A stretch of 64,000 bases of DNA from an uncultured Clostridia bacterium (lineage in GTDB: Bacteria > Bacillota > Clostridia > UBA1381): the NCBI GenBank assembly GCA_947623955.1, contig CANQIP010000005.1, positions 33,142 through 97,141 on the forward strand. The letters run 5' to 3'. Below are positions 1-64,000 of this stretch, one piece after another. The position numbers and the translations under genes are program-made. Positions within the stretch are counted from its first letter, which is position 1. The number at the start of each line of letters is the position of its first letter. The notes beneath the pieces were generated by a model, which did no database searches, was not told the origin of the DNA, and worked only from the letters and a program-made list of their open reading frames with translations.

Positions 1-166
1 CGTTTTCCACACGCAGCACGTATTCAAATTTTTCGCTTGACCGTACCGCGTCAGTTATTTTGCTGCCGTACCGCACGCATATTCCCGCTATCACCGCAAC
101 AATCAACACAATCGCGAGTATATCTATAACGCTTACCTTACCGCCGATTTTACCGTTCTTATCCAT
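1..166 (-). CDS. DUF4330-type membrane protein, 3' part outside the window
   Basis: The reading frame starts at an ATG at 166 behind a GGAGG site and runs off the left edge, so only about 55 residues are visible. The N-terminus (MDKNGKIGGKVSVIDILAIV) has a short charged cytoplasmic stretch followed by one hydrophobic helix, the same plan as the complete neighbour at 183-650. Together they look like tandem paralogues of the DUF4330 type: a single N-terminal membrane anchor with the remainder outside. It is the last visible gene of the surface-polysaccharide operon. Function is unknown; family assignment rests on the N-terminus only. Confidence 0.6.
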   Translation of the reverse strand, partial: MDKNGKIGGKVSVIDILAIVLIVAVIAGICVRYGSKITDAVRSSEKFEYVLRVEN

Positions 167-182
167 TACTGTCGTCCTCCCC

Positions 183-650
183 TCAATCGTTTATCTCAAT
201 AACGTAGCCCATCGACGCGTAACCCTTGCCGCGCACGGGTACCTCCGCGCCCACCTTTATCGGTGTGCCGCCCGTTTTAAGAGCAAGATCGTTCGTCTTG
301 ACGTCAGCCTCAATCGTAACGTATACGTCGGTCTTGCCTTCTACGACCTCGTTCGCGTAAACGCCGTCCATACTGTTGAAGGCAATCGTCGTTGCCGGTT
401 CGGAACGCGTGGATTTAACTATTCCGCCGTCCTTTTCGGTAAGGCTTATCGTAACCTTATCGCCTTCATGAACGGCGTCGGCAAAGTTCTGATCCTGCTG
501 CTGGAGCATGACGGTGAATGTTATATGCTCCGTACCCGACGGATTGAGAATTGACGGAATAATTTTGTATGCGCCGAACGCCGCAACGGCTGCCGCAATC
601 AATATGATTACCGCGTCAATCACCGTGAATTTTCTTTTACTTTCTGACAT
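183..650 (-). CDS. DUF4330 family membrane-anchored protein
   Basis: 155 residues with a short charged N-terminus (MSESKRKFTVIDAV), one hydrophobic helix at about residues 10-30 and a beta-rich extracytoplasmic part. The architecture and the 'FTVIDAVIILI' start match DUF4330 proteins, which have no established biochemical role. The start has a GGAGG site 8 bases upstream. It lies 13 bases downstream of a GT4 glycosyltransferase gene and just before a second DUF4330-like gene, so it is most likely an accessory of polysaccharide polymerisation or export; that is inference from context. Nothing in it looks catalytic. Confidence 0.7.
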   Translation of the reverse strand: MSESKRKFTVIDAVIILIAAAVAAFGAYKIIPSILNPSGTEHITFTVMLQQQDQNFADAVHEGDKVTISLTEKDGGIVKSTRSEPATTIAFNSMDGVYANEVVEGKTDVYVTIEADVKTNDLALKTGGTPIKVGAEVPVRGKGYASMGYVIEIND

Positions 651-663
651 CTCTTTATCCTCC

Positions 664-1782
664 TTATCCTTGTATAAGACTGCGGTACACTTCTTCGGTA
701 CGCCGCGTCATCACCGACGCCGTAAATTCGCGCCGGAATACTTTCTTTGCACCGTCCGACATTTCGGCGTAAGTATCGGCGTCTCTTAAAAGCAATTCAA
801 TCTTGTCGGCAAGGCTTTTTGCATCACACTTCGGTACAACAAAGCCGTTTACTCCGTCTTTTATAACGCCGGGGTTGCCGCCGAAATCACTTACAACCGC
901 CGGAATACCGAGGCTCATTCCCTCCAAAAGCGCAAGCGACGTGGCCTCCGTACCGTACGAGGCGTTTACCTGTACGTCGGTTATCGCCATAAGATGCTCG
1001 ACGTCGCGTAAAAATCCGGTAAATATAATCTGTTCCTGACGATTTAAGGCTCTTACCCTTTTCTTCAGATTTTCCTCGCATGAACCCGTTCCCGCAATGT
1101 AAAACTTCGCGTTCACGCCTCGTCTGAAAAGAATGTCAGCCGCCTCTATAAAGTACTTGTGACCCTTGACTTCCTCAAGCCGCGCCACTATCGAAACAGC
1201 CTTCGCTCCATCCGACAGATTGAAACGTTCGCGTATCATACGCTTTTCGTCGCTCGATACGGGTGCGAGACCGTCCACGCCGTTTAATATAACGCTTATC
1301 TTGCCCGCGCTTACGCCGGTATCGGTAAGGTTTTCCTTTGCGGCGTCGGCAACGGCTATTATCGCGTCGGCGTAGTGGTTGTTGACCGCACCGTTTATGA
1401 GCTTGCCTATGCCGCGTGAAATTTTCTTTGACGGCGGGAACACGCTGTGGCGCGTGTACACCACCTTGCACCGCGCTTTTTTCGCGGCTATGCGCGCCGA
1501 CATACTCGCGTGTGTGTGAACAATATCGGGTTTCTCCTTTTTAAATATCCGCGCAAGCTCGTTTACAGCTTTAAAGTCGAGCGATTTATCCGCTATACCG
1601 CTTACCTCCGTCACCTTTACTCCGAGCCTTTCTATTTCGGGCTTTAACAGGCTGTTTTCGGGAAGTATAACGTCAACGTCAAACTCGCCGCGGTTTATAT
1701 TTTCGAGCAGCGTCAAAAGGCACTTACCCGCGCCGCCTATGTTCGTGTCGGAGGATACCTCCGTAACTTTTATTCTTCTCAT
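664..1782 (-). CDS. Glycosyltransferase family 4 (GT-B fold)
   Basis: 372 residues. The N-terminal Rossmann half has the glycine-rich acceptor loop 'TNIGGAGK' (about 13-20); the C-terminal half carries 'ARLEEVKGH' (200-208) and the E-x7-E motif (E279 and E287) followed by 'SLGIPAVVSDFGGNPG', all typical of retaining GT4 enzymes. No signal peptide or transmembrane helix, so it acts on the cytoplasmic membrane face, probably adding a sugar to a lipid-linked saccharide. Its ATG overlaps the end of the O-antigen-ligase-like gene by 4 bases (ATGA), implying translational coupling. Donor and acceptor sugars cannot be told from sequence. Confidence 0.85.
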   Translation of the reverse strand: MRRIKVTEVSSDTNIGGAGKCLLTLLENINRGEFDVDVILPENSLLKPEIERLGVKVTEVSGIADKSLDFKAVNELARIFKKEKPDIVHTHASMSARIAAKKARCKVVYTRHSVFPPSKKISRGIGKLINGAVNNHYADAIIAVADAAKENLTDTGVSAGKISVILNGVDGLAPVSSDEKRMIRERFNLSDGAKAVSIVARLEEVKGHKYFIEAADILFRRGVNAKFYIAGTGSCEENLKKRVRALNRQEQIIFTGFLRDVEHLMAITDVQVNASYGTEATSLALLEGMSLGIPAVVSDFGGNPGVIKDGVNGFVVPKCDAKSLADKIELLLRDADTYAEMSDGAKKVFRREFTASVMTRRTEEVYRSLIQG

Positions 1783-3659
1783 TGCCGCACCTCCCTCTCG
1801 TATGGTGCTTTTATGTGTCTCAGTGCCATACCGAGCGCCAGTACCATAAAGAATACAGCCATTACGCGGTAATTATAGAAGGTGTAGTCAAACATACTCT
1901 GCACAAGGAAGGCGATTATTCCGCTTGCAAGCGCGAGAGCAGTAACGGAGTCGATGTTCTTTTTGTCGTCCGCACGATATATGATCGACATCTGCTTTAA
2001 AAATACTCCCTGCATAACCACGAATGTGCTAAGTCCCGCTATACCCGCCTCAACGAGTAATTGTAAAAATGTGTTGTGAGAGTGCGGCGCGATTATGGCG
2101 TTGTAGGAGAAGAACGGGTACACCTTCGCGAACGCCGCCTCGCCCATGCCGATACCGCCGAGCCAGTAATACTTCATCATTCCGAGAGTTCCGAGCCAAA
2201 TAAAGACGCGGTATGACGTTGAGCTGTCCTCCATATTGCCTATACTCATAAATCGGTCAACCATTGTTTCGGGGATTATAAACGGTATTATGAGCAGCAC
2301 AAGCGGCAGCAGCCCCCACAGCTTACCCTCGTAAAACGTGACAAATATAACACACGCCGCCACAAAGCCTATCCAGCAGCCGCGCGACTGCGTGAGCACA
2401 AGACACAGAGCGCATACAAGGAACATCGCCGCATATGCGTATTTCGCGAGTGATTTCCTGTTGAATTTAAGCATAAACACCGCTGAGACAGGCAGCACCA
2501 AAAGCAAATATTCGCCGAGAACATTCGGGTTGCCCAGTGTCGAATAAACGCGCATGGTAGCGTCCTCAAACATTTCCTCGTCTATCCACGAGTTGGCTGT
2601 TGTCCATCCGAACACGTACTGAGCCACACCGTAGAGCGCGACAAGCGCACCCGATATTGCGAGCAGCCGCAGCAGTCCGTACAATTCCTCACGCGTTCTG
2701 ACCGTGTTTATAATAACAAAATAGAAACTCACAAACACAAGGTACATAGCCCATACTTTTAAACTCGCCTTCGGTGCGAACGACATTACCGACGAAACAA
2801 ACAGTACCGCAAGGAAAATCAGCACGCACAATCCGACGCCGTCGAACCTCCAGCGGAAGTCGGCTTTGCTGACGGATTTTATAAGCAGAGCCAAAAGCGT
2901 CCATATACATATACCCGCAAGAGCCATAGTAGGCGCAAACGGTGCGGCAAATACCGCGAGGAACACGCCCGTAACGGGCGCGTACATCACGAGCAGCATG
3001 AAGAACAGCGCGAACGGCACAGCCGCGCCGTAGAGAAGGCGCACGCTCATAGCCGCGCCTGCCGCAATACCGACAAGCAAAGCGAGCAACAGTCTTATTT
3101 TGTCGTGCGTCCGTTCTTCATTGAAGAAATTAAAGCTTATCTCCTTAAATCCGGCAATACTTTTTACGATATTAACGGCTTTGCTCGGGTTCATAAACGA
3201 CATTATGTTGTAGTTAAATACGCACATAACCGCGCCTGCAATTCCCGCGACAAGCGCTATTTTTGAGATGTGTCCGCCGACAGCGCAGTACGCGAGTGCG
3301 CACGATACGAGCATCACGCCGAAAAAGCGGGTGTTTAAAGCCATAAAGCTGTGAATGTACGTCTTTGACCATGAGCATATAAAGCTGTCGGCAATATTGC
3401 GCTCAAAAAATCCGCTTATTTTTTCGCGTATGACCGACATGAGCGCAAACGGTGAAAACATCACCTTTGCCGTCTTGCTTTTTTGAACGCCGTTTCCGTC
3501 ACCCTCGCGTCTTACAAGCGTCATAACCGCGCTGTTCTTCCACGACGCAGATATACCGCCGTATATTTTCGTAAGCAAAGCGTACAGCCCGCTGCCGCGC
3601 CAGAGGTTCATAAACCACCGTCCGAACGCCGCGAGCGACGATAAAATCAAGCTGTTCAT
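1779..3659 (-). CDS. O-antigen ligase / Wzy-like polysaccharide polymerase
   Basis: 626 residues with a roughly 130-residue N-terminal extension and then many hydrophobic helices. The family hallmark is the extracytoplasmic loop 'PHSHNTFLQLLVEAG' (about 535-550), the H-x-H-N signature of O-antigen ligase-like proteins, together with an earlier 'TQSRGCWIGF' helix. Members of this superfamily either polymerise lipid-linked repeat units or ligate finished glycan to an acceptor at the outer membrane face. Between MurJ (4 bases upstream) and GT4 (overlapping by 4 bases), it is the likely polymerase or ligase for the surface polymer made by this operon. Which of the two activities it has is not decidable. 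Confidence 0.82.
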   Translation of the reverse strand: MNSLILSSLAAFGRWFMNLWRGSGLYALLTKIYGGISASWKNSAVMTLVRREGDGNGVQKSKTAKVMFSPFALMSVIREKISGFFERNIADSFICSWSKTYIHSFMALNTRFFGVMLVSCALAYCAVGGHISKIALVAGIAGAVMCVFNYNIMSFMNPSKAVNIVKSIAGFKEISFNFFNEERTHDKIRLLLALLVGIAAGAAMSVRLLYGAAVPFALFFMLLVMYAPVTGVFLAVFAAPFAPTMALAGICIWTLLALLIKSVSKADFRWRFDGVGLCVLIFLAVLFVSSVMSFAPKASLKVWAMYLVFVSFYFVIINTVRTREELYGLLRLLAISGALVALYGVAQYVFGWTTANSWIDEEMFEDATMRVYSTLGNPNVLGEYLLLVLPVSAVFMLKFNRKSLAKYAYAAMFLVCALCLVLTQSRGCWIGFVAACVIFVTFYEGKLWGLLPLVLLIIPFIIPETMVDRFMSIGNMEDSSTSYRVFIWLGTLGMMKYYWLGGIGMGEAAFAKVYPFFSYNAIIAPHSHNTFLQLLVEAGIAGLSTFVVMQGVFLKQMSIIYRADDKKNIDSVTALALASGIIAFLVQSMFDYTFYNYRVMAVFFMVLALGMALRHIKAPYEREVRQ

Positions 3660-3663
3660 TTCA

Positions 3664-5205
3664 TCACCCTTTCTTCCTTACGAGAAGTTTCTTTATATCC
3701 TTTGAGCCTGTCGCTATAAGCATAAGCGCGTAGGCGATAACGCCCGCGCCGCCGCACGACAGAGCGAGTATTATATTGCCCGTGAGCGAATCGAGCCTTA
3801 ATGACAATATAACGTATACCGACAGCGTAACCGCCGCCGCGACCGCCGCCGACGCGACGAATTTCAGTATTTCTCCAACGCCTATATCCTTCGCGAGAGA
3901 CGGATATTTCTTTTTGAGCAGTACCGCGTTCAGTACCGCGTTCGTAATGCTGCCGATTGCCGTTGCAAGCGCGAGACCGTTGACCTGCATCACGTTAAAC
4001 AAAATGTACGCGAGCGCGACATTGACGACCATGCTTATGACCGAGGTGATCATCGGTATACGCGAGTTTTGCAGCGAGAAGAACGTCTTTGAAAGCACCT
4101 CGTTTACCGCAAGTCCCGCCATGCCGACGGAGTAAAACTTCAGCAAAACGGCTATCGCATCAACGTCCTCTGGTTTCATCGCGCCGTGACCGTATATTAT
4201 ATCGGCAAACGGCTCGGACAGTATCATAAATATTGCCATAAGCGGCAGTATCAGCATGAACATTACGCGTACCGACGTTGAAAACAGATTTTTCGCGTCC
4301 TCTTTGCGTTTGTCGGCAATCGCCTGCGCGAGTTTCGGAAAAATCAAATTCGTTACCACGAAGCTTACCACGCCCGTTATTATAAGGTACAGTCTGCTCG
4401 ACTGCTGAATATACGTTACCGCACTCGGAATATTCGACGCGAGACGCTGGTTCACTATCGTATAAAGCGGCTGTACCCATGTCGCGATAAGCATCGGACC
4501 GGCAAGCTTTACAGCCTGCAAAAGCGACTTGTCCGCAAAGCGGAAGTCGGGGCGGTATTTTACGCCGAATTTTTTTATCCACGGTACTTCTATCAGAAAT
4601 TGCAGACTCCACGCTATTATCATCGTCACGGCAAGTCCGTATATGCCGAATTTTTTGCCGAGCGTCAGATAGTACGCTATGATGGCGACGTTTGACACAA
4701 GGCTTATTACGGACGGTATGTTATACTCTCCGAACGACTGCAAAAGCCCCACAAACGAAAACGCCAGGCCCGTGAATATAATCATCGGGAACATTATCGC
4801 AGTAAGGTTCGCGGCGAGCGTCTGCTTGTCCGCGCCGTACTCGGGAGCCATAAAAGCGACAAGCTGCGTGCGGAATATAATTCCGATTATCGATATAAGT
4901 ATCGTTATGCAGACTATGAGCGTAACAAATTTGTTTACAAAGCTCATCGCCTCGTCCTTGCCGCTCCTCGCTTTTATATCGTTGAACACGGGGATAAACG
5001 TCGCGCTTATCACGCCGCCTATCACGACGTCGAACAGCGTTGTCGGCAGAGTGGACGCGGTAAGAAAAGCGTCCGACTCCATTCCCGCCCCGAAATACGC
5101 GGTGAGGAGCGAGTCACGCGCCAATCCCAATACCTTGCTGAGAAGTGTCACCGCCACCATGAATACCGCGACGGAAAGCATTTTTTGTCCTTTCTTTTCA
5201 GACAT
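3664..5205 (-). CDS. murJ: MurJ/MviN-type lipid-linked glycan flippase
   Basis: 513 residues, about 14 hydrophobic helices, with the MurJ N-terminal signature ('LSKVLGLARDSLLTAYFG' near residue 22 and 'SDAFLTASTLPT'). MurJ belongs to the MOP superfamily and flips lipid II across the cytoplasmic membrane. The gene shares one base with the upstream csaB-fusion stop (TAATG). Because it sits in a polysaccharide operon rather than a cell-wall cluster, it could instead flip the secondary-polymer precursor; many clostridia carry several MurJ-like copies. The fold is certain, the substrate is inferred. Confidence 0.85.
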   Translation of the reverse strand: MSEKKGQKMLSVAVFMVAVTLLSKVLGLARDSLLTAYFGAGMESDAFLTASTLPTTLFDVVIGGVISATFIPVFNDIKARSGKDEAMSFVNKFVTLIVCITILISIIGIIFRTQLVAFMAPEYGADKQTLAANLTAIMFPMIIFTGLAFSFVGLLQSFGEYNIPSVISLVSNVAIIAYYLTLGKKFGIYGLAVTMIIAWSLQFLIEVPWIKKFGVKYRPDFRFADKSLLQAVKLAGPMLIATWVQPLYTIVNQRLASNIPSAVTYIQQSSRLYLIITGVVSFVVTNLIFPKLAQAIADKRKEDAKNLFSTSVRVMFMLILPLMAIFMILSEPFADIIYGHGAMKPEDVDAIAVLLKFYSVGMAGLAVNEVLSKTFFSLQNSRIPMITSVISMVVNVALAYILFNVMQVNGLALATAIGSITNAVLNAVLLKKKYPSLAKDIGVGEILKFVASAAVAAAVTLSVYVILSLRLDSLTGNIILALSCGGAGVIAYALMLIATGSKDIKKLLVRKKG

Positions 5206-7439
5206 TAAAGTTCTACGCTCCCTTTCTCATACAACTCAATCGCAAGCTTACCGTTAAGCCGCGCCTTTTCGTTAAGTTCCGTATAGCTTTTCTCGAGAGA
5301 AATCTTTATTTCATCATAATTTTCGACGCACTCGTCCATAACCTCTATTATCTTCTCCGCACATGCGTCCTCCACATTTAAGTAGCGCGTCTGTTTTGTA
5401 TATTCCATAAAACTCGAAATCTTCGGGTCGTACACAAGACCGATAAGCGGCACGGCATTTACCACCGCGTAGATAAGCGTGTGAAGGCGCATACCGATAC
5501 AAATATCAAAACAACTCATAATTGACATCATATCGCCGACATCAACGCGCCTGTCAACTATCGTCGCGTCATGTTTCATTATTCGCTTTATGTTTTGCAG
5601 CGACGCGAGGTCGCGGCTTGCCTGCATAGGCAAAAGCACGGTATGAAAGCCGTATGTCTCATACGCGTAATCGCACACCCACGCGATATTGTCATCAAAT
5701 TCGGGGCTTGTGCTTTTCCAGCGGCGTATTGACACTCCCAGGAGTTTCCTGCCGTCCGGAACGCCGAGTTCCTTTAAAATCTGTCTGCCGCGTGTACCGT
5801 CCTCGCGTTTGAGTTCCAGGGCGGGGTCGGCTGTAACTATAACATGATTGTTTTTAACGCCGATATTGTCAAGCTCCGTAAGGGAACGTTCGTCACGCAG
5901 CGTTATCAGGCTGACCTTATCCAGTATCTTTCTCGTCTTTTTAATATTGCTCTTTTTTTCAAGCGGTCCTATACCGTTTGAATAGAGCATTACCTTCAGT
6001 TTCTTTTTGAGCGCGAGCGTTATTACCGCGAGATAGTACCATAAGGATTTTGTGCTTGTCCTGTCCTGTATGAGCGTGCCGCCGCCGGAAATAAGCATCT
6101 CGGAGTTGTCCATGTGTTTCATTATCGAAAACACGTTGAGGCGGTTGATTGCTTTTACGCGGTAAACCTGCTTTGTTTCCTTCGGATTTGCGCTCAGAAC
6201 CACAATGTTCGGGCTTTCCTTAAACCTTTTCAAATCAGCGATAATGGCTTGCAGGAGCGCGTCGTCACCGCTGTTTTTAAAGCCGTAGTAGCCGGATATG
6301 AGTATCTCCTTATTTTTCTGCAAAGCCCAGTCGTAGACCTTTATGCTGTCGTCAGCCATACGCGTTACGGAGTAGTCGCGCTTTATAAGTTCTCTGCCGT
6401 ACATGCCGAGTTCGCGTTGTTTTGCGTCGTCAAGCTTGAAGAAATCAAGTATATCCTTCTCCAAAAGCGCGCCCGAAGACTGTTCGCAGCCGCGGCAGCA
6501 AAAATTGGTGTCAATGCCGACCTTCAGCTTACTCTCGTCAAACAAGCCTATATATCCCTCGTTACCGGCGATAATGACCGGCTTTTCGGCAGCCATAGCC
6601 TCTAACGCCGCACGGCTTACGCCTACAAACAGCGAGCATGGCGCAATGAGTTCGTTTATATCTGTTCTCGCGCCGGTGAGTGTGACAGCCTCGCGTCCGA
6701 GTTTTTCGTTGACGTTCTTTGCGAGCGTTTTTACATTCTCAAAATCGTCGCCCGCGCCCACCACGATAACGCGCAGCTTGTCCACCGCCTTGTCTATCTC
6801 CGGCACAATCTCGATAAGCTGTTTCGCGACAAGGCTCCTCGACTCATCGAGACGGCTCACGTATGTGATAACCGTTTCGTCGCCCAATATATTAAGCTCC
6901 TTCATAATGCGCGATTTGTCGGTGTCGGGCGAAAATTTGTTCGTGTCGATACCGTTTATCGTGACGTTTATGTCACCCTCCGGTACATGGTAGTTGTCCA
7001 TGAGGTACGTCTTTATATCTTCGGACACGGCGACCGTCTTTTCGCCCCAGTCGGTGATGTATTTAAGACCATAGGACGTGTTGAACACCCAGTGCGCCGT
7101 TGTGACAAACGGGAATTTCATGCGCTTGTGCAGCTTACCGAGGATAAACGACGGTATACGCGCGTGCGAATGTACGATGTCTATCTTTTCGTCTCTGATG
7201 ATTTTCTTTAAAAGCCGCGCGGCTTTAAGCATATTTATCGGGTTCTTGTTCTGCAGCGGTACGCTGTAGTGCTTTATGCCGTAGTCCTCCAGTTCTTTGA
7301 CATATACGCCGCCGTTTGACGTGACAATTATATTAAAGCCCTTGCGTTTAAGTTCTTTCGCAAGTTCCACAACGTGCGTCTCGGCGCCGCCTATATTAAG
7401 CTGCATAAGTGATAACAATATGTTCGCACCCTGTTTCAT
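5205..7439 (-). CDS. csaB: Glycosyltransferase-CsaB (polysaccharide pyruvyl transferase) fusion
   Basis: 744 residues from the ATG at 7439; the in-frame GTG at 7448 overlaps the AGGTG ribosome site and is rejected. Residues 1-370 form a GT4 glycosyltransferase ('LNIGGAETHVVELA', then 'YVSRLDESRSLVAK'). Residues from about 378 form a complete CsaB domain: 'ISGYYGFKNSGDDALLQAI', 'ISGGGTLIQDRTS' and the conserved 'GMRLHTLIYA'. CsaB attaches ketal pyruvate from PEP to secondary cell-wall polymer, making the ligand for SLH domains. The fusion suggests that one sugar addition and pyruvylation are coupled. It is the first gene of the operon, behind a good promoter. Confidence 0.9.
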   Translation of the reverse strand: MKQGANILLSLMQLNIGGAETHVVELAKELKRKGFNIIVTSNGGVYVKELEDYGIKHYSVPLQNKNPINMLKAARLLKKIIRDEKIDIVHSHARIPSFILGKLHKRMKFPFVTTAHWVFNTSYGLKYITDWGEKTVAVSEDIKTYLMDNYHVPEGDINVTINGIDTNKFSPDTDKSRIMKELNILGDETVITYVSRLDESRSLVAKQLIEIVPEIDKAVDKLRVIVVGAGDDFENVKTLAKNVNEKLGREAVTLTGARTDINELIAPCSLFVGVSRAALEAMAAEKPVIIAGNEGYIGLFDESKLKVGIDTNFCCRGCEQSSGALLEKDILDFFKLDDAKQRELGMYGRELIKRDYSVTRMADDSIKVYDWALQKNKEILISGYYGFKNSGDDALLQAIIADLKRFKESPNIVVLSANPKETKQVYRVKAINRLNVFSIMKHMDNSEMLISGGGTLIQDRTSTKSLWYYLAVITLALKKKLKVMLYSNGIGPLEKKSNIKKTRKILDKVSLITLRDERSLTELDNIGVKNNHVIVTADPALELKREDGTRGRQILKELGVPDGRKLLGVSIRRWKSTSPEFDDNIAWVCDYAYETYGFHTVLLPMQASRDLASLQNIKRIMKHDATIVDRRVDVGDMMSIMSCFDICIGMRLHTLIYAVVNAVPLIGLVYDPKISSFMEYTKQTRYLNVEDACAEKIIEVMDECVENYDEIKISLEKSYTELNEKARLNGKLAIELYEKGSVEL

Positions 7440-7481
7440 GCCAGTCACCTGCTCTTTCGTTTTATACTGCGTCTATTATAT

Positions 7482-7510
7482 AGTATACCTGATTTTTACT
7501 CGAATAGCAA
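7482..7510 (-). promoter_or_regulatory. Sigma-A-type promoter of the surface-polysaccharide operon
   Basis: On the minus strand TTGCTA (7505-7510) is followed after exactly 17 bases by TATACT (7482-7487), about 43 bases before the csaB-fusion ATG. A second TATAAT-like hexamer lies slightly downstream. Confidence 0.6.
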
Positions 7511-7554
7511 TGCTTTTTATATGACGTTTAGGTTACAATCTGTATCTTAAACGC

Positions 7555-7608
7555 AAAAAGAGCCGCCGCAAACAAGCTTTTTTTAGATGCTCGTTTGTAA
7601 CAGCCCCT
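7555..7608 (-). terminator. Terminator after rpsP-khpA
   Basis: On the minus strand a stem of about 18 pairs (one mismatch, several G-U) is followed by TTTTTG. It directly follows khpA and closes the ylxM-ffh-rpsP-khpA operon. A run of T on the other side may let it work in both directions. Confidence 0.75.
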
Positions 7609-7618
7609 TTTTTTTGAT

Positions 7619-7849
7619 TTACACGATATCGACGGAAACCTTTTTATTTTCGTTGCTTGCCGCCGCTTTGACAACGGTGCGGATCGCCTTTGCAATTCGT
7701 CCCTGCTTGCCTATAACCTTGCCCATATCGCCCGACGCGACGCGAAGTTCGAGGGTAATCGTGCCGTCCTCATGCTCGATTTCGGTCACGTTTACCTCGT
7801 CTGGTGTATCGACAAGCGCTCTCGCAATCGTTTCCAATACTTCTTTCAT
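7619..7849 (-). CDS. khpA: KhpA, KH-domain RNA-binding protein
   Basis: 76 residues, the usual length of KhpA (YlqC). A single KH domain carries the GxxG loop as 'GKVIGKQGRIAKAIR' (about residues 42-56). KhpA forms a heterodimer with KhpB/Jag and affects cell elongation and mRNA regulation in Gram-positive bacteria. It lies 16 bases downstream of rpsP, the standard order. A strong terminator follows immediately, so the rimM-trmD-rplS genes that commonly come next are absent here. Confidence 0.92.
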   Translation of the reverse strand: MKEVLETIARALVDTPDEVNVTEIEHEDGTITLELRVASGDMGKVIGKQGRIAKAIRTVVKAAASNENKKVSVDIV

Positions 7850-7865
7850 TTGCCTAACCTCCGTA

Positions 7866-8111
7866 TCAGTCGATAATGTTAGACTTCTTCAAAAGAGCCT
7901 TAACAGTATCCGTAGGCTGAGCGCCATTCGCTATCCACTTCTTTACAGCCTCGCCGTCTATTTTGATTTCGGCGGGGTCGGTAAGCGGATTGTATGTGCC
8001 AACTTCCTCGATAAATCTACCGTTTCTGGGGTATCTTGAATCCGCGACTACAACTCTGTAAAACGGAGTCTTCTTCGCGCCCATTCTTCTGAGTCTGATT
8101 TTTACTGCCAT
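7866..8111 (-). CDS. rpsP: 30S ribosomal protein S16
   Basis: 81 residues starting '[19 protein letters not shown]', the canonical S16 N-terminus, and containing '[19 protein letters not shown]'. The true start is the ATG at 8111: a GTG four codons upstream lies inside the GGGAGGTG ribosome site, and other S16 proteins begin at this methionine. It assists assembly of the 30S subunit. It sits between ffh and khpA, in the conserved gene order. Confidence 0.97.
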
Positions 8112-8168
8112 TACCTTTTTCACCTCCCGTTTGTCGTGTGGTTTATATAAAGTATATGATATACCTTA

Positions 8169-9509
8169 TTAACGCATTTTTCTCAATCGTTTAAGCATCT
8201 TGCTCTGCCTGCCGCCCGAAAGCTGTTTCATCATCTTCTGCATCTCGCCGAACTGCTTTAAAAGCTGGTTAACGTCCTGAACCCTCGTGCCGCTGCCTTT
8301 GGATATTCTGACCTTGCGGCTCGCGCCGATAATACCGGGCTTTCGGCGTTCCTCCTCGGTCATGGACTGGATTATCGCTTCTATTCTTACAAGCCGTTTC
8401 GCGTTTTCCTCGGTATCCACCTGATCGAGCATTTTCCTGTCCATGCCCGGCAGCATACCGAGTATCTGTGAAAACGAGCCCATTTTCTTTATCTGACGCA
8501 GCTGCTGCAAAAAGTCGTTTAAGTCAAACTGCTGTTTTCTTATCTTTGCCTCAAGCTCAGCCGCCTGCTTTTCGTCTATGGTCTCCTGCGCCTTGTCTAT
8601 AAGCGTCAGCACGTCGCCCATACCGAGTATTCTCGACGCCATACGCTCGGGGTGGAACTGCTCCAAATCCGACAGCTTTTCGCCCACCGACGCGAACTTT
8701 ATCGGCTTGCCTGTAACCTGCTTTACCGACAACGCCGCGCCGCCGCGTGTGTCGCCGTCAAGCTTTGAAAGTATAACGCCGGTTATGTCAAGCTGCTCGT
8801 TAAACGACTTTGCTACGTTTACCGCGTCCTGACCCGTCATAGCGTCAACCACAAGCAGTATTTCGGTCGGGGTTACCTCTTTTTTGATTTTGGCAAGCTC
8901 GTCCATAAGCTCGTCGTCTATATGAAGTCGTCCGGCGGTATCGAGGATTATCGGGTCGTTGCCGTGCTTTACCGCGTGCGCCACAGCCTCTTTGGCGATC
9001 TTAACGGGGTTTACGTCCGTACCCATTTGGAACACGGGCTGATTTATCTGCTTGCCGAGCACTTCAAGCTGCTTTACGGCTGCGGGTCGGTACACGTCGC
9101 ACGCGACCATAAGCGGCCGTCTGCCCTGCTTTGACAGGTTTAGCGCGAGCTTTGCGGTGGCTGTAGTTTTACCCGCGCCCTGCAAGCCGCACATCATTAT
9201 AACAGTCGGCGGCTTTTGCGAAAATTCAAGTCTTGCCGCCTCGCCGCCTATCATTTCGGTAAGCTCGTCGTTTACTATCTTTACAAGCTGCTGCGCCGGA
9301 GTGAGCGACTCCATTATTTCCGCGCCGAGAGCCTTCTCGGACACGGAGTTTACAAATTCCTTGACGACCTTGAAGTTTACGTCGGCCTCAAGGAGAGCAA
9401 GCTTTATTTCGCGCATCGCGTCCTTTATGTCTTTTTCGTTCAGCTTTCCCTTGCCGCGCAGCTTTTTGAATACGCCCTGCAGCTTGTCGCCCAAACTCTC
9501 AAATGCCAT
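8169..9509 (-). CDS. ffh: Signal recognition particle GTPase Ffh
   Basis: 446 residues, full length. N domain, then G domain with P-loop 'GLQGAGKTTATAKLA' (about 107-121), 'DTAGRLHID' and 'TKLDGDTRGG'-type motifs, then the methionine-rich M domain ('LGMLPGMDRKMLDQV', 'QKMMKQLSGGRQSKM') that binds SRP RNA and signal sequences. With FtsY (52.3-53.2 kb) it delivers nascent membrane proteins to the translocon. It lies 16 bases downstream of ylxM. No SRP RNA gene was recognised in this window. Confidence 0.97.
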   Translation of the reverse strand: MAFESLGDKLQGVFKKLRGKGKLNEKDIKDAMREIKLALLEADVNFKVVKEFVNSVSEKALGAEIMESLTPAQQLVKIVNDELTEMIGGEAARLEFSQKPPTVIMMCGLQGAGKTTATAKLALNLSKQGRRPLMVACDVYRPAAVKQLEVLGKQINQPVFQMGTDVNPVKIAKEAVAHAVKHGNDPIILDTAGRLHIDDELMDELAKIKKEVTPTEILLVVDAMTGQDAVNVAKSFNEQLDITGVILSKLDGDTRGGAALSVKQVTGKPIKFASVGEKLSDLEQFHPERMASRILGMGDVLTLIDKAQETIDEKQAAELEAKIRKQQFDLNDFLQQLRQIKKMGSFSQILGMLPGMDRKMLDQVDTEENAKRLVRIEAIIQSMTEEERRKPGIIGASRKVRISKGSGTRVQDVNQLLKQFGEMQKMMKQLSGGRQSKMLKRLRKMR

Positions 9510-9525
9510 CTCGGATTTCCTTTCG

Positions 9526-9858
9526 TCAAATTTCGGTATTTATGTCGGTAAGTAACCTTTTTACCTTATCCGCGCCCTCAAAATCGGCGCTGTCCATAAT
9601 CTTTTCGATCTCCGTTATTTTTTTGCTGATGCTGCGGAAACGGCTCACCACGCCGAGCTTATCCTCGTACTCGTCAAGGTGCTTTTCGCCCTGCTTTATA
9701 GAGGCGAGTACGCCCTGGCGGCTTATACCGATTTCCTCCGCTATTTCCGCGAGAGAAAAGTCCTCGTTGTAGTACAAGTCTATCGCGCCGCGCTGCTTGT
9801 CGGTCAAAAGCTGTCCGTACGCGTCGAGCAGCACTGTCACGTTTAAATCCTTAGCCAT
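9526..9858 (-). CDS. ylxM: YlxM family helix-turn-helix protein
   Basis: 110 residues. The sigma-70 region 4-like helix-turn-helix is clear: 'LLTDKQRGAIDLYYNEDFSLAEIAEEIGISRQGV' at about 16-50. YlxM is encoded next to ffh in most Bacillota and has been linked to the SRP pathway, where it is thought to modulate Ffh GTPase activity. Here it is the first gene of the ffh operon, 23 bases behind a good promoter. Confidence 0.92.
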   Translation of the reverse strand: MAKDLNVTVLLDAYGQLLTDKQRGAIDLYYNEDFSLAEIAEEIGISRQGVLASIKQGEKHLDEYEDKLGVVSRFRSISKKITEIEKIMDSADFEGADKVKRLLTDINTEI

Positions 9859-9887
9859 AGCGGTTACCTCATCTGTAAAGTGTTTTT

Positions 9888-9916
9888 ATTTTACAGCATA
9901 TTGTTCTGTTTGTCAA
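9888..9916 (-). promoter_or_regulatory. Promoter of ylxM-ffh-rpsP-khpA
   Basis: TTGACA (9911-9916) and TAAAAT (9888-9893) on the minus strand, 17-base spacer. The transcript would start about 20 bases before the ylxM ATG. Confidence 0.75.
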
Positions 9917-9933
9917 TACTATTTTTGTTAAAA

Positions 9934-10539
9934 TTATTCATTTTCCGCGTTCATGTTTTGTACAATCTGACATAACTCGTTATAGCCAACAAGACGGTTA
10001 AGCATATCGAGGAGCATATTCGCCGATATTTTCATGGGTATGCCGAGCGTTTTCGCAAGAGCGCGCCGCTTGTCCGCGCTTCCCTCGCCGCCCGACAGAC
10101 CAAGAAAATACATATCCGCCTTCGTTATTTTCCTGCCGCGCACGGCTTGTCCGCTTTCGCCGTCGATTTCGCAGCCCGCCTTTTTAAGCGCGTCCAAAAT
10201 AACGCTGTCGTCCATTCCCTCGACGCCCAAAAGCCCCTCCCTGCCCGGCTCTCTTTTGCGCTTTTCCTTGCCGCGCACGTCGGGAATGTAAGCATGCTTT
10301 ACCGTTTCGGGCGGGAGGGACTGCTTTATGTAATTTCGTATCTTAAATCCCGCGCTGTCACTGTCGGTAAGAATGACAATGCCCGTCTCGCGCGCCATTT
10401 TCGCAATAGTTTCAATCGTTTCGGGCGACGAAAACACGCTAAAGCCGTTTACCGCGATTATAACCGCGTCAATAAAGCGCGACAGCTTTATTTTGTCGTA
10501 TACTCCCTCTACAATTATTGTTTCTTTTACATGGTACAT
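9934..10539 (-). CDS. rnmV: Ribonuclease M5
   Basis: 201 residues. The N-terminal TOPRIM domain shows the catalytic Glu in 'IIVEGVYDKIKLS' (about 8-20) and the DxD pair in 'VILTDSDSAGFKIR'. Ribonuclease M5 matures the 5S rRNA precursor in low-GC Gram-positives; 'DAVIIAVNGFSVF' and 'HAYIPDVRGKEKRK' are typical of the family, as opposed to DnaG-like TOPRIM proteins. In Bacillus the gene neighbours rsmA/ksgA; here it instead follows a small DUF6514-like gene with a 30-base gap. Confidence 0.9.
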   Translation of the reverse strand: MYHVKETIIVEGVYDKIKLSRFIDAVIIAVNGFSVFSSPETIETIAKMARETGIVILTDSDSAGFKIRNYIKQSLPPETVKHAYIPDVRGKEKRKREPGREGLLGVEGMDDSVILDALKKAGCEIDGESGQAVRGRKITKADMYFLGLSGGEGSADKRRALAKTLGIPMKISANMLLDMLNRLVGYNELCQIVQNMNAENE

Positions 10540-10569
10540 CTGCTTTTCCCCGTATATTTTTTTCTTATC

Positions 10570-10893
10570 TTATATCTTCTGCTTTGCCCTGTCAAGACCT
10601 TCGAGTATATATTTTTCGGTAAAGCGTTTCAAATCCGCCGGCTCGACCCTTTCCTTTACGGCGCGGCTTAAAAAATCACGTACATCGCCGTAACGGTAGA
10701 ATACGTTGTTCATCTGCTGCGACTCTATCGTTTTTCCGCCGCCGTCGTATATCGTTGTTTTTTCTATCCTCACTCCGTAGCATTTGAGATCGCAGTACAT
10801 GGCGGATATGCTTTCGGTAATTATGTAATAGTCCGTGTACGAGTCCGGTTCATTGTCCGACGATATGCTTTTGTAAAGGGTTTCGGTGTCCAT
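10570..10893 (-). CDS. Small protein resembling DUF6514
   Basis: 107 residues from the ATG at 10893. Two upstream ATG codons exist, but the first forms part of the ATGGAGGTC ribosome site and the second lies only two bases from it. The protein has beta-strand character ('YTDYYIITESISAMY', 'YGVRIEKTTIYDGG') and a C-terminal helical stretch ('VEPADLKRFTEKYILEGL'), resembling the DUF6514 proteins common in clostridia, which have no known role. It precedes rnmV on the same strand. The family label is by recollection and moderate in certainty. Confidence 0.6.
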   Translation of the reverse strand: MDTETLYKSISSDNEPDSYTDYYIITESISAMYCDLKCYGVRIEKTTIYDGGGKTIESQQMNNVFYRYGDVRDFLSRAVKERVEPADLKRFTEKYILEGLDRAKQKI

Positions 10894-11004
10894 TTTCATG
10901 ACCTCCATGTGATTTATTCCGTTTTGACCGCCAAATATTATATGCGGCGGGCGTTATATTTATTACCGTAATTTTCCGTCAGCTTTTTTCGGCATTTTTT
11001 TCAC

Positions 11005-11033
11005 TTGACTATTTCACCGCGAAACAGTATAAT
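11005..11033 (+). promoter_or_regulatory. Promoter of the dehydratase-activase gene
   Basis: TTGACT (11005-11010), 17-base spacer, perfect TATAAT (11028-11033); about 50 bases of leader precede the ATG at 11091. Confidence 0.8.
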
Positions 11034-11090
11034 ATACTTGTATAATTATGTGTAAAATTATCCTTTTTGAATACTTGGGAGGACATATAT

Positions 11091-14000
11091 ATGAGTAAGT
11101 TACATATGGGTATCGACGTCGGTTCGACGACGGTTAAGCTTGTTGTACTCGACGACGGCAACAAGGTTTTGTTCGCCGAGTACAGACGGCACTACTCCGA
11201 CACAAAGGAGACAGTCCGTGCTCTTTTCGAGGAAGTAAAGCCTATCGTCGGCGATAATGAGTTTACCGTTACGATAACGGGTTCGGGCGGTCTTTTGTTC
11301 TCGAAAATGCTCGGCTTGCCGTTCGTTCAGGAGGTTATAGCCAATAAAGAGGCAATTAAGACGTTTCTGCCCGAAACGGATGTTGTTATAGAGCTGGGCG
11401 GTGAGGACGCGAAAATCCTCTACCTTTCCGGCGGTCTCGAACAGCGTATGAACGGCACTTGCGCGGGCGGTACGGGCTCGTTTATCGACCAGATGTCCAT
11501 TCTTCTAAAGACGGACGCGGACGGTCTTAACGCGCTCGCCGAAAAGCACAAGATAATATATCCCATAGCGGCGCGGTGTGGCGTTTTCGCGAAATCGGAC
11601 GTGCAGCCGCTTTTAAACGAGGGCGCGGCGAAAGAGGACGTTGCCGCGTCAATTTTACAGGCTGTCGTCACACAGACGATAAGCGGTCTTGCGCAGGGTC
11701 GTCCTATACGCGGGAACATTGTATTTCTGGGAGGTCCTCTGCACTTTTTACCTCAACTTCGCAGACAGTTTGAGGAAACGCTTAGGGATAACGCAAAATC
11801 CTTTACAACGCCTGACAACGCGCAGTTATTTGTCGCGATAGGCGCGGCTCTGTCGCACGAGGACGACACGGCTGTTAAAATTGACGATATTATAAAAAGT
11901 CTCAACAACGCGCACAGCGTTGACACGGAAATTACGCGTATGCGCGTGCTGTTCATGGATGAGGACGAGAAGAAGGAATTTTTTGACCGCCACAACAAGG
12001 ACGTCGCAAAGCGCGCCGATATTTCAACGGCTAAGGGTCCGGTGTTCCTCGGTCTTGACGTAGGCTCTACGACGATAAAGGCGGCAGTAATAAATGACAA
12101 TTACGATATACTCTACTCCTATTACGGCAAAAACGAGGGCAGTCCGATAACGAGGGGCATAGACATTCTGCGCGAGCTGTACTCAAAGCTGCCGAAGGAC
12201 GCGTACATAGCGAACGCCTGCACGACCGGTTACGGCGAGCTGCTGCTTAAGACGGCGTTCCGTATCGAGGAGGGCGAGATCGAGACTATCGCCCACTACA
12301 AAGCCGCGAACCACTTCTCCCCCGGCGTCGATTTCATCATAGACATCGGCGGTCAGGATATGAAGTGCATGAAGATAAAGGACGGCGTTATTGACTCTAT
12401 CATGCTTAACGAGGCTTGCTCGTCAGGCTGCGGCTCGTTCATTCAGACGTTCGCGGAGTCGCTCGGTCTCGACACCGTATCGTTCGCCGAGGAGGCGTTA
12501 AAGGCGGAAAGTCCCGTCGATCTCGGTACGCGCTGCACTGTATTTATGAATTCACGCGTTAAGCAGGCGCAGAAGGAAGGCGCGACCGTCGGCGATATAA
12601 GCGCGGGACTGTCATATTCCGTTGTCAGGAACGCGCTCTACAAGGTTATAAAGCTGCGCGACCCCGAGCAGATGGGTAAAAATATTGTCGTGCAGGGCGG
12701 TACGTTCAACAACAACGCCATTCTGCGCTGCTTTGAGCTTTTGACGCGCAAGAAGGTTGTGCGCCCCGACATCGCCGGTATTATGGGCGCGTTCGGTTCG
12801 GCTATTATAGCGAAGGAACGCTGGCAGGGCGGCGAAAGCGATATACTGCGCCGCGATGAGCTTGACGGCTTTGAGTTTGACACAAGCCTTACGCGCTGCC
12901 AAAAGTGCAACAACCACTGTCAGCTTACGATTACGAAATTCGCCGACGGCGGTCAGTTTGTGTCCGGCAACAGGTGCGAGCGCGGCGCGGGTCTTGAAAA
13001 GCCGAAAAAGCAGATGCCGAACCTTTTTGACTACAAGTACAAGAGAGCGTTCCGCTACAAACCGCTGAAGGAGGACGAGGCTCCCAACGGCGTTATCGGT
13101 ATCCCGCGCGTGCTTAACGTATACGAAAACTATCCGCTGTGGTTCACGTTCTTTACGGAACTCGGTTTCTCGGTAAAGATTTCGGGCAGGAGTTCACATG
13201 AGATTTACGAAAAGGGTATCGACTCGATACCGTCCGAGAGCGCGTGCTATCCCGCGAAGATTGTACACGGTCACATACAGGATTTGATAGACAAGGGCGT
13301 AAAGACGATATTCTACCCGTGCATACCGTATGAGCAGATAGAGTATTCCGACGCGGGTAATCACTTTAACTGCCCGATGGTAACGTCGTACCCCGAGGTT
13401 ATATACAACAACATGGACGCGGTGCGCGCGGCGGATATGAAGTACATTTATCCGTTTGTAAACCTCGCGGATAAACCGTCGGTAAAGCGTCAGCTTATGA
13501 AGGCGTTAAAGGATTACGGATTTACGAAATCGCAGATTGACGCGGCTGCGGACAAAGCGTTTGAGGAACTTCAAAATTACAAGAACGACGTGCGCAAAAA
13601 GGGTGAGGAAACGCTCGCGTGGCTCGAAGAGCACGACGAGCGCGGAATAGTCCTCGCAGGCAGACCGTACCACATAGATCCCGAGATCAATCACGGCATA
13701 CCCGATATGATTACGTCGCTCGGCTTTGCGGTGCTTACGGAGGACAGCGTGGCGCACCTCGGTCACTTAAAGCGCGATATACGCGTTGTCGACCAGTGGG
13801 CGTACCACACGCGCCTTTACGAGTCTGCAGCGCAAGTTATAAAAAATCCGCGTCTGGAGCTTATACAGCTTAACTCGTTCGGCTGCGGTCTCGACGCTGT
13901 TACAACCGACCAGGTGCAGGAAATTATACAGTCGCACGAGAAGATTTACACGACGCTCAAAATCGACGAGGTGTCCAACCTCGGCACGGCAAGAATAAGA

Positions 14001-15395
14001 GTACGCTCGCTTAAAGCGGCAGTCAAGGAGCGTGACGCGAGCGATTTCGTGCCGCATAAGATTGAGGATTATACGATTAACCGCGTGAAATTCACTAAGG
14101 AAGAACGCGCAAAGCATACGATTATATTCCCGCAGATGTCCCCCACCCACTTTGGGCTGTTCGAGGCGGTGCTGCGCGCAAACGGCTACAAGGCAGTCGT
14201 GCTTGAACATGCGACCGCGGAGGACGTCGAGGCGGGACTTAGGAGCGTAAACAACGACGCTTGCTATCCGTCAATTATGGTAACGGGTCAGCTTGTAAAC
14301 GCGTTCCAAAGCGGCAAGTGCGACCCCGACAACACGTCGGTTATGATTACGCAGACCGGCGGTGGCTGCCGTGCGACGAATTACATAGCGTTTCTGCGCA
14401 AGGCGCTCAAAGAGGCGGGCTATCCGAATGTTCCCGTCATTTCGCTTAACGTGTCGGGTCTCGAAGGCAACCCCGGCTTTACGATTACGCCGAAGCTCGT
14501 CGACGGTCTTTTGAAGGCGTGTACGTGGGGCGATTTGCTGCTCGCGGTAACGCTTAGAATACGCCCGTACGAGGTGCATAAGGGCGAAACGAACGCCGTC
14601 GCGGAGAAGTGGCAGAAACGTCTTTATAACGATTTGAGAAACAAGAACCATAAAAATCTGAAACTGAAAAAGGTTATTGACGAGATTATAGCCGATTTTG
14701 ACGCTATCGAGATTGACGACACGGTTAAAAAGCCGCGTGTCGGCGTTGTCGGTGAAATACTCGTAAAGTTCCACCCCGACGCGAACAACAACATCATCGA
14801 CGTTATCGAGGAAGAGGGCGGCGAGGCTGTTATGCCGGGTCTTGCGGACTTTATGCTCTATTGCCTGTACAACAACAACTTCAAGCGCGACAACCTCGGC
14901 TCGAAGTCGTCCACGGCCGCGCTCTGCAACCTCGCAATATGGGGTATCGAAAGCTACCGCAAGCATGTTGTAAAGGTGATGGAGGGCAATCCGAAATTCC
15001 GTTCGCGCTCGCCGAAACATATCGCCGATATTGCCGAGGGCGCGAAACAGGTATTGCAGCTCGGTCACTGCACCGGCGAGGGCTGGTTCCTTACGGGCGA
15101 AATGATCGAGCTTATAAACAGCGGCGTGCCGAATATCGCGTGCGTTCAGCCGTTCGCGTGTCTGCCAAACCACGTTACAGGTAAGGGCATGATCAAGGAG
15201 CTGCGCCGTCAGTTCCCGCAGGCGAATATCGTCGCGGTCGATTACGACCCCGGCGCGAGCGAGGTAAACCAGCTTAACCGTATAAAGCTGATGATGGCAG
15301 TCGCGTTCGAGAATATGAAGAAGGATGCGGAGTTTGACGCGGTTACCACTACGCCGAAGAAAAAGGAAACGGCAAAGGAAAAAGTAAACGCATAA
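11091..15395 (+). CDS. Fused acyl-CoA dehydratase activase with two BadF/HgdC ATPase domains
   Basis: 1434 residues from the ATG at 11091 (GGGAGG site); an upstream TTG is not needed. Two ASKHA ATPase domains occur in tandem: '[13 protein letters not shown]' (7-19) and '[13 protein letters not shown]' (321-333). Each keeps a cysteine pair spaced 39 residues apart (C124/C163; C443/C482), equal to the ligands of the bridging [4Fe-4S] cluster in 2-hydroxyglutaryl-CoA dehydratase activator. A further Cys cluster (C603, C606, C610, C629) precedes a DUF2229/HgdB-like region with conserved 'ACYP', 'GGGCRATNY' and '[11 protein letters not shown]'. Such proteins are widespread in anaerobes but their substrate is unproven. 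It is a single-gene transcript between its own promoter and terminator. Confidence 0.85.
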
Positions 15396-15400
15396 TACAA

Positions 15401-15431
15401 ATACCCGACGCTGTCAGCGTCGGGTATTTTC
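15401..15431 (+). terminator. Terminator after the activase gene, probably bidirectional
   Basis: Perfect 12-bp stem (15401-15412 with 15416-15427), 3-base loop and a T run. Convergent genes end on both sides, and the stem begins with AT-rich pairs, so it may serve both strands. Confidence 0.85.
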
Positions 15432-15442
15432 GTATGTTGTTG

Positions 15443-15739
15443 TCAGCCTATCATATTAAGCGCGTCTTTAAGCCACCACTCGCCTATATCGAGCGCCATG
15501 TAGAGGTTTTCTCTCTCGCCCTTTCTGTATATCTGACCCTTTCCGAACTCTCCGGTGTTGTCCATGACCTGAACCTTCACCTTCGTCGTTTCCTTCGCGC
15601 CCTTGCGATCCTTGCTCTCCACAATATCGAGCGCGAGAATACACTTATCTTCGAGATTTCCGTAATATATTCTGTCGCCGCATCTTATAAGCGGCTTTCC
15701 TTTGTACATCAACAGCTTTTTCTTTTTTGCCGCAGCCAT
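15443..15739 (-). CDS. Conserved-looking small basic protein, unknown
   Basis: 98 residues, with a lysine-rich start ('MAAAKKKKLLMYKGKPL'), no signal peptide and no membrane helix. The middle and end ('RIYYGNLEDKCILALDI', 'IYRKGERENLYMALDIGEWW') are beta-rich and look like a compact globular fold. I do not recognise the family. The start has an AAAGGAGG site 7 bases upstream, and the gene has its own promoter and shares a terminator with its convergent neighbour, so it is a real monocistronic gene. Confidence 0.75.
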   Translation of the reverse strand: MAAAKKKKLLMYKGKPLIRCGDRIYYGNLEDKCILALDIVESKDRKGAKETTKVKVQVMDNTGEFGKGQIYRKGERENLYMALDIGEWWLKDALNMIG

Positions 15740-15777
15740 TCATGCTCCTCCTTTCCTCAATGTTCGCTATTGGATAT

Positions 15778-15806
15778 ATTTTACCATATAATTTCCAAAA
15801 AATCAA
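15778..15806 (-). promoter_or_regulatory. Promoter of the 98-residue protein gene
   Basis: TTGATT (15801-15806) and TAAAAT (15778-15783) on the minus strand with a 17-base spacer, about 40 bases before the start codon. Confidence 0.65.
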
Positions 15807-15849
15807 GATGTTTAAAATTTAATTGATATATATTTCTTATTGTATAATA

Positions 15850-15878
15850 TTGACAAATTTACCATGCTATGATACAAT
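15850..15878 (+). promoter_or_regulatory. Promoter of rhaB
   Basis: Perfect TTGACA (15850-15855), 17-base spacer, TACAAT (15873-15878). The leader is about 35 bases; no operator palindrome is evident. Confidence 0.75.
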
Positions 15879-15918
15879 CATTTTATTGAACATATTTAAA
15901 AGAAAAGAGGAGTGTATT

Positions 15919-17406
15919 ATGGGCAAGACATACAAATTTCTGGCGTTTGACTTCGGCGCATCCTCGGGAAGAGCCATGCTGGCGAAGTTCGACGGCGAGA
16001 AAATCACACTGGAGGAAAAGCACCGTTTCTCAAACGACCCTGTAAACATCAACGGCGATTTGCACTGGGACGTTTTGAGACTGTTTTTCGAGATCAAGCA
16101 GGGTATTTTAAAGTGCGCGAACTCCGGCGACCGCGATATAGACTGTATCGGTATCGACACCTGGGCGGTTGACTACGGTCTTTTGGACGAGCATGACAAG
16201 CTTTTGGGCAACCCCTACCACTACCGTGACACGCGTACCGAGGGTATGTACGACAAGGCGTTTAAGCTCGTTCCGAAAGAAGAGATTTTCAAGGAGACGG
16301 GTATTGCGTTTAACTGGTTCAACACGCTCTATCAGCTTCTTTCCGAAAAGCTGTCCGGCAGCACGTCGCTCAAAAACGCCAAAACGATGCTTATGATGCC
16401 CGACCTCTTTAACTTCTTCCTCACGGGCGTTAAAAAGACGGAGTACACAAACGCGTCCACAACGCAGTTCTATAACAGCGAAAAGTACGAATGGTCGTAC
16501 GATATGCTCGAAAAAATGGGTATACCGACCGATATTCTGACCGAGGTAATATTCCCCGGCGAGATCGTCGGAACGGTTAAAAAGGAGCTTGCGGAGGAGC
16601 TCGGTATCGCGGAGGTTCCCGTTGTCGCGGTAGCGTCGCATGACACGGGCAGCGCTGTAGCGTCAGTGCCGGTTGTGGACAAGAAGGACTTTATATACAT
16701 TTCGTCAGGCACGTGGTCGCTTATGGGTGTGGAGCTTGACAAGCCCAACACGTCGGACGGCGCGTTTGAGTACAACTTCACAAACGAGGGCGGCGTGAGC
16801 AAGACGATACGTTTCCTTAAAAATATAATGGGACTGTGGCTCATTCAGGAGAGCCGCCGTCAGTGGGACAGAGAGGGCGAGCTTTTAAGCTTTGACGAGC
16901 TTGAAAGACAGGCAAACGCAGCCGAGCCGTTCGCGAGCCTCATAGACCCCGACTATCCCGCGTTCCAGACGCCGGGCAATATGCCGCAGCGCATTAAGGA
17001 TTACTGCGCAAAGACCGGTCAGAAAGTGCCCGAGACAAAGGGCGACGTTGTAAGATGTATCGCGCAGAGCCTCGCATTCAAGTACCGCCAGACGGTTGAG
17101 GGTATGGAGGCTGTGACGGGCAACAAGTACAACGTCGTTAATATCGTGGGCGGCGGTATTAAGGACAAGATGATTTGCCAGTTCACCGCAAACGCCACAA
17201 AGAGGACGGTAAGCACGGGCCCCGTTGAGGCGACGAGTATCGGTAACGTAATCGTGCAGGCTATGGCTATGGGCGCAATCAAGGACATAAACGAGGGACG
17301 CAAGGTCGTAAGAAACTCCTTTGACATCGCGACCTACGAGCCGCAGGACAGCGAGGCATGGGACGCAGCGTATGAAAAGTGGCTCAAAATTATTAAGAGC
17401 ATTTGA
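15919..17406 (+). CDS. rhaB: Rhamnulokinase (FGGY kinase)
   Basis: 495 residues from the ATG at 15919 (GAGGAG site); the longer open frame upstream has no ribosome site. FGGY-kinase N-domain 'FDFGASSGRAMLAKF', 'IGIDTWAVDYGLLD' and C-domain 'YISSGTWSLMGVELD' and 'NIVGGGIKDKMICQ' match RhaB, which phosphorylates L-rhamnulose to L-rhamnulose 1-phosphate. The usual partners rhaA, rhaD and a regulator are not adjacent; it stands alone between its own promoter and terminator. Another FGGY sugar specificity cannot be excluded, but the ASSGR start favours rhamnulokinase. Confidence 0.85.
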   Translation: MGKTYKFLAFDFGASSGRAMLAKFDGEKITLEEKHRFSNDPVNINGDLHWDVLRLFFEIKQGILKCANSGDRDIDCIGIDTWAVDYGLLDEHDKLLGNPYHYRDTRTEGMYDKAFKLVPKEEIFKETGIAFNWFNTLYQLLSEKLSGSTSLKNAKTMLMMPDLFNFFLTGVKKTEYTNASTTQFYNSEKYEWSYDMLEKMGIPTDILTEVIFPGEIVGTVKKELAEELGIAEVPVVAVASHDTGSAVASVPVVDKKDFIYISSGTWSLMGVELDKPNTSDGAFEYNFTNEGGVSKTIRFLKNIMGLWLIQESRRQWDREGELLSFDELERQANAAEPFASLIDPDYPAFQTPGNMPQRIKDYCAKTGQKVPETKGDVVRCIAQSLAFKYRQTVEGMEAVTGNKYNVVNIVGGGIKDKMICQFTANATKRTVSTGPVEATSIGNVIVQAMAMGAIKDINEGRKVVRNSFDIATYEPQDSEAWDAAYEKWLKIIKSI

Positions 17407-17425
17407 TTTTCATATCTTCATATTG

Positions 17426-17455
17426 AACGCCGCAAAAAAGCGGCGTTCTTTTTTC
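17426..17455 (+). terminator. Terminator after rhaB
   Basis: Perfect 8-bp GC-rich stem (17426-17433 with 17440-17447), A6 loop, followed by CTTTTTTC. The promoter for the next operon begins one base later. Confidence 0.88.
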
Positions 17456-17484
17456 TTGACGCGGCGCGGTATAAATGGTATACT
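17456..17484 (+). promoter_or_regulatory. Promoter of the Met-gamma-lyase/CpXC/RluA operon
   Basis: TTGACG (17456-17461), 17-base spacer, TATACT (17479-17484). It abuts the rhaB terminator directly. Confidence 0.78.
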
Positions 17485-17519
17485 TATTGGGTTAATACGA
17501 TACCGAAAGGATTTTGGTT

Positions 17520-18809
17520 ATGGATAAAAACACGTATATAAGAGACAGTTTCGGCATATCGGAGAAAACGCTCAGTATTGTGGACGAGGCGGAGCGCGAG
17601 GTTCGGGAGAGTTTTGCGAGGATAGACGAAATTGCTGAAATAAACCAGTTACGCGTTATGAAGGCGTTTGCCGATAACCGCGTGTCGGACACTCATTTTA
17701 TGCCTACCACCGGTTACGGCTACGACGATATAGGGCGCGACACGCTCGATAAGGTGTACGCCGACATATTCGGCGCGGAGGACGCGCTTGTGCGCCACAA
17801 TTTTATTTCCGGCACGCACACCATTTCAACGGCTCTGTTCGCCGTGCTGCGCCCGGGCGATACGCTGTTTGCCGTTACGGGCAGACCGTACGACACGCTT
17901 ACCGAGGTAATCGGTATCGGCGGCAAAACGGGCGACGGCTCTCTATTCGATTTCGGCGTGGATTATATCGAAACCGAACTTTTAAGCGACGGCACACCGA
18001 ACTATGAGAAGATAAAAGAGGTTCTTACGTCACAGCCGATCAAAGCGGTGACAATTCAGCGCAGCAAGGGTTACGGCGACAGACCGACGTACAGTGCGAA
18101 GGAGATAGGCGACCTTATCTCGTTTATAAAAGGCATCTCCCCCGACACGGTTTGTATTGTGGACAACTGCTACGGCGAATTTGCCGACACGGAAGAGCCG
18201 ACGCATTACGGCGCGGATCTTATAGCAGGCTCGCTCATTAAAAACCCGGGCGGCGGTCTCGCGCCTACGGGCGGTTATATTGCCGGTAAAAAGCGGTATG
18301 TGGAGCTTTGCGCTTATCGTCTCACGTCGGTCGGTATCGGCAAAGAGGCGGGCGCGTCGCTCGGCTTTAACCGTCAGCTTTACCAGGGGCTTTTTATGGC
18401 GCCGCACACGGTGGCGCAGGCTATGAAGGCGGCTGTATTATGCAGCGCGGTATTTGAAAAGCTCGGCTACGACGTAAGTCCAAAACCACGCGAAGTACGC
18501 CACGATATTATACAAGCCGTAAAATTCGGCAACGAGGACGATTTAATTCGGTTCTGTCAGGGCATACAGAAGGGCGCGCCGGTTGACAGCTTTGTAACGC
18601 CCGAGCCGTGGGATATGCCGGGCTACAGCGACAAGGTCATAATGGCTGCGGGCGCGTTTACACAGGGCGCGTCGATTGAACTTAGCGCGGACGGCCCGAT
18701 TAAGCCGCCGTATATCGCGTACATGCAGGGCGGTCTTACGTACGAGAGCGCGAAACTCGGTATAATCGTTGCCGCCGATAATATGATAAGAAAGGCTGAG
18801 TGTGAATGA
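17520..18809 (+). CDS. Methionine gamma-lyase family PLP enzyme (aluminum-resistance family)
   Basis: 429 residues from the ATG at 17520 (an in-frame TTG two codons upstream is less well placed relative to the GAAAGG site). Fold-type I PLP enzyme of the family typified by Bacillus YnbB, often annotated as aluminum resistance or methionine gamma-lyase. The presumed PLP lysine lies in 'AGSLIKNPGGGLAPTGGYIAG' (about residue 240), with 'TTGYGYDDIGRDTLD' near the N-terminus. The actual substrate is not established for most members. First gene of a coupled trio; its stop overlaps the CpXC start by 4 bases. Confidence 0.85.
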   Translation: MDKNTYIRDSFGISEKTLSIVDEAEREVRESFARIDEIAEINQLRVMKAFADNRVSDTHFMPTTGYGYDDIGRDTLDKVYADIFGAEDALVRHNFISGTHTISTALFAVLRPGDTLFAVTGRPYDTLTEVIGIGGKTGDGSLFDFGVDYIETELLSDGTPNYEKIKEVLTSQPIKAVTIQRSKGYGDRPTYSAKEIGDLISFIKGISPDTVCIVDNCYGEFADTEEPTHYGADLIAGSLIKNPGGGLAPTGGYIAGKKRYVELCAYRLTSVGIGKEAGASLGFNRQLYQGLFMAPHTVAQAMKAAVLCSAVFEKLGYDVSPKPREVRHDIIQAVKFGNEDDLIRFCQGIQKGAPVDSFVTPEPWDMPGYSDKVIMAAGAFTQGASIELSADGPIKPPYIAYMQGGLTYESAKLGIIVAADNMIRKAECE

Positions 18810-19471
18810 GTCTTAATTCAAAACAAAACGTGCGCTGCCCGAAGTGCGGGCAAATGACGGACGTGACCGTATGGAATTCCGTCACGGTAAGCGACAGCGC
18901 GGATTTAAAGCAGGATTTGCTGCACGGCAAGGTTAATATGTTCCGCTGTCCGTCGTGCGGTCACGCGGCGCTTATGCCGACGCCGATGCTTTACCACGAC
19001 GAGGAAAAGCGGCTTATGATTTCGTTTTCACCGTGCAGCGATCCGATATTAAAGTCACAGCTTTTCGACAATATCAGAAAAACATCGAAGGAGTCGGGCG
19101 AACTCGCCAAACTCGAAGGCTACAATCTGCGGTTTGTGACCGACTATAACGAGCTTTTGGAGAAGATACTGATTTTCGACAACGGCATGAGCGATAAGAC
19201 GGTCGAGATGATAAAGCTGATGATTTTGTCGCAGGACGTTGACAAGAGCGTTGACAGGGTGTGCCGTTTCGGCAAGCGCGACGGCGATGAGTTGGAATTT
19301 ATGATATACGACGCGAGAGAAAATCAGACGTATACCTCGCGCGTGCCGATTGCAACGTATGAAACGGTCGACGCAAGTCTGCGCGAGTCGGGCGTAAAGC
19401 CGTACAGCTTTGACTGGGAGCAGGTCGACGGCGCGTACGCGACAAAGCTTTTGCAGGGCTTTAACAACTGA
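18806..19471 (+). CDS. CpXC domain protein
   Basis: 221 residues. Two CPxC zinc-ribbon-like knuckles, 'CPKCGQ' (11-16) and 'CPSCGH' (49-54), separated by a short beta segment, are the signature of the CpXC domain, a family of unknown function. The remainder ('YNLRFVTDYNELLEKILIFDNG', 'KPYSFDWEQVDGAYATKLL' in parts) is soluble and alpha/beta. The gene overlaps its neighbours at both ends (ATGA upstream, TGATG downstream), so the three proteins are translationally coupled. A role cannot be assigned. Confidence 0.82.
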   Translation: MSLNSKQNVRCPKCGQMTDVTVWNSVTVSDSADLKQDLLHGKVNMFRCPSCGHAALMPTPMLYHDEEKRLMISFSPCSDPILKSQLFDNIRKTSKESGELAKLEGYNLRFVTDYNELLEKILIFDNGMSDKTVEMIKLMILSQDVDKSVDRVCRFGKRDGDELEFMIYDARENQTYTSRVPIATYETVDASLRESGVKPYSFDWEQVDGAYATKLLQGFNN

Positions 19472-20385
19472 TGGAACGCGTGCTTGAATACGCCGTCGAG
19501 CCGATATTTGACGGCGAAAAGGTTATGACTGTGCTGAGGCATCATTTTAAAATGTCAACGTCGCTCATAAAAGAACTGCGGCTCGCGCCAGACGGTCTTA
19601 AGCTGAACGGAAGTCATATAAGAACGGTGGACACGGTAAAGTCGGGCGATGTTGTGACGGTGACAATGCACGACAAAGCGTCGGAGAACATCACGCCCGT
19701 GAACATACCGATTGATATTGTGTACGAGGACGAGGACGTTTTAATAGTGAACAAGCCGCCCGCAATGCCGACGCACATATCGGTCGGCAACTACGAAAAC
19801 TCGCTTGCGAACGCGGTTATGTACCACTACCTCTCGCACGGCGAAGAGCATCTTTTCCGCGCCGTGAACCGTCTCGACAAGGACACGTCGGGGCTTATGG
19901 CAGTCGCCAAGAACAGTTACGCGCATGCGCGGCTTGCCGATGAAATTACCGAGGGCGAGCTCAAAAGAAAATATATATGCGTCGTGCGCGGCGACATTGC
20001 GGAGGACGGAACGGTGAACGCGCCGATCGCGCGAAAGGAAGGCAGCGCGATAGAGCGATGCGTCAGCGCGGCAGGTCATTATGCGGTTACGCATTATAAA
20101 GTTATTGACAGGCTCGGTGATTATACCGTGCTTGAAATGTCGCTTGAAACGGGACGTACACACCAAATACGCGTACACATGGCGCACATAGGTCATCCGC
20201 TCGCCGGCGACTGGCTGTACGGAGTGGAAAATAAGGCCCTTATCCCCCGCCAGATGCTCCATTCAAGTTTCATACGCTTTATTCATCCGATAAGCGGTAA
20301 AGCAATGGAATTTATAAGTAAAATTCCCGACGATATGGAAGAATTTATCAAAAAAGTAAGTCAAAAAGCATTGAAAAAAACGTGA
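19471..20385 (+). CDS. RluA family pseudouridine synthase
   Basis: 304 residues. An N-terminal S4-like segment ('LIKELRLAPDGLKLNGSHI', about 32-50) precedes the catalytic domain with motif 'RLDKDTSGL' (134-142), where D136 is the catalytic aspartate, and 'GRTHQIRVHMAHIGHPLAGD'. It isomerises uridine to pseudouridine in rRNA or tRNA; which site is unclear (RluA/C/D/YhcT subgroup). It starts one base inside the CpXC stop codon. The promoter for nfnA lies within its last codons, so the two operons adjoin with no evident terminator. Confidence 0.9.
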   Translation: MERVLEYAVEPIFDGEKVMTVLRHHFKMSTSLIKELRLAPDGLKLNGSHIRTVDTVKSGDVVTVTMHDKASENITPVNIPIDIVYEDEDVLIVNKPPAMPTHISVGNYENSLANAVMYHYLSHGEEHLFRAVNRLDKDTSGLMAVAKNSYAHARLADEITEGELKRKYICVVRGDIAEDGTVNAPIARKEGSAIERCVSAAGHYAVTHYKVIDRLGDYTVLEMSLETGRTHQIRVHMAHIGHPLAGDWLYGVENKALIPRQMLHSSFIRFIHPISGKAMEFISKIPDDMEEFIKKVSQKALKKT

Positions 20386-20399
20386 TAATATGTTATTAT
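20371..20399 (+). promoter_or_regulatory. Promoter of nfnAB
   Basis: TTGAAA (20371-20376), 17-base spacer, TATTAT (20394-20399). The -35 lies inside the end of the RluA gene. Confidence 0.68.
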
Positions 20400-20449
20400 A
20401 AAAGGTGGAACGAAAATAAACGTGAATTATTTTTACAGAGGTGAAATAA

Positions 20450-21301
20450 ATGGCTTACAAGGTAGTAAGAAAAGAGGTTTTAAACCCGACAATCTTCCTT
20501 ATGGAGGTTGAGGCGCCTTTAATCGCGAAAAAGGCTGAGCCGGGTCAGTTCATTATTTTGAGAATTGACGAGTACGGCGAAAGAGTGCCTTTCACTATCA
20601 ACGACTATGACCGCGATAAGGGTACGGTTACGATAATCGTTCAGATTGTCGGAAAAACGACGCAGGATTTATCGAAGGTTGAGGCGGGCGAATACCTGCT
20701 CGACTTCGCGGGCCCGCTCGGTACTCCCACCCCGCTTGAAGGCAAGAAGAAGGTTGCCGTGATAGGCGGTGGTCTCGGTACGGCGATAGCGTATCCGCAG
20801 GCTAAGAAACTCCACAAGCTTGGTGCGGACGTTACGGTCATTACGGGCTTTAGGAACAAGGAACTTATAATTCTCGAAGACGAGCTTAAAGAAGTCGCCG
20901 ATAAACTCATTATCGCAACAGACGACGGTTCAAACGGCAACAAGGGTTTTGTTACCGATATGCTCCAAAAGGAGATCGACGCGGGCGAAAAGTTTGACGA
21001 GGTAATCGCGATAGGCCCGCTTGTAATGATGAAGTTTGTGTGCAAGGTGACCGAGCCTTACGGCATACCGACTATGGTTTCGATGAACCCCGTAATGATA
21101 GACGGCACGGGCATGTGCGGCGGCTGCCGCGTTATTGTGGGCGGCGAGACAAAGTTCGCGTGCGTTGACGGGCCCGACTTCGATGGTCACAAGGTTGACT
21201 GGGACAGCGCGATGAAACGCGGAAGAATGTTCGCGGACTACGAAAAAAGGTCGTGCGCCGAGGGTCATTGCCGTATCGGCAGAACAAATAAGGAGGATTG
21301 A
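20450..21301 (+). CDS. nfnA: NfnA: FAD/[2Fe-2S] subunit of electron-bifurcating transhydrogenase
   Basis: 283 residues with the ferredoxin-NADP reductase-like fold: FAD region 'GERVPFTINDYD' (about 41-52), NAD-binding 'VIGGGLGTAIAYPQAK', and a C-terminal cysteine cluster ('GTGMCGGCRVIVGG' ... 'CVDGPDF') for the [2Fe-2S] centre. With NfnB it couples oxidation of NADH and reduced ferredoxin to reduction of NADP+. The same fold is shared with the dihydroorotate dehydrogenase electron-transfer subunit; the adjacent nfnB settles the assignment. Start has a GAGGTG site. Confidence 0.92.
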   Translation: MAYKVVRKEVLNPTIFLMEVEAPLIAKKAEPGQFIILRIDEYGERVPFTINDYDRDKGTVTIIVQIVGKTTQDLSKVEAGEYLLDFAGPLGTPTPLEGKKKVAVIGGGLGTAIAYPQAKKLHKLGADVTVITGFRNKELIILEDELKEVADKLIIATDDGSNGNKGFVTDMLQKEIDAGEKFDEVIAIGPLVMMKFVCKVTEPYGIPTMVSMNPVMIDGTGMCGGCRVIVGGETKFACVDGPDFDGHKVDWDSAMKRGRMFADYEKRSCAEGHCRIGRTNKED

Positions 21302-21305
21302 GACT

Positions 21306-22697
21306 ATGCCTAATATGAGACCGGACAAAAATCCGATGCCGGAGCAATGTCCCAATGAGAGAAACAAAAACTTCCTCGAAGTAACCACGGGTTATACCGA
21401 GGAAATGGCTATAGATGAGGCCAAGAGATGCCTTAACTGCAAAAACAGACCGTGTATGCAGGGCTGCCCCGTAAGCGTCAAAATACCCGAATTTATCGAG
21501 CGTATAGCCGAGGGTGATTTTGAGGGCGCGTACCGGAAAATCAAGGAAACGAACGCTCTCCCCGCCGTATGCGGTCGTGTGTGTCCGCAGGAAAAGCAGT
21601 GCGAGGCGAAGTGTGTGCGCGGTATCAAGCAGGAAAGCGTCGGTATCGGCAGACTTGAACGTTTCGCGGCTGACTGGCATATGCGGCACGTGGAGGATAA
21701 GATCGAAGTGCCTGAATGGAACGGTAAGAAGGTTGCCGTTGTTGGCAGCGGGCCTTCGGGACTCACGGCTGCGGGCGACCTCGCGAAACGCGGCTATAAG
21801 GTAACGGTATACGAGGCGTTCCACACGGCGGGCGGCGTGCTTATGTACGGCATACCTGAATTCAGGCTGCCGAAGGATATTGTGCAGAAGGAAATCGACA
21901 ATCTGCGCGCTATGGGCGTTGATATTCAGACGAATGTTATTATCGGCAAGACGATAATGATAGACGAGCTGTTTGACGATATGGGCTACGACGCCGTTTA
22001 TATCGGCAGCGGCGCGGGTCTCCCCTCTTTCATGGGTATTGAGGGCGAAAGCCTTAACGGCGTGTACAGCGCGAACGAGTTTCTTACAAGAATAAATCTT
22101 ATGAAGGGCTACAAGTTCCCCGAGTACGACACGCCGGTGTACGTCGGCAAAAACGTCGCGGTACTCGGCGGCGGCAACGTTGCTATGGACGCCGCGAGAA
22201 GTGCGAAACGTCTCGGTGCGGAGAACGTGTACATAATTTACAGGCGCGGTAAGGAGGAACTTCCCGCGAGAGCCGAAGAGGTTCACCACGCCGAGGAAGA
22301 GGGTATTATATTTAAGCTCCTGCAGAACCCGACACGGTTTATCGGTAACGAGGACGGCTGGGTGACGAATATCGAGGTACTGCACATGGAACTCGGCGAA
22401 CCGGACGACAGCGGCAGACGCAGACCCGTACCCGTTGAGGGCAGCGAGGAGATACTTGATATTGACACGGTTATCGTTGCAATCGGTCAAACCCCGAACC
22501 CGCTTATAAGAAAGACCACAAAGGGTCTCGAAACGAACCGCAAGGGCTGTATTATAGCCGACGAAACGACAGGTAAAACGTCGCGTGACCATGTTTACGC
22601 GGGCGGCGACGTCGTAACGGGCGCGGCTACTGTTATACTTGCGATGGGCGCGGGTAAGGCGGCGGCTGAGGCGATAGATAAGGAAATTCAGGGCTGA
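21306..22697 (+). CDS. nfnB: NfnB: glutamate-synthase-type subunit of transhydrogenase
   Basis: 463 residues. N-terminal [4Fe-4S] region with 'CLNCKNRPCMQGCPVSV' (about 38-54) and 'CGRVCPQEKQCEAKCVRG', then two nucleotide-binding Rossmann motifs: 'VAVVGSGPSGLTAAGDLAKR' for FAD and 'VAVLGGGNVAMDAARSAKRL' for NADPH. The architecture equals the small subunit of glutamate synthase (GltD/GltA-like), but pairing with nfnA four bases upstream indicates the bifurcating NfnAB complex, which supplies NADPH in fermenting clostridia. Followed by a strong terminator. Confidence 0.93.
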   Translation: MPNMRPDKNPMPEQCPNERNKNFLEVTTGYTEEMAIDEAKRCLNCKNRPCMQGCPVSVKIPEFIERIAEGDFEGAYRKIKETNALPAVCGRVCPQEKQCEAKCVRGIKQESVGIGRLERFAADWHMRHVEDKIEVPEWNGKKVAVVGSGPSGLTAAGDLAKRGYKVTVYEAFHTAGGVLMYGIPEFRLPKDIVQKEIDNLRAMGVDIQTNVIIGKTIMIDELFDDMGYDAVYIGSGAGLPSFMGIEGESLNGVYSANEFLTRINLMKGYKFPEYDTPVYVGKNVAVLGGGNVAMDAARSAKRLGAENVYIIYRRGKEELPARAEEVHHAEEEGIIFKLLQNPTRFIGNEDGWVTNIEVLHMELGEPDDSGRRRPVPVEGSEEILDIDTVIVAIGQTPNPLIRKTTKGLETNRKGCIIADETTGKTSRDHVYAGGDVVTGAATVILAMGAGKAAAEAIDKEIQG

Positions 22698-22716
22698 TTG
22701 ATTTAATATGAATATG

Positions 22717-22747
22717 AAAAACGGCGGCTAAAACAGCCGCCGTTTTT
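22717..22747 (+). terminator. Terminator after nfnB
   Basis: 9-bp perfect GC stem (22721-22729 with 22735-22743) extended by A/T pairs, 5-base loop and TTTTT. Confidence 0.9.
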
Positions 22748-22751
22748 GTAT

Positions 22752-22829
22752 AAAAAAAATGAAGATATACATCAGCCTCTTTCAAGCAGGCTCCTATTGC
22801 CTGCGGCGAACACTGATGATACCCTCATC
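22752..22829 (-). ncRNA. Candidate independently transcribed small RNA, about 78 nt, rod-shaped
   Basis: No gene covers this stretch. On the minus strand a perfect promoter (22836-22864) is followed by about 78 bases that fold on themselves: the 5' arm (22813-22826) pairs over 14 positions, with two G-U and one bulged U, to the 3' arm (22761-22775). The 3' arm is immediately followed by eight T (22752-22759), so the outer stem itself acts as the terminator. Inside lies a 6-bp hairpin (22799-22804 with 22786-22791, loop AATAGGA) flanked by an internal loop containing GTTCGCC and TTGAAAGAG. It matches no RNA family I recognise (not SRP, 6S, tmRNA or a known riboswitch). No open frame or ribosome site is visible inside it. 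Confidence 0.65.
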
Positions 22830-22835
22830 AAGAAT

Positions 22836-22864
22836 AATATATCATAACAAGTTAAATTTGTCAA
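22836..22864 (-). promoter_or_regulatory. Promoter of the candidate small RNA
   Basis: Consensus TTGACA (22859-22864), 17-base spacer, TATATT (22836-22841) on the minus strand, just past the terminator of the SLH gene. No protein-coding start lies downstream. Confidence 0.78.
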
Positions 22865-22899
22865 GCATTCATTCGATACAAGCATAAGAGTTGGACAAT

Positions 22900-22936
22900 A
22901 GAATATAAAAACCGCCGACATTATGTCGGCGGTTTT
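22900..22936 (-). terminator. Terminator after the SLH-protein gene
   Basis: Perfect 14-bp stem (22908-22921 with 22923-22936 around one base) and a T-rich tail (TTTTATATTC) on the minus strand. Confidence 0.85.
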
Positions 22937-22952
22937 ACCTATGCTTTTTTAA

Positions 22953-24986
22953 TTACGCAATATCCTGCGAATCGTAATGGTCAAGCTTGTTTCTGATGTT
23001 TGAAAGTCTTGTGTCGATGTCAACATAACCGTCGCTGTCATACGCGCTGGTAGCTTTAAGCATGATGTCCGTATACCATTCGCCTTCCGGAAGGTCTACG
23101 AGATAATACGTTGCAGGTGTAACAGTCGTGCCGTCCTGTGCCTCAAGACCCATATCGGTTCTGCCGATGATGTTGTTGAACATTGAGCAGAACTCGGCTC
23201 TGTTCATAATTCTGTCGGGAGCAAACTCCGTGTCGCTGTCACCGTTCATATAGCCGTAAGCGTTCATAATCTCGATGTACTGCTTGTAGGGGCTGTTTTC
23301 GATGTCAGCAAACGATGTCTCGGTTGTGTCGGTAAGGTTAAGACCGAACGCAACAAGCTTTGCAACCTCGCCTCTCGTGACGGGGCCTACTTCAACCGAC
23401 TCGACGCCGTCGAACGTACCCTTGCTTGCAAGATACGCGAGACCTCTCTCATACCATGTGCCGGCGTGCTTTGCGATATTCTCGGTAACGGGATACTCAG
23501 CACCCGTTGTGTCATAGCTCTGATCGATCATTCTCATAATCATAGCCGCAACCTGTTCTCTCGTTACAGAGTCGGTCGGAGCCATTCTTACTTCGATATC
23601 CCAGTCGGTGTGACCGCCGTCTTCGTCGTCAACCCATATCATCTGGATTTTGTCGGGTTCATAACCGAAGATGTAAGCGTAACCGCCCGAAACGTCTATC
23701 TCATCGCCCGACGGAAGCGGGGGAAGAGTGGGCTCGGGAGTCGGCTCTACAGTCGGCTCGGGAGTGGGTTCGGGTGTAGCCGCAGGCTCGGGTGTAGCTG
23801 TCTTTGTGGCAGCCGTGTCAGCCTTGTAAACAATCTGACCCGCACCGTTTATGGTAAGAGTATTTGTAATTACCTGTCCGAGAACGGTAGCTGCGCCGGA
23901 AACCAACGTTTCAGCATTCGGAGCAACAATCTTGCCTTCAAGATATGTGCCCTCGCCGTCCATCTTTACGTTTGCTGCGCCTGTGGTAAGCACACCCTTA
24001 ACTCTCGCGGTGCCTCCTATCGTGAACGAATCAGCGTTTGAGTAGAGGTTCATGGCAACTCTGCCGCCGTTAAATACGATGCTGTCGCCTGCCTCGCCAA
24101 GATAAAGATTGATTTGGTCGGGATTTCCGAGACCGTCAAAATATGTCTCTACGGGATTTACGGGCTGCCATGCCGGCGGCTCCTTATAGTTGTAGCCTCC
24201 AGCCCATGCACCTTCAAGACCCCATACGTTTATGTCTTCCGCATGGAAAGACAAATTGAAATTTTCATAGGTGTTTGAGTCAACTACATAGAAGTTTACT
24301 TTGTTTTCACCCTTTACAAGTATTTCCGCATTACCGGGGTTGAAGTTCAAGGTATCAACAACAACCGTAACGTCTCCGCCGGTCGTGTCTATAATAAGAC
24401 CTTTACCCTGAATTTCAAGCATGCCGATATGCGTATCTTCACTGATTGTCACTGCACCGGGATTCCACTCGTTCGCATTCATATTGTCAACCGAATTTGC
24501 AATCTCGGGGATTTCATACGGTGTGTAAGCGTAGTCAAAGCTTGTCTCCGTATCGAGAATTGCACCCTCATACTCAAGCGTTGTGCTGTAAGCGTTTGTT
24601 GACATTTGATGATCGTCGTCAACGTGGATATAGCCTACGCGGTACTGATCCTCGGTAGCGCCGTCTCCGGGCGTCTTGTAGTCCCACATACCCTTTACGC
24701 CCGAAACGAACAGACCGTCAACCTTGTTGCCGCCGCCGTTTCCGACATAAATAGTGTCGTTCGAATATACGCTACCCTTAATGTACATCGCGTCGCCCAC
24801 AATGTCAACCTTACCGTTTGCGATTACCGCAAGGTTGATTTCGCCGTCGGGGTCGTCCGATGTGCAGCCTACATTTTCATAGGGCTGACCGTCATACGCG
24901 GACGGCGCTGCCGCAAATGCCGGTGCTGCGGTTACTGCCAGCATTGATGCAGCCAGCAGCCACGAAATAATTTTACTTTTTTTCAT
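22953..24986 (-). CDS. Secreted SLH-domain surface protein with repetitive beta domain
   Basis: 677 residues. Signal peptide 1-26 (ends 'APAFA'), then a beta-rich region to about 390 with recurring 'GKVDIVGDAMYIKGSV'- and 'GGTARVKGVLTTGAANV'-like strands suggesting a beta-helix or bactofilin-like stack, a Pro/Glu/Thr linker (396-425, repeating TPEP), and three C-terminal SLH domains (about 434-615) with motif variants TREQ, TRGE and NRAE. SLH domains bind pyruvylated secondary cell-wall polymer, which fits the csaB fusion at 5.2-7.4 kb. The ligand or role of the N-terminal domain is unknown. Monocistronic, with a perfect promoter and terminator, so probably well expressed. Confidence 0.88.
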   Translation of the reverse strand: MKKSKIISWLLAASMLAVTAAPAFAAAPSAYDGQPYENVGCTSDDPDGEINLAVIANGKVDIVGDAMYIKGSVYSNDTIYVGNGGGNKVDGLFVSGVKGMWDYKTPGDGATEDQYRVGYIHVDDDHQMSTNAYSTTLEYEGAILDTETSFDYAYTPYEIPEIANSVDNMNANEWNPGAVTISEDTHIGMLEIQGKGLIIDTTGGDVTVVVDTLNFNPGNAEILVKGENKVNFYVVDSNTYENFNLSFHAEDINVWGLEGAWAGGYNYKEPPAWQPVNPVETYFDGLGNPDQINLYLGEAGDSIVFNGGRVAMNLYSNADSFTIGGTARVKGVLTTGAANVKMDGEGTYLEGKIVAPNAETLVSGAATVLGQVITNTLTINGAGQIVYKADTAATKTATPEPAATPEPTPEPTVEPTPEPTLPPLPSGDEIDVSGGYAYIFGYEPDKIQMIWVDDEDGGHTDWDIEVRMAPTDSVTREQVAAMIMRMIDQSYDTTGAEYPVTENIAKHAGTWYERGLAYLASKGTFDGVESVEVGPVTRGEVAKLVAFGLNLTDTTETSFADIENSPYKQYIEIMNAYGYMNGDSDTEFAPDRIMNRAEFCSMFNNIIGRTDMGLEAQDGTTVTPATYYLVDLPEGEWYTDIMLKATSAYDSDGYVDIDTRLSNIRNKLDHYDSQDIA

Positions 24987-25036
24987 TTTTGCGCTCCTTT
25001 TTTAACTTAAAACCGTTCAAAAAACTCCATATAGTT

Positions 25037-25065
25037 ATTATAACTTATTTTCCTTATTCTGTCAA
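25037..25065 (-). promoter_or_regulatory. Consensus promoter of the SLH-protein gene
   Basis: Perfect TTGACA (25060-25065), 17-base spacer, perfect TATAAT (25037-25042) on the minus strand, predicting strong constitutive expression. Confidence 0.88.
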
Positions 25066-25134
25066 TACATTTTATTGTGGACGTTCATATTTTTTTCACA
25101 AAATTTTTACAAAATCCTGTGGTGGTTTTAGTCG

Positions 25135-25770
25135 TTATTTTAATAACTCCGTTAAGACCGCGCACGTTTCAAAATGCGGCGATTTTCCGCACACGGCGTA
25201 CTTGTATCCATCTTCTATATCATATTCCTTAAAATAAAATCCGTTCACATCTGTCCATGTCGTTACGGAGAAACTGTTAAGCGGTGTTTTTAAGCCCGTG
25301 CCGAGAACCTTTGCATAGCTTTCCTTAAGCGTCCACAGCCTGTAAAACATGTTGGTTTTCTCGTTTTCATCCGCTATGGCGTTAATAAGCAGCCGCTCCG
25401 ACGGGTCAAAAAATCTGTCGGCAATCTTGGGGTTCGCCTCCCCTATTTTCTGCACGTCGCAGCCGACCTCCATATCCGACACGGCGCACATGACCCTGTC
25501 GCCCGAATGGGACAGGTTAAAGAAAACCGCGCCGTTTGCGAGATAAGGTTTACCGTTATCGTCCGTGCGTATTTCTCGCTCGCCTACGCCGACATCGTCA
25601 AGCGCTTTTTCGAGCAGCAGACCCGCGGCGAGCGACCGTATTTTATCGTCCTTTTTTTTGCACCGATTTATTTTATTTACACGTTCTGCGCTCACAAGTG
25701 TAAGGCTGCGGTTGAATGCCGCGTCGTCGCGGAGCGCGCTTGTATCGGCGATGTATGCTCTCGTTTTCAT
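25135..25770 (-). CDS. 4'-phosphopantetheinyl transferase (Sfp type)
   Basis: 211 residues. The Sfp-family motifs are present: 'NLSHSGDRVMCAVSDMEVGCDVQ' in pieces (Asp and the GxDV strand binding CoA/Mg) near 80-105, and 'FYRLWTLKESYAKVLGTGL' (W-x-x-K-E-S/A) near 142-160. It transfers phosphopantetheine from CoA to carrier proteins. A short AcpS-type enzyme is not seen in the window, so this could serve AcpP (59.9 kb) or an NRPS/PKS carrier elsewhere. Its start overlaps the tsaC-like gene by 4 bases. Confidence 0.87.
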   Translation of the reverse strand: MKTRAYIADTSALRDDAAFNRSLTLVSAERVNKINRCKKKDDKIRSLAAGLLLEKALDDVGVGEREIRTDDNGKPYLANGAVFFNLSHSGDRVMCAVSDMEVGCDVQKIGEANPKIADRFFDPSERLLINAIADENEKTNMFYRLWTLKESYAKVLGTGLKTPLNSFSVTTWTDVNGFYFKEYDIEDGYKYAVCGKSPHFETCAVLTELLK

Positions 25771-26786
25771 ACGTGTATCACCCTCTGTGCCGCGGCTTTG
25801 TACAGGCGGTTTTTGACGGCGAGACCGTAGCCGTCCTTTTCGCAGAACTCCGCGTACACCTTCTCCACGCCGAGACGGTCAAATTCGCGGAGCGCGGAAA
25901 AGAGGTTCTTCGCGTACTCTCTGTTGCTCTCCCCCGCCGACAGGATTACGGCGTTGTCGTAGTCCGCGCCGTACATGGCGAGCACGCCCGCCATTTTACT
26001 CGTTTCGTCAGCCAAAAGCTCTTTTATCTTCCTTTGCACGTTTTCCTTTTCGCCCTCGATAACCGTCACCTCGGCGTTCGGCGCGTAGTGCTTGTATTTC
26101 ATGCCGGGCGACTTCGGTACCTCGTCCGCGCCGATCGAGCGCAGAATATTTTTGTCTATCTTAACCGTCGGAACAACTCTTTTCAAATCGTCGAACGTAA
26201 CGCCGCCCGGGCGGAGTATCACGGGGATTTCGTCGGTAAAATCGACTATCGTTGACTCAACGCCCACGTCGCACCTTCCGCCGTCTATAATCGCGTCAAT
26301 TCTGCCCGTCATGTCCTCGATTACGTGCGACGCGTCGGTGGGGCTGGGCTTACCCGACAAATTCGCGCTCGGCGCGGCTATCGGCACTCCTGCCGCGCGT
26401 ATGAGGCGGCATGCCGTTTCGTTCAGCGGATAACGCACAGCCACGGTTTTAAGCCCCGCCGTTACCGCGTCGGGAACAGTCGGATTTTTTTTGAGTATGA
26501 CGGTGATCGGTCCGGGCATAAAAGTGTCTATTACGCGCTGAGCCTCGGGCGTAATACCCTCGGCTATTTCGCCGAGCTGCGACTTATCGCATATGTGGAC
26601 TATAAGCGGGTTGTCGGACGGTCTGCCCTTCGCGGCGTAGATTTTACGTGCAGCATCGGGGTTAAAAGCCGACGCTCCGAGTCCGTACACCGTTTCGGTT
26701 GGGAACGCGACAAGTCCGCCGTTTTTTATGATTTCACCCGCAAGAGCAATGTCGTTATCGCTCGCGGTAAGTAATTTCGTTTCCAT
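25767..26786 (-). CDS. ywlC: L-threonylcarbamoyladenylate synthase (Sua5/YwlC type)
   Basis: 339 residues: an N-terminal YrdC domain ('GLVAFPTETVYGLGASAFN' around 25-43, 'KGRPSDNPLIVHI', 'GVPIAAPSANLSGKPSPT') plus the C-terminal Sua5 domain ending near residue 335. It makes the threonylcarbamoyl-AMP used for t6A37 in tRNAs decoding ANN codons. Length and domain order match the Sua5 type, not short TsaC. It is followed with 4-base overlap by the phosphopantetheinyl transferase gene. Confidence 0.93.
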   Translation of the reverse strand: METKLLTASDNDIALAGEIIKNGGLVAFPTETVYGLGASAFNPDAARKIYAAKGRPSDNPLIVHICDKSQLGEIAEGITPEAQRVIDTFMPGPITVILKKNPTVPDAVTAGLKTVAVRYPLNETACRLIRAAGVPIAAPSANLSGKPSPTDASHVIEDMTGRIDAIIDGGRCDVGVESTIVDFTDEIPVILRPGGVTFDDLKRVVPTVKIDKNILRSIGADEVPKSPGMKYKHYAPNAEVTVIEGEKENVQRKIKELLADETSKMAGVLAMYGADYDNAVILSAGESNREYAKNLFSALREFDRLGVEKVYAEFCEKDGYGLAVKNRLYKAAAQRVIHV

Positions 26787-26841
26787 TTTACCCTCTGTTC
26801 CTTAAAGTTTGATATTCGTAAAGCATACCGTTTACACAGTC

Positions 26842-28932
26842 TTACTGCGGCTTTATCTTCACCGCGGCGCGCACTCCCCTTACGTTGTCAACGTTTGTGT
26901 GGAGTACAAAGCCGTCGTTTTTCATGTACCGCTGCATTTTCTCGTTATAGCCGTACGGACATAATATCCAGTAAGAACCGTTCACGTCGATTGTGCTCAT
27001 CATATCCAGCGTCGGTATGTATACCATATCGTCGACTGTATACTTGTACGCCGTCTCGCTCAAATCCGCGGCGGCGTCTCTCGTCGCGCTCCATATATGC
27101 GTGTGGTTGCCGCTTTCAGCCATATAACGGTCGTTATACGTGAGTATGACCTCGTTTTGCACGGGTTGTATACGCGACAGTTCGTCGAGCGTAAACTCCC
27201 TTACGAAGTCGCTGTTGAGCCATTCGCGCAGACTGCTCGTTTCCCACATGTTGTCGCTGTCGTCAAACGCCCGCTGCTCCACGCATTTTTGGGTGACAAG
27301 CGTTTTCGTTCCGTCCTCATCCGTCGCCATGACTTCCCACTGTATCGGCTCGCCGTTGTATGTTCCGAATTCCATCGTTTCCTTCGGCTTTCCTATTTGC
27401 AGCGCGGAAATCACTGCCGCCAAGGTCACAACGGATATGATTTTGTTGCGTCGGTGCATACTTACTATGCCGAGTATTATTCCGGCGGTCAGCACGTCCA
27501 TACAGTTTTCAAACAGGAACATATGTTTCATTATGTCCGCCTCACCATTGCCGATTATCGGCAGACACATATTTATCCACAGTCCGGCGAGCAGAATGTA
27601 CATTACCATTATTATGTACAGTCGTTTTTCGTTTGTTTCGCGTTTTTCTTTGACGAGAAATACGTTTATAAGCACGACGTATGCCGTCAGCAGCAGAGCC
27701 ATCAAAAATACTATGAGGGGATTGTACAGGAACTTTGACGCGACACGCAGATTGCTCCACAGGCTGTAGCGGTTCGTGCTGTCCATTATGACCGTTTCGG
27801 ATGTGCCGAGGTTCAGTGGGCGCAGACATGACGCGTTCTCTATCGCGAACGCTACCTTTTCGACAAATCTGACGGGGTGGCGTATGTAGAAAAATACAAC
27901 GTCGAGTTTGCCTACCTTTTCGTAGAAGTCCTCGCGGAACTCGTCGGAGTGTATGTCGATAGGGTACTCGTCCTCCTGCATATACGCGTGCGTGTTTATA
28001 AGCGGCATATACTTTTCGTCTATGCCGAATTCCTTTAAATCCCGTTCGGGCGTTTCCGTCTCTTTGAGCGCGCCGAAGAATACGGACTGATATGTGGTGT
28101 CTTCATGCATCCAGTCGGGTATGCTCAGATAGAGGTTCGCTATACACGCTGCCGCCGCAAGCACCGACACAGCCACGCCTATCTTGTAGCGTCGTTCCTT
28201 TCTCAAAAATGCAAACGAAAGCGCAAGAAATGAAACTATTACGGCGTAAGGAACGTTTGCAAGCTTTGAACCCGCGAAGAAGTACAGCGACACAAAGAAA
28301 CAAGCGACCTTCGGGATTGTCGGGCGTTTGTATATGAGAAGTCCCAAAGCGACAAGCATCATAAGCGACACGAATTGCAGCGGTTCGCCGTAGAAGGAGT
28401 TAAAGTACAGTATGTATCCCGTGTCGCAGAACATAACTATGAAAATTACAAACACGGCTATCCGTATTCGCTTTTTGGAGTCGGCAAAAAAGGTGAATAT
28501 GCCCCATGCCGCAAGCGACAGCATAAGCGTGTATATAAACGCGAGACAGCCGATGTCGTAGTGACCCTCGTCGCGGTGAAATACGATGTTTATAAGGAAA
28601 TTCATAAGCTTTGACGCTTTGATTATAACGAAATGCGGCGACGAGTATATTTCCTCCGCGTCGTTGTTTTGGCAAAGATATGCCGCTTTCTCGCCGAAGG
28701 TGTCGCCCTCTATCTTCATTTTGTAATCGCGTTTGAAAAGATAATAGTAATTGTCGTCGTTCTCGTATTCGAGATTGTTCACGAGCAGCACGCGGCGGAA
28801 GTCGCCGTTGTCGCTCAGACCGACGTTTTTGCCGAGATACAGTACGCAAAAAACAAGCGCAAAGACAATCACTGCGCCTATAAGCGGGAATGTTCTTTTG
28901 TTTTCCTTTATCGCCTTCATGTGTTTATCCAT
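26842..28932 (-). CDS. Multi-pass membrane protein (WsfD-like) fused to a C-terminal DUF6273 domain
   Basis: 696 residues. Residues 15 to about 510 contain roughly 10 hydrophobic helices with a large loop; the first loop motif 'LSDNGDFRRVLLVNN' (38-52) resembles WsfD-type glycan hexose transferases of GT-C character. From about residue 517 a soluble domain follows ('WEVMATDEDGTKTLVTQK', 'SSLREWLNSDFVREF', 'YWILCPYGYNEKMQRYM') that looks like DUF6273, usually found in secreted clostridial proteins. The fusion therefore probably places DUF6273 outside the cell. The WsfD resemblance is from memory of the motif and the activity is inferred. It sits alone between the tsaC-like gene and the yabR terminator. 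Confidence 0.6.
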   Translation of the reverse strand: MDKHMKAIKENKRTFPLIGAVIVFALVFCVLYLGKNVGLSDNGDFRRVLLVNNLEYENDDNYYYLFKRDYKMKIEGDTFGEKAAYLCQNNDAEEIYSSPHFVIIKASKLMNFLINIVFHRDEGHYDIGCLAFIYTLMLSLAAWGIFTFFADSKKRIRIAVFVIFIVMFCDTGYILYFNSFYGEPLQFVSLMMLVALGLLIYKRPTIPKVACFFVSLYFFAGSKLANVPYAVIVSFLALSFAFLRKERRYKIGVAVSVLAAAACIANLYLSIPDWMHEDTTYQSVFFGALKETETPERDLKEFGIDEKYMPLINTHAYMQEDEYPIDIHSDEFREDFYEKVGKLDVVFFYIRHPVRFVEKVAFAIENASCLRPLNLGTSETVIMDSTNRYSLWSNLRVASKFLYNPLIVFLMALLLTAYVVLINVFLVKEKRETNEKRLYIIMVMYILLAGLWINMCLPIIGNGEADIMKHMFLFENCMDVLTAGIILGIVSMHRRNKIISVVTLAAVISALQIGKPKETMEFGTYNGEPIQWEVMATDEDGTKTLVTQKCVEQRAFDDSDNMWETSSLREWLNSDFVREFTLDELSRIQPVQNEVILTYNDRYMAESGNHTHIWSATRDAAADLSETAYKYTVDDMVYIPTLDMMSTIDVNGSYWILCPYGYNEKMQRYMKNDGFVLHTNVDNVRGVRAAVKIKPQ

Positions 28933-28959
28933 ACTGTATTTCCTTTGCCCTTATACAAT

Positions 28960-28984
28960 AAAACAGGCGGAAAACCTTTCCGCC
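28960..28984 (-). terminator. Terminator after the S1-domain gene (yabR)
   Basis: 8-bp GC-rich stem (28966-28973 with 28977-28984) followed by TGTTTTATT on the minus strand. Confidence 0.75.
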
Positions 28985-28994
28985 CGGCTTTTTA

Positions 28995-29444
28995 TCAATA
29001 TGAATGACTGCTCCTTCTGCTGTATCCGCCGCTGCGCTTGGAATCGTTGCTGCGTCTTAACGACTGCATCTTCTCGTCGCTGTCCTGCTTGAATTTTGAA
29101 AGCATATCGTCAAGCGACATACCCTCGGTGGACGTGCTCCAATCCAGTTCCGCCGGACGCACAAATTCATGCTTTTCGTGCGGTTCTCTTTTTTCGCGGT
29201 TTCTGTCCTTCTTTTGCTCCGCCTGCTTTATCGACAGGCTGATTTTACCGTCGTCCTCTATTTTGATAACCTTTACCTTTACCGTATCGCCTTTTTTGAT
29301 ATACTCGTTTATATCCTTGATGTATTTTGATGAAAGCTCCGAAATATGAACCAGTCCCGACTGTTTGCCCGGCAAATCAATAAACGCCCCGAACGGCATA
29401 ACGCTTGTGACCTTTCCTTCGACTATACTACCTAATTCTACCAT
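28995..29444 (-). CDS. yabR: S1 RNA-binding domain protein (YabR type)
   Basis: 149 residues: one S1/OB domain (3-75: 'GSIVEGKVTSVMPFGAFIDL', 'SGLVHISELSSKYI', 'GKISLSIKQAEQ') followed by a charged, probably disordered tail rich in Arg, Lys and Ser. It matches B. subtilis YabR/general stress protein 13. It is the last gene of the yabO-yabP-yabQ-divIC block, in the same order as in Bacillus. Confidence 0.88.
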   Translation of the reverse strand: MVELGSIVEGKVTSVMPFGAFIDLPGKQSGLVHISELSSKYIKDINEYIKKGDTVKVKVIKIEDDGKISLSIKQAEQKKDRNREKREPHEKHEFVRPAELDWSTSTEGMSLDDMLSKFKQDSDEKMQSLRRSNDSKRSGGYSRRSSHSY

Positions 29445-29489
29445 TCTTTTTTAAATTACCTTTCCTGTTTCATTATTAGCGCGCGGTAT

Positions 29490-29810
29490 TTATTGCTGTT
29501 CGCCCGACACGTCAACAAAAATCTTCGCGTTGCTGGGGATAAGCCCAAGCTTTTCAGTAGCGATTTTCTTTATATACTCGTCGGAATTTACCTTGCCCTT
29601 TAAATCCTCGACTTCCTTGCGACGCTCCGTTTCATAATCAATTTGAGCGTTCAGGTCGGATATTTCCCTTTTCTGTTCGCCGAGTCTCGGATACTGCATA
29701 ACGCCTCTTAAAAGCATTGAGCCTACGAGCAGCGCAAACAGAGCGATTATAATTCCCCTTTTGTGACTGCTTACGTATCCCACGACATGATTTTTTATTT
29801 TGCTTAGCAT
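29490..29810 (-). CDS. divIC: Septum formation initiator DivIC/FtsB
   Basis: 106 residues: short cytoplasmic N-terminus, one membrane helix (about 19-37, 'GIIIALFALLVGSMLLRGV'), a coiled coil ('EQKREISDLNAQIDYETERRK' region, 43-70) and a conserved 'YIKKIATEKLGLI' end. This is the DivIC/FtsB plan; it works with FtsL/DivIB in the divisome. It has an AAGGAG site. Its first 173 bases lie inside the 3' end of yabQ in another frame. Confidence 0.88.
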   Translation of the reverse strand: MLSKIKNHVVGYVSSHKRGIIIALFALLVGSMLLRGVMQYPRLGEQKREISDLNAQIDYETERRKEVEDLKGKVNSDEYIKKIATEKLGLIPSNAKIFVDVSGEQQ

Positions 29811-30234
29811 TTGAGTTTCTACTCCTTTGTATAATGCTTTTCGCGTATTTCCTTATCGGTACAACTAAAATTTTATACAAAAACAGCAGCGGTGTCAAGA
29901 GTATTTTGAAAATAAATAGCGTTATTTTCAAAAATTTTTTTATAATGTATAAAAAGAACTTGTACACAACGCTGCTCAAAACCGCAAAATAAATCACGGC
30001 TCCGAGCGTCAGTCCCATTGCCTCATACAGTCTCAGCCGTCCGTTTCCGAAGTTTCGGACGCACAACGCCGCGGCGGCAAAGGACAAAAACACGAAAATC
30101 ACGTCGGTAACAGCCGTCAGCACAGCCCCCGATTTTACCGCGGCTCTTACGGCGCGCATAAAGTCATAAAGCATTGCCGCAGCTGCTCCGCAAACAGTCA
30201 TCGCAAGGAAAAGCACCGTTTCAGCCGAAATCAT
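29638..30234 (-). CDS. yabQ: Spore cortex protein YabQ
   Basis: 198 residues. Four or so hydrophobic helices (4-20, 37-60, 72-100, 100-125) match YabQ, a sporulation membrane protein needed for cortex formation. Its start overlaps yabP by 4 bases (ATGA), the usual coupling. The last roughly 57 residues are very basic and hydrophilic and overlap divIC by 173 bases in a different frame; either yabQ has an extended tail or its functional end is earlier. No frameshift is needed to explain the frame. It marks the organism as a spore former or a recent descendant of one. Confidence 0.83.
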   Translation of the reverse strand: MISAETVLFLAMTVCGAAAAMLYDFMRAVRAAVKSGAVLTAVTDVIFVFLSFAAAALCVRNFGNGRLRLYEAMGLTLGAVIYFAVLSSVVYKFFLYIIKKFLKITLFIFKILLTPLLFLYKILVVPIRKYAKSIIQRSRNSNAKQNKKSCRGIRKQSQKGNYNRSVCAARRLNAFKRRYAVSETRRTEKGNIRPERSN

Positions 30235-30488
30235 TTAAACAGTCCTTCTATTATTCCTCCGCCCGCCGGCGAGGAGTATTTTATCATGTTTATTTCGCCT
30301 TTTACGCTCAGTATCCCCGTGTCGGTGTCCAGACGGCTTATGGTGAGTTTCTCGCCGCGTATACACATGTCGCCCATCTGCGTTTTCAGTATAACCTTGT
30401 TTTCCGAAAATTCCTTCACGTCCGTTATGCCCGTGAGCGACATATCCCTTCTGCCGTTCATCGTCAGGCTGTGTTCCTTTTCAGCCAT
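30231..30488 (-). CDS. yabP: Sporulation protein YabP
   Basis: 85 residues; 'MNGRRDMSLTGITDVKEFSE' near the start and 'MCIRGEKLTISRLDTDTGIL' following are the core YabP pattern. YabP is produced in the mother cell and is required for cortex assembly in Bacillus. It is coupled to yabQ by a 4-base overlap and has a GGAGGGG ribosome site. Small soluble beta protein, no membrane segment. Confidence 0.9.
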   Translation of the reverse strand: MAEKEHSLTMNGRRDMSLTGITDVKEFSENKVILKTQMGDMCIRGEKLTISRLDTDTGILSVKGEINMIKYSSPAGGGIIEGLFK

Positions 30489-30533
30489 ACTATCCCCTCC
30501 CGCAATATATCTATGACGGGAGCGCGGCGAATA

Positions 30534-30776
30534 TTACTCGACCTGCTCGTAAAGCGACGACGCGTCGTTCTTTAAAACGTGTTCGGCGACCGCTTTAACG
30601 CGCACCTTTACGGTTCGCTCGCCCATTGTTATCTCTATAACATCGTTTTCTTTAACGTCATACGACGCTTTTACAACGCGTCCGTTTACGGTTATTCTGC
30701 CCTGATCGCACGCCTCGTTCGCTATTGTGCGCCGCTTTATAAGGCGCGTCACCTTTAAATATTTATCTATTCTCAT
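30534..30776 (-). CDS. rqcP: RqcP (YabO), S4-domain protein
   Basis: 80 residues, a single S4 RNA-binding domain beginning 'MRIDKYLKVTRLIKRRTIAN' with 'ACDQGRITVNGRVVKASYDV'. RqcP/YabO acts with RqcH in ribosome-associated quality control, adding C-terminal alanine tails to nascent chains on split 50S subunits. It lies upstream of yabP, in the standard order, and downstream of HU. Confidence 0.9.
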   Translation of the reverse strand: MRIDKYLKVTRLIKRRTIANEACDQGRITVNGRVVKASYDVKENDVIEITMGERTVKVRVKAVAEHVLKNDASSLYEQVE

Positions 30777-30823
30777 ACTGTGATAACCTCAAAAAATTTT
30801 ACCGTACAACGCCGGCATGAAAC

Positions 30824-30849
30824 AAGGCGCCGCATGATAGCGGCGCCTT
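30824..30849 (-). terminator. Terminator-like hairpin after HU
   Basis: 10-bp perfect stem (30824-30833 with 30840-30849), 6-base loop, followed on the minus strand by TTGTTTCAT. The T run is weak, so partial read-through into rqcP is likely. Confidence 0.6.
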
Positions 30850-30861
30850 TGTATTTGTGTA

Positions 30862-31134
30862 TTAGTTAACTGTATCCTTGAGTGCCTTGCCGGCTTTGAA
30901 TGCGGGAACCTTAGAAGCCTTAATCTTGATGCTCTCGCCTGTTCTGGGGTTCTTTCCGGTTCTTGCGTTGCGCTTTCTAACCTCGAACGTGCCGAAACCA
31001 ACGAGCTGAACCTTGTCGCCCTTCTTAAGAGCCTCTGAAATCGACGCCGTTACAGCCGCAACTGCCTTTTCGGCATCCTTCTTCGAGAGCTCAGCCTTTG
31101 CAGCTACCGCTGCTACCAACTCTGTCTTGTTCAT
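30862..31134 (-). CDS. hup: HU family DNA-binding protein
   Basis: 90 residues from the ATG at 31134, behind AGGAGG; the longer open frame starting at 31161 is an artefact of reading through that site. '[19 protein letters not shown]', '[20 protein letters not shown]' and '[19 protein letters not shown]' are the HU signature, including the DNA-binding arm. It compacts the nucleoid as a homodimer. It has its own consensus promoter and a short 5' hairpin. Confidence 0.96.
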
Positions 31135-31166
31135 TTTTTTTCCTCCTAATCTTTTTTTCAAACGTT

Positions 31167-31184
31167 ACAGGCGTCAGTGCCTGT
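31167..31184 (-). promoter_or_regulatory. Hairpin at the 5' end of the HU transcript
   Basis: 6-bp perfect stem (ACAGGC with GCCTGT) with a 6-base loop begins a few bases after the predicted start of transcription and about 33 bases before the HU ATG. Such a 5' hairpin can stabilise mRNA; no ligand-binding structure is apparent. Confidence 0.45.
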
Positions 31185-31194
31185 CCAATTACTT

Positions 31195-31223
31195 ATTTTA
31201 GTACATTTTACGCGATATGTCAA
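31195..31223 (-). promoter_or_regulatory. Promoter of the HU gene
   Basis: Perfect TTGACA (31218-31223), 17-base spacer, TAAAAT (31195-31200) on the minus strand. Confidence 0.8.
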
Positions 31224-31275
31224 GGGTTTTGCACCATTTTAAGCCAATATTTCCTAAAAAAGTATTATTTTGGGC

Positions 31276-32043
31276 TTATTTAACTTCGTTCCACAGCGCG
31301 TCAAGCGTGGAAATATCACATTCGTCAAGATTTTTACCCTGTTTTTTCGACAGCGTTTCCATTTTTTCAAAACGGCGTATAAATTTTTCGGTCGCGTTTG
31401 AAAGCGCAATTTCCGGCGTAAGCTTTAAATGTCTGCCGAGGTTTACGACGCTGAAAAGAAGGTCGCCGTACTCCTCTTCTATGTTGCTGCCGTTCTTAAT
31501 CGCCTCTTTAAGTTCATCCGTTTCCTCGGATATTTTATCGTATATGCCGTCCGTATCGTTCCAGTCAAAGCCCGCCGCCGCAGCCTTTTTCTGCACCTTC
31601 GCGCTGCGCATGAGCGCGGGCAGATAACTCGGCACATCCTTCAGCATGGCGGTGTAGGTGTCGAGATTTTTCTCCTTCTTCTTATTTTTCTCCCAGTTAC
31701 CGAGCGCCTCCTCGGCTGTTACAGCCTTGTCCTTGCCGAACACGTGCGTGTGGCGCGTTATAAGCTTTGTGCATATTTCGTTCAGCACGTCGTCGAATGT
31801 GAATGCGCCGCGTTCCTCCGCGAGACGCGAATGGAACACTACCTGCAAAAGCACGTCGCCGAGCTCGTTCGCGAAATCGTGGTCGCTGCCGTTGTCGAGC
31901 GCGTCAATCGCCTCGTAGCACTCCTCTATCATGTCCTTTTTAAGGCTCTGGTGCGTCTGCACCCTGTCCCACGGGCAGCCATTCTCGCCGCGCAGCGTCA
32001 CTATAATATCGCGCAAATCATCTATCGTATACTGCTTGTTCAT
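31276..32043 (-). CDS. mazG: Nucleoside triphosphate pyrophosphohydrolase MazG
   Basis: 255 residues with two MazG-type helical modules; the first has 'GCPWDRVQTHQSLKKDMIEE' and the E-x-x-E/D metal motif in 'EECYEAIDALDNGSDHDFANELGDVLLQ' (read in parts, about 35-65). It hydrolyses abnormal NTPs to NMP and PPi. In Bacillus the counterpart (yabN) carries an extra methyltransferase domain; this version is the short single-function form. It sits between nifJ and HU in the yab region. Confidence 0.92.
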   Translation of the reverse strand: MNKQYTIDDLRDIIVTLRGENGCPWDRVQTHQSLKKDMIEECYEAIDALDNGSDHDFANELGDVLLQVVFHSRLAEERGAFTFDDVLNEICTKLITRHTHVFGKDKAVTAEEALGNWEKNKKKEKNLDTYTAMLKDVPSYLPALMRSAKVQKKAAAAGFDWNDTDGIYDKISEETDELKEAIKNGSNIEEEYGDLLFSVVNLGRHLKLTPEIALSNATEKFIRRFEKMETLSKKQGKNLDECDISTLDALWNEVK

Positions 32044-32078
32044 GTTTATCTCCCTTTTTGATTTATAGTATGTATATC

Positions 32079-32107
32079 ATTCTACCATTAAATCCGTAAT
32101 TTTGCAA
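32079..32107 (-). promoter_or_regulatory. Promoter of mazG
   Basis: TTGCAA (32102-32107), 17-base spacer, TAGAAT (32079-32084) on the minus strand. Confidence 0.55.
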
Positions 32108-32108
32108 G

Positions 32109-32142
32109 TAAAAAAGCATACCGCAACCGCGGTATGCTTTTT
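32109..32142 (-). terminator. Terminator after nifJ
   Basis: 14-bp perfect stem (32111-32124 with 32129-32142), AACC loop, and T-rich flanks on the minus strand. Confidence 0.88.
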
Positions 32143-32161
32143 ATGCCGTATTAAGCTTTAA

Positions 32162-35100
32162 TTACTTTGCAAGTTCTACAAGATGAGCGTACTTCTCTTC
32201 CGCCGTCTTCTTAGCCTTAGCAAACAATTCCTTGGCTCTTTCGGGGTTGGAGCGAGCGAGCGAGTTGTAACGAACTTCGCCCATGATGAACTCCTCGTAA
32301 TCCATTGTCGGAGCCTTAGAGTCAAGCTGGAACGGGTTCTTGCCTTCCATGGCAAGTCTCGGATCGTATCTGAACAGGTGCCAGTAGCCCGCCTGTACAG
32401 CCTTCTTCTCCTCGGTCTGTGCGATCGTCATACCGCCCTTGATACCGTGGTTGATACACGGAGCGTAAGCGATGATGATCGAGGGGCCGTTGTAGCTTTC
32501 AGCCTCGATCATAGCCTTAAGCAGCTGGTTCTGGTCCGCGCCCTGCGCTACCTGCGCAACGTATACGTAGCCGTAACTCATAGCGATAGCCGCGAGATCC
32601 TTTTTCTTAACTTCCTTACCCGCAGCAGCAAACTGTGCGATCGCGCCTGTCGGCGTAGCCTTTGACGACTGACCGCCCGTGTTCGAGTAAACCTCCGTAT
32701 CGAATACGAGAATGTTTATATCCTCGCCCGAAGCGATAGCGTGGTCAACGCCGCCGAAGCCGATGTCGTATGCCCAGCCGTCGCCGCCGAATATCCAGCA
32801 GGACTTCTTTGAAAGGAATTCCTTGTCGGCGATTACGTTCTTCGCATCCTCCGAGTTGATGTTCGCGATAGCCTTAAGAAGTTCGTCTGTCGCAACCTTG
32901 TTAGCCTCACCGTCGTTCTTCGTTTCGATGAACTTGTCAACAGCCGGCTTAACGTCAGCATTTTCAGCCGCAATCTTTTCAAGTCTCGCGATATTTGCCT
33001 CTCTCAATGTGTTCTGAGCGATATACATACCGAGACCGAACTCCGCGTTATCCTCGAACAGCGAGTTAGCCCATGCGGGGCCGTGACCGTCGCTGTTGGT
33101 GGTGTACGGCGTCGACGGGCATGAACCGCCCCAAATCGACGAGCAGCCCGTTGCGTTCGCAAGGTACATTCTGTCGCCGAAAAGCTGTGTAACGAGCTTT
33201 GCGTAAGGAGTCTCGCCGCAGCCCGCGCATGCGCCGGAGAATTCGAGGTAAGGCATTCTGAACTGGCTGCCCTTAACCGTCGACGCCTTGAACTTGTCAA
33301 GAACTTCCTGTTTCTCGGCGAGAGTTACGAGGTAGTCATAACCCTTCTGCTCGTCAAGGTTGTCGTCGAGTGGTTTCATAACGAGAGCCGGATCCTTCTT
33401 GCCCGCGTTGTTTACGGGGCATACGTTAGCGCAGCTGCCGCAGCCGGTACAGTCGAGTACCGAGATAGCCATTGCGTAGTAAAGTCCGTCAAGCTGCATA
33501 GCGTTCTGGTACTTGATACCCTCGGGAGCGTTGTCAAGCTCCTCCTTCGTGAGTACAACGGGACGGATACAAGCGTGAGGACATACGTACGAGCAGTTGC
33601 CGCACTGGATACATGTTTCGTTGTTCCATACGGGAACGTCGATAGCAATACCTCTCTTTTCAAACGCCGCGCTGCCCAGGGGAACTTCGCCTCTCTGGTA
33701 CTTCTCGAACGCCGAAACGGGAAGGCTTGCGCCTCTGAACTGATTTATCGGAACGAGAATGTCGTTTACAAAGTCAACGAGTTTGCCCTCGCCCTCGTGC
33801 TTAATCGCGAGATCCTCATATTCCGCGTTCTTCCAATCCTCGGGAACGTCAACCTTTACAACCTGCTGCGCGCCCGCGTCGATAGCGTCGTGGTTCATCT
33901 TAACGACCGCGTCGCCCTTCTTTGAATATGATGCGGTAGCCGCGTCCTTCATGTACCGGATAGCGTCAGCCTCGGGGAGAATGCCCGACAGCTTGAAGAA
34001 TGCCGACTGGAGAACTGTGTTAATTCTGTTGCCGAGACCGATTTCCTTACCTATCTTAACGCCGTCAATCGTGTAGAACCGGATATTGTTGTCGGCAATG
34101 TACTTCTTAACCTGTCCGGGAAGATGCTCGGAAAGTTCGTCAACATTCCACGAGCAGTTCAAGAGGAATACGCCGCCCGGCTTAACGTCCTGAACCATAT
34201 CGTACTGTCTTACGTATGACGCCTTGTGGCACGCAACGAAGTCAGCCTTGTTGATAAGATATGTCGATGTAATTTTCGGATGACCGAAACGGAGGTGCGA
34301 GCATGTGAGACCGCCCGACTTCTTTGAGTCGTAGTCAAAGTATGCCTGAACGTTCATTTCGGTGTGGTCGCCTATAATCTTTACGGAGTTCTTGTTCGCG
34401 CCGACCGTACCGTCCGCGCCGAGACCCCAGAACTTACAGCTTGTGATACCCTCCGGCGTTGTGTCGGGGTTCTCGTCAAGCGGCAGCGAGAGGTTTGTAA
34501 GGTCGTCGTTTATGCCGACCGTAAATCTTCTCTTCTCCGTGTTCTTGTATACGGCGATAATGCATGCGGGAGTCGTGTCCTTTGAACCGAGACCGTAACG
34601 ACCCGCGTAAATGTCAACGTTAGCGAATTTGCTGTTCTGAAGAGCCGCAACAACGTCAAGGTAAAGCGGCTCGCCGATCGAACCCGCCTCTTTTGTTCTG
34701 TCGAGAACGGAAATCTTCTTAACGGTGTCGGGGATAGCGTCGATAAGATGCTTAGCCGAGAACGGTCTGTACAGTCTTACCTTTATAAGACCGACCTTCT
34801 GACCGTTCTTGTTGAGGTAGTCAACGGTTTCCTCGATAGTGTCGCATACGCTGCCCATAGCAACGATTACCTGCTCCGCGTCGGATGCGCCGTAGTAGTT
34901 AAACAGCTTGTAGTCCGAGCCGATCGCGGCGTTGACCTTGTTCATGTACTCCTCTACAACCTCGGGAACAGCGTCATATGTCTTGTTGCACGACTCTCTC
35001 GCCTGGAAGAATACGTCGCCGTTCTGCGCCGTACCGCGCTGAGCCGGATGCTCGGGGCTTAACGAGCCTCTTCTGAAGTCGTTTATAGCGTCCCAGTCGA

Positions 35101-35683
35101 CCATCTTCGCAAGCTCGTCGTAATCCCAGCAAGCCACCTTCTGATACTCATGCGACGTTCTGAAACCGTCGAAGAAGTGAAGGAACGGTATTCTCGACTT
35201 GATTGTCGAAAGGTGCGCTACCGCGCCGAGATCCATAGCCTCCTGCGGGTTTGTCGATGCAAGCATGGCAAAGCCCGTCTGACGGCACGCCATAACGTCG
35301 CTGTGATCGCCGAAAATCGAGAGCGCGTGCGATGCTATGGCTCTTGCCGATACGTTGAATACGCACGGGAGCTGCTCACCCGCAATCTTATACATATTCG
35401 GGATCATAAGAAGAAGTCCCTGTGAGGCGGTGTATGTTGTTGTGAGCGCGCCCGCCGTAAGCGAACCGTGAACAGCGCCCGCCGCGCCCGCCTCCGACTG
35501 CATTTCAACAACCTTTACCGTACGTCCGAAGATATTCTTCTGACCCGCGGCAGCCCACTTATCCGTGACCTCCGCCATTGTTGATGATGGTGTGATGGGG
35601 TAGATGGCAGCAACATCGGTAAACGCATATGACGCGTATGCCGCGGCGTTGTTGCCGTCCATTGTTTTCATTTTCCTTGCCAT
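32162..35683 (-). CDS. nifJ: Pyruvate:ferredoxin (flavodoxin) oxidoreductase
   Basis: 1173 residues from the ATG at 35683 (GGAGG site), the full length of the single-chain enzyme. N-terminal pyruvate-binding region ('YPITPSSTMAEVTDKWAAAG'), a 2x[4Fe-4S] ferredoxin domain ('CIQCGNCSYVCPHACIRP' and 'CTGCGSCANVCPVNN', about 690-755), and a C-terminal TPP domain with 'ACAGCGETPYAKL' and 'GGDGWAYDIGFGGVDH'. It oxidises pyruvate to acetyl-CoA and reduces ferredoxin, feeding NfnAB and hydrogenases. It is monocistronic, with its own promoter and terminator, inserted between spoVB-like and mazG genes. Confidence 0.97.
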   Translation of the reverse strand: MARKMKTMDGNNAAAYASYAFTDVAAIYPITPSSTMAEVTDKWAAAGQKNIFGRTVKVVEMQSEAGAAGAVHGSLTAGALTTTYTASQGLLLMIPNMYKIAGEQLPCVFNVSARAIASHALSIFGDHSDVMACRQTGFAMLASTNPQEAMDLGAVAHLSTIKSRIPFLHFFDGFRTSHEYQKVACWDYDELAKMVDWDAINDFRRGSLSPEHPAQRGTAQNGDVFFQARESCNKTYDAVPEVVEEYMNKVNAAIGSDYKLFNYYGASDAEQVIVAMGSVCDTIEETVDYLNKNGQKVGLIKVRLYRPFSAKHLIDAIPDTVKKISVLDRTKEAGSIGEPLYLDVVAALQNSKFANVDIYAGRYGLGSKDTTPACIIAVYKNTEKRRFTVGINDDLTNLSLPLDENPDTTPEGITSCKFWGLGADGTVGANKNSVKIIGDHTEMNVQAYFDYDSKKSGGLTCSHLRFGHPKITSTYLINKADFVACHKASYVRQYDMVQDVKPGGVFLLNCSWNVDELSEHLPGQVKKYIADNNIRFYTIDGVKIGKEIGLGNRINTVLQSAFFKLSGILPEADAIRYMKDAATASYSKKGDAVVKMNHDAIDAGAQQVVKVDVPEDWKNAEYEDLAIKHEGEGKLVDFVNDILVPINQFRGASLPVSAFEKYQRGEVPLGSAAFEKRGIAIDVPVWNNETCIQCGNCSYVCPHACIRPVVLTKEELDNAPEGIKYQNAMQLDGLYYAMAISVLDCTGCGSCANVCPVNNAGKKDPALVMKPLDDNLDEQKGYDYLVTLAEKQEVLDKFKASTVKGSQFRMPYLEFSGACAGCGETPYAKLVTQLFGDRMYLANATGCSSIWGGSCPSTPYTTNSDGHGPAWANSLFEDNAEFGLGMYIAQNTLREANIARLEKIAAENADVKPAVDKFIETKNDGEANKVATDELLKAIANINSEDAKNVIADKEFLSKKSCWIFGGDGWAYDIGFGGVDHAIASGEDINILVFDTEVYSNTGGQSSKATPTGAIAQFAAAGKEVKKKDLAAIAMSYGYVYVAQVAQGADQNQLLKAMIEAESYNGPSIIIAYAPCINHGIKGGMTIAQTEEKKAVQAGYWHLFRYDPRLAMEGKNPFQLDSKAPTMDYEEFIMGEVRYNSLARSNPERAKELFAKAKKTAEEKYAHLVELAK

Positions 35684-35741
35684 CTGAAAAAAATCCTCCT
35701 TTATTTTTGTCATTTTGTGTATCTTTTATATACATAAAGGT

Positions 35742-35770
35742 ATTGTATCACTTTTCTTCGCTAAAATCAA
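35742..35770 (-). promoter_or_regulatory. Promoter of nifJ
   Basis: TTGATT (35765-35770), 17-base spacer, TACAAT (35742-35747) on the minus strand; a leader of about 50 bases follows. Confidence 0.68.
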
Positions 35771-35826
35771 GGAATAATAATAAATTTTTTGGCTGCTTTT
35801 TAAATTTTTATTCAGCCGCAGCCGTA

Positions 35827-37350
35827 TCACCGCGCAACGAGCCGTATATCCTCGCGCGACACCGTTCCCGTCGCGAGCAGCGCGAGCGCGTAAGCGGCGC
35901 ATGATACCGCAGTTACAACAGCCGTGTATGCGAACGTTCCCAAGCCCGAAAGCGGCGGCTGTATTATTTGTATGACGAACAGCATAGCAACGCCGCAGAA
36001 TATCGGCTTTACAAGCGTGTCCATAAGGTCGGGACGTATATTGAGACTTTTTCGGAGCGATACAAAATCGAGCGTCATGACAACAGCGTAGGACACGATC
36101 GCGCTTATCGCGCTGCCGTATATGTTTATTTCGGGATTGCCTATAAGAATGTAGCCGAGCGCAAGCTTTACGCCTATTCCCACAAGCGAGTTGAAAAACG
36201 GCGTCATTATCTTCCCCGCCGACTGCAGTACCGCAGCCGACATCTGCGCGGCACACATGAGCACGGCGCACGGCGCGACGGTTTTGAGCATAAGCGCGGA
36301 CGCGTCGTTTTTAAACAGCAGCGTCAGTATTTCGTCACTGAGCGCGTACATGAGCACGGCGCACGGCACGGACAGCGCAACCGATATTTTTATGCCCATT
36401 CCCGCAGCTTTTTGCGCGCTTTTTTCGTTACCCGACGCATACGCGCCGGCTATTACGGGAAGTATGCTCACTCCGAGCGTCGCGAGTATTCCGACGGGAA
36501 GGTGGAACACAGTGAGCGCGTAGCCCGTGTATGCGCCGTAGAGGAAACGCGCGTCGTCCGGCGTAAGTCCCGCGTCGAGAAGGCGCACTCTCGTAAGCGT
36601 CGTGTCCGCCGTGCCGAGCGCGTTCGATACCACCGACGCGCACAAAAGCGGCAGCGCGAGCGACATAAGGTCGCGCAGTATATCGCGTCGGCTTGCGTTT
36701 TTAGATTTTATGTAAACCTCTTTTTTGCGGAAAATGTAGCCGAACGCGAGTATTGCCGTCGCGACTATCTCCCCCGCCGTCACGCCCATAATCGCGCCGC
36801 CCGCCGTTTTCTCCGTGCCGGCGTGTATAAATAAAAGCGCAAGCCCGTAACCGGCGATAAGTTTTATAAAGCTCTCGGCGACCTGTGACGCGGCGACCGG
36901 CACCATGCGCGAAACGCCCTGAAAATAGCTTTTGTATCCCGTTCCGAGCGCTACGAAGAACACGGACGGTGAGATCATTCGTATCGCGTACACCGCCTTT
37001 TCCTCTTTCATGGCGAGCGCGAAAAACGGCGCGGCAAAGTAGAGTATGACCGACCCCGCCGCGCCTATCGCGATGAGCAGCCACGTTGACAGTGATACTA
37101 TCCTGCGCTCACGAAGACGCTGACCGCACGACGCAGCCTCGGCGGACAGCTTTGATATTGCGAACGGCAAGCCCGATATTATAAACGAGAGGAACATTAT
37201 GTAAACCTCAAAGGCGATGTTGTATACCGCCATGCCCTCCTCGCGCAGTATGTACGCGAGAGGTATTTTAAGCACCGCGCCGAGTATTTTGGACACCGCG
37301 TTCGCAGCCATGAGTATTGCCGCGCCCGTTATTATGCTCCGTTTTTCCAT
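35827..37350 (-). CDS. SpoVB-like polysaccharide/lipid-glycan flippase
   Basis: 507 residues, about 14 hydrophobic helices of the MOP superfamily. The N-terminus ('GAAILMAANAVSKILGAVLKIPLAYILREE' in parts) and 'FIISGLPFAISKLSAEAAS' resemble stage V sporulation protein B and YabM rather than MurJ. These proteins move lipid-linked glycan precursors; SpoVB is linked to cortex synthesis. It lies upstream of the yab sporulation block as yabM/spoVB does in Bacillus, with nifJ between, which supports the assignment. The start has a GGGGTGG site and diverges from aroA. Confidence 0.83.
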   Translation of the reverse strand: MEKRSIITGAAILMAANAVSKILGAVLKIPLAYILREEGMAVYNIAFEVYIMFLSFIISGLPFAISKLSAEAASCGQRLRERRIVSLSTWLLIAIGAAGSVILYFAAPFFALAMKEEKAVYAIRMISPSVFFVALGTGYKSYFQGVSRMVPVAASQVAESFIKLIAGYGLALLFIHAGTEKTAGGAIMGVTAGEIVATAILAFGYIFRKKEVYIKSKNASRRDILRDLMSLALPLLCASVVSNALGTADTTLTRVRLLDAGLTPDDARFLYGAYTGYALTVFHLPVGILATLGVSILPVIAGAYASGNEKSAQKAAGMGIKISVALSVPCAVLMYALSDEILTLLFKNDASALMLKTVAPCAVLMCAAQMSAAVLQSAGKIMTPFFNSLVGIGVKLALGYILIGNPEINIYGSAISAIVSYAVVMTLDFVSLRKSLNIRPDLMDTLVKPIFCGVAMLFVIQIIQPPLSGLGTFAYTAVVTAVSCAAYALALLATGTVSREDIRLVAR

Positions 37351-37382
37351 ACCGTTCCACCCCGTTTATTTATATGAAAGTG

Positions 37383-37411
37383 TTGTCTTTTTATTTTATT
37401 TGTGGTATAAT
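37383..37411 (+). promoter_or_regulatory. Promoter of aroA
   Basis: TTGTCT (37383-37388), 17-base spacer, perfect TATAAT (37406-37411). The leader is about 25 bases. Confidence 0.68.
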
Positions 37412-37439
37412 TGTTTTAGAATACATCGGAGGAACAAGA

Positions 37440-38702
37440 ATGGAGATTAAAAAGATAAAAAGAGCGCGCGGCGTTCTTACCGTGCCGGGCGACAAGTCGA
37501 TATCGCACCGCGCCGTAATGCTCGGCTCGCTCGCGGACGGCGTTACGGAAATTACGGGATTTTTGCCCGGGGCGGACTGTCTTTCCACAATAGACTGTTT
37601 CCGCAGTATGGGCGTGGAAATCGACGAGCGCGGCGACAGGGTAACTGTGCGCGGCAACGGTATGCGCGGTCTCGTAAAGCCCGAAAAAATGCTTTACACG
37701 GGTAACAGCGGCACGACTACCCGCCTTTTGTGCGGCATACTGTCGGCGCAGCCGTTCGATACGGAGATAACGGGCGACGCGTCGATATGCAAACGTCCCA
37801 TGGGGCGCGTCACAAAGCCGCTTGCGCTGATGGGCGCGAATATCGAGAACGACTACTGCCCTCTTTACATACACGGCACGCGTCTGCACGGCATAGACTA
37901 CAAAATGCCCGTCGCGTCGGCGCAGGTTAAAACGGCTATTATTCTCGCCGGACTGTACGCCGAGGGCAAGACTGTCGTTAGAGAAATCGAAAAATCGCGC
38001 AATCATACGGAGCTTATGCTCGGCGCGATGGGCGCGGATATAAACGTCGATGGGCTTGACGTTACGGTAAAGCCCGCGGACAAGCTGTCGGCGGTAAACG
38101 TAGTTGTTCCCGGGGATATTTCGTCGGCGGCGTTTTTTATGGTACTCGGCTCAATCATGCCGAATAGTGAAATCACAATTAAAAACGTCGGCACAAATCC
38201 GACGAGAACGGGTATTATCGACGTTTTAAAGGATATGGGCGCGGATATAACCGTTGAAAACGAGCGTGTGAGCGCGGGTGAAAGCGCGGCTGATATAACT
38301 GTGAGGTCAAGCTCGCTGCGCGCCGTAACGATAGGCGGCGACATTATACCGAGGCTTATCGACGAGCTGCCGATTATTGCCGTCGCGGCTGTTTTTGCGG
38401 AGGGTAAAACCGTTATAAAGGACGCGCAGGAATTAAAGGTAAAGGAAACGAACAGGATACGCGCCGTAGTTGACGAGTTTAAAAAATGCGGCATTGATAT
38501 TACCGAAACTGACGACGGAATGATTATAAACGGAGGCAAGCCCGTTCACGGCGCGGATTTCAAAACATACGGCGACCACAGAATGGCTATGAGTTTAACC
38601 GTTTTGTCGCAGCTTGCCGACGGCGTTTCGACGCTTGACGACGAAACATGCGCAAAGGTGTCGTACCCGTCGTTCTTTGACGATTTTTACAGATTGGGAT
38701 AA
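37440..38702 (+). CDS. aroA: 3-phosphoshikimate 1-carboxyvinyltransferase (EPSP synthase)
   Basis: 420 residues from the ATG at 37440 (GGAGG site 7 bases upstream). Signature 'VPGDKSISHRAVMLGSL' (15-31) and 'LYTGNSGTTTRLLCGIL' (about 84-100), with 'GDHRMAMSL' near the C-terminus. It joins PEP and shikimate 3-phosphate on the way to chorismate. No other shikimate-pathway gene is adjacent. A protease gene follows after 23 bases and may be co-transcribed. Confidence 0.96.
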   Translation: MEIKKIKRARGVLTVPGDKSISHRAVMLGSLADGVTEITGFLPGADCLSTIDCFRSMGVEIDERGDRVTVRGNGMRGLVKPEKMLYTGNSGTTTRLLCGILSAQPFDTEITGDASICKRPMGRVTKPLALMGANIENDYCPLYIHGTRLHGIDYKMPVASAQVKTAIILAGLYAEGKTVVREIEKSRNHTELMLGAMGADINVDGLDVTVKPADKLSAVNVVVPGDISSAAFFMVLGSIMPNSEITIKNVGTNPTRTGIIDVLKDMGADITVENERVSAGESAADITVRSSSLRAVTIGGDIIPRLIDELPIIAVAAVFAEGKTVIKDAQELKVKETNRIRAVVDEFKKCGIDITETDDGMIINGGKPVHGADFKTYGDHRMAMSLTVLSQLADGVSTLDDETCAKVSYPSFFDDFYRLG

Positions 38703-38725
38703 ATATAACAAGCGGGGTGTGTGGA

Positions 38726-40690
38726 ATGAAGAAACACGGAATAGCGGCACTGTTTTCTGCTGTTATTTTTGTGACGTTTTTTTCATTCACGGCGGGCGCG
38801 GAGGGTTTGCCTGAATTTGACGACAGTTCGGTCATTGTTATTACAAATCCCGCGTATTCGCGCATAAATCTTTTCGGCAGAGGCGGCTATGGCGAAGTTC
38901 TCGCAAGTCTCGGAATAACGGAAACAAAAGAACTTATGGACTTATCGGACAACACTGACAATATATCGCTGTTTTCCGCGTCGGGCGGCAGTATAGTACA
39001 GCTCATGCTGCCGGAGGCGGGCGAGGATAAAGTTCTCGCAGCTGTTGACGCGCTCAACGCGTCAGGCACGGTAAAATACGCCGAGCCGAATTACTTCTGT
39101 TACCTTGACTCAATACCGAACGACCCATATTATACGAGTAAAAACTCGGCAGAAAACTACCAATTCGCCATGATTGACGCAAAGACGGCTTGGAATATGG
39201 ACATAAACTGCTCGGGCGTAACGGTTGCGGTGATTGACACTGGTATTTTCGCGGAGCATGAGGATTTAAAGGACAACATATGGACAAACCCCGACGAGAT
39301 ACCCGATAACGGAAAGGACGACGACGGCAACAATTACACGGACGACGTACACGGCTGGGATTTTACGGGAAACGGTGACAATATTCCCGACGACGGCTAC
39401 AATCCCAACTACGGTATGCAGGGGCACGGCACGCATGTCTCGGGAATAATAAGCGCGGTAACGGGTAACGACAAAGGAATAGCGTCGCTCGCGGGAAACA
39501 TGAATACAGGCAGTGCGAAGATAGTGCCGCTGAAGGTCTTTTATGACTCCGGCACCGGGAAAGCATCCAGCGTCGATATAATCGTGGATGCTATAAACTA
39601 TGTAAAACAAATGAATATTCCAATCGCAAACTGTAGCTGGGGCAACAGCAAAGACGTCGTTTCAATCAGCGAGGCGATAAAATCATGTTCCGACACACTG
39701 TTTGTCGCGGCTGCCGGAAACGGAGACAGCAGCACAAATTATGTGGGAAGAAACCTTGACAATGTCGAGGTATATCCCGCAAAATACAAGATTGACAACG
39801 TTATATCCGTAGGCGCAAGCACCTCTGCAGATAAGCTTGCAGATTTCTCAAATTATGGCAATTTGGTGGATATTGCCGCGCCGGGAAATAATATATGGAG
39901 TACCGCCAATACCGACTTGAAAATTGACTCGTATAAATTCCTTTCCGGCACATCGCAGGCAACGCCGCTTGTCGCGAGTGCGGCGGCTGTGTTAAAGGGC
40001 AAATATCCGTCTCTTACACCTTCGGAAATCAAGGAATGTATTATAAACGGCGCGTCGTCCGTCACGTCGCTTACATATTCAAACCATCATATAAACGGAA
40101 ACCGCAGGCTCAGCATAGGCGGAGCATTGAAATATGCGGAAGGCAACGTCTGCGAAATAACATGGAAGGGTGAAAACGGGAATATAATCAAAACGGACAA
40201 GGCATCTTACGGAGAAATACCAGAATACAACGGCTTGTACGAGAAAAAAATTCCCGATGGGTATTATGCGTATGTTCCCGCTTGGGAACCCGAGATTGCG
40301 GAAGTTGCCGGCGACGCCGAATACACTATGAAATACGTTTTAGCCGATATGCTCGATATGTCGGTGCGCCTTATCGGCGACGACGATACCGCGGTGCAAA
40401 AAGGCAATTCGCCGCAGCGTGTAACAGCTTATATCGACTTCCCCAACGCTGTCACAGGACTTGCGGAGAAGTATGCTCAGCAGATTGAGCCGTTCACGGT
40501 GATTTTGGCTTTATACGACGAAAACGGCGCGCTCGCAGGTATGGCAGAAAAGAACATCGGCGGCGACGATATGCTCGGTACCGTAACGCTTGGTGCGGAT
40601 TTGAATAACGCCGTATATTCCGCAAGGATTTATATATGGAACAAAACAGGCTCCATGCTCCCCATAAGGAACGCTAAAGACGTCCTGTAG
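38726..40690 (+). CDS. Secreted S8 (subtilisin-like) serine protease
   Basis: 654 residues from the ATG at 38726; the in-frame GTG three codons upstream is part of the weak ribosome site. Signal peptide about 1-25 (ends 'TAGAEG'), an inhibitor-like propeptide to about 125, and a catalytic domain with D171 ('VIDTGIFAEHED'), H234 ('GHGTHVSGI'), N332 ('AAAGNGDSS') and S410 ('GTSQATP'). The C-terminal region (about 470-654) ends in a beta module ('VILALYDENGALAGM', 'SARIYIWNKTGSMLP') also seen in the 758-residue protein at 43.5-45.8 kb. No SLH, LPxTG or dockerin, so probably released. Confidence 0.92.
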   Translation: MKKHGIAALFSAVIFVTFFSFTAGAEGLPEFDDSSVIVITNPAYSRINLFGRGGYGEVLASLGITETKELMDLSDNTDNISLFSASGGSIVQLMLPEAGEDKVLAAVDALNASGTVKYAEPNYFCYLDSIPNDPYYTSKNSAENYQFAMIDAKTAWNMDINCSGVTVAVIDTGIFAEHEDLKDNIWTNPDEIPDNGKDDDGNNYTDDVHGWDFTGNGDNIPDDGYNPNYGMQGHGTHVSGIISAVTGNDKGIASLAGNMNTGSAKIVPLKVFYDSGTGKASSVDIIVDAINYVKQMNIPIANCSWGNSKDVVSISEAIKSCSDTLFVAAAGNGDSSTNYVGRNLDNVEVYPAKYKIDNVISVGASTSADKLADFSNYGNLVDIAAPGNNIWSTANTDLKIDSYKFLSGTSQATPLVASAAAVLKGKYPSLTPSEIKECIINGASSVTSLTYSNHHINGNRRLSIGGALKYAEGNVCEITWKGENGNIIKTDKASYGEIPEYNGLYEKKIPDGYYAYVPAWEPEIAEVAGDAEYTMKYVLADMLDMSVRLIGDDDTAVQKGNSPQRVTAYIDFPNAVTGLAEKYAQQIEPFTVILALYDENGALAGMAEKNIGGDDMLGTVTLGADLNNAVYSARIYIWNKTGSMLPIRNAKDVL

Positions 40691-40715
40691 GAGGCATGGA
40701 GCCTTCTTTTTATTT
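40648..40715 (+). terminator. Bidirectional terminator between S8 protease and HAD-GtrA genes
   Basis: An 11-bp perfect stem pairs 40648-40658 (inside the protease 3' end) with 40694-40704, with a 35-base loop; T-rich tracts follow on both strands. The long loop makes it less typical. Confidence 0.55.
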
Positions 40716-41672
40716 TTCTTTCTTTTTCCCAAACGCGAATATTTTCATAAGCACGAACGTTACGGGTACGCCTATTACGGCGGCTATCGCGTAGGCTATT
40801 ATCGGGCTGCCTCCGACAAAGCGGCTGTAAAGCCATACTATCACGGTCTGGATTATAAAATTCGGTATATATGATATGAAGAATTTTATAAATTTCACAA
40901 CACCGAGCTTTTCCTTGAACGTGAGGAAACTGTTCAACAGGTACGATACCACGTTCGACGTTATATACCCCGGTATGAACGCGAGCGTCGCGTTCGGTAT
41001 AAAGAGCGAATATATCGTAGAGAAAATCACGTTGCTCAATGTGTTTATTCCGCCGACTATCACGAACGACAAAAACTCGCGCGAGAAGAACATACTGAGT
41101 TTTGACGGCTTGTACTCGTTCCACGGGATAAGCTTGTCGCCCTTTATTATCATCGCCTTGTCCGCAATTTTGGCAAGCGGCGTGTCGGAAAGCGAGTCGG
41201 AGTAAAATTCCTCACAGTGCGTGTCTGGCATAACCTCGTTAAGACGCGTTACCTTTTCCGTGTCGTGACAGTTTTTGCCCGTGTACTTCCCCGTTTTCCT
41301 GTCCACGCGTGAGGCTATAAGGTATTTTATACCGAGACGGGCGCATATCGGCGCGAGCAGGAACTCGGGCGACGCGGAAATTATAACGTCGTCCGCCCGC
41401 TGTCTGCCCTTGTACCACGGTTTTATTTTGTGCTCATTTTTATCCCAGAAGTCCTCTATATCCGCGTCTACGTCGGGAATATGACGCAAAAAACGATACA
41501 TTATTTCCTTTGCGCGCGTTTTTTCTATCGCGCCTATTACGTAAAGGAAAAATCCCAGCGCCATATACGGAACGGTGAGAAGTATCGACGGGTGCTTTTT
41601 CAGGCTGTAAAAGTAAAAATCCTTTGTGCTATCGCTGTCGTAAATCGTTTCGTCAAAATCGTATATATTCAA
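40710..41672 (-). CDS. HAD-family phosphatase fused to a GtrA-type membrane domain
   Basis: 320 residues. Residues 1-185 are a HAD-IB-like hydrolase: 'YDFDETIYDSDS' supplies the D5-x-D7 nucleophile motif, 'IISASPEF' motif II, and 'SDSLSDTP' (158-165) the metal Asp pair. Residues 199-317 form a four-helix GtrA domain ('FLSFVIVGGINTLSNVIFS', 'YITSNVVSYLLNSFLTF'). GtrA proteins move or handle polyprenyl-linked sugars. The fusion suggests hydrolysis of a lipid- or sugar-phosphate coupled to membrane movement; substrate unknown. Upstream of it lies ispF with a 12-base gap, so it is the distal gene of an ispD-ispF operon. Confidence 0.82.
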   Translation of the reverse strand: MNIYDFDETIYDSDSTKDFYFYSLKKHPSILLTVPYMALGFFLYVIGAIEKTRAKEIMYRFLRHIPDVDADIEDFWDKNEHKIKPWYKGRQRADDVIISASPEFLLAPICARLGIKYLIASRVDRKTGKYTGKNCHDTEKVTRLNEVMPDTHCEEFYSDSLSDTPLAKIADKAMIIKGDKLIPWNEYKPSKLSMFFSREFLSFVIVGGINTLSNVIFSTIYSLFIPNATLAFIPGYITSNVVSYLLNSFLTFKEKLGVVKFIKFFISYIPNFIIQTVIVWLYSRFVGGSPIIAYAIAAVIGVPVTFVLMKIFAFGKKKEK

Positions 41673-41684
41673 AAGCGTTCCTCC

Positions 41685-42152
41685 TTAATCGAGCAGCACG
41701 ACCGCCATAGCCGAAATACCCTCGCCGCGTCCTTCAAATCCAAGCTTTTCGGTGGTGGTAGCTTTTACGCTCACCGCGTCAGCGTCAACGCCCAAATCCT
41801 CGGCAACGTTTGCGCGCATCTCGTCAATGTACGGCGACATCTTCGGTCGCTGAGCCACTATTGTAATATCGGCGTTCGCGACCTTGTAGCCCCTGTCTCC
41901 GACAATTTTTATTACCTCGCGCAACAATACGCGGCTCGACGCGCCCTTATATTTCGGGTCTGTGTCGGGGAAATGCTTGCCTATATCACCCATAGCAGCC
42001 GCACCGAGTATCGCGTCCGACAGCGCGTGGAGCGCAACGTCCGCGTCGCTGTGACCGAGCAGTCCTTTTTCATACGGTATCTTAACGCCGCATATTATAC
42101 AGTCGCGTCCTTCGACAAGCTTGTGTACGTCGTAGCCCTGTCCTATTCTCAT
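41685..42152 (-). CDS. ispF: 2-C-methyl-D-erythritol 2,4-cyclodiphosphate synthase
   Basis: 155 residues. '[12 protein letters not shown]' (6-17) holds the zinc ligands D8 and H10, and '[17 protein letters not shown]' (about 31-47) the third His. It cyclises 4-diphosphocytidyl-methylerythritol 2-phosphate to MEcPP in the MEP isoprenoid pathway. The start overlaps ispD by 4 bases. Separate ispD and ispF genes here contrast with the fused IspDF of some bacteria. Confidence 0.95.
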
Positions 42153-42838
42153 TCTATCTCTCCCCTGCCTCTTAAAATCTCCTCCGCGATAATCATGTCG
42201 ATCGGAGTTGTAAGCTTTATATTGTCGTAGCTGCCTTCGCTTATTTTTACCCTTTTGCCGTAATGCTCCGCTATCATGCAGTCGTCGGTCGCATTGAAGT
42301 CCTCTTTTGCCGCCCTCTCGTGCATGGCGAGTATATCGGCGGTGTAAAACGCCTGTGGGGTCTGAATTAAATACGTGCTTTCACGGTCGGGCGTACCCGT
42401 GATGTACCCCTTTTCGTCGGCGGTTTTGAGCGTGTCCTTGCATTTCACGCCCACGGCTGCCGCGCCGAAGTGTATACAGTCCTCCAAAGCCGCGTTGATT
42501 TCCTTATCCGTCACAAGAGCGCGCGCGCCGTCATGGATAAGCACAATATCGCCCGTCGCTTTTTTTAGACCGTTATACACGGACTGCCTGCGCGTCTCGC
42601 CGCCTTCGGTTATACAGGCGACCTTTTTAAAGCCGCTGCCGCGCACTGTTTCACTGCACGCGTCAATATCGTCCGCGCCCGTTACGACCACTATTTCGTC
42701 TATATTTTTATTCCATTCAAACGCCGACAATGTGAAATGTATCACCTCGCGTCCGCCGATAGTGAGAAAGACCTTGTTCCGTTCCGCACCCATACGCGTA
42801 CCCTTACCGCCGGCAACGATTACAGCCGTAATTTTCAT
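42149..42838 (-). CDS. ispD: 2-C-methyl-D-erythritol 4-phosphate cytidylyltransferase
   Basis: 229 residues. N-terminal nucleotidyltransferase motif '[18 protein letters not shown]' (9-26) and '[10 protein letters not shown]' and 'IQTPQAFYT' are IspD hallmarks. It makes CDP-methylerythritol from CTP. It follows carD with a 68-base gap holding a hairpin, and is coupled to ispF. The order carD-ispD-ispF is common in Gram-positives. Confidence 0.94.
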
Positions 42839-42871
42839 ATTATCCTCCAGTATTTTACCGCAACATAAATC

Positions 42872-42897
42872 AGCACATTTCCGATTAAGAAATGTGC
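42872..42897 (-). terminator. Weak terminator or processing hairpin between carD and ispD
   Basis: 9-bp perfect stem (42873-42881 with 42889-42897), followed on the minus strand by TGATTTATG. The poor T run suggests partial termination. Confidence 0.45.
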
Positions 42898-42906
42898 CGA
42901 AAATCC

Positions 42907-43392
42907 CTATATTAGCGCCTCAACCGTATCGTTCATAATGCTCTCAATATCGCCCATATCGGCGACCTCCGAAAGCACAAGCTCGCTTACGACTATCTGT
43001 TTCGCGCTGCCGAGCGTCTTGCGCTCGCTTGTGGAAAGTCCTTTTGTTTTGTCACGGTACATAAGTTCCTTTACGACCGAAAGCACCTGGTATATATCGC
43101 CCGACTTTACCTTTACGAGGTTGTCGCGCTGACGCTTGTTCCAGTTGCTGTCGTCCTCAACGTCCGCGTCGCGGAACGACTGCAAAGCCTTCTTCGCCTC
43201 ATTCTTGTCAATCACGGGGCGGATACCTATCCCCTCCGCGCTTTCAATGGGTATATTTGTCACCATGTTACCGATAGCAAAACGAACAACGTAATACTGA
43301 CGCTTTACGCCGACAATTTCCATTTCTTTGATTTCTTCAACTGTGCCCGCGCCGTGCATAGGGTGCACGACCTTGTCGCCGACGAAATACAT
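42907..43392 (-). CDS. carD: CarD/CdnL family transcription regulator
   Basis: 161 residues from the ATG at 43392 (a TTG start six codons upstream falls in the ribosome site). N-terminal RNAP-interacting domain 'MYFVGDKVVHPMHGAGTVEE' followed by 'GVKRQYYVVRFAIGNM' and a helical C-terminal domain ('KTKGLSTSERKTLGSAKQIV'). CarD binds the RNA polymerase beta subunit and stabilises open complexes, notably at rRNA promoters. It has a strong promoter. Confidence 0.92.
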   Translation of the reverse strand: MYFVGDKVVHPMHGAGTVEEIKEMEIVGVKRQYYVVRFAIGNMVTNIPIESAEGIGIRPVIDKNEAKKALQSFRDADVEDDSNWNKRQRDNLVKVKSGDIYQVLSVVKELMYRDKTKGLSTSERKTLGSAKQIVVSELVLSEVADMGDIESIMNDTVEALI

Positions 43393-43437
43393 CCTTTTAC
43401 CGCCTTTCAATATTAAGCCGAAATTTCCCTTGATTAT

Positions 43438-43466
43438 ATTATATCACCTTTTTCCAAAAAAGTCAA
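43438..43466 (-). promoter_or_regulatory. Promoter of carD
   Basis: TTGACT (43461-43466), 17-base spacer, perfect TATAAT (43438-43443) on the minus strand. Confidence 0.8.
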
Positions 43467-43492
43467 TTTCGAGTTTATAAATTTTTCCAACA

Positions 43493-43523
43493 AAAAACCG
43501 CCCCGAATTTTCGGGACGGTTTT
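43493..43523 (-). terminator. Terminator after the 758-residue exoprotein gene
   Basis: Stem of about 11 bp with one mismatch (43494-43506 with 43511-43523), flanked by a T run on the minus strand. Confidence 0.72.
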
Positions 43524-43544
43524 GTAGGAAGTGAGAGGTTTATG

Positions 43545-45821
43545 TTAAAATCTTGTCCATGTGTATACTCTTATCTTATCCGTTTCGGGATTGAAGTCCT
43601 TCGGCAAATCATATCCCACGGCGACATTTGTTTCGCCCATAGCGATCGTGTCGCCGAAGGTTTGTATCGTTTTAACGTCTACAAGCGCGTTGCTGCGATA
43701 TATGGCAAACACAAATGTAACGTCGTCCTTGTAATTGAATTTTTTATTCAAATACAGCTTTTCTATTCTCGTTTTATCCTCGTTTACGCCGATATTTATT
43801 ATCTCAAAAATATCGCGTGACAGAACTTCTATCTCCTGCGTTTTAACGGTTGTTCCCGAAGTAAGACGTATCTTTATTTTCTGCGCCTGTGCCGTCGCAC
43901 TTACGGTAAGAAGTCCCTCGCCGTTTATTTTAATGGGGGCGTTATCGCCGGTTATTACCTTATCACTGCTGTCGAGGACTTCCCATTTAAGTCCTGCGGC
44001 GTCCTTTATCGGCAAGCCGTTATATGATACTGTCGCCGTTGCCTGGAGAGTATCTCCCGCGTATACGTGGTCACTCGCCACATCTAAGGTAAGCTCGTTT
44101 GCCGATACTGATGTTATTTTTATGTTGTCAACATATGTACCCGCCTGAACCTCCAACTTGCCGTAACCCTTATTGTTTCGCTGGTTGAGACCTGTAAATG
44201 TCTGCGGCGTTTCCGCAAGTGTTCCGTCATCGTTATACGTGTAAACATTGCACGACGCGTCTACTCCGGCGGAGTAAATCATCTCAAAATGATACCACTT
44301 ATTTTTATCTATATTACCTATCAAAGTCGAGTACTTGCTGCCGCCGGTTTGCTGTGCAAAATTCGTACTGTTGAGAACAAAGCTTGAATTTTCCGTACCG
44401 TCTTCTCTTTTCAGCCTGAATCCACTGCCCTCCGCGTCAAGCTTAAAATCAAGCTCCGTAAGGATATATCCGTCTTTATTGCCAAACTGGAAAGTCGTCG
44501 CGGATGCTGTATGATACGCCGCCGAGCCGTCTGCGGAAACAGTATCTCTGTCAGCGGTGTCAACAGCCGTTTCACAAGCGTCAGTGAGATACACCGTTTC
44601 TGTGAGGCTGTCGGCTTTTGTTATATTAACCGGAATCGCGTTTGACACCTTTCCGCTTATACTTTCGGCGCGGACGTATATCTTCTGCGGAAGAACGCTC
44701 TCGTCCACGTCAAGATTACCGTTTACAAGTTTAATGTGCGTATTTCCGTTCACCTTTAAATTGTCGGCATTGTAAACCTTCCATACAACGTCGCCTTCCT
44801 CCAAGGTGACAAGACTCCCCTGCTTTGTCGCCGTAACCGTGTATGTGCCGCTTTCTCCTGCCTTTATTTCACCTGCGCCCGCGACGGTGATTACGTCAAA
44901 CTTCTCATCGCCTGTGTCAACGGCTTTAACTGTAATCTCCTTTGTGCCGACAAGCTCCTGTTCGCCGAATGTCGCTTTTGCTTGAACCGTTACGGTCTGA
45001 GCCGTTGCGGTAATGTCAGCCACGAGCGCATTGCTGTTAAGCGAAACGCCGGTCGGGTTTCCGACAAGCGACCACTCCACGGGATATTTCGTAAACTCAA
45101 CTTCGCCGCGTTTCATGGTATAATCAAGCGAAATATTCGTTCCCGCGTCCATCTCATCGTTTACGGCTGTTGTTGTAATCTCAATTGTATCGGGGTTTTC
45201 CTGAACGATAAGCACGTTATCGACCGTTACGTTTGTACCCTGCATATAGCTGAAATGTCTGTCGCTGGCATCGAGATTTCTGAAATCCATGCTTGACGTT
45301 TCCTTAACTTGAGTTCTATTACCGCTTTCCTCATATTTATAAAGTCTGCACGTCGGGTGATGATTATCATCACCGGTAACGCCTTCTATTTCCATAGCGT
45401 ACCAAGCACCTACGGTAAAATCGCCGAGTTCTTGATAATCATTAGTTCCGCTGCCTGTCTTCGTCCGCAGTTTATCTCCGCTAAAGGAAATATCCGGACC
45501 TTGCGCGTTGCTGCTTGTGTCACTTCTGATATTCAGATTTCCTGCGTCCGTATCAAACTTAAAATCAAAGCTCAGCAAAAATTCTTTCGTCGAGTCAAAT
45601 CCGGTTGTGTTGCCTTTAAGATTGAACACGTCGGCAGCTGTCCCTTCGATTTTCAGTGCCTTGCCGTCGGCAGTGGTTCTGCCTTCAGCCGTGCCGCTGT
45701 CAAATGTACTTTTAAGCGCCTCAACGTCATAATCCGCTTTCGTATAATCCGCCGAAACGGGCAGCGCCGCGGCGGAAACGACCATAGCCGCCGTTAATAA
45801 AATCGATAATAATTTCTTCAT
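43545..45821 (-). CDS. Secreted modular beta protein with duplicated LamG-like and Ig-like parts
   Basis: 758 residues. Signal peptide 1-24 ('MKKLLSILLTAAMVVSAAAL'). Two concanavalin-like modules (about 28-225 and 410-590) share 'FDFKFD/LDFKLD', 'WYAMEIEG/WYHFEMIY' and 'VTVDNVLIV/TYVDNIKI' positions, so they are an internal duplication; each is followed by Ig-like repeats ('ITTTAVNDEMDAGTNISLDY', 'LTLDVASDHVYAGDTLQATA'). The end ('VFAIYRSNALVDVKTIQTFG', 'DKIRVYTWTRF') resembles the C-terminal module of the S8 protease. No catalytic motif or anchor is seen; it may bind polysaccharide. It lies 14 bases downstream of the GH2 gene and is surely co-transcribed. Confidence 0.75.
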   Translation of the reverse strand: MKKLLSILLTAAMVVSAAALPVSADYTKADYDVEALKSTFDSGTAEGRTTADGKALKIEGTAADVFNLKGNTTGFDSTKEFLLSFDFKFDTDAGNLNIRSDTSSNAQGPDISFSGDKLRTKTGSGTNDYQELGDFTVGAWYAMEIEGVTGDDNHHPTCRLYKYEESGNRTQVKETSSMDFRNLDASDRHFSYMQGTNVTVDNVLIVQENPDTIEITTTAVNDEMDAGTNISLDYTMKRGEVEFTKYPVEWSLVGNPTGVSLNSNALVADITATAQTVTVQAKATFGEQELVGTKEITVKAVDTGDEKFDVITVAGAGEIKAGESGTYTVTATKQGSLVTLEEGDVVWKVYNADNLKVNGNTHIKLVNGNLDVDESVLPQKIYVRAESISGKVSNAIPVNITKADSLTETVYLTDACETAVDTADRDTVSADGSAAYHTASATTFQFGNKDGYILTELDFKLDAEGSGFRLKREDGTENSSFVLNSTNFAQQTGGSKYSTLIGNIDKNKWYHFEMIYSAGVDASCNVYTYNDDGTLAETPQTFTGLNQRNNKGYGKLEVQAGTYVDNIKITSVSANELTLDVASDHVYAGDTLQATATVSYNGLPIKDAAGLKWEVLDSSDKVITGDNAPIKINGEGLLTVSATAQAQKIKIRLTSGTTVKTQEIEVLSRDIFEIINIGVNEDKTRIEKLYLNKKFNYKDDVTFVFAIYRSNALVDVKTIQTFGDTIAMGETNVAVGYDLPKDFNPETDKIRVYTWTRF

Positions 45822-45835
45822 TCTCTCCGCCTCCT

Positions 45836-48800
45836 TTACTGCGCCTTAGTGTACGTAACGGTCTTGTTATCGTCGTCCTGCTGTACGCCGACGCCGATAT
45901 AACTAAACACAATCGAGTGTACAAAAAACTCTCCGCCAATAACCGATGCGCCTTGTACCGTTTCGTTTGAATCATTCATATTGCCGTTCTTGTAAAGCTG
46001 GTTCTCGCCTTCTTTAATAGTGTAGTAATCACTGCCGACCGTTATTTTAAGCGTATGAACTCCATCAGCATCAGTCGTTATCTCATTCTGAATACCGAGC
46101 TTGTCAAGTATCGGCTTTGCCGGGCTGTATATTCCCGACGGAGTACCCTTGCGTGAACGGATATTATCCGCAAGGGTAAGCTTTTCACTACCTACATATG
46201 TGTCGTAGTAAACGTTCGTGTCTACTTCCTTCTCGATGAGTATTTTGCTCCAATCCACATCAAACGCTTTAATGAGCGCCTGCATCGGATTTACGTTCGA
46301 ACTTACCGGCGCGTTAGCCGAAAGTCCGGGAGCGAGATGTGAAGGCATTACCTCTGTAAGTCCGTTCTCCGTGGGAGCGGCAACTGACGTGATCGTTACG
46401 CTCGCGGGCATCATACCGTCAATATCCATCTTCGCGGTAAGCTTAAAGTCGCCGGCGTTTCTTGTGGATTTTACGAAAATTCTGTTTGTGCCGTTTTCGG
46501 CGTATACGAAATTCTTGCGGATCGTCGACGTATCCGGCGTAAGACCCTGGAAGTACTTGGAAATCGTACCCTGAGAGTTCGGGAAACAGCCTGCGCCCGT
46601 ACCGGAGTTATAGCCGCCCAGATACGTACCTTCGCCGGTGTATTCAAAGCTGATCTTATCATAGTTGAGTACACATACGTTGCCGTCCTTATCCACAACC
46701 TCAACATCGATATACGCTATATCCGAGCCGTCGGCGCGCCAGTCGCTTACGGTTTTGCCTTCATCGTCGGTCTTAACCGCCGTGTGCGGAGTAAGTCTGA
46801 TTTCAACGGGATCTCCCGTGCGTACCTTTTTATCCGTCGCGTCCTTTATCTCATCGCCGTTTACGTCATACGCTTTCGCGACAACCGCGTCGCCCTGCGT
46901 AACGTCAATATTGTCAAACTGATAGATAAACGTGCTGTCAGCCGAGTCATCCGTGCCGATAAGAGTTTCCTTATCGCCGTCAACTCTGTAAAGCTCTACC
47001 TTTGAAACATCCTTTGAGCCGATTACATAAACGGTTTTTGTCTTCGGATCACGCTTCAATTTCTCTGTTGTGTAATCGTCATACCAAATTCTGTTACCAT
47101 TCTTATCGGTTCCGAGATCAACCTCTTTTGTATTGAAATAGTTATATGTGTCGTCGCTCTCCTGCGGGTAGCTCCAGTGACCAACAATGTGTACCGCCGG
47201 AGTATCGGAGTGTGCGACACGCGTACCCTCGAACATTTCCTTTGTCTGTCTTACGGGGTCAACACGTCCCGAGGTACGGCAGTTTTCCGAAGCGGAATTA
47301 CGTCCGTGCATGTTTGAATCTGACCATACCATCATCGCCTCCGCCGAGTACAGGCTCTGTCCCTGACCGGCGCGGTTTGAATAGTAGCCATTGTATTCGC
47401 GGATATTGCTTACGGTGATGCTTTCCTGCGTCTGATCGTGCGCGTCATAGCCATCCATCTTTGATGTACCGTGCAGCGCCTTATTTACATAATCATAGTC
47501 GGGCGGCGAATAATCGTCCCATACGCGCCTCGGCGATTCCTCGCGGGCGTATTCGGTTTCCATAATGGGTCCCGGTTTGCCGTTTGTCGTCATTGCGTTC
47601 TTCGCGTTTGACGCATAGTTGCCGTACATTGTTCCGGCATAGTTACCGTCGTAATTGATCTGATTTGCAAGCTGCGTTGAGCGCGCACCGATAAAGCGCA
47701 TACCGTATGGGTCAATCGTGTTACGAAGTTCCGCCATCTCATTCGCGTGAGCCGCGCTTACCGGGCTGTTACCTGTCTCATAGAACAGTACGGAGGGGCT
47801 GTTTCTGAAATAAATCATTGCGTCACGCATAGCCTCGACACGCTGCGACCACGCTCTGCCCTCCGCGTCGCCTTCCTTGTCGCCCGCGGGACATACGACG
47901 ATTACGCCGTAGCGGTCCGAGGAGCGAACCTCAGGCGGCTTGGGAGTAACGTGCATCCAACGGATGAAGTTTGCGTTGTTCTCCTTTAAGAGAGCCATAT
48001 CGTAGTCCTGCAGCCAGTCGGGAGCCACTCCGATTACAGCCCATTCGTTTGTCGAACGCTGCGCGTAGCCTTTGAGCCATACCGGCTTGTCGTTTATAAG
48101 CACACCCTGCTGCGGGTCATAGCTTACCTTTCTGAAACCGGTGTCCTTCTTCTGAACGTCAACGACCTTGCCTGTAGAGTCCTTCAGAATGGTGTAAACC
48201 GTGTAAAGATACGGGTCTGTATCCGTCCACAGACGCAAGCCGTCCGCTGCATAGCTTGCCTTGATATGCGTAACGTCCGGTGTATTTACCTTCGTTATGC
48301 CGACCGGATTGTCTATATTCTTTTGATTGTATACGTTATCATCCGAAAGCGATTTGTCGGGATTTACGCTGCCTTCAACGGCTGTTTCGTAAACAACGCC
48401 CTTATCGGTTGCAGCCGCTACGTTTGTCTTTGCACTTTCAAACGTGTACGCGAGGTTGCCGTCATTGTCAACGACGTCTACCTGCAGCGTATATTCGCCC
48501 GCCGCACCGCTTTCGTTTCTTACCTCCGCGTCAACGTTGATCGTCGCCTTGCCCGTGCGGCAGTCCTCAAAATTATCGGCGTATATGTAGTTACCCGTCG
48601 TTTTGAGGTTGTTGTACAGCGGTAACGTCTGGTATACTCCGCCCGTCACGTGCAGATACGCGTCGTAAACAAGTCCCGCCTGCGTCTCGTTAAAGCTGCG
48701 GACGTTCCACTGATAGCCCGTGCCTATTTTACCCGAACCGTTTGAATCTCCGATACTTGTGGTAAAGTTATTCGGCGTGTAGCTCGACGCCCACGCGTCG

Positions 48801-49417
48801 CCCGGAACCGTTTCATACGCGAAACGCTTAGAGTTTCCACTCGTCGCGGAACAGTCGTTCGCAATAGCGATAAGCGCGGTTTCGCCTGATTTTACAAATT
48901 TCGTGATGTCAAAGCCCATAGGCGCGGTGCCCGCCTCGTAGTAGCCTACTTTTTGACCGTTTACCCATACATAAGCCGCCTGACGGATGCCTTCAAGCTC
49001 GAAGAACACCTTTCCGTCCGTCGGCAGTGTCGGCACGGTAAACGTCTTTCTGTACAGGAACACGCCCAGTCGTCCCATACCGCCGCCCGCGTCCTTTGTG
49101 TTGGACGTGAACGCATCCTCGCCGTTAATTCCGTGAGGAATTGAAACGGTATCCCACGAGCTGTCGTCGTAGCCGACTTCATAGAATTGTTTGCCGCCCG
49201 CGGCAACCGATTCCCATGCCGCTGTCGCGGATTTTCCCATTCCGTCTTCGGTCTCCTTGAATTTCCAGTCAAGGTTCATGTTGTACGTAACCGACGGGCT
49301 TTCCGGTTCGGTGTACGCCTCGCCGACGCCGTTGTCCGCTTTTGCGGCTAACGGCAGGGCTGTGAACATTGACGCAATCATAGCAAGAGTTATGATTGCA
49401 GAAACAATTTTTTTCAT
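45836..49417 (-). CDS. Secreted glycoside hydrolase family 2 enzyme
   Basis: 1193 residues from the ATG at 49417 (GGAGGAG site); a longer frame upstream lacks a ribosome site. Signal peptide 1-27 (ends 'LPLAAKA'), N-terminal jelly-roll ('DDSSWDTVSIPHGING', 84-99), Ig-like domain, TIM barrel ('GYAQRSTNEWAVIG', 450-463) and C-terminal beta domains. The barrel has 'YETGNSPVS' (546-554) at the acid/base position and 'METEYARE' (619-626, nucleophile candidate E622). The GN is followed by Ser instead of the usual Glu, an atypical subgroup where E547 may replace it. Substrate may be a beta-galactoside or related polysaccharide side chain. Divergent AraC gene suggests induction. Confidence 0.85.
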   Translation of the reverse strand: MKKIVSAIITLAMIASMFTALPLAAKADNGVGEAYTEPESPSVTYNMNLDWKFKETEDGMGKSATAAWESVAAGGKQFYEVGYDDSSWDTVSIPHGINGEDAFTSNTKDAGGGMGRLGVFLYRKTFTVPTLPTDGKVFFELEGIRQAAYVWVNGQKVGYYEAGTAPMGFDITKFVKSGETALIAIANDCSATSGNSKRFAYETVPGDAWASSYTPNNFTTSIGDSNGSGKIGTGYQWNVRSFNETQAGLVYDAYLHVTGGVYQTLPLYNNLKTTGNYIYADNFEDCRTGKATINVDAEVRNESGAAGEYTLQVDVVDNDGNLAYTFESAKTNVAAATDKGVVYETAVEGSVNPDKSLSDDNVYNQKNIDNPVGITKVNTPDVTHIKASYAADGLRLWTDTDPYLYTVYTILKDSTGKVVDVQKKDTGFRKVSYDPQQGVLINDKPVWLKGYAQRSTNEWAVIGVAPDWLQDYDMALLKENNANFIRWMHVTPKPPEVRSSDRYGVIVVCPAGDKEGDAEGRAWSQRVEAMRDAMIYFRNSPSVLFYETGNSPVSAAHANEMAELRNTIDPYGMRFIGARSTQLANQINYDGNYAGTMYGNYASNAKNAMTTNGKPGPIMETEYAREESPRRVWDDYSPPDYDYVNKALHGTSKMDGYDAHDQTQESITVSNIREYNGYYSNRAGQGQSLYSAEAMMVWSDSNMHGRNSASENCRTSGRVDPVRQTKEMFEGTRVAHSDTPAVHIVGHWSYPQESDDTYNYFNTKEVDLGTDKNGNRIWYDDYTTEKLKRDPKTKTVYVIGSKDVSKVELYRVDGDKETLIGTDDSADSTFIYQFDNIDVTQGDAVVAKAYDVNGDEIKDATDKKVRTGDPVEIRLTPHTAVKTDDEGKTVSDWRADGSDIAYIDVEVVDKDGNVCVLNYDKISFEYTGEGTYLGGYNSGTGAGCFPNSQGTISKYFQGLTPDTSTIRKNFVYAENGTNRIFVKSTRNAGDFKLTAKMDIDGMMPASVTITSVAAPTENGLTEVMPSHLAPGLSANAPVSSNVNPMQALIKAFDVDWSKILIEKEVDTNVYYDTYVGSEKLTLADNIRSRKGTPSGIYSPAKPILDKLGIQNEITTDADGVHTLKITVGSDYYTIKEGENQLYKNGNMNDSNETVQGASVIGGEFFVHSIVFSYIGVGVQQDDDNKTVTYTKAQ

Positions 49418-49480
49418 GCTTACTCTCTCCTCCTTGAAATTTTTATCCGCCTTGTACGTCCGCGGCGGATTATGCACCTT

Positions 49481-49560
49481 GCATAATTATTCTTTTGAAT
49501 AATTACATATTTCTGTTATAATTATATCACGGTGCAAAAATCTTTTACATGATTATTCTT
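49481..49560. promoter_or_regulatory. Candidate operators in the GH2/AraC divergent region
   Basis: Two near-identical direct repeats of 14 bases, starting at 49481 (GCATAATTATTCTT) and 49547 (ACATGATTATTCTT), match at 12 positions and are 66 bases apart, about six helical turns. The first overlaps a perfect inverted repeat (49485-49492 with 49497-49504). Also TGCACC (49473-49478) faces GGTGCA (49531-49536). AraC-family proteins bind tandem direct repeats, so these are plausible sites. Confidence 0.5.
49521..49529 (-). promoter_or_regulatory. Extended -10 promoter of the GH2 operon
   Basis: On the minus strand TGATATAAT combines a TG extension with perfect TATAAT (49521-49526) but no good -35 hexamer 17 bases upstream, the pattern of an activator-dependent promoter. 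Confidence 0.5.
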
Positions 49561-49570
49561 GCGAAATATA

Positions 49571-49599
49571 TTGCAAATCTTGCTGTTATGTGTTATAAT
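49571..49599 (+). promoter_or_regulatory. Promoter of the AraC regulator
   Basis: TTGCAA (49571-49576), 17-base spacer, perfect TATAAT (49594-49599); leader about 15-20 bases with an AAAGGAGG site. Confidence 0.72.
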
Positions 49600-49620
49600 T
49601 GTGTAAAGGAGGCGGTAAAT

Positions 49621-50454
49621 ATGGCTAAGCTGTCTTTTCGGCGCAGACATTTCATGTACAGCTACAACAAGTTCCCGCCGCAAAATCTGACATTTCAGAT
49701 ACATCACTACTACGAGGTTCTGTATTTCGTAAGCGGCAGCGCGCGTTACATTATCGACGGCGTCGAATACGATGCCGACGCGGGCGACGTGTTTATCACA
49801 AAGCCGAACGAGCTGCACTCCATCGTGTTCACTGGCGACGAGATGTACGAGCGTCACTTTGTGCAGTTCGATTTAGAGTTTACGAATTTGCTTTCCGCGT
49901 CGCTGACGGAGAGAATAGCCACTGCCGCCGGTAAGCATAAGATAGCCGCCGGCGATGTGAAAAAATACGGCATAGACAAGCTGTTTACGAATATTCAAAG
50001 CTGTGTCGCGAACCGTCCGGCGGAGTATGAGATGCTTGTGCAGACGTACATATTGCAGATGGTCGCCGCGATATGTGAGTGTCTGAGCGTGACGCTGCAA
50101 ACGCCCGCCGAAAACTCGTCAAAGACGCTGAAAATAAAGGGCTACATAAACAAAAACTTCACGCGTTCCCTCACGCTTGACGAAATCGCGGACGCGGTAT
50201 TTTTCAACAAGTACTATATGTGTCATATCTTTAAGTCGGAAACGGGTATGACGATAAAGGAGTATATCGAGCTTTTACGGTTCATGTATGCGCGGAAATT
50301 GTACCAGGACGGTAAGAAAATGTCGGATATCGCCGCCCTGTGCGGGTACAGCGACTACTCTCTGTTCTACAAAAACTTTACAAAGTACAGCGGCGGCGTG
50401 TCTCCCAAGGACTTTTTCAGAAATAGCTTAAACTACACGACCCCCCCCCCATAA
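49621..50454 (+). CDS. AraC family transcription regulator
   Basis: 277 residues from the ATG at 49621. N-terminal cupin effector domain ('HHYYEVLYFVSGSARYIIDG', 'DVFITKPNELHSI') and C-terminal pair of helix-turn-helix motifs ('FTRSLTLDEIADAVFFNKYY' and 'MSDIAALCGYSDYSLFYKNF') characteristic of AraC/XylS proteins, often sensing sugars. It is divergent from the GH2 gene with a shared 203-base region, so it is the likely activator of that unit. The last codons lie in a run of ten C, giving a Thr-Thr-Pro-Pro-Pro end. Confidence 0.9.
   Translation: MAKLSFRRRHFMYSYNKFPPQNLTFQIHHYYEVLYFVSGSARYIIDGVEYDADAGDVFITKPNELHSIVFTGDEMYERHFVQFDLEFTNLLSASLTERIATAAGKHKIAAGDVKKYGIDKLFTNIQSCVANRPAEYEMLVQTYILQMVAAICECLSVTLQTPAENSSKTLKIKGYINKNFTRSLTLDEIADAVFFNKYYMCHIFKSETGMTIKEYIELLRFMYARKLYQDGKKMSDIAALCGYSDYSLFYKNFTKYSGGVSPKDFFRNSLNYTTPPP
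50441..50450 (+). repeat. C10 homopolymer at the 3' end of the AraC gene
   Basis: Exactly ten C in a row form the last proline codons. One base gained or lost would shift the frame at the extreme end and read into the terminator, altering only the tail. It may also be a sequencing-prone site. Confidence 0.9.
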
Positions 50455-50465
50455 AAATATACGCA

Positions 50466-50497
50466 AAGAGCCGCTTTAACGCGGCTCTTCATTTTTT
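50466..50497 (+). terminator. Terminator between the AraC gene and lepA
   Basis: 9-bp perfect stem (50466-50474 with 50481-50489), 6-base loop, then CATTTTTT on the plus strand. It may also end lepA on the other strand. Confidence 0.85.
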
Positions 50498-50498
50498 A

Positions 50499-52307
50499 CT
50501 ATTCATCGAGTTTCAGCACCGACATAAACGCCTCCTGCGGCACTTCAACGCTGCCGACCTGACGCATACGCTTTTTGCCTTCCTTCTGCTTTTCGAGCAG
50601 TTTCTTTTTACGCGTTATGTCGCCGCCGTAGCATTTTGCGAGCACGTCCTTGCGCATGGCGCGTACCGTCTCGCGCGCGATAATTTTTGAGCCTATCGCG
50701 GCTTGTATCGGCACCTCGAAAAGCTGGCGTGGTATCGCGTCCTTTAATTTTTCAGCCATTCTCCTGCCGCGGTTGTACGCCCTGTCCTTATGGACTATAA
50801 ACGACAGCGCGTCCACCATTTCACCGTTCAGGAGTATGTCAAGCTTTACAAGGCTCGACTCGCGGTAGCCGCACAGCTCGTAGTCAAACGACGCGTAGCC
50901 TTTTGTGCGGGATTTTAGCGCGTCGAAAAAGTCGTATATTATCTCGTTCAGCGGCAACTCGTAAAATATCTCCGCGCGGCTCTCGTCCATGTACGTCATA
51001 TCCTTGTATATGCCGCGCCGTTCCTGACAAAGCTCCATGACGTTGCCGACGTAGTCCTTCGGCACCATTATCGACGCCTTTACCATCGGTTCTTCCATGT
51101 ACTCTATCTCGCCCGCAGGCGGCAGGTTCGCGGGGTTGTCCACCCATACCATTTCGCCGTCGGTTTTGTAGACCTTGTATATAACGCTCGGCGCGGTCGT
51201 CACGAGGTCGAGATTGTATTCACGTTCAAGACGTTCCTGTATTATCTCCATGTGCAGAAGTCCCAGAAAGCCGCATCTGAACCCAAATCCGAGCGCGACC
51301 GACGTTTCCGGCTCGAACATGAGAGCCGCATCGTTAAGCTGCAGCTTTGACAGCGCGTCCTTCAAGTCTTCGTACTGCGCGCCGTCGGCTGGGTAAATGC
51401 CGCAGTAAACCATCGGATTTACCTTTTTGTAGCCCGGCAGCGGTTCGGACGCGGGATTGTTTACGGTCGTAACTGTGTCGCCGACGCGTGTGTCCTGAAT
51501 ATTTTTAATGCTCGCCGCGATGTAGCCGACGTCGCCCGCGCACAGTTCCTTTGCGGGGATAAGACCGTTCGGGTGCATTATTCCGACCTCTACAACGTCA
51601 AATTCGGCGTTCGTAGCCATCATGCGTATTCTGTCGCCCGCGCGGAGCGAGCCTTCCTTGACGCGCACATATACGATTACGCCGCGGTAGCTGTCGTAGT
51701 AGCTGTCGAAAATAAGCGCTTTAAGCGGCGCGGACGCGTCGCCCGACGGCGCGGGTATCTTTTCGACTATTTCTTCAAGCACCTCGGCTACGTTCTGACC
51801 CGTTTTAGCCGACACTCTCGGCGCGTCCTCGGCGGGTATGCCGATTACGTCCTCGATTTCGCGTATAACCATGTCGGGGTTCGCCGAGGGCAGGTCGATT
51901 TTATTTATCACGGGTACGACTTCAAGGTCGTGGTCAATCGCGAGATACGTGTTCGCAAGCGTCTGCGCCTCTATTCCCTGCGACGCGTCCACGATAAGAA
52001 TTGCGCCCTCGCACGCCGCGAGCGAGCGCGATACCTCGTAGTTAAAGTCCACGTGACCCGGGGTGTCGATGAGGTTAAGCGTGTATATGCCATCACCGCG
52101 CTTGTATTTGAGCGTTACGGCGTGCGCCTTTATCGTTATGCCGCGCTCGCGCTCAAGATCCATATTGTCCAAAAGCTGTTCTTCCATGTCGCGCTCGCTG
52201 ACCTCGCCCGTAAGCTCCAGAAGTCGGTCGGCAAGCGTGGATTTGCCGTGGTCGATATGCGCTATTATGCAAAAATTTCTTATCTTTTCCTGTCTCTTAT
52301 CCGGCAT
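50499..52307 (-). CDS. lepA: Elongation factor 4 (LepA)
   Basis: 602 residues, typical length. G domain with '[21 protein letters not shown]' in parts (14-30), '[20 protein letters not shown]' and 'NKIDLP', then domains II-V and the LepA-specific C-terminal domain ('[20 protein letters not shown]'). LepA is a ribosomal back-translocase that aids assembly under stress. It lies 25 bases downstream of ftsY, the last gene of the fab-smc superoperon. Confidence 0.96.
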
Positions 52308-52332
52308 TTGTCCGTTCTCCAGTCTGTATTAT

Positions 52333-53244
52333 TTAATCCTCGAAAAGCGCTTTCGCAAAATCCGCACTGTCAAATTCGCGCAGATCGTCTATACCCTCGC
52401 CCACGCCGATAAATTTGACGGGCAGCGATTGCTCCTTCGATATTGTTATCACTATGCCGCCCTTTGCCGTGCCGTCGAGTTTTGTGAGAATTATGCCCGT
52501 TATGTTCGCCGCCTCGGAGAACAGTTTCGCCTGACTTACGGCGTTCTGTCCCGTTGACGCGTCAAGCACAAGCAGCGTCTCCTTCGCGCAGCCGCCGAGT
52601 TCGCGCTCTATCACGCGGTTTATCTTTTCAAGTTCAGCCATGAGATTTTTCTTGTTATGCAAGCGTCCGGCGGTGTCGCATATAAGCAAATCCGCGCCGC
52701 GCGCCTTTGCCGCGCCGCACGCGTCAAACACAACAGCGGCGGGGTCGGTGCCTTCCGTGTTCTTTATTATATCCACGCCCGCGCGTTTCGCCCATATGTC
52801 AAGCTGGTCTATCGCGGCGGCCCGGAACGTGTCGGCGGCGGCGAGCATTACCTTCTTGCCCATACCGGCATAGTACGCGGCTATCTTGCCTATGCTCGTC
52901 GTCTTGCCCACGCCGTTTACGCCTATTATAAGCATTACCGACGGCTTTGTCGAAACATTGACGCTTGTGTCGCGCTCGGACAGTATCTCGCTTATAATGT
53001 CTTTAAGTTCTTCTTTCACAACGTTGCCGTCCGTTATGCGCTTGTACGTTACGCGGTCGCGCAGCTCGTCTATTATATACTCGGTCGTCTCAACGCCGAT
53101 GTCAGCCATAATAAGCGCCTCTTCAAGGCTGTCGAACAAGTCCTCGTCAACCTTGACGAAGTTGCTGAACACGTTGTTGAACTGATCCGAAAGACTTTCG
53201 CGTGTTTTCGTAAGACCCTGTTTCAGCTTGTCAAAAAATCCCAT
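52333..53244 (-). CDS. ftsY: SRP receptor GTPase FtsY
   Basis: 303 residues. NG domain with P-loop 'GVNGVGKTTSIGKIAAYYAG', 'DTAGRLHNKKNLMAELEKI' and 'TKLDGTAKGGIVI'. The acidic A domain of E. coli FtsY is absent, as usual in Gram-positives, so membrane contact is through the N-terminal helix ('KLKQGLTKTRESLSDQ'). It receives Ffh-bound nascent chains at the membrane. It follows smc by 27 bases, the common smc-ftsY order. Confidence 0.96.
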   Translation of the reverse strand: MGFFDKLKQGLTKTRESLSDQFNNVFSNFVKVDEDLFDSLEEALIMADIGVETTEYIIDELRDRVTYKRITDGNVVKEELKDIISEILSERDTSVNVSTKPSVMLIIGVNGVGKTTSIGKIAAYYAGMGKKVMLAAADTFRAAAIDQLDIWAKRAGVDIIKNTEGTDPAAVVFDACGAAKARGADLLICDTAGRLHNKKNLMAELEKINRVIERELGGCAKETLLVLDASTGQNAVSQAKLFSEAANITGIILTKLDGTAKGGIVITISKEQSLPVKFIGVGEGIDDLREFDSADFAKALFED

Positions 53245-53271
53245 GATTTACCGTTCCTTTCATGTATGTTG

Positions 53272-56200
53272 TCAGCTTGCCATTTCCTCGCTCACGTCGT
53301 CTATGTGCAACGACAAAAGCTTTGAAACGCCCTTTTCCTGCATCGTTACGCCGTACAGAATGTTAGCCGCCTCCATTGTGCCGCGGCGGTGCGTTATCAC
53401 TATAAACTGCGTGCGTTCGGTGTAGTTTTTGAGGTATGTCGCGAAACGCGATACATTTACGTCGTCGAGCGCCGCGTCTATCTCGTCGAGTATGCAGAAC
53501 GGCGCGGGCTTTACCCTAAGTATCGCGAACAGCAGCGCGATAGCGATAAACGACTTTTCGCCGCCGGAGTAGAGGTTCAAATTCTGCAAGCCCTTACCGG
53601 GCAGCTGTACCTCGATTTCTATACCGCTTTCAAGCATATCGTCCGGCTCGGACAGGTAAAGTCTGCCGCGTCCGCCGCCAAACAGCTCGCGGAACACCTC
53701 GCCGAAACTCTTGTTGATCTCCGCGAATTGCTTTTCAAAATGCTCGCGCATAAGTTCCTCCATCGAGGTTATTATGCCCGTGAGGTCTGACTTCGATTTT
53801 TCCAGATCCGCTTTCTGCTCCGACAGGAATTTAAAGCGTTCCTCGACGGCTATGTATTCCTCTATGGAGTCCACGTTTACGCTGCCGAGGGCTTTAATCG
53901 CGTTTTTAAGCTCGTTAAGCCGTGCCGCCGCCGCTTTCTCGTTCTCCACCTCGGTGCGGATTTCCTCCGCATCCGACACGGTAAGCTCGTAGTTGTCCCA
54001 AAGGCGCGATATAATGCTGTCGTTGTCGGTTTCAAGCTTTTCGGCGCGGTTTTCGAGACGCGTAAGCTCCTGCTGCAAATTCAAAAGCTTGTCCGTCAAA
54101 TCCTTGTTGCTGCTCTGTATTTCCTTCAGCGTGTCGGTTATGGACTGTCTGCGTTTTTCCGTTTCGGCTATGTCCGCGCGGATTTCCTCCGACCTCGCTT
54201 TAAGCTCGTCCGAAAGAGCGTTCGCGTCGGCTATGGCTTTGTACAAATCGTCGTTCGATTTGTGTATGCGCGTAAGCTCGTCCTCTGCGGATTTTATCTG
54301 CGTCTCGGTTTCCTTTATCTCGTTTTCAGCCGCCTGCGCAGCGTTTTCTATCACGTTTATATCCTTTTGCAGCGCGCCCAGCGACATCATTTTTTCGGTC
54401 ACGCTCTGCGCGTTTTCTTCGCTTTCAGCGTTTACGCGGTCGTACTCGTCGGTAAGCGTTTCCGTCTGTTCCTGCAGCGTGGCGGCTGCGTTTTCGAGCG
54501 ACCGCACCTCGCCGAGCAGCGTTGCTATGCCGTCGGACGACTCCTTTAAACGTTCCTCTATGCTCAAAAGCTCAGTTTCGTAGCCCTGCTGTGTGCCGCC
54601 GCCCGCGTCGAGCGTTTCTTCGAGGTGAGCCTTGGTCGCCTCAAGGCGCAAAAGCTCGTCCTCGTACTCTCTCACAAGCGGCACGTAGGACGACATCTGA
54701 TTGTCTATACGCCTTATATCCTCCTCTTTACCGCTTTTTTCCTCGTTAAGGGCGCGTATCTCGTTTGTGAGAGCGCGTATTTCGGCTGTGAGCGTCTTTA
54801 TCTCCGACGCACGCGACAAAAATCCGCTTTGCTTGTTGACGCTGCCGCCCGAGATTGAGCCGCCCGCGTTCAGTATATCGCCCTCCAAGGTTACGGTCTT
54901 GAATTTATATCCGTACTCGCGGCTAAGCGCTATGGCATTATCAATGGTATCGGCGACAACGACGCGTCCGAGAAGATTTTTCATAACGCCGTCGTAGCGT
55001 CTGTCGTATTTTACAAGCTCGCTCGCGATACCGATTACGCCGCTGTGGTTCATGACTTCCTTTGCGTTGTCAAGTTCTCTGCCCTTTACCGAGCTTATCG
55101 GGAGGAATGTGGCTCTGCCACCGCCTGTGCGTCTTAGATATTCAATCGCCGCCTTTGCGTCCTCCTCATTCTCGACTACTATGTTCTGCATCGCTCCGCC
55201 GAGCGCGCTCTCTATCGCGGTCACGTACTTTTTATCCGTCTCGACAAGCCCCGATACCGTGCCGTATATCGCCGCACGCTTTAACGCGTCGGCTTTAAGT
55301 ACGGCTTTTACGCTTTTCGCGTAGCCGGCGTAGTCGTTTTCCATACCTTCAAGGATTTTCTTCTTCGAGGTTTTTGCCTGACAGTCCGCGTTTTTTTGCG
55401 ACAGCTTTTCGTTTATAGCGTCGTAATCGCGCTTTAGCGTTTCCATATTGCGCGTGTGCTTTTCGACCGTTGAGCGCATTTTTTCAAGCTTTACGCTTTT
55501 TTCCGCAATATCCTTTTCGCAGTCCTCTATGCTCTTTTTTGTATCGGACACGTTTTCCTTAAAGCTCTTTATTTCGTCCTCTATGACCTCGCGGCGTTCG
55601 ATAAAGCTGCGGCGCAGCGTTTCCATACCGTCTATCTGCGCCCTCTTTGCCGCCACGTCGTTAAGCTTTTCAACAGCCTCGGCGCGCTTGCTTTCTATCT
55701 CGGCTGTCAGTTCGTCCTTTTTCATGCTCAAATCGGTCTGAACGCCCTGAACGCTGTCAAACTCTTTGAGTATATCCTGCGCCTCGGTTTCCTTCGCCCG
55801 GATTTCGGCTTTGTACTTTTCGATATTGGCGGCGCGTTCCGCGTTCTTGTCTTTGAGCGCTTTTATATCGTCCTGCACCCTGCCTATCATGCGGCTGTTG
55901 TTTTTTATGTTGTTTTCGGCTATGGCAATCTCGTTTTTCGCCGCCATTTCCGCGCTTTCGTTATCTCTTAAAAGCGCGTTCTTTTCGGCTATCAAGTCGT
56001 CGGCTGCGCGGCTTTCGTCGTAGAGCGCGGTGATTTTCTTTTCCGTCTCGCTTTCCGCGCTGCGCTGCGCGTCAAGTTCAGCCTTTACGCCCTCATACAG
56101 TTCTTTGGTTTCTGCGGCGCGGCGGTTGTTGTTTTCAATCGTTATAAGACTGAGATTTACGTCGAGACGCTTAAACTCGTCGTACAGTCCGAGATATTTA

Positions 56201-56838
56201 CGCGCCTTTTCCGACTGCCTTTTTAGCGGTGCGCGCTGTGATTCGAGTTCAGCCGTTATGTCGCCTATTCGCACAAGGTTCTCGTCCACGCCGCGCAGCT
56301 TTCTTTCCGCGTCCTCGCGGCGGTACTTGTACTTCGACACACCCGCCGCCTCCTCAAAAAGGCTGCGCCTGTCCTCGGCTTTTGTGGAAAGTATCTGCGC
56401 GACGTTGCCCTGACCGATGATCGAATAGCCGTCGCGTCCGAGACCCGTATCCATAAAAAGTTCATGCACGTCTTTAAGGCGGCACGGAGCGCGGTTTATT
56501 TTGTACACGCTCTCGCCGCTGCGAAAAAGCTGACGCGTTACCACGACCTCGTCAAAATCTATGTCAAAAATACGCGAGCTGTTGTCAAGCACAAGGCTGA
56601 CCTCCGCGTAATTTACCCGGTTTCTGTCCTCTGTTCCTGCGAAAATAACGTCCTGCATATTAGAACCTCTAAGCTGTTTCGCGCTCATTTCGCCTATTAC
56701 CCAGCGTATCGCGTCGGAGATATTGCTCTTACCGCTGCCGTTGGGGCCTACGACCGCTGTCGAACCGTCCGTAAAGTCAAGCACGGTTTTATCCGCAAAC
56801 GATTTAAAACCCTGCAGTTCAAGTCTTTTTAACAGCAA
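53272..56838 (-). CDS. smc: Chromosome partition protein SMC
   Basis: 1188 residues, full length. Start is TTG at 56838 behind GAGGTG; no ATG is closer, and the sequence 'LKRLELQGFKSFADKT' is the usual SMC start. Walker A 'GPNGSGKS' (31-38), long coiled coils, hinge (about 510-630, 'GTVSGLVETDKKYVTAIESA') and C-terminal signature 'LYSGGEKSFIAIAL' with Walker B 'CILDEIDAALDD'. It extrudes and organises chromosomal DNA with ScpA/ScpB (not in the window). The start overlaps the radical SAM stop by 10 bases. Confidence 0.96.
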   Translation of the reverse strand: MLLKRLELQGFKSFADKTVLDFTDGSTAVVGPNGSGKSNISDAIRWVIGEMSAKQLRGSNMQDVIFAGTEDRNRVNYAEVSLVLDNSSRIFDIDFDEVVVTRQLFRSGESVYKINRAPCRLKDVHELFMDTGLGRDGYSIIGQGNVAQILSTKAEDRRSLFEEAAGVSKYKYRREDAERKLRGVDENLVRIGDITAELESQRAPLKRQSEKARKYLGLYDEFKRLDVNLSLITIENNNRRAAETKELYEGVKAELDAQRSAESETEKKITALYDESRAADDLIAEKNALLRDNESAEMAAKNEIAIAENNIKNNSRMIGRVQDDIKALKDKNAERAANIEKYKAEIRAKETEAQDILKEFDSVQGVQTDLSMKKDELTAEIESKRAEAVEKLNDVAAKRAQIDGMETLRRSFIERREVIEDEIKSFKENVSDTKKSIEDCEKDIAEKSVKLEKMRSTVEKHTRNMETLKRDYDAINEKLSQKNADCQAKTSKKKILEGMENDYAGYAKSVKAVLKADALKRAAIYGTVSGLVETDKKYVTAIESALGGAMQNIVVENEEDAKAAIEYLRRTGGGRATFLPISSVKGRELDNAKEVMNHSGVIGIASELVKYDRRYDGVMKNLLGRVVVADTIDNAIALSREYGYKFKTVTLEGDILNAGGSISGGSVNKQSGFLSRASEIKTLTAEIRALTNEIRALNEEKSGKEEDIRRIDNQMSSYVPLVREYEDELLRLEATKAHLEETLDAGGGTQQGYETELLSIEERLKESSDGIATLLGEVRSLENAAATLQEQTETLTDEYDRVNAESEENAQSVTEKMMSLGALQKDINVIENAAQAAENEIKETETQIKSAEDELTRIHKSNDDLYKAIADANALSDELKARSEEIRADIAETEKRRQSITDTLKEIQSSNKDLTDKLLNLQQELTRLENRAEKLETDNDSIISRLWDNYELTVSDAEEIRTEVENEKAAAARLNELKNAIKALGSVNVDSIEEYIAVEERFKFLSEQKADLEKSKSDLTGIITSMEELMREHFEKQFAEINKSFGEVFRELFGGGRGRLYLSEPDDMLESGIEIEVQLPGKGLQNLNLYSGGEKSFIAIALLFAILRVKPAPFCILDEIDAALDDVNVSRFATYLKNYTERTQFIVITHRRGTMEAANILYGVTMQEKGVSKLLSLHIDDVSEEMAS

Positions 56839-57830
56839 TCGTATCTCACCTCTCTTTTTCTGAGTCTTTCGTCGGGAAGAATTTTTATATCCCTGCCCGT
56901 TTCTTTCTTAATCCGTATTATATTTCGTCTTTTGTTACCCACCGCTTTTGACATTTCGCGCGGGTTTACGTATATTACACCGTCTTTGCCGCCCATGGCG
57001 TCAAGAATAAGACCGTAATATATTTCGTTTTCGACAAGCTCGCCGAACGCGCTGTGTACAGGCCCCGCGACGACGCTTTCGCCGCTTTCGCTTATTTCGT
57101 CCGTTGACTGCAAGCCCACGCGGATAACCGTTATATCAGCCGCCTCAAACTTCAAAACAAGCTCGGCGCAAAGCTGTGCCGCCTCGTCGAGCGTTTCGGG
57201 CGTGTAGCTGCCGTCACGGTACATTTCTTCAAGCTTGGTGTCCTTTATCGTAAGCGTCGGGTATATGCGTACCATGTCGGGCTTTAACGCGATAATCGCG
57301 TCGGCGGTTTGCATTGATTTTGTTTTACTGTCTCCGGGAAGTCCGGTCATCATTTGCAAGCACAAAGCGAACGGGTATTCTCTGATCAACTTCACGGCGG
57401 CAGTCACGTCGGAGCTTTTGTGTCCCCGATTTGACTTTAAAAGCACCTCGTCGTCCATCGACTGCACGCCGAGTTCTATCGTTGTCACGCCGTATTTTTG
57501 AAGGTTGTCCAGTATTTCTTTGCTGATGTAGTCGGGGCGCGTCGAAAGACGTATGCCATTTATGCGTCCGTCTTTGACATACTCGTACGCCGCGCTTAAA
57601 AGCTCGGTCTGTTCCTCGATAGGTATACCCGTAAAGCTGCCGCCGAAAAAAGCGGTTTCGATATGCGCGTCCTTTTTCGGGAGCGTCGCGAGGTATTTTT
57701 CAATCGTTTCCCTTACGTCCGACGGAGTGACGTTCTTTTGCGAGCCGGTGATGCGTTTCTGGTTGCAGAACACGCAGTCGTAAGGGCAGCCGCGGTGCGG
57801 TACGAATATCGGTATGTTATATGTTTTCAT
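56829..57830 (-). CDS. Radical SAM protein, Elp3-like
   Basis: 333 residues. The [4Fe-4S]-SAM motif is CxxxCxxC as 'CPYDCVFC' (15-22), followed by 'AFFGGSFTGIPIEEQ' and 'LGVQSMDDEVLLKSNRGHKS'. It resembles the radical SAM part of the Elp3 elongator subunit without the acetyltransferase domain. In clostridia it regularly lies between rnc and smc, suggesting a tRNA or rRNA modification linked to ribosome maturation, but no function is proven. It overlaps rnc by 4 bases. Confidence 0.85.
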   Translation of the reverse strand: MKTYNIPIFVPHRGCPYDCVFCNQKRITGSQKNVTPSDVRETIEKYLATLPKKDAHIETAFFGGSFTGIPIEEQTELLSAAYEYVKDGRINGIRLSTRPDYISKEILDNLQKYGVTTIELGVQSMDDEVLLKSNRGHKSSDVTAAVKLIREYPFALCLQMMTGLPGDSKTKSMQTADAIIALKPDMVRIYPTLTIKDTKLEEMYRDGSYTPETLDEAAQLCAELVLKFEAADITVIRVGLQSTDEISESGESVVAGPVHSAFGELVENEIYYGLILDAMGGKDGVIYVNPREMSKAVGNKRRNIIRIKKETGRDIKILPDERLRKREVRYDCC

Positions 57831-58504
57831 GCTTTTTTGCCGAGGGAAACGTAGAGCTTGTGCGCGGCGTCCTGCTCCGCCTCTTTTTTGCTGTGACCCT
57901 TACCTCTTTCACGCGGCAGACCGTTTACGAGAACCTCTACATCGAATGTCTTGTCGTGATCCATACCGTTCTCGGCTATTGTGCGGTACGTCACCTTACC
58001 TACTCCGTCCTTCTGGAACACTTCCTGGAGCATGGTCTTATAGTCATTACTTCTGTGACCTGCGGCTGCGTCCTCGATTGAGTCGCGCATAAGATCGATT
58101 ACCCATTTCCTCGCCGTTTCCATACCGCCGTCGAGATATATAGCCGCGATCAACGCCTCAAACGCGTCGGAAACAATCGAGTGGCGTTGTCTGCCGCCCG
58201 TCATTTCCTCGCCCCTGCCGAGATAAATAAGCTCGCTTAAATTTATCTGTTTAGATATTTCGTAAAGCGACTGTTCGCACACAAGCGATGCGCGGTATTT
58301 TGAAAGCTTGCCCTCGTTTACACCTTTAAGGCGTTTAAAAAGGTAATCGCTCACAATAACGCCGAGTACCGAGTCGCCGAGAAATTCAAGGCGTTCGTTG
58401 CTTTCCGTTCTCGTTTCGTTTGCGTACGAGCTGTGCGTAAGCGCCGTTTTAAGCAGTTTCGCGTTTTTAAATTTGTAGCCGATTTTAGTCTCAATCTCTT
58501 TCAT
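57827..58504 (-). CDS. rnc: Ribonuclease III
   Basis: 225 residues from the ATG at 58504 (GTGAGG site; a longer upstream frame is not supported). Catalytic RNase III domain with 'SNERLEFLGDSVLGVIVSDY' and 'DAFEALIAAIYLDGG', then a C-terminal dsRNA-binding domain ('DYKTMLQEVFQKDGVGKVTY', 'GKGHSKKEAEQDAAHKLYV'). It cleaves dsRNA in rRNA processing. It overlaps the radical SAM gene by 4 bases and follows fabF, as in Bacillus fab-acpP-rnc-smc order. Confidence 0.96.
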   Translation of the reverse strand: MKEIETKIGYKFKNAKLLKTALTHSSYANETRTESNERLEFLGDSVLGVIVSDYLFKRLKGVNEGKLSKYRASLVCEQSLYEISKQINLSELIYLGRGEEMTGGRQRHSIVSDAFEALIAAIYLDGGMETARKWVIDLMRDSIEDAAAGHRSNDYKTMLQEVFQKDGVGKVTYRTIAENGMDHDKTFDVEVLVNGLPRERGKGHSKKEAEQDAAHKLYVSLGKKA

Positions 58505-58533
58505 AGTCAACCTCACCGAAAAAAGCAAGGAGC

Positions 58534-58551
58534 GGGAGCGCGCACGCTCCC
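58534..58551 (-). promoter_or_regulatory. Intercistronic hairpin between fabF and rnc
   Basis: 7-bp perfect stem (58534-58540 with 58545-58551). The T run follows only about nine bases later on the minus strand, so it is more likely an mRNA stabiliser or processing site than a full terminator. Confidence 0.4.
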
Positions 58552-58570
58552 TACTCCCGTATACATTGGT

Positions 58571-59809
58571 TTAACCTTCGTACTTCTTCAATACAACCGA
58601 CGCGTTATGACCGCCGAAACCGAGAGAATTGGACATCGCAGCCTTGACCTCCTGCTCTCTGCCCTTATTCGGCACAATGTCGAGGTCGCAGTCGGGGTCG
58701 GGTGTTTCGTAATTTATTGTGGCGGGGATATAACCGTCCTTTATCGCGAGCGCGCATACTATCGTTTCAACGCCGCCGGCGGCTCCCAAAAGGTGACCCG
58801 TCATGGACTTTGTCGAGCTTACGGCAACGCTCTTTGCAGCGTCTCCGAACACCTTCTTTATCGCGTCCGTTTCAAAGTGGTCGTTGTACTTCGTGGACGT
58901 GCCGTGCGCGTTGATGTAAGTTATATCCTCGGGCGTAAGTCCCGCGTCCTTTATCGCGAGTTCCATCGCTTTCGCGCCGCCTTCGCCGCCCGGTACGGGG
59001 CTGGTGATATGGTAAGCGTCGTCGGTCGCGCCATAGCCCGCGAGTTCGGCGTATATCTTCGCGCCGCGCTTTTTCGCGTGTTCAAGCTCTTCAAGCACTA
59101 CAAAGCCCGCGCCCTCGCTGAGTACAAAGCCGTCACGGTCAGCGTCAAACGGTCTTGACGCGTGACCGGGGTCGTCGTTACGCGTTGACATCGCCTTCAT
59201 GTTGCAAAAGCCCGCGAACGCGAGACGCGTACAAGCCGCCTCGCAGCCGCCCGCGATTATAACGTCGTTCGCACCGTACTGTATGTGGCGGAACGCGTCG
59301 CCTATCGCGTTCGTACCGGACGCGCAGGCGGTTACTATGTTTTCGTTAATACCCTTCGCGCCGAATTTAATCGCAATCTGCGCCGGAGCGATATTGCCTA
59401 TCATCATCGGGATAAAGAACGGGCTTATGCGTCCGGGTCCCTTTTCGGCAAGGTTTGTGTGCTGTTCCTCGAGAGTGCTTATGCCGCCTATGCCGCTGCC
59501 CGTGATAACGCCGACGCGCCACGCGTCCTCTTTCTCCATGTCAAGTCCGCTGTCCTTTACCGCCTCGCTTGCCGCGACCATTGCAAACTGCGTAAAACGA
59601 TCCATTTTACGCGCTTCCTTTTTCTCGATAAACTCGGTGGGGTCGAAATTCTTGACCTCGCCCGCTATCTGTGTTTTAAGGTCGGACGCGTCGAACATGG
59701 TAACGGTGTCTATACCGTTTCTGCCCTCTCTTATGCCTTCCCAGAAGGATTTTACATCATTACCGATAGGCGTTACCGCACCCAGACCGGTTATAACTAC
59801 TCTTCTCAT
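58571..59809 (-). CDS. fabF: Beta-ketoacyl-ACP synthase II
   Basis: 412 residues. Catalytic Cys C162 in '[11 protein letters not shown]' and the two active histidines in '[12 protein letters not shown]' and '[12 protein letters not shown]' make the Cys-His-His triad. It elongates acyl-ACP with malonyl-ACP. It follows acpP in the operon. The usual downstream fabZ and accBCD genes are not here; rnc follows instead. Confidence 0.95.
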
Positions 59810-59870
59810 AACTGCCTCCAGTATATATAAAAACTATGTTTTTTCTTCCTTTGACAAAAGCCGTGTATCC

Positions 59871-59888
59871 CCGCGCCCGAAGGCGCGG
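59871..59888 (-). promoter_or_regulatory. Intercistronic hairpin between acpP and fabF
   Basis: 7-bp GC stem (59871-59877 with 59882-59888), CGAA loop, no following T run. It may protect the acpP part of the mRNA and raise its level relative to fabF. Confidence 0.45.
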
Positions 59889-59906
59889 AGACATGCGCCT
59901 TTATAA

Positions 59907-60137
59907 TTACGAATGGCTCTTGATATACTCAACAGCGTCGCCTACGGTGCTGATTTTTTCAGCCTCCTCATCCGGTATCTCAATGTCAAATGCCGTTTCA
60001 AGACCCATGATGAGTTCAACAACGTCAAGAGAATCCGCGCCCAAATCGTCTACGAACGATGACTCCATTGTAACCTCGTCCTCTTCAACGCTGAGCTGGT
60101 CTACAATGACCGCCTTTACCTTCTCAAATTCCTCCAT
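59907..60137 (-). CDS. acpP: Acyl carrier protein
   Basis: 76 residues; the phosphopantetheine Ser is S36 in '[18 protein letters not shown]'. Small, acidic, four-helix type II ACP. It carries the growing chain between FabD, FabG, FabF and FabK. It lies between fabG and fabF; a hairpin follows it. The transferase at 25.1 kb might activate it. Confidence 0.96.
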
Positions 60138-60222
60138 TGATTTACTGCACCCCCTTTCGGTGAAATATTATTGGTTTGCTTTTTTATATGTGTAAGGCTC
60201 GTAGCCGTACATCCGTATTGTA

Positions 60223-60963
60223 TTACATTACGAGTCCGCCGTCAACATTTATTACCTGACCCGTCACGTATGACGACATATCCGACGCAAGGAACGCCAC
60301 AACGTCCGCTATCTGTTCCGTCTCGCCGAATTTCGCGAGAGGGATCGCGTCGAGGTATTTCTGCTTAACGTCGTCGGTCAGAACGTCGGTCATCGCGCTC
60401 CTTATAAATCCGGGCGCAACGGCGTTACAGCGTATGCCGCGCGAGGAAAGCTCCTTCGCGGTCGTTTTCGTAAGACCGATAAGTCCCGCCTTTGACGCGA
60501 CGTAGTTCGCCTGTCCGGGGTTACCCATAACGCCGACTATTGACGCTATATTTACAATCGCGCCGCTGCGCTGTTTCATCATCGGTCTCGCGACCGCCTT
60601 AATGCAGTTGAACGCGCCTTTAAGATTTATGTCGAGTACGAGATCCCAGTCCTCCTCGGACATTCTTATCATAAGACCGTCGCGCGTGATACCGGCGTTG
60701 TTTACAAATATGTCTATTTTGCCGAATTTGTCGAGCGTGCCTTTTATGAGCGCGTCAACGTCGTCCTTATTTCTCACGTCGCCCTTTATCACTATGCTGT
60801 CCACGCCGAGAGCCTTGATTTCCTCGCACGTGTCGTCCGCATAGTCCGACTGCGGTATATCGTTTATTACGATGTTCGCGCCGTATGACGCAAGCTTTAA
60901 CGCTATCGCCTTGCCTATGCCGCGTCCCGAGCCTGTTATTATCGCCGTCTTTCCCTTTAACAT
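60223..60963 (-). CDS. fabG: 3-oxoacyl-ACP reductase
   Basis: 246 residues from the ATG at 60963 (AAGGAGG site). SDR fold: cofactor loop 'GSGRGIGKAI' (11-20), 'NNAGITRDGL' and active-site S141, Y154 and K158. It reduces beta-ketoacyl-ACP with NADPH. The longer frame upstream reads into the end of fabD and is not used. It is followed by acpP. Confidence 0.95.
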   Translation of the reverse strand: MLKGKTAIITGSGRGIGKAIALKLASYGANIVINDIPQSDYADDTCEEIKALGVDSIVIKGDVRNKDDVDALIKGTLDKFGKIDIFVNNAGITRDGLMIRMSEEDWDLVLDINLKGAFNCIKAVARPMMKQRSGAIVNIASIVGVMGNPGQANYVASKAGLIGLTKTTAKELSSRGIRCNAVAPGFIRSAMTDVLTDDVKQKYLDAIPLAKFGETEQIADVVAFLASDMSSYVTGQVINVDGGLVM

Positions 60964-60976
60964 TTCCTTATCCTCC

Positions 60977-61912
60977 TTACGCGCTAAGTCCCGCGAGAGT
61001 TTTTTCGAGCGATGCCATGTCCTCGACGTTATACACTCGCGCATCCTTTGTAATCTTCCTTATAAAACCGCTTAAAGCCTTGCCCGGTCCGATCTCGACG
61101 AATGTGTCAACGCCGTCCGAAAGCATTCTGCGTATCGAGTCCTCCCACCTTACGGAGTTCGATACCTGCTTTATAAGCAGCGGCTTAATGTCATCCTTAG
61201 AGGGTACGTAGTCGGCTGTGACGTTTGTTATCACGGGTATGTTCATGTCGCGTACCTCTACGTTTTCAAGCTCCTTCGCAAGCTTTTCACCCGCGCCTAT
61301 GAGCATCGAGCAGTGGAACGGCGCGCTTACGTCAAGCTTTAACGCTCTTTTTGCGCCCTTCGCCTTTGCGAGTTCGCAGCACTTTTCAACGGCGGCAATC
61401 TCTCCCGACACGACTATCTGACCGGGGCAGTTGAAGTTCGCGGGCGAGCATACGCCTATTTTCGACGCTTCCTCGCAGCAGTTTATAACTTCCCGCGTGT
61501 CGAGCGCGATTATCGCAGCCATTGCGCCCACGCCTACGGGTACTTCCTCCTGCATATATTTGCCGCGCTTTTTTACAAGACGCACGCCGTCGGCGTATTC
61601 CATAGAACCCGACGCTATGTGCGCCGTATATTCGCCGAGGCTCAGTCCCGCGACCACGTCGGGCTTTATGCCCTTTTCTTCAAGCACGCGCAGCGCGGCG
61701 ACGCTCATCGTCACGATGGTGGGCTGCGTGTTTTCCGTTATCATCAGCGTTTCCTTGTCACCGTTCCATATCATGTCCTTTATGTCGAAACCGAGAGCCT
61801 CGCTCGCCTCGTCGAACGCCTTGTCCGCGACGGGGAAGTTTTCCGCAAGCTCCCTGCCCATTCCGACAGCCTGCGCTCCCTGTCCGGCAAATACAAATGC
61901 TAATTTACCCAT
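60977..61912 (-). CDS. fabD: Malonyl-CoA:ACP transacylase
   Basis: 311 residues. Nucleophile S91 in 'AGLSLGEYTA' and the following 'FHCSMLIGAG' His are typical of FabD, as is 'FAGQGAQAVGMG' at the start. It loads malonyl groups on ACP. It lies 12 bases downstream of fabK and 13 upstream of fabG. Confidence 0.94.
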   Translation of the reverse strand: MGKLAFVFAGQGAQAVGMGRELAENFPVADKAFDEASEALGFDIKDMIWNGDKETLMITENTQPTIVTMSVAALRVLEEKGIKPDVVAGLSLGEYTAHIASGSMEYADGVRLVKKRGKYMQEEVPVGVGAMAAIIALDTREVINCCEEASKIGVCSPANFNCPGQIVVSGEIAAVEKCCELAKAKGAKRALKLDVSAPFHCSMLIGAGEKLAKELENVEVRDMNIPVITNVTADYVPSKDDIKPLLIKQVSNSVRWEDSIRRMLSDGVDTFVEIGPGKALSGFIRKITKDARVYNVEDMASLEKTLAGLSA

Positions 61913-61924
61913 TGTTTTCTTCTC

Positions 61925-62866
61925 CTATTTTAATTGGTTTGAAATATTGCTTAAAATTTCGTCTGTACCGTCAAAGTAACTCCTTATTATGTCCGCCGCA
62001 GGTTCGATTTTCGTTACCATAGCCGCTGACTGTCCCGCCATGAGCGAGCCTGTCTGAACATCACCCTCCTGAAACGCGCGTCTTAAACCGCCCACGCCGA
62101 GCTGCTCGATTTCCTCAAACGACGCGCCAGACTTTTCAAGTCTGTCGTACTCGCGCGTAAGCTTGTTTTTAAGCGCTCTTACGGGCGCGCCGGTCGTTCT
62201 GCCGGTAACTACCGCGTCGCGGTCTTTAGCCTTTATTATGGCTTGCTTGTAGTTGTCGTGAGCAATACATTCCTCCGCGCAGATAAAGCGCGTGCCTACC
62301 TGTATGCCGTCCGCGCCGAGAGCGAACGCCGCGACCGCGCCGCGTCTGTCGGCTATACCGCCTGCCGCTACAACGGGGATTTCAACCGCGTCGGCGACCT
62401 GCGGCACGAGTACCATTGTAGTAAGCTCGCCTATATGTCCGCCCGCCTCGGTGCCTTCGGCTATTACCGCGTCCGCGCCGTCCTTTTCCATTTTCTTCGC
62501 CATAGCCACGCTCGCGATTACCGGCATAATTTTTATACCCGCCGCCTTGAGGTCTGCCATGTACTTTCCGGGATTGCCCGCGCCGGTTATGACAACGTCG
62601 GGCTTTTCCTCGATTACCACGTTCATTACCTCGTCGGCGAACGGCGACATGAGCATCACGTTTACGCCGAAGGGTTTGTCGGTAAGAGTGCGCGCCTTTT
62701 TAATCTGTTCGCGCACAACGTCCGCAGGCGCGCCGCCGGCGGCTATTATGCCGATACCGCCGCCGTTCGATACCGCAGCGGCAAGCTCGGCTGTGGCGAC
62801 CCATGCCATGCCGCCCTGTATTATCGGGTATTCTATGCCGAGCAGGTCTGTTAATCTTGTTTTCAT
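61925..62866 (-). CDS. fabK: Enoyl-ACP reductase FabK (FMN type)
   Basis: 313 residues from the ATG at 62866 (GGGAG site). TIM-barrel nitronate-monooxygenase-like fold: 'YPIIQGGMAWVATAELAAAV' (12-31), 'AEGTEAGGHIGELTTM' and 'GIADRRGAVAAFALGADGIQ'. Its place between fabH and fabD supports FabK over a 2-nitropropane dioxygenase. It makes saturated acyl-ACP. An upstream in-frame extension encodes repeat-derived peptide (RGDPCGRP) and is rejected. Confidence 0.92.
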   Translation of the reverse strand: MKTRLTDLLGIEYPIIQGGMAWVATAELAAAVSNGGGIGIIAAGGAPADVVREQIKKARTLTDKPFGVNVMLMSPFADEVMNVVIEEKPDVVITGAGNPGKYMADLKAAGIKIMPVIASVAMAKKMEKDGADAVIAEGTEAGGHIGELTTMVLVPQVADAVEIPVVAAGGIADRRGAVAAFALGADGIQVGTRFICAEECIAHDNYKQAIIKAKDRDAVVTGRTTGAPVRALKNKLTREYDRLEKSGASFEEIEQLGVGGLRRAFQEGDVQTGSLMAGQSAAMVTKIEPAADIIRSYFDGTDEILSNISNQLK

Positions 62867-62897
62867 GTTTATTCTCCCTTCGTTATGATTATTGAAC

Positions 62898-63000
62898 GGG
62901 CGACCGCAAGGGTCGCCCCTACGGAGTTGTTTTGCGGACGAACACGGTTCGCCCCTATGGGGTTGTTGCATTTGGCGGGCGGATAATATCCGCCCCTACG
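62898..63000. repeat. Cluster of three palindromic repeats inside the fab operon
   Basis: Three units at about 62898-62924, 62935-62960 and 62977-63000 each form a short hairpin and end in the shared core CGCCCCTA(C/T)G. The first pairs 8 bp, the second has one mismatch, the third pairs 9 bp around one base. Spacing is 37-42 bases. They fill most of the 137-base gap between fabH and fabK. Similar GGGCGACC...GGTCGCCC elements recur in many clostridial genomes. Confidence 0.85.
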
Positions 63001-63003
63001 ACG

Positions 63004-63981
63004 TCACCATTCCAGAAGCGCCGCGCCCCAGGTGAGACCGCCGCCGAAACCGACAAGTATAAGCTTGTCGCCCTTTTTAATTCTGCCTTCCTCTACCGCC
63101 TGAGCGAGCGACGACGGTATGCACGACGCGGAGGTGTTGCCGTATTTTTCAAGGTTTAAGAACACCTTGTCCTCGGTTATGCCCATACGCTTTATCGCCG
63201 CGTCCACTATTCTGTAATTCGCCTGGTGCGGTATCACAAGCGCGACGTCGTCATATGTAAGACCCGCCTTTTCAAGCACTCTGCCGCTTGCGTCCGCCAT
63301 AGCCTTTACCGCGAATTTCATAACGGTCTGACCCGCCATCCATATCGAGCTCTTATTATGGCTCACGCGCTTTTCCGTTTCCTCCGCGTCCTCTCTGTAC
63401 GCAAGCTGCGTTATCGCGGTCGCGCCCGTGCCGTCCGCGCCTATATCGACGGCAATAATGCCCGTTTTCTCGCTTGCCGAAACGACAGCCGCTCCGGCCG
63501 CGTCGCCGAACAATATGCAGGTCGAGCGGTCGGCGTAATCGGTAGCCTTTGTGAGAACGTCCGCGCAAACAACGAGTACGTGCTTATACATTCCGTTTTC
63601 TATAAACTGCTTGGCTATCGTAAGTCCGGTTATAAATCCCGAACAAGCCGCGTTGTAGTCGAACGCCGCCGCGTTTACCGCGCCGAGAGCCGCCTGTACT
63701 ACGCACGCTCCCGCCGGTGTGAAATAGTCGGGGGTAACCGAACCCAATATTATAAGGTCAAGTTCTTCAGCCGTAATTCCCGCGTTTTCAACAGCCTTTT
63801 TCGCGGCTTTTATCGCCATATCGGTCGTAAACTCATCGGGGGCGGAAACGTGTCTTTCCTTTATTCCCGTGCGGCGCGTTATCCATTCGTCGTTTGTGTC
63901 TACAATGCTCTCAAAATACGCGTTATCGTACACCTTTTCGGGAATGTATCTGCCCACGCCCGTTATTTTCGCATTACTCAT
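63004..63981 (-). CDS. fabH: Beta-ketoacyl-ACP synthase III
   Basis: 325 residues. Catalytic C113 in 'NAACSGFITGL', His in 'VIPHQANYRIVDAAI' and Asn in 'YGNTSASCIPS' complete the Cys-His-Asn triad. It condenses acetyl- or branched acyl-CoA with malonyl-ACP to begin fatty acid synthesis. It is the most upstream visible gene of the fab block; a GGAGG site precedes it at the right window edge, so any promoter or fapR/plsX partner lies outside. Confidence 0.95.
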   Translation of the reverse strand: MSNAKITGVGRYIPEKVYDNAYFESIVDTNDEWITRRTGIKERHVSAPDEFTTDMAIKAAKKAVENAGITAEELDLIILGSVTPDYFTPAGACVVQAALGAVNAAAFDYNAACSGFITGLTIAKQFIENGMYKHVLVVCADVLTKATDYADRSTCILFGDAAGAAVVSASEKTGIIAVDIGADGTGATAITQLAYREDAEETEKRVSHNKSSIWMAGQTVMKFAVKAMADASGRVLEKAGLTYDDVALVIPHQANYRIVDAAIKRMGITEDKVFLNLEKYGNTSASCIPSSLAQAVEEGRIKKGDKLILVGFGGGLTWGAALLEW

Positions 63982-64000
63982 CTGTTTCTTCCTCCATACT

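What the first reader, a model, noticed from the sequence alone, without database searches (positions are those of the whole stretch)
22752..22864. Orphan small RNA of about 78 nt with consensus promoter and self-terminating rod structure
The stretch between the SLH gene terminator and the nfnB terminator holds a perfect minus-strand TTGACA-17-TATATT promoter but no gene. The predicted RNA folds end to end: a 14-pair outer stem (22813-22826 with 22761-22775), an internal loop, and a 6-bp inner hairpin with loop AATAGGA; eight T follow the outer stem at once. It resembles no RNA family I know. A regulatory RNA or a protein-binding RNA is possible.
Basis: partly seen in the sequence, partly recalled or inferred. 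Interest (0 to 1): 0.72.

Follow-up and report, generated by a model that had tools for sequence, protein, structure and literature searches.

The report
Orphan antidote-like RNA from phage gene
A tiny self-folding RNA gene in a gut Clostridia genome turns out to be a stranded copy of a previously unnoticed RNA that phages and plasmids encode backwards inside the tail of a predicted RNA-cutting toxin domain, and it probably acts as an antidote to that toxin, although this has not been tested in the laboratory.

Summary
In detail: a minus-strand promoter (TTGACA-17-TATATT, 11/12), no gene, and a ~78-nt rod ending in U8 (fold z = -5.1), with no Rfam family. Relatives show compensatory changes in both stems (7 pairs, 18 cells, 0/500 shuffles), and the rod is unchanged over ~70 nt between the two species that share the locus (flanking genes 85-92% identical). 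It is not a one-off. Read in the plus direction it is a relic of the C-terminal tail of MuF_C (PF18819), a predicted RNase domain of the PBECR group in phage and plasmid proteins. Intact MuF_C genes of Clostridia, E. coli/Pasteurella phages, and Acinetobacter and Opitutaceae plasmids carry the same antisense unit: promoter with 17-nt spacer (21/21), rod with loop AAUUGGA, U-run. Copies outside MuF_C genes recur at several loci. A parallel supports the reading: 30 of 31 sister PBECR2 nuclease genes in this order are followed 37-53 nt downstream by skipping-rope RNA (RF02924), which also has orphan copies. Best explanation: an RNA partner, probably an antidote, of PBECR-type nucleases; the window copy is an orphan under selection. 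RNA family and association are shown; the antidote mechanism is inferred.

The parts
22859..22864 (-). -35 hexamer TTGACA
   Evidence: unchanged in the syntenic copy of G010
22836..22841 (-). -10 hexamer TATATT, 17-nt spacer, TG before it
   Evidence: 17-nt spacer in 21 of 21 MuF_C antisense loci
22752..22829 (-). predicted small RNA, about 78 nt, rod plus U-run (start inferred from the promoter)
   Evidence: relatives; covariation
22812..22829 (-). 5' arm of outer stem (18 pairs)
22758..22776 (-). 3' arm of outer stem, one bulged base at 22769
22786..22804 (-). inner hairpin GCAGGC-AAUAGGA-GCCUGC; loop 22792-22798 is the conserved signature
22752..22759 (-). U8 terminator run
22752..22847 (+). 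relic of MuF_C C-terminal tail, KKNEDIHQPLSSRLLLPAANTDDTLIKNNIS*, no start codon or upstream domain
   Evidence: matches ..TKNNEDIHQLLSAGLQLPGAAADDTLINYNIP.. of the MuF_C protein in L067
22719..22747 (+). nfnB terminator (boundary of the insert)
22908..22936 (-). SLH-gene terminator (other boundary)

Best explanation
The window holds an orphan copy of a new small-RNA family. In its native setting the RNA gene lies antisense inside the tail of MuF_C, a predicted BECR-fold RNase domain of phage and plasmid polyvalent proteins. It has its own constitutive-type promoter, a rod with a conserved 7-nt apical loop, and a self-terminating U-run. Shown here: the family, the antisense association, the structure on the antisense strand, and selection on a free-standing copy. 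Inferred: the RNA is transcribed independently of the toxin gene, binds the MuF_C nuclease (recognising the rod and loop) and neutralises it, protecting the carrier of the mobile element. The window copy would then be an antidote RNA retained on the chromosome after loss of the rest of the element, able to protect the cell in trans.
For: Relatives at several unrelated loci all keep promoter, rod and U-run. Stems covary: 95% of cells paired, 7 pairs changed on both sides, 0/500 shuffles for covariation score. The minus strand pairs better than the plus strand (207 vs 188 of 218 cells, 21 G-U), so the structure belongs to the antisense RNA and not to a DNA cruciform. The free-standing rod is identical over ~70 nt between G000 and G010 while nfnB is 91.6% and the SLH gene 85.4% identical. 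The plus strand is a MuF_C tail relic. Intact MuF_C genes from several phyla carry the unit: 21/21 with a 17-nt spacer; antisense fold mean z -3.4 against synonymous-codon shuffles, 14 of 18 with p<=0.01. The domain often lies mid-gene, so it is not a gene-end terminator. MuF_C is a PBECR (RNase-like) domain (PMC5512222). Independent parallel: 30 of 31 PBECR2 genes have skipping-rope RNA 37-53 nt downstream, promoter straddling the stop codon, and some orphan skipping-rope copies retain little but that promoter. Phage Mu gp30, whose domain is described as inactive, lacks both the tail and the RNA.
Against: No expression, binding or toxicity data exist here. Nuclease activity of MuF_C is a prediction; the AlphaFold core is only moderately confident and its matches to RelE-like toxins (HigB, Z 3.5-3.8) are weak and tied with unrelated folds. 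Promoter conservation is partly imposed by conserved amino acids: single-locus codon-shuffle p values for the promoter are mostly 0.01-0.1. Promoters in E. coli phages are weak (8/12). Not every pattern-selected phage locus has its best promoter at 17 nt (16 of 32), and in that set sense and antisense folds are equally improved. A few MuF_C loci have a diverged inner hairpin.
Confidence: 0.55

Rival explanations
1. Cis-antisense (type I-like) control: the RNA base-pairs with the MuF_C mRNA and lowers its expression, and the rod is simply the stable stem-loop such antisense RNAs use.
For: The RNA is fully complementary to the mRNA at native loci; antisense RNAs overlapping toxin 3' ends are known in prophages (yonT/SR6, PMC5848175, listed).
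Against: Orphan copies without a target gene keep rod, loop and promoter, and one is fully conserved between species. The apical loop is conserved across phyla although a cis-antisense RNA needs no fixed loop sequence. The RNA often covers the middle of a very long ORF. The PBECR2/skipping-rope pairs put the RNA on the sense strand, where cis-antisense pairing is impossible.
Confidence: 0.2
2. The RNA is a working partner of the nuclease rather than its inhibitor, for example an RNA ligand carried with the virion protein or needed for its folding, delivery or specificity.
For: Strict pairing of RNA and PBECR genes fits any obligate protein-RNA complex; the source paper proposed RNA binding for inactive members (PMC5512222).
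Against: A partner would have little reason to persist as an orphan without the protein, as it does at several loci.
Confidence: 0.15
3. Coding by-product or decaying prophage relic without present function: the hairpin reflects conserved residues (GLQLP) and the promoter reflects conserved residues of the tail.
For: The GLQLP frame is conserved in proteins; the promoter signal is only modest against codon shuffles at single loci.
Against: Antisense fold exceeds synonymous-codon shuffles in 14 of 18 loci; compensatory changes alter amino acids, e.g. GGGG/CCCC coding GVQFP and GGAA/UUCC coding GIQYS; the window copy is non-coding yet fully conserved; the covered tail is predicted disordered, so protein constraint there should be weak.
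Confidence: 0.07

Closest known systems
Type III toxin-antitoxin systems (ToxIN, CptIN, TenpIN)
   Same: Predicted endoribonuclease paired with a small structured RNA in mobile elements; RNA proposed to neutralise the protein directly.
   Different: RNA has its own promoter and lies antisense in the toxin's own 3' coding tail, is a rod hairpin and not an upstream array of pseudoknot repeats; the protein is a BECR-type MuF_C domain, often in a giant polyvalent protein. No Rfam match.
Type I antisense systems in prophages (yonT/SR6, SymE/SymR)
   Same: Small antisense RNA overlapping a phage or mobile toxin-like gene.
   Different: The target is no small hydrophobic peptide; orphan copies without target are conserved; fixed apical loop across phyla.
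skipping-rope RNA (Rfam RF02924)
   Same: Self-terminating small RNA whose promoter overlaps the 3' end of a PBECR nuclease gene, with orphan copies elsewhere.
   Different: Different sequence and structure; sense strand, after the stop codon; partner is PBECR2/3 rather than MuF_C.
MuF_C / PBECR domains and MuF toxins (PMC5512222, PMC5576092)
   Same: The protein family in whose gene the RNA is nested.
   Different: Neither paper's text contains the word antisense.

Membership tests
Type III toxin-antitoxin | RNA antitoxin encoded by repeats upstream of the toxin in one operon | tested here: not met
   RNA lies antisense within the MuF_C tail with its own promoter
Type III toxin-antitoxin | RNA directly binds and inhibits an endoribonuclease toxin | not testable with these tools
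   needs biochemistry
Type III toxin-antitoxin | Rfam ToxI-type RNA | tested here: not met
   no gathering-score hit
Type I toxin-antitoxin | small hydrophobic toxic peptide | tested here: not met
   host genes encode MuF_C domains in proteins of hundreds to thousands of residues
Type I toxin-antitoxin | antisense RNA overlapping the toxin gene | tested here: met
   antisense geometry at the intact MuF_C loci examined except phage Mu; not at the window locus, where no gene remains
skipping-rope RNA RF02924 | covariance-model score over the gathering cut-off | tested here: not met
MuF_C antisense rod RNA (this family) | rod with inner hairpin and 7-nt loop AAU(N)GGA, U-run, promoter with 17-nt spacer | tested here: met
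   window copy meets all
BECR/RelE-like fold of MuF_C | structural match to RelE/ColE5-type RNases | tested here: inconclusive
   HigB at Z 3.5-3.8, not above background rows

The most novel reading that the evidence does not exclude
PBECR-type nucleases of phages and mobile elements are generally paired with dedicated RNA antidotes encoded at the 3' end of the nuclease domain, antisense in MuF_C (this rod) and sense in PBECR2 (skipping-rope). This would be a new type of RNA-based toxin immunity, and bacteria keep orphan copies as protection.
Probability: 0.45. Interest if true: 0.92.

Novelty: new variant of a known kind. Interest (0 to 1): 0.82.

Why it matters
It gives a function-bearing context to an orphan RNA and, by the parallel, to skipping-rope RNA. 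It predicts that a widespread group of phage-delivered RNases has RNA antidotes hidden inside or directly behind the toxin genes, which protein-only immunity searches miss. The prediction is directly testable by co-expression.

Tried and rejected
Known RNA family: no Rfam gathering hit; sub-threshold hits dismissed. Plasmid and E. coli DNA searches with the window RNA: no match. Leaderless peptide on the RNA strand: rejected. DNA cruciform or sense-mRNA structure as the selected object: minus strand pairs better, though in the pattern-selected phage set both strands are equally improved. CsrA decoy by a GGA loop (own reasoning): rejected because loops lacking GGA occur (AAUUGCA, AAUUGAA, AAUUAGA). 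Gene-end terminator: rejected because MuF_C often lies mid-gene. Exact DNA-pattern scan for the R1-type rod and protein scans in IMG/VR found nothing or almost nothing; hairpin-pattern scans found phage loci. PDB sequence search with the MuF_C profile: nothing significant. AlphaFold/PDB comparison: only weak RelE-like matches, no confident fold assignment. Records of Stx-converting phages appeared in a search and were not opened.

Full report
OBSERVATION. The stretch between the SLH-gene terminator and the nfnB terminator carries, on the minus strand, TTGACA-17-TATATT followed by a ~78-nt sequence that folds end to end (-33.2 kcal/mol, z -5.1) and ends in eight U. No Rfam family matches.

RELATIVES AND STRUCTURE. 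A blastn search of 60 related genomes found a copy at 96% identity in the same place in G010, and more distant copies elsewhere in G010, G034, G003 and G007. A covariance model of six of them added G011, G065 and, in another family of the class, G208. Ten aligned rods give 95% paired cells, 7 pairs with changes on both sides and 18 such cells; 0 of 500 shuffles reach the covariation score, and slid structures fall to 32-50% pairing. The minus strand pairs in 207 of 218 cells, 21 of them G-U, but the plus strand in only 188, so the selected object is the minus-strand RNA.

SELECTION ON THE WINDOW COPY. Between the window and the syntenic copy in G010 the rod is identical over about 70 nt, while nfnB is 91.6% and the SLH gene 85.4% identical; at those rates the chance of 70 unchanged positions is 0.002 and 2e-5. 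L041 shows the same two terminators next to each other without the RNA, an empty or deleted site. No conserved ORF explains the conservation.

ORIGIN. On the plus strand the window reads KKNEDIHQPLSSRLLLPAANTDDTLIKNNIS*. In G034 the same stretch is part of a 2155-aa polyvalent protein..TKNNEDIHQLLSAGLQLPGAAADDTLINYNIP.., directly after a MuF_C domain (PF18819, E 1e-18). The window copy is therefore a relic of a MuF_C tail, cut down to the part that is antisense to the RNA and its promoter.

THE FAMILY. MuF_C genes found by protein profile (so not chosen for the hairpin) and by tblastn in phages and plasmids show the same antisense architecture. A promoter with exactly 17 nt spacing was found in 21 of 21 (the scoring took one point off other spacings), followed by a rod and U-run. 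The outer stems are unrelated in sequence between subgroups. The inner hairpin keeps a 7-nt loop, (A/U)AU(U/C)G(G/C/A)A, with stem pairs that change together, e.g. GGGC/GCCC, GGGG/CCCC, GGAA/UUCC. The own genome has an intact MuF_C gene with such an RNA on contig 27 (L072). Against shuffles that keep the protein sequence and codon usage, the antisense fold is better at mean z -3.4 (14 of 18 with p<=0.01), the sense fold at -2.2, and the promoter at +2.2. A larger hairpin-selected phage set gives antisense z -2.65 and sense -2.61, best-promoter spacing 17 in 16 of 32 loci (22% in the null). That set is selected for the hairpin and counts only for promoter and outer stem. Phage Mu gp30, whose PBECR domain is described as inactive, ends at the domain and has neither tail nor RNA.

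A PARALLEL. Weak MuF_C hits in the genus turned out to be PBECR2/PBECR3 nucleases. In the 95 genomes of the order, 30 of 31 PBECR2 genes above cut-off are followed on the same strand, 37-53 nt from the end of the domain match, by the Rfam RNA skipping-rope, whose promoter straddles the stop codon. Fourteen of 44 skipping-rope copies have no such gene next to them; some of these keep only the last codons, i.e. the promoter (L244, L246, L262). Two unrelated RNA families thus share one habit: RNA gene at the 3' end of a PBECR nuclease domain, plus orphan copies that retain promoter and RNA.

MECHANISM. PBECR domains are predicted RNases delivered by phages (PMC5512222). An independently transcribed RNA that coexists strictly with the nuclease gene and persists alone on chromosomes is best explained as an antidote that acts in trans. 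The conserved apical loop and compensated rod favour recognition by protein over base-pairing. The tail over which the RNA lies is predicted disordered, so the coding sequence there can bend to the RNA. Steps shown: RNA family, geometry, structure, conservation of the orphan. Steps inferred: transcription, binding, neutralisation, benefit of the orphan. Rivals are cis-antisense control and a cooperative RNA ligand.

LIMITS. No expression data. MuF_C activity is predicted; the structural comparison is inconclusive. The original description of skipping-rope RNA could not be read here, so whether its authors noted the PBECR neighbour is unknown. Text searches found no paper that links MuF_C or PBECR to an antisense or antidote RNA, but the library is partial.

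Noticed in passing
G000:C24:22205-22670, G000:C2:114664-115147 and 28 further loci in the order (L075, L077, L236-L265): 30 of 31 PBECR2 (PF18810) genes are followed 37-53 nt downstream by skipping-rope RNA RF02924, with the RNA promoter overlapping the gene's stop codon; 14 of 44 skipping-rope copies are orphans.
   Followed up: yes
L072 (G000:C27:3782-4111): The window's own genome has an intact MuF_C gene with its own antisense promoter TTGACA-17-TATACT and a rod of unrelated outer-stem sequence.
   Followed up: partly
L109, L123, L131, L156, L170 (IMG/VR phage contigs): Some phage MuF_C tails carry two GLQLP-like hairpins in tandem, hinting at duplicated RNA modules.
   Followed up: no
G007 and G011 downstream of the orphan rod (L051, L056 about 1840-1900): A second strong promoter, TTGACA/CTGACA-17-TATAAT, is followed by AAAAAGGCAATGACCTCAAACGGTTATGCC, another possible small RNA next to the orphan rod; no Rfam hit.
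   Followed up: no
G003, L050, directly downstream of the orphan rod: Another promoter TTGACA-17-TATATT is followed by a stretch with the repeated motif ACGTTTCGGACGTTG.
   Followed up: no
L041 versus window 22752-22900: Closely related genome with the SLH and nfnB terminators adjacent and no RNA between them.
   Followed up: yes
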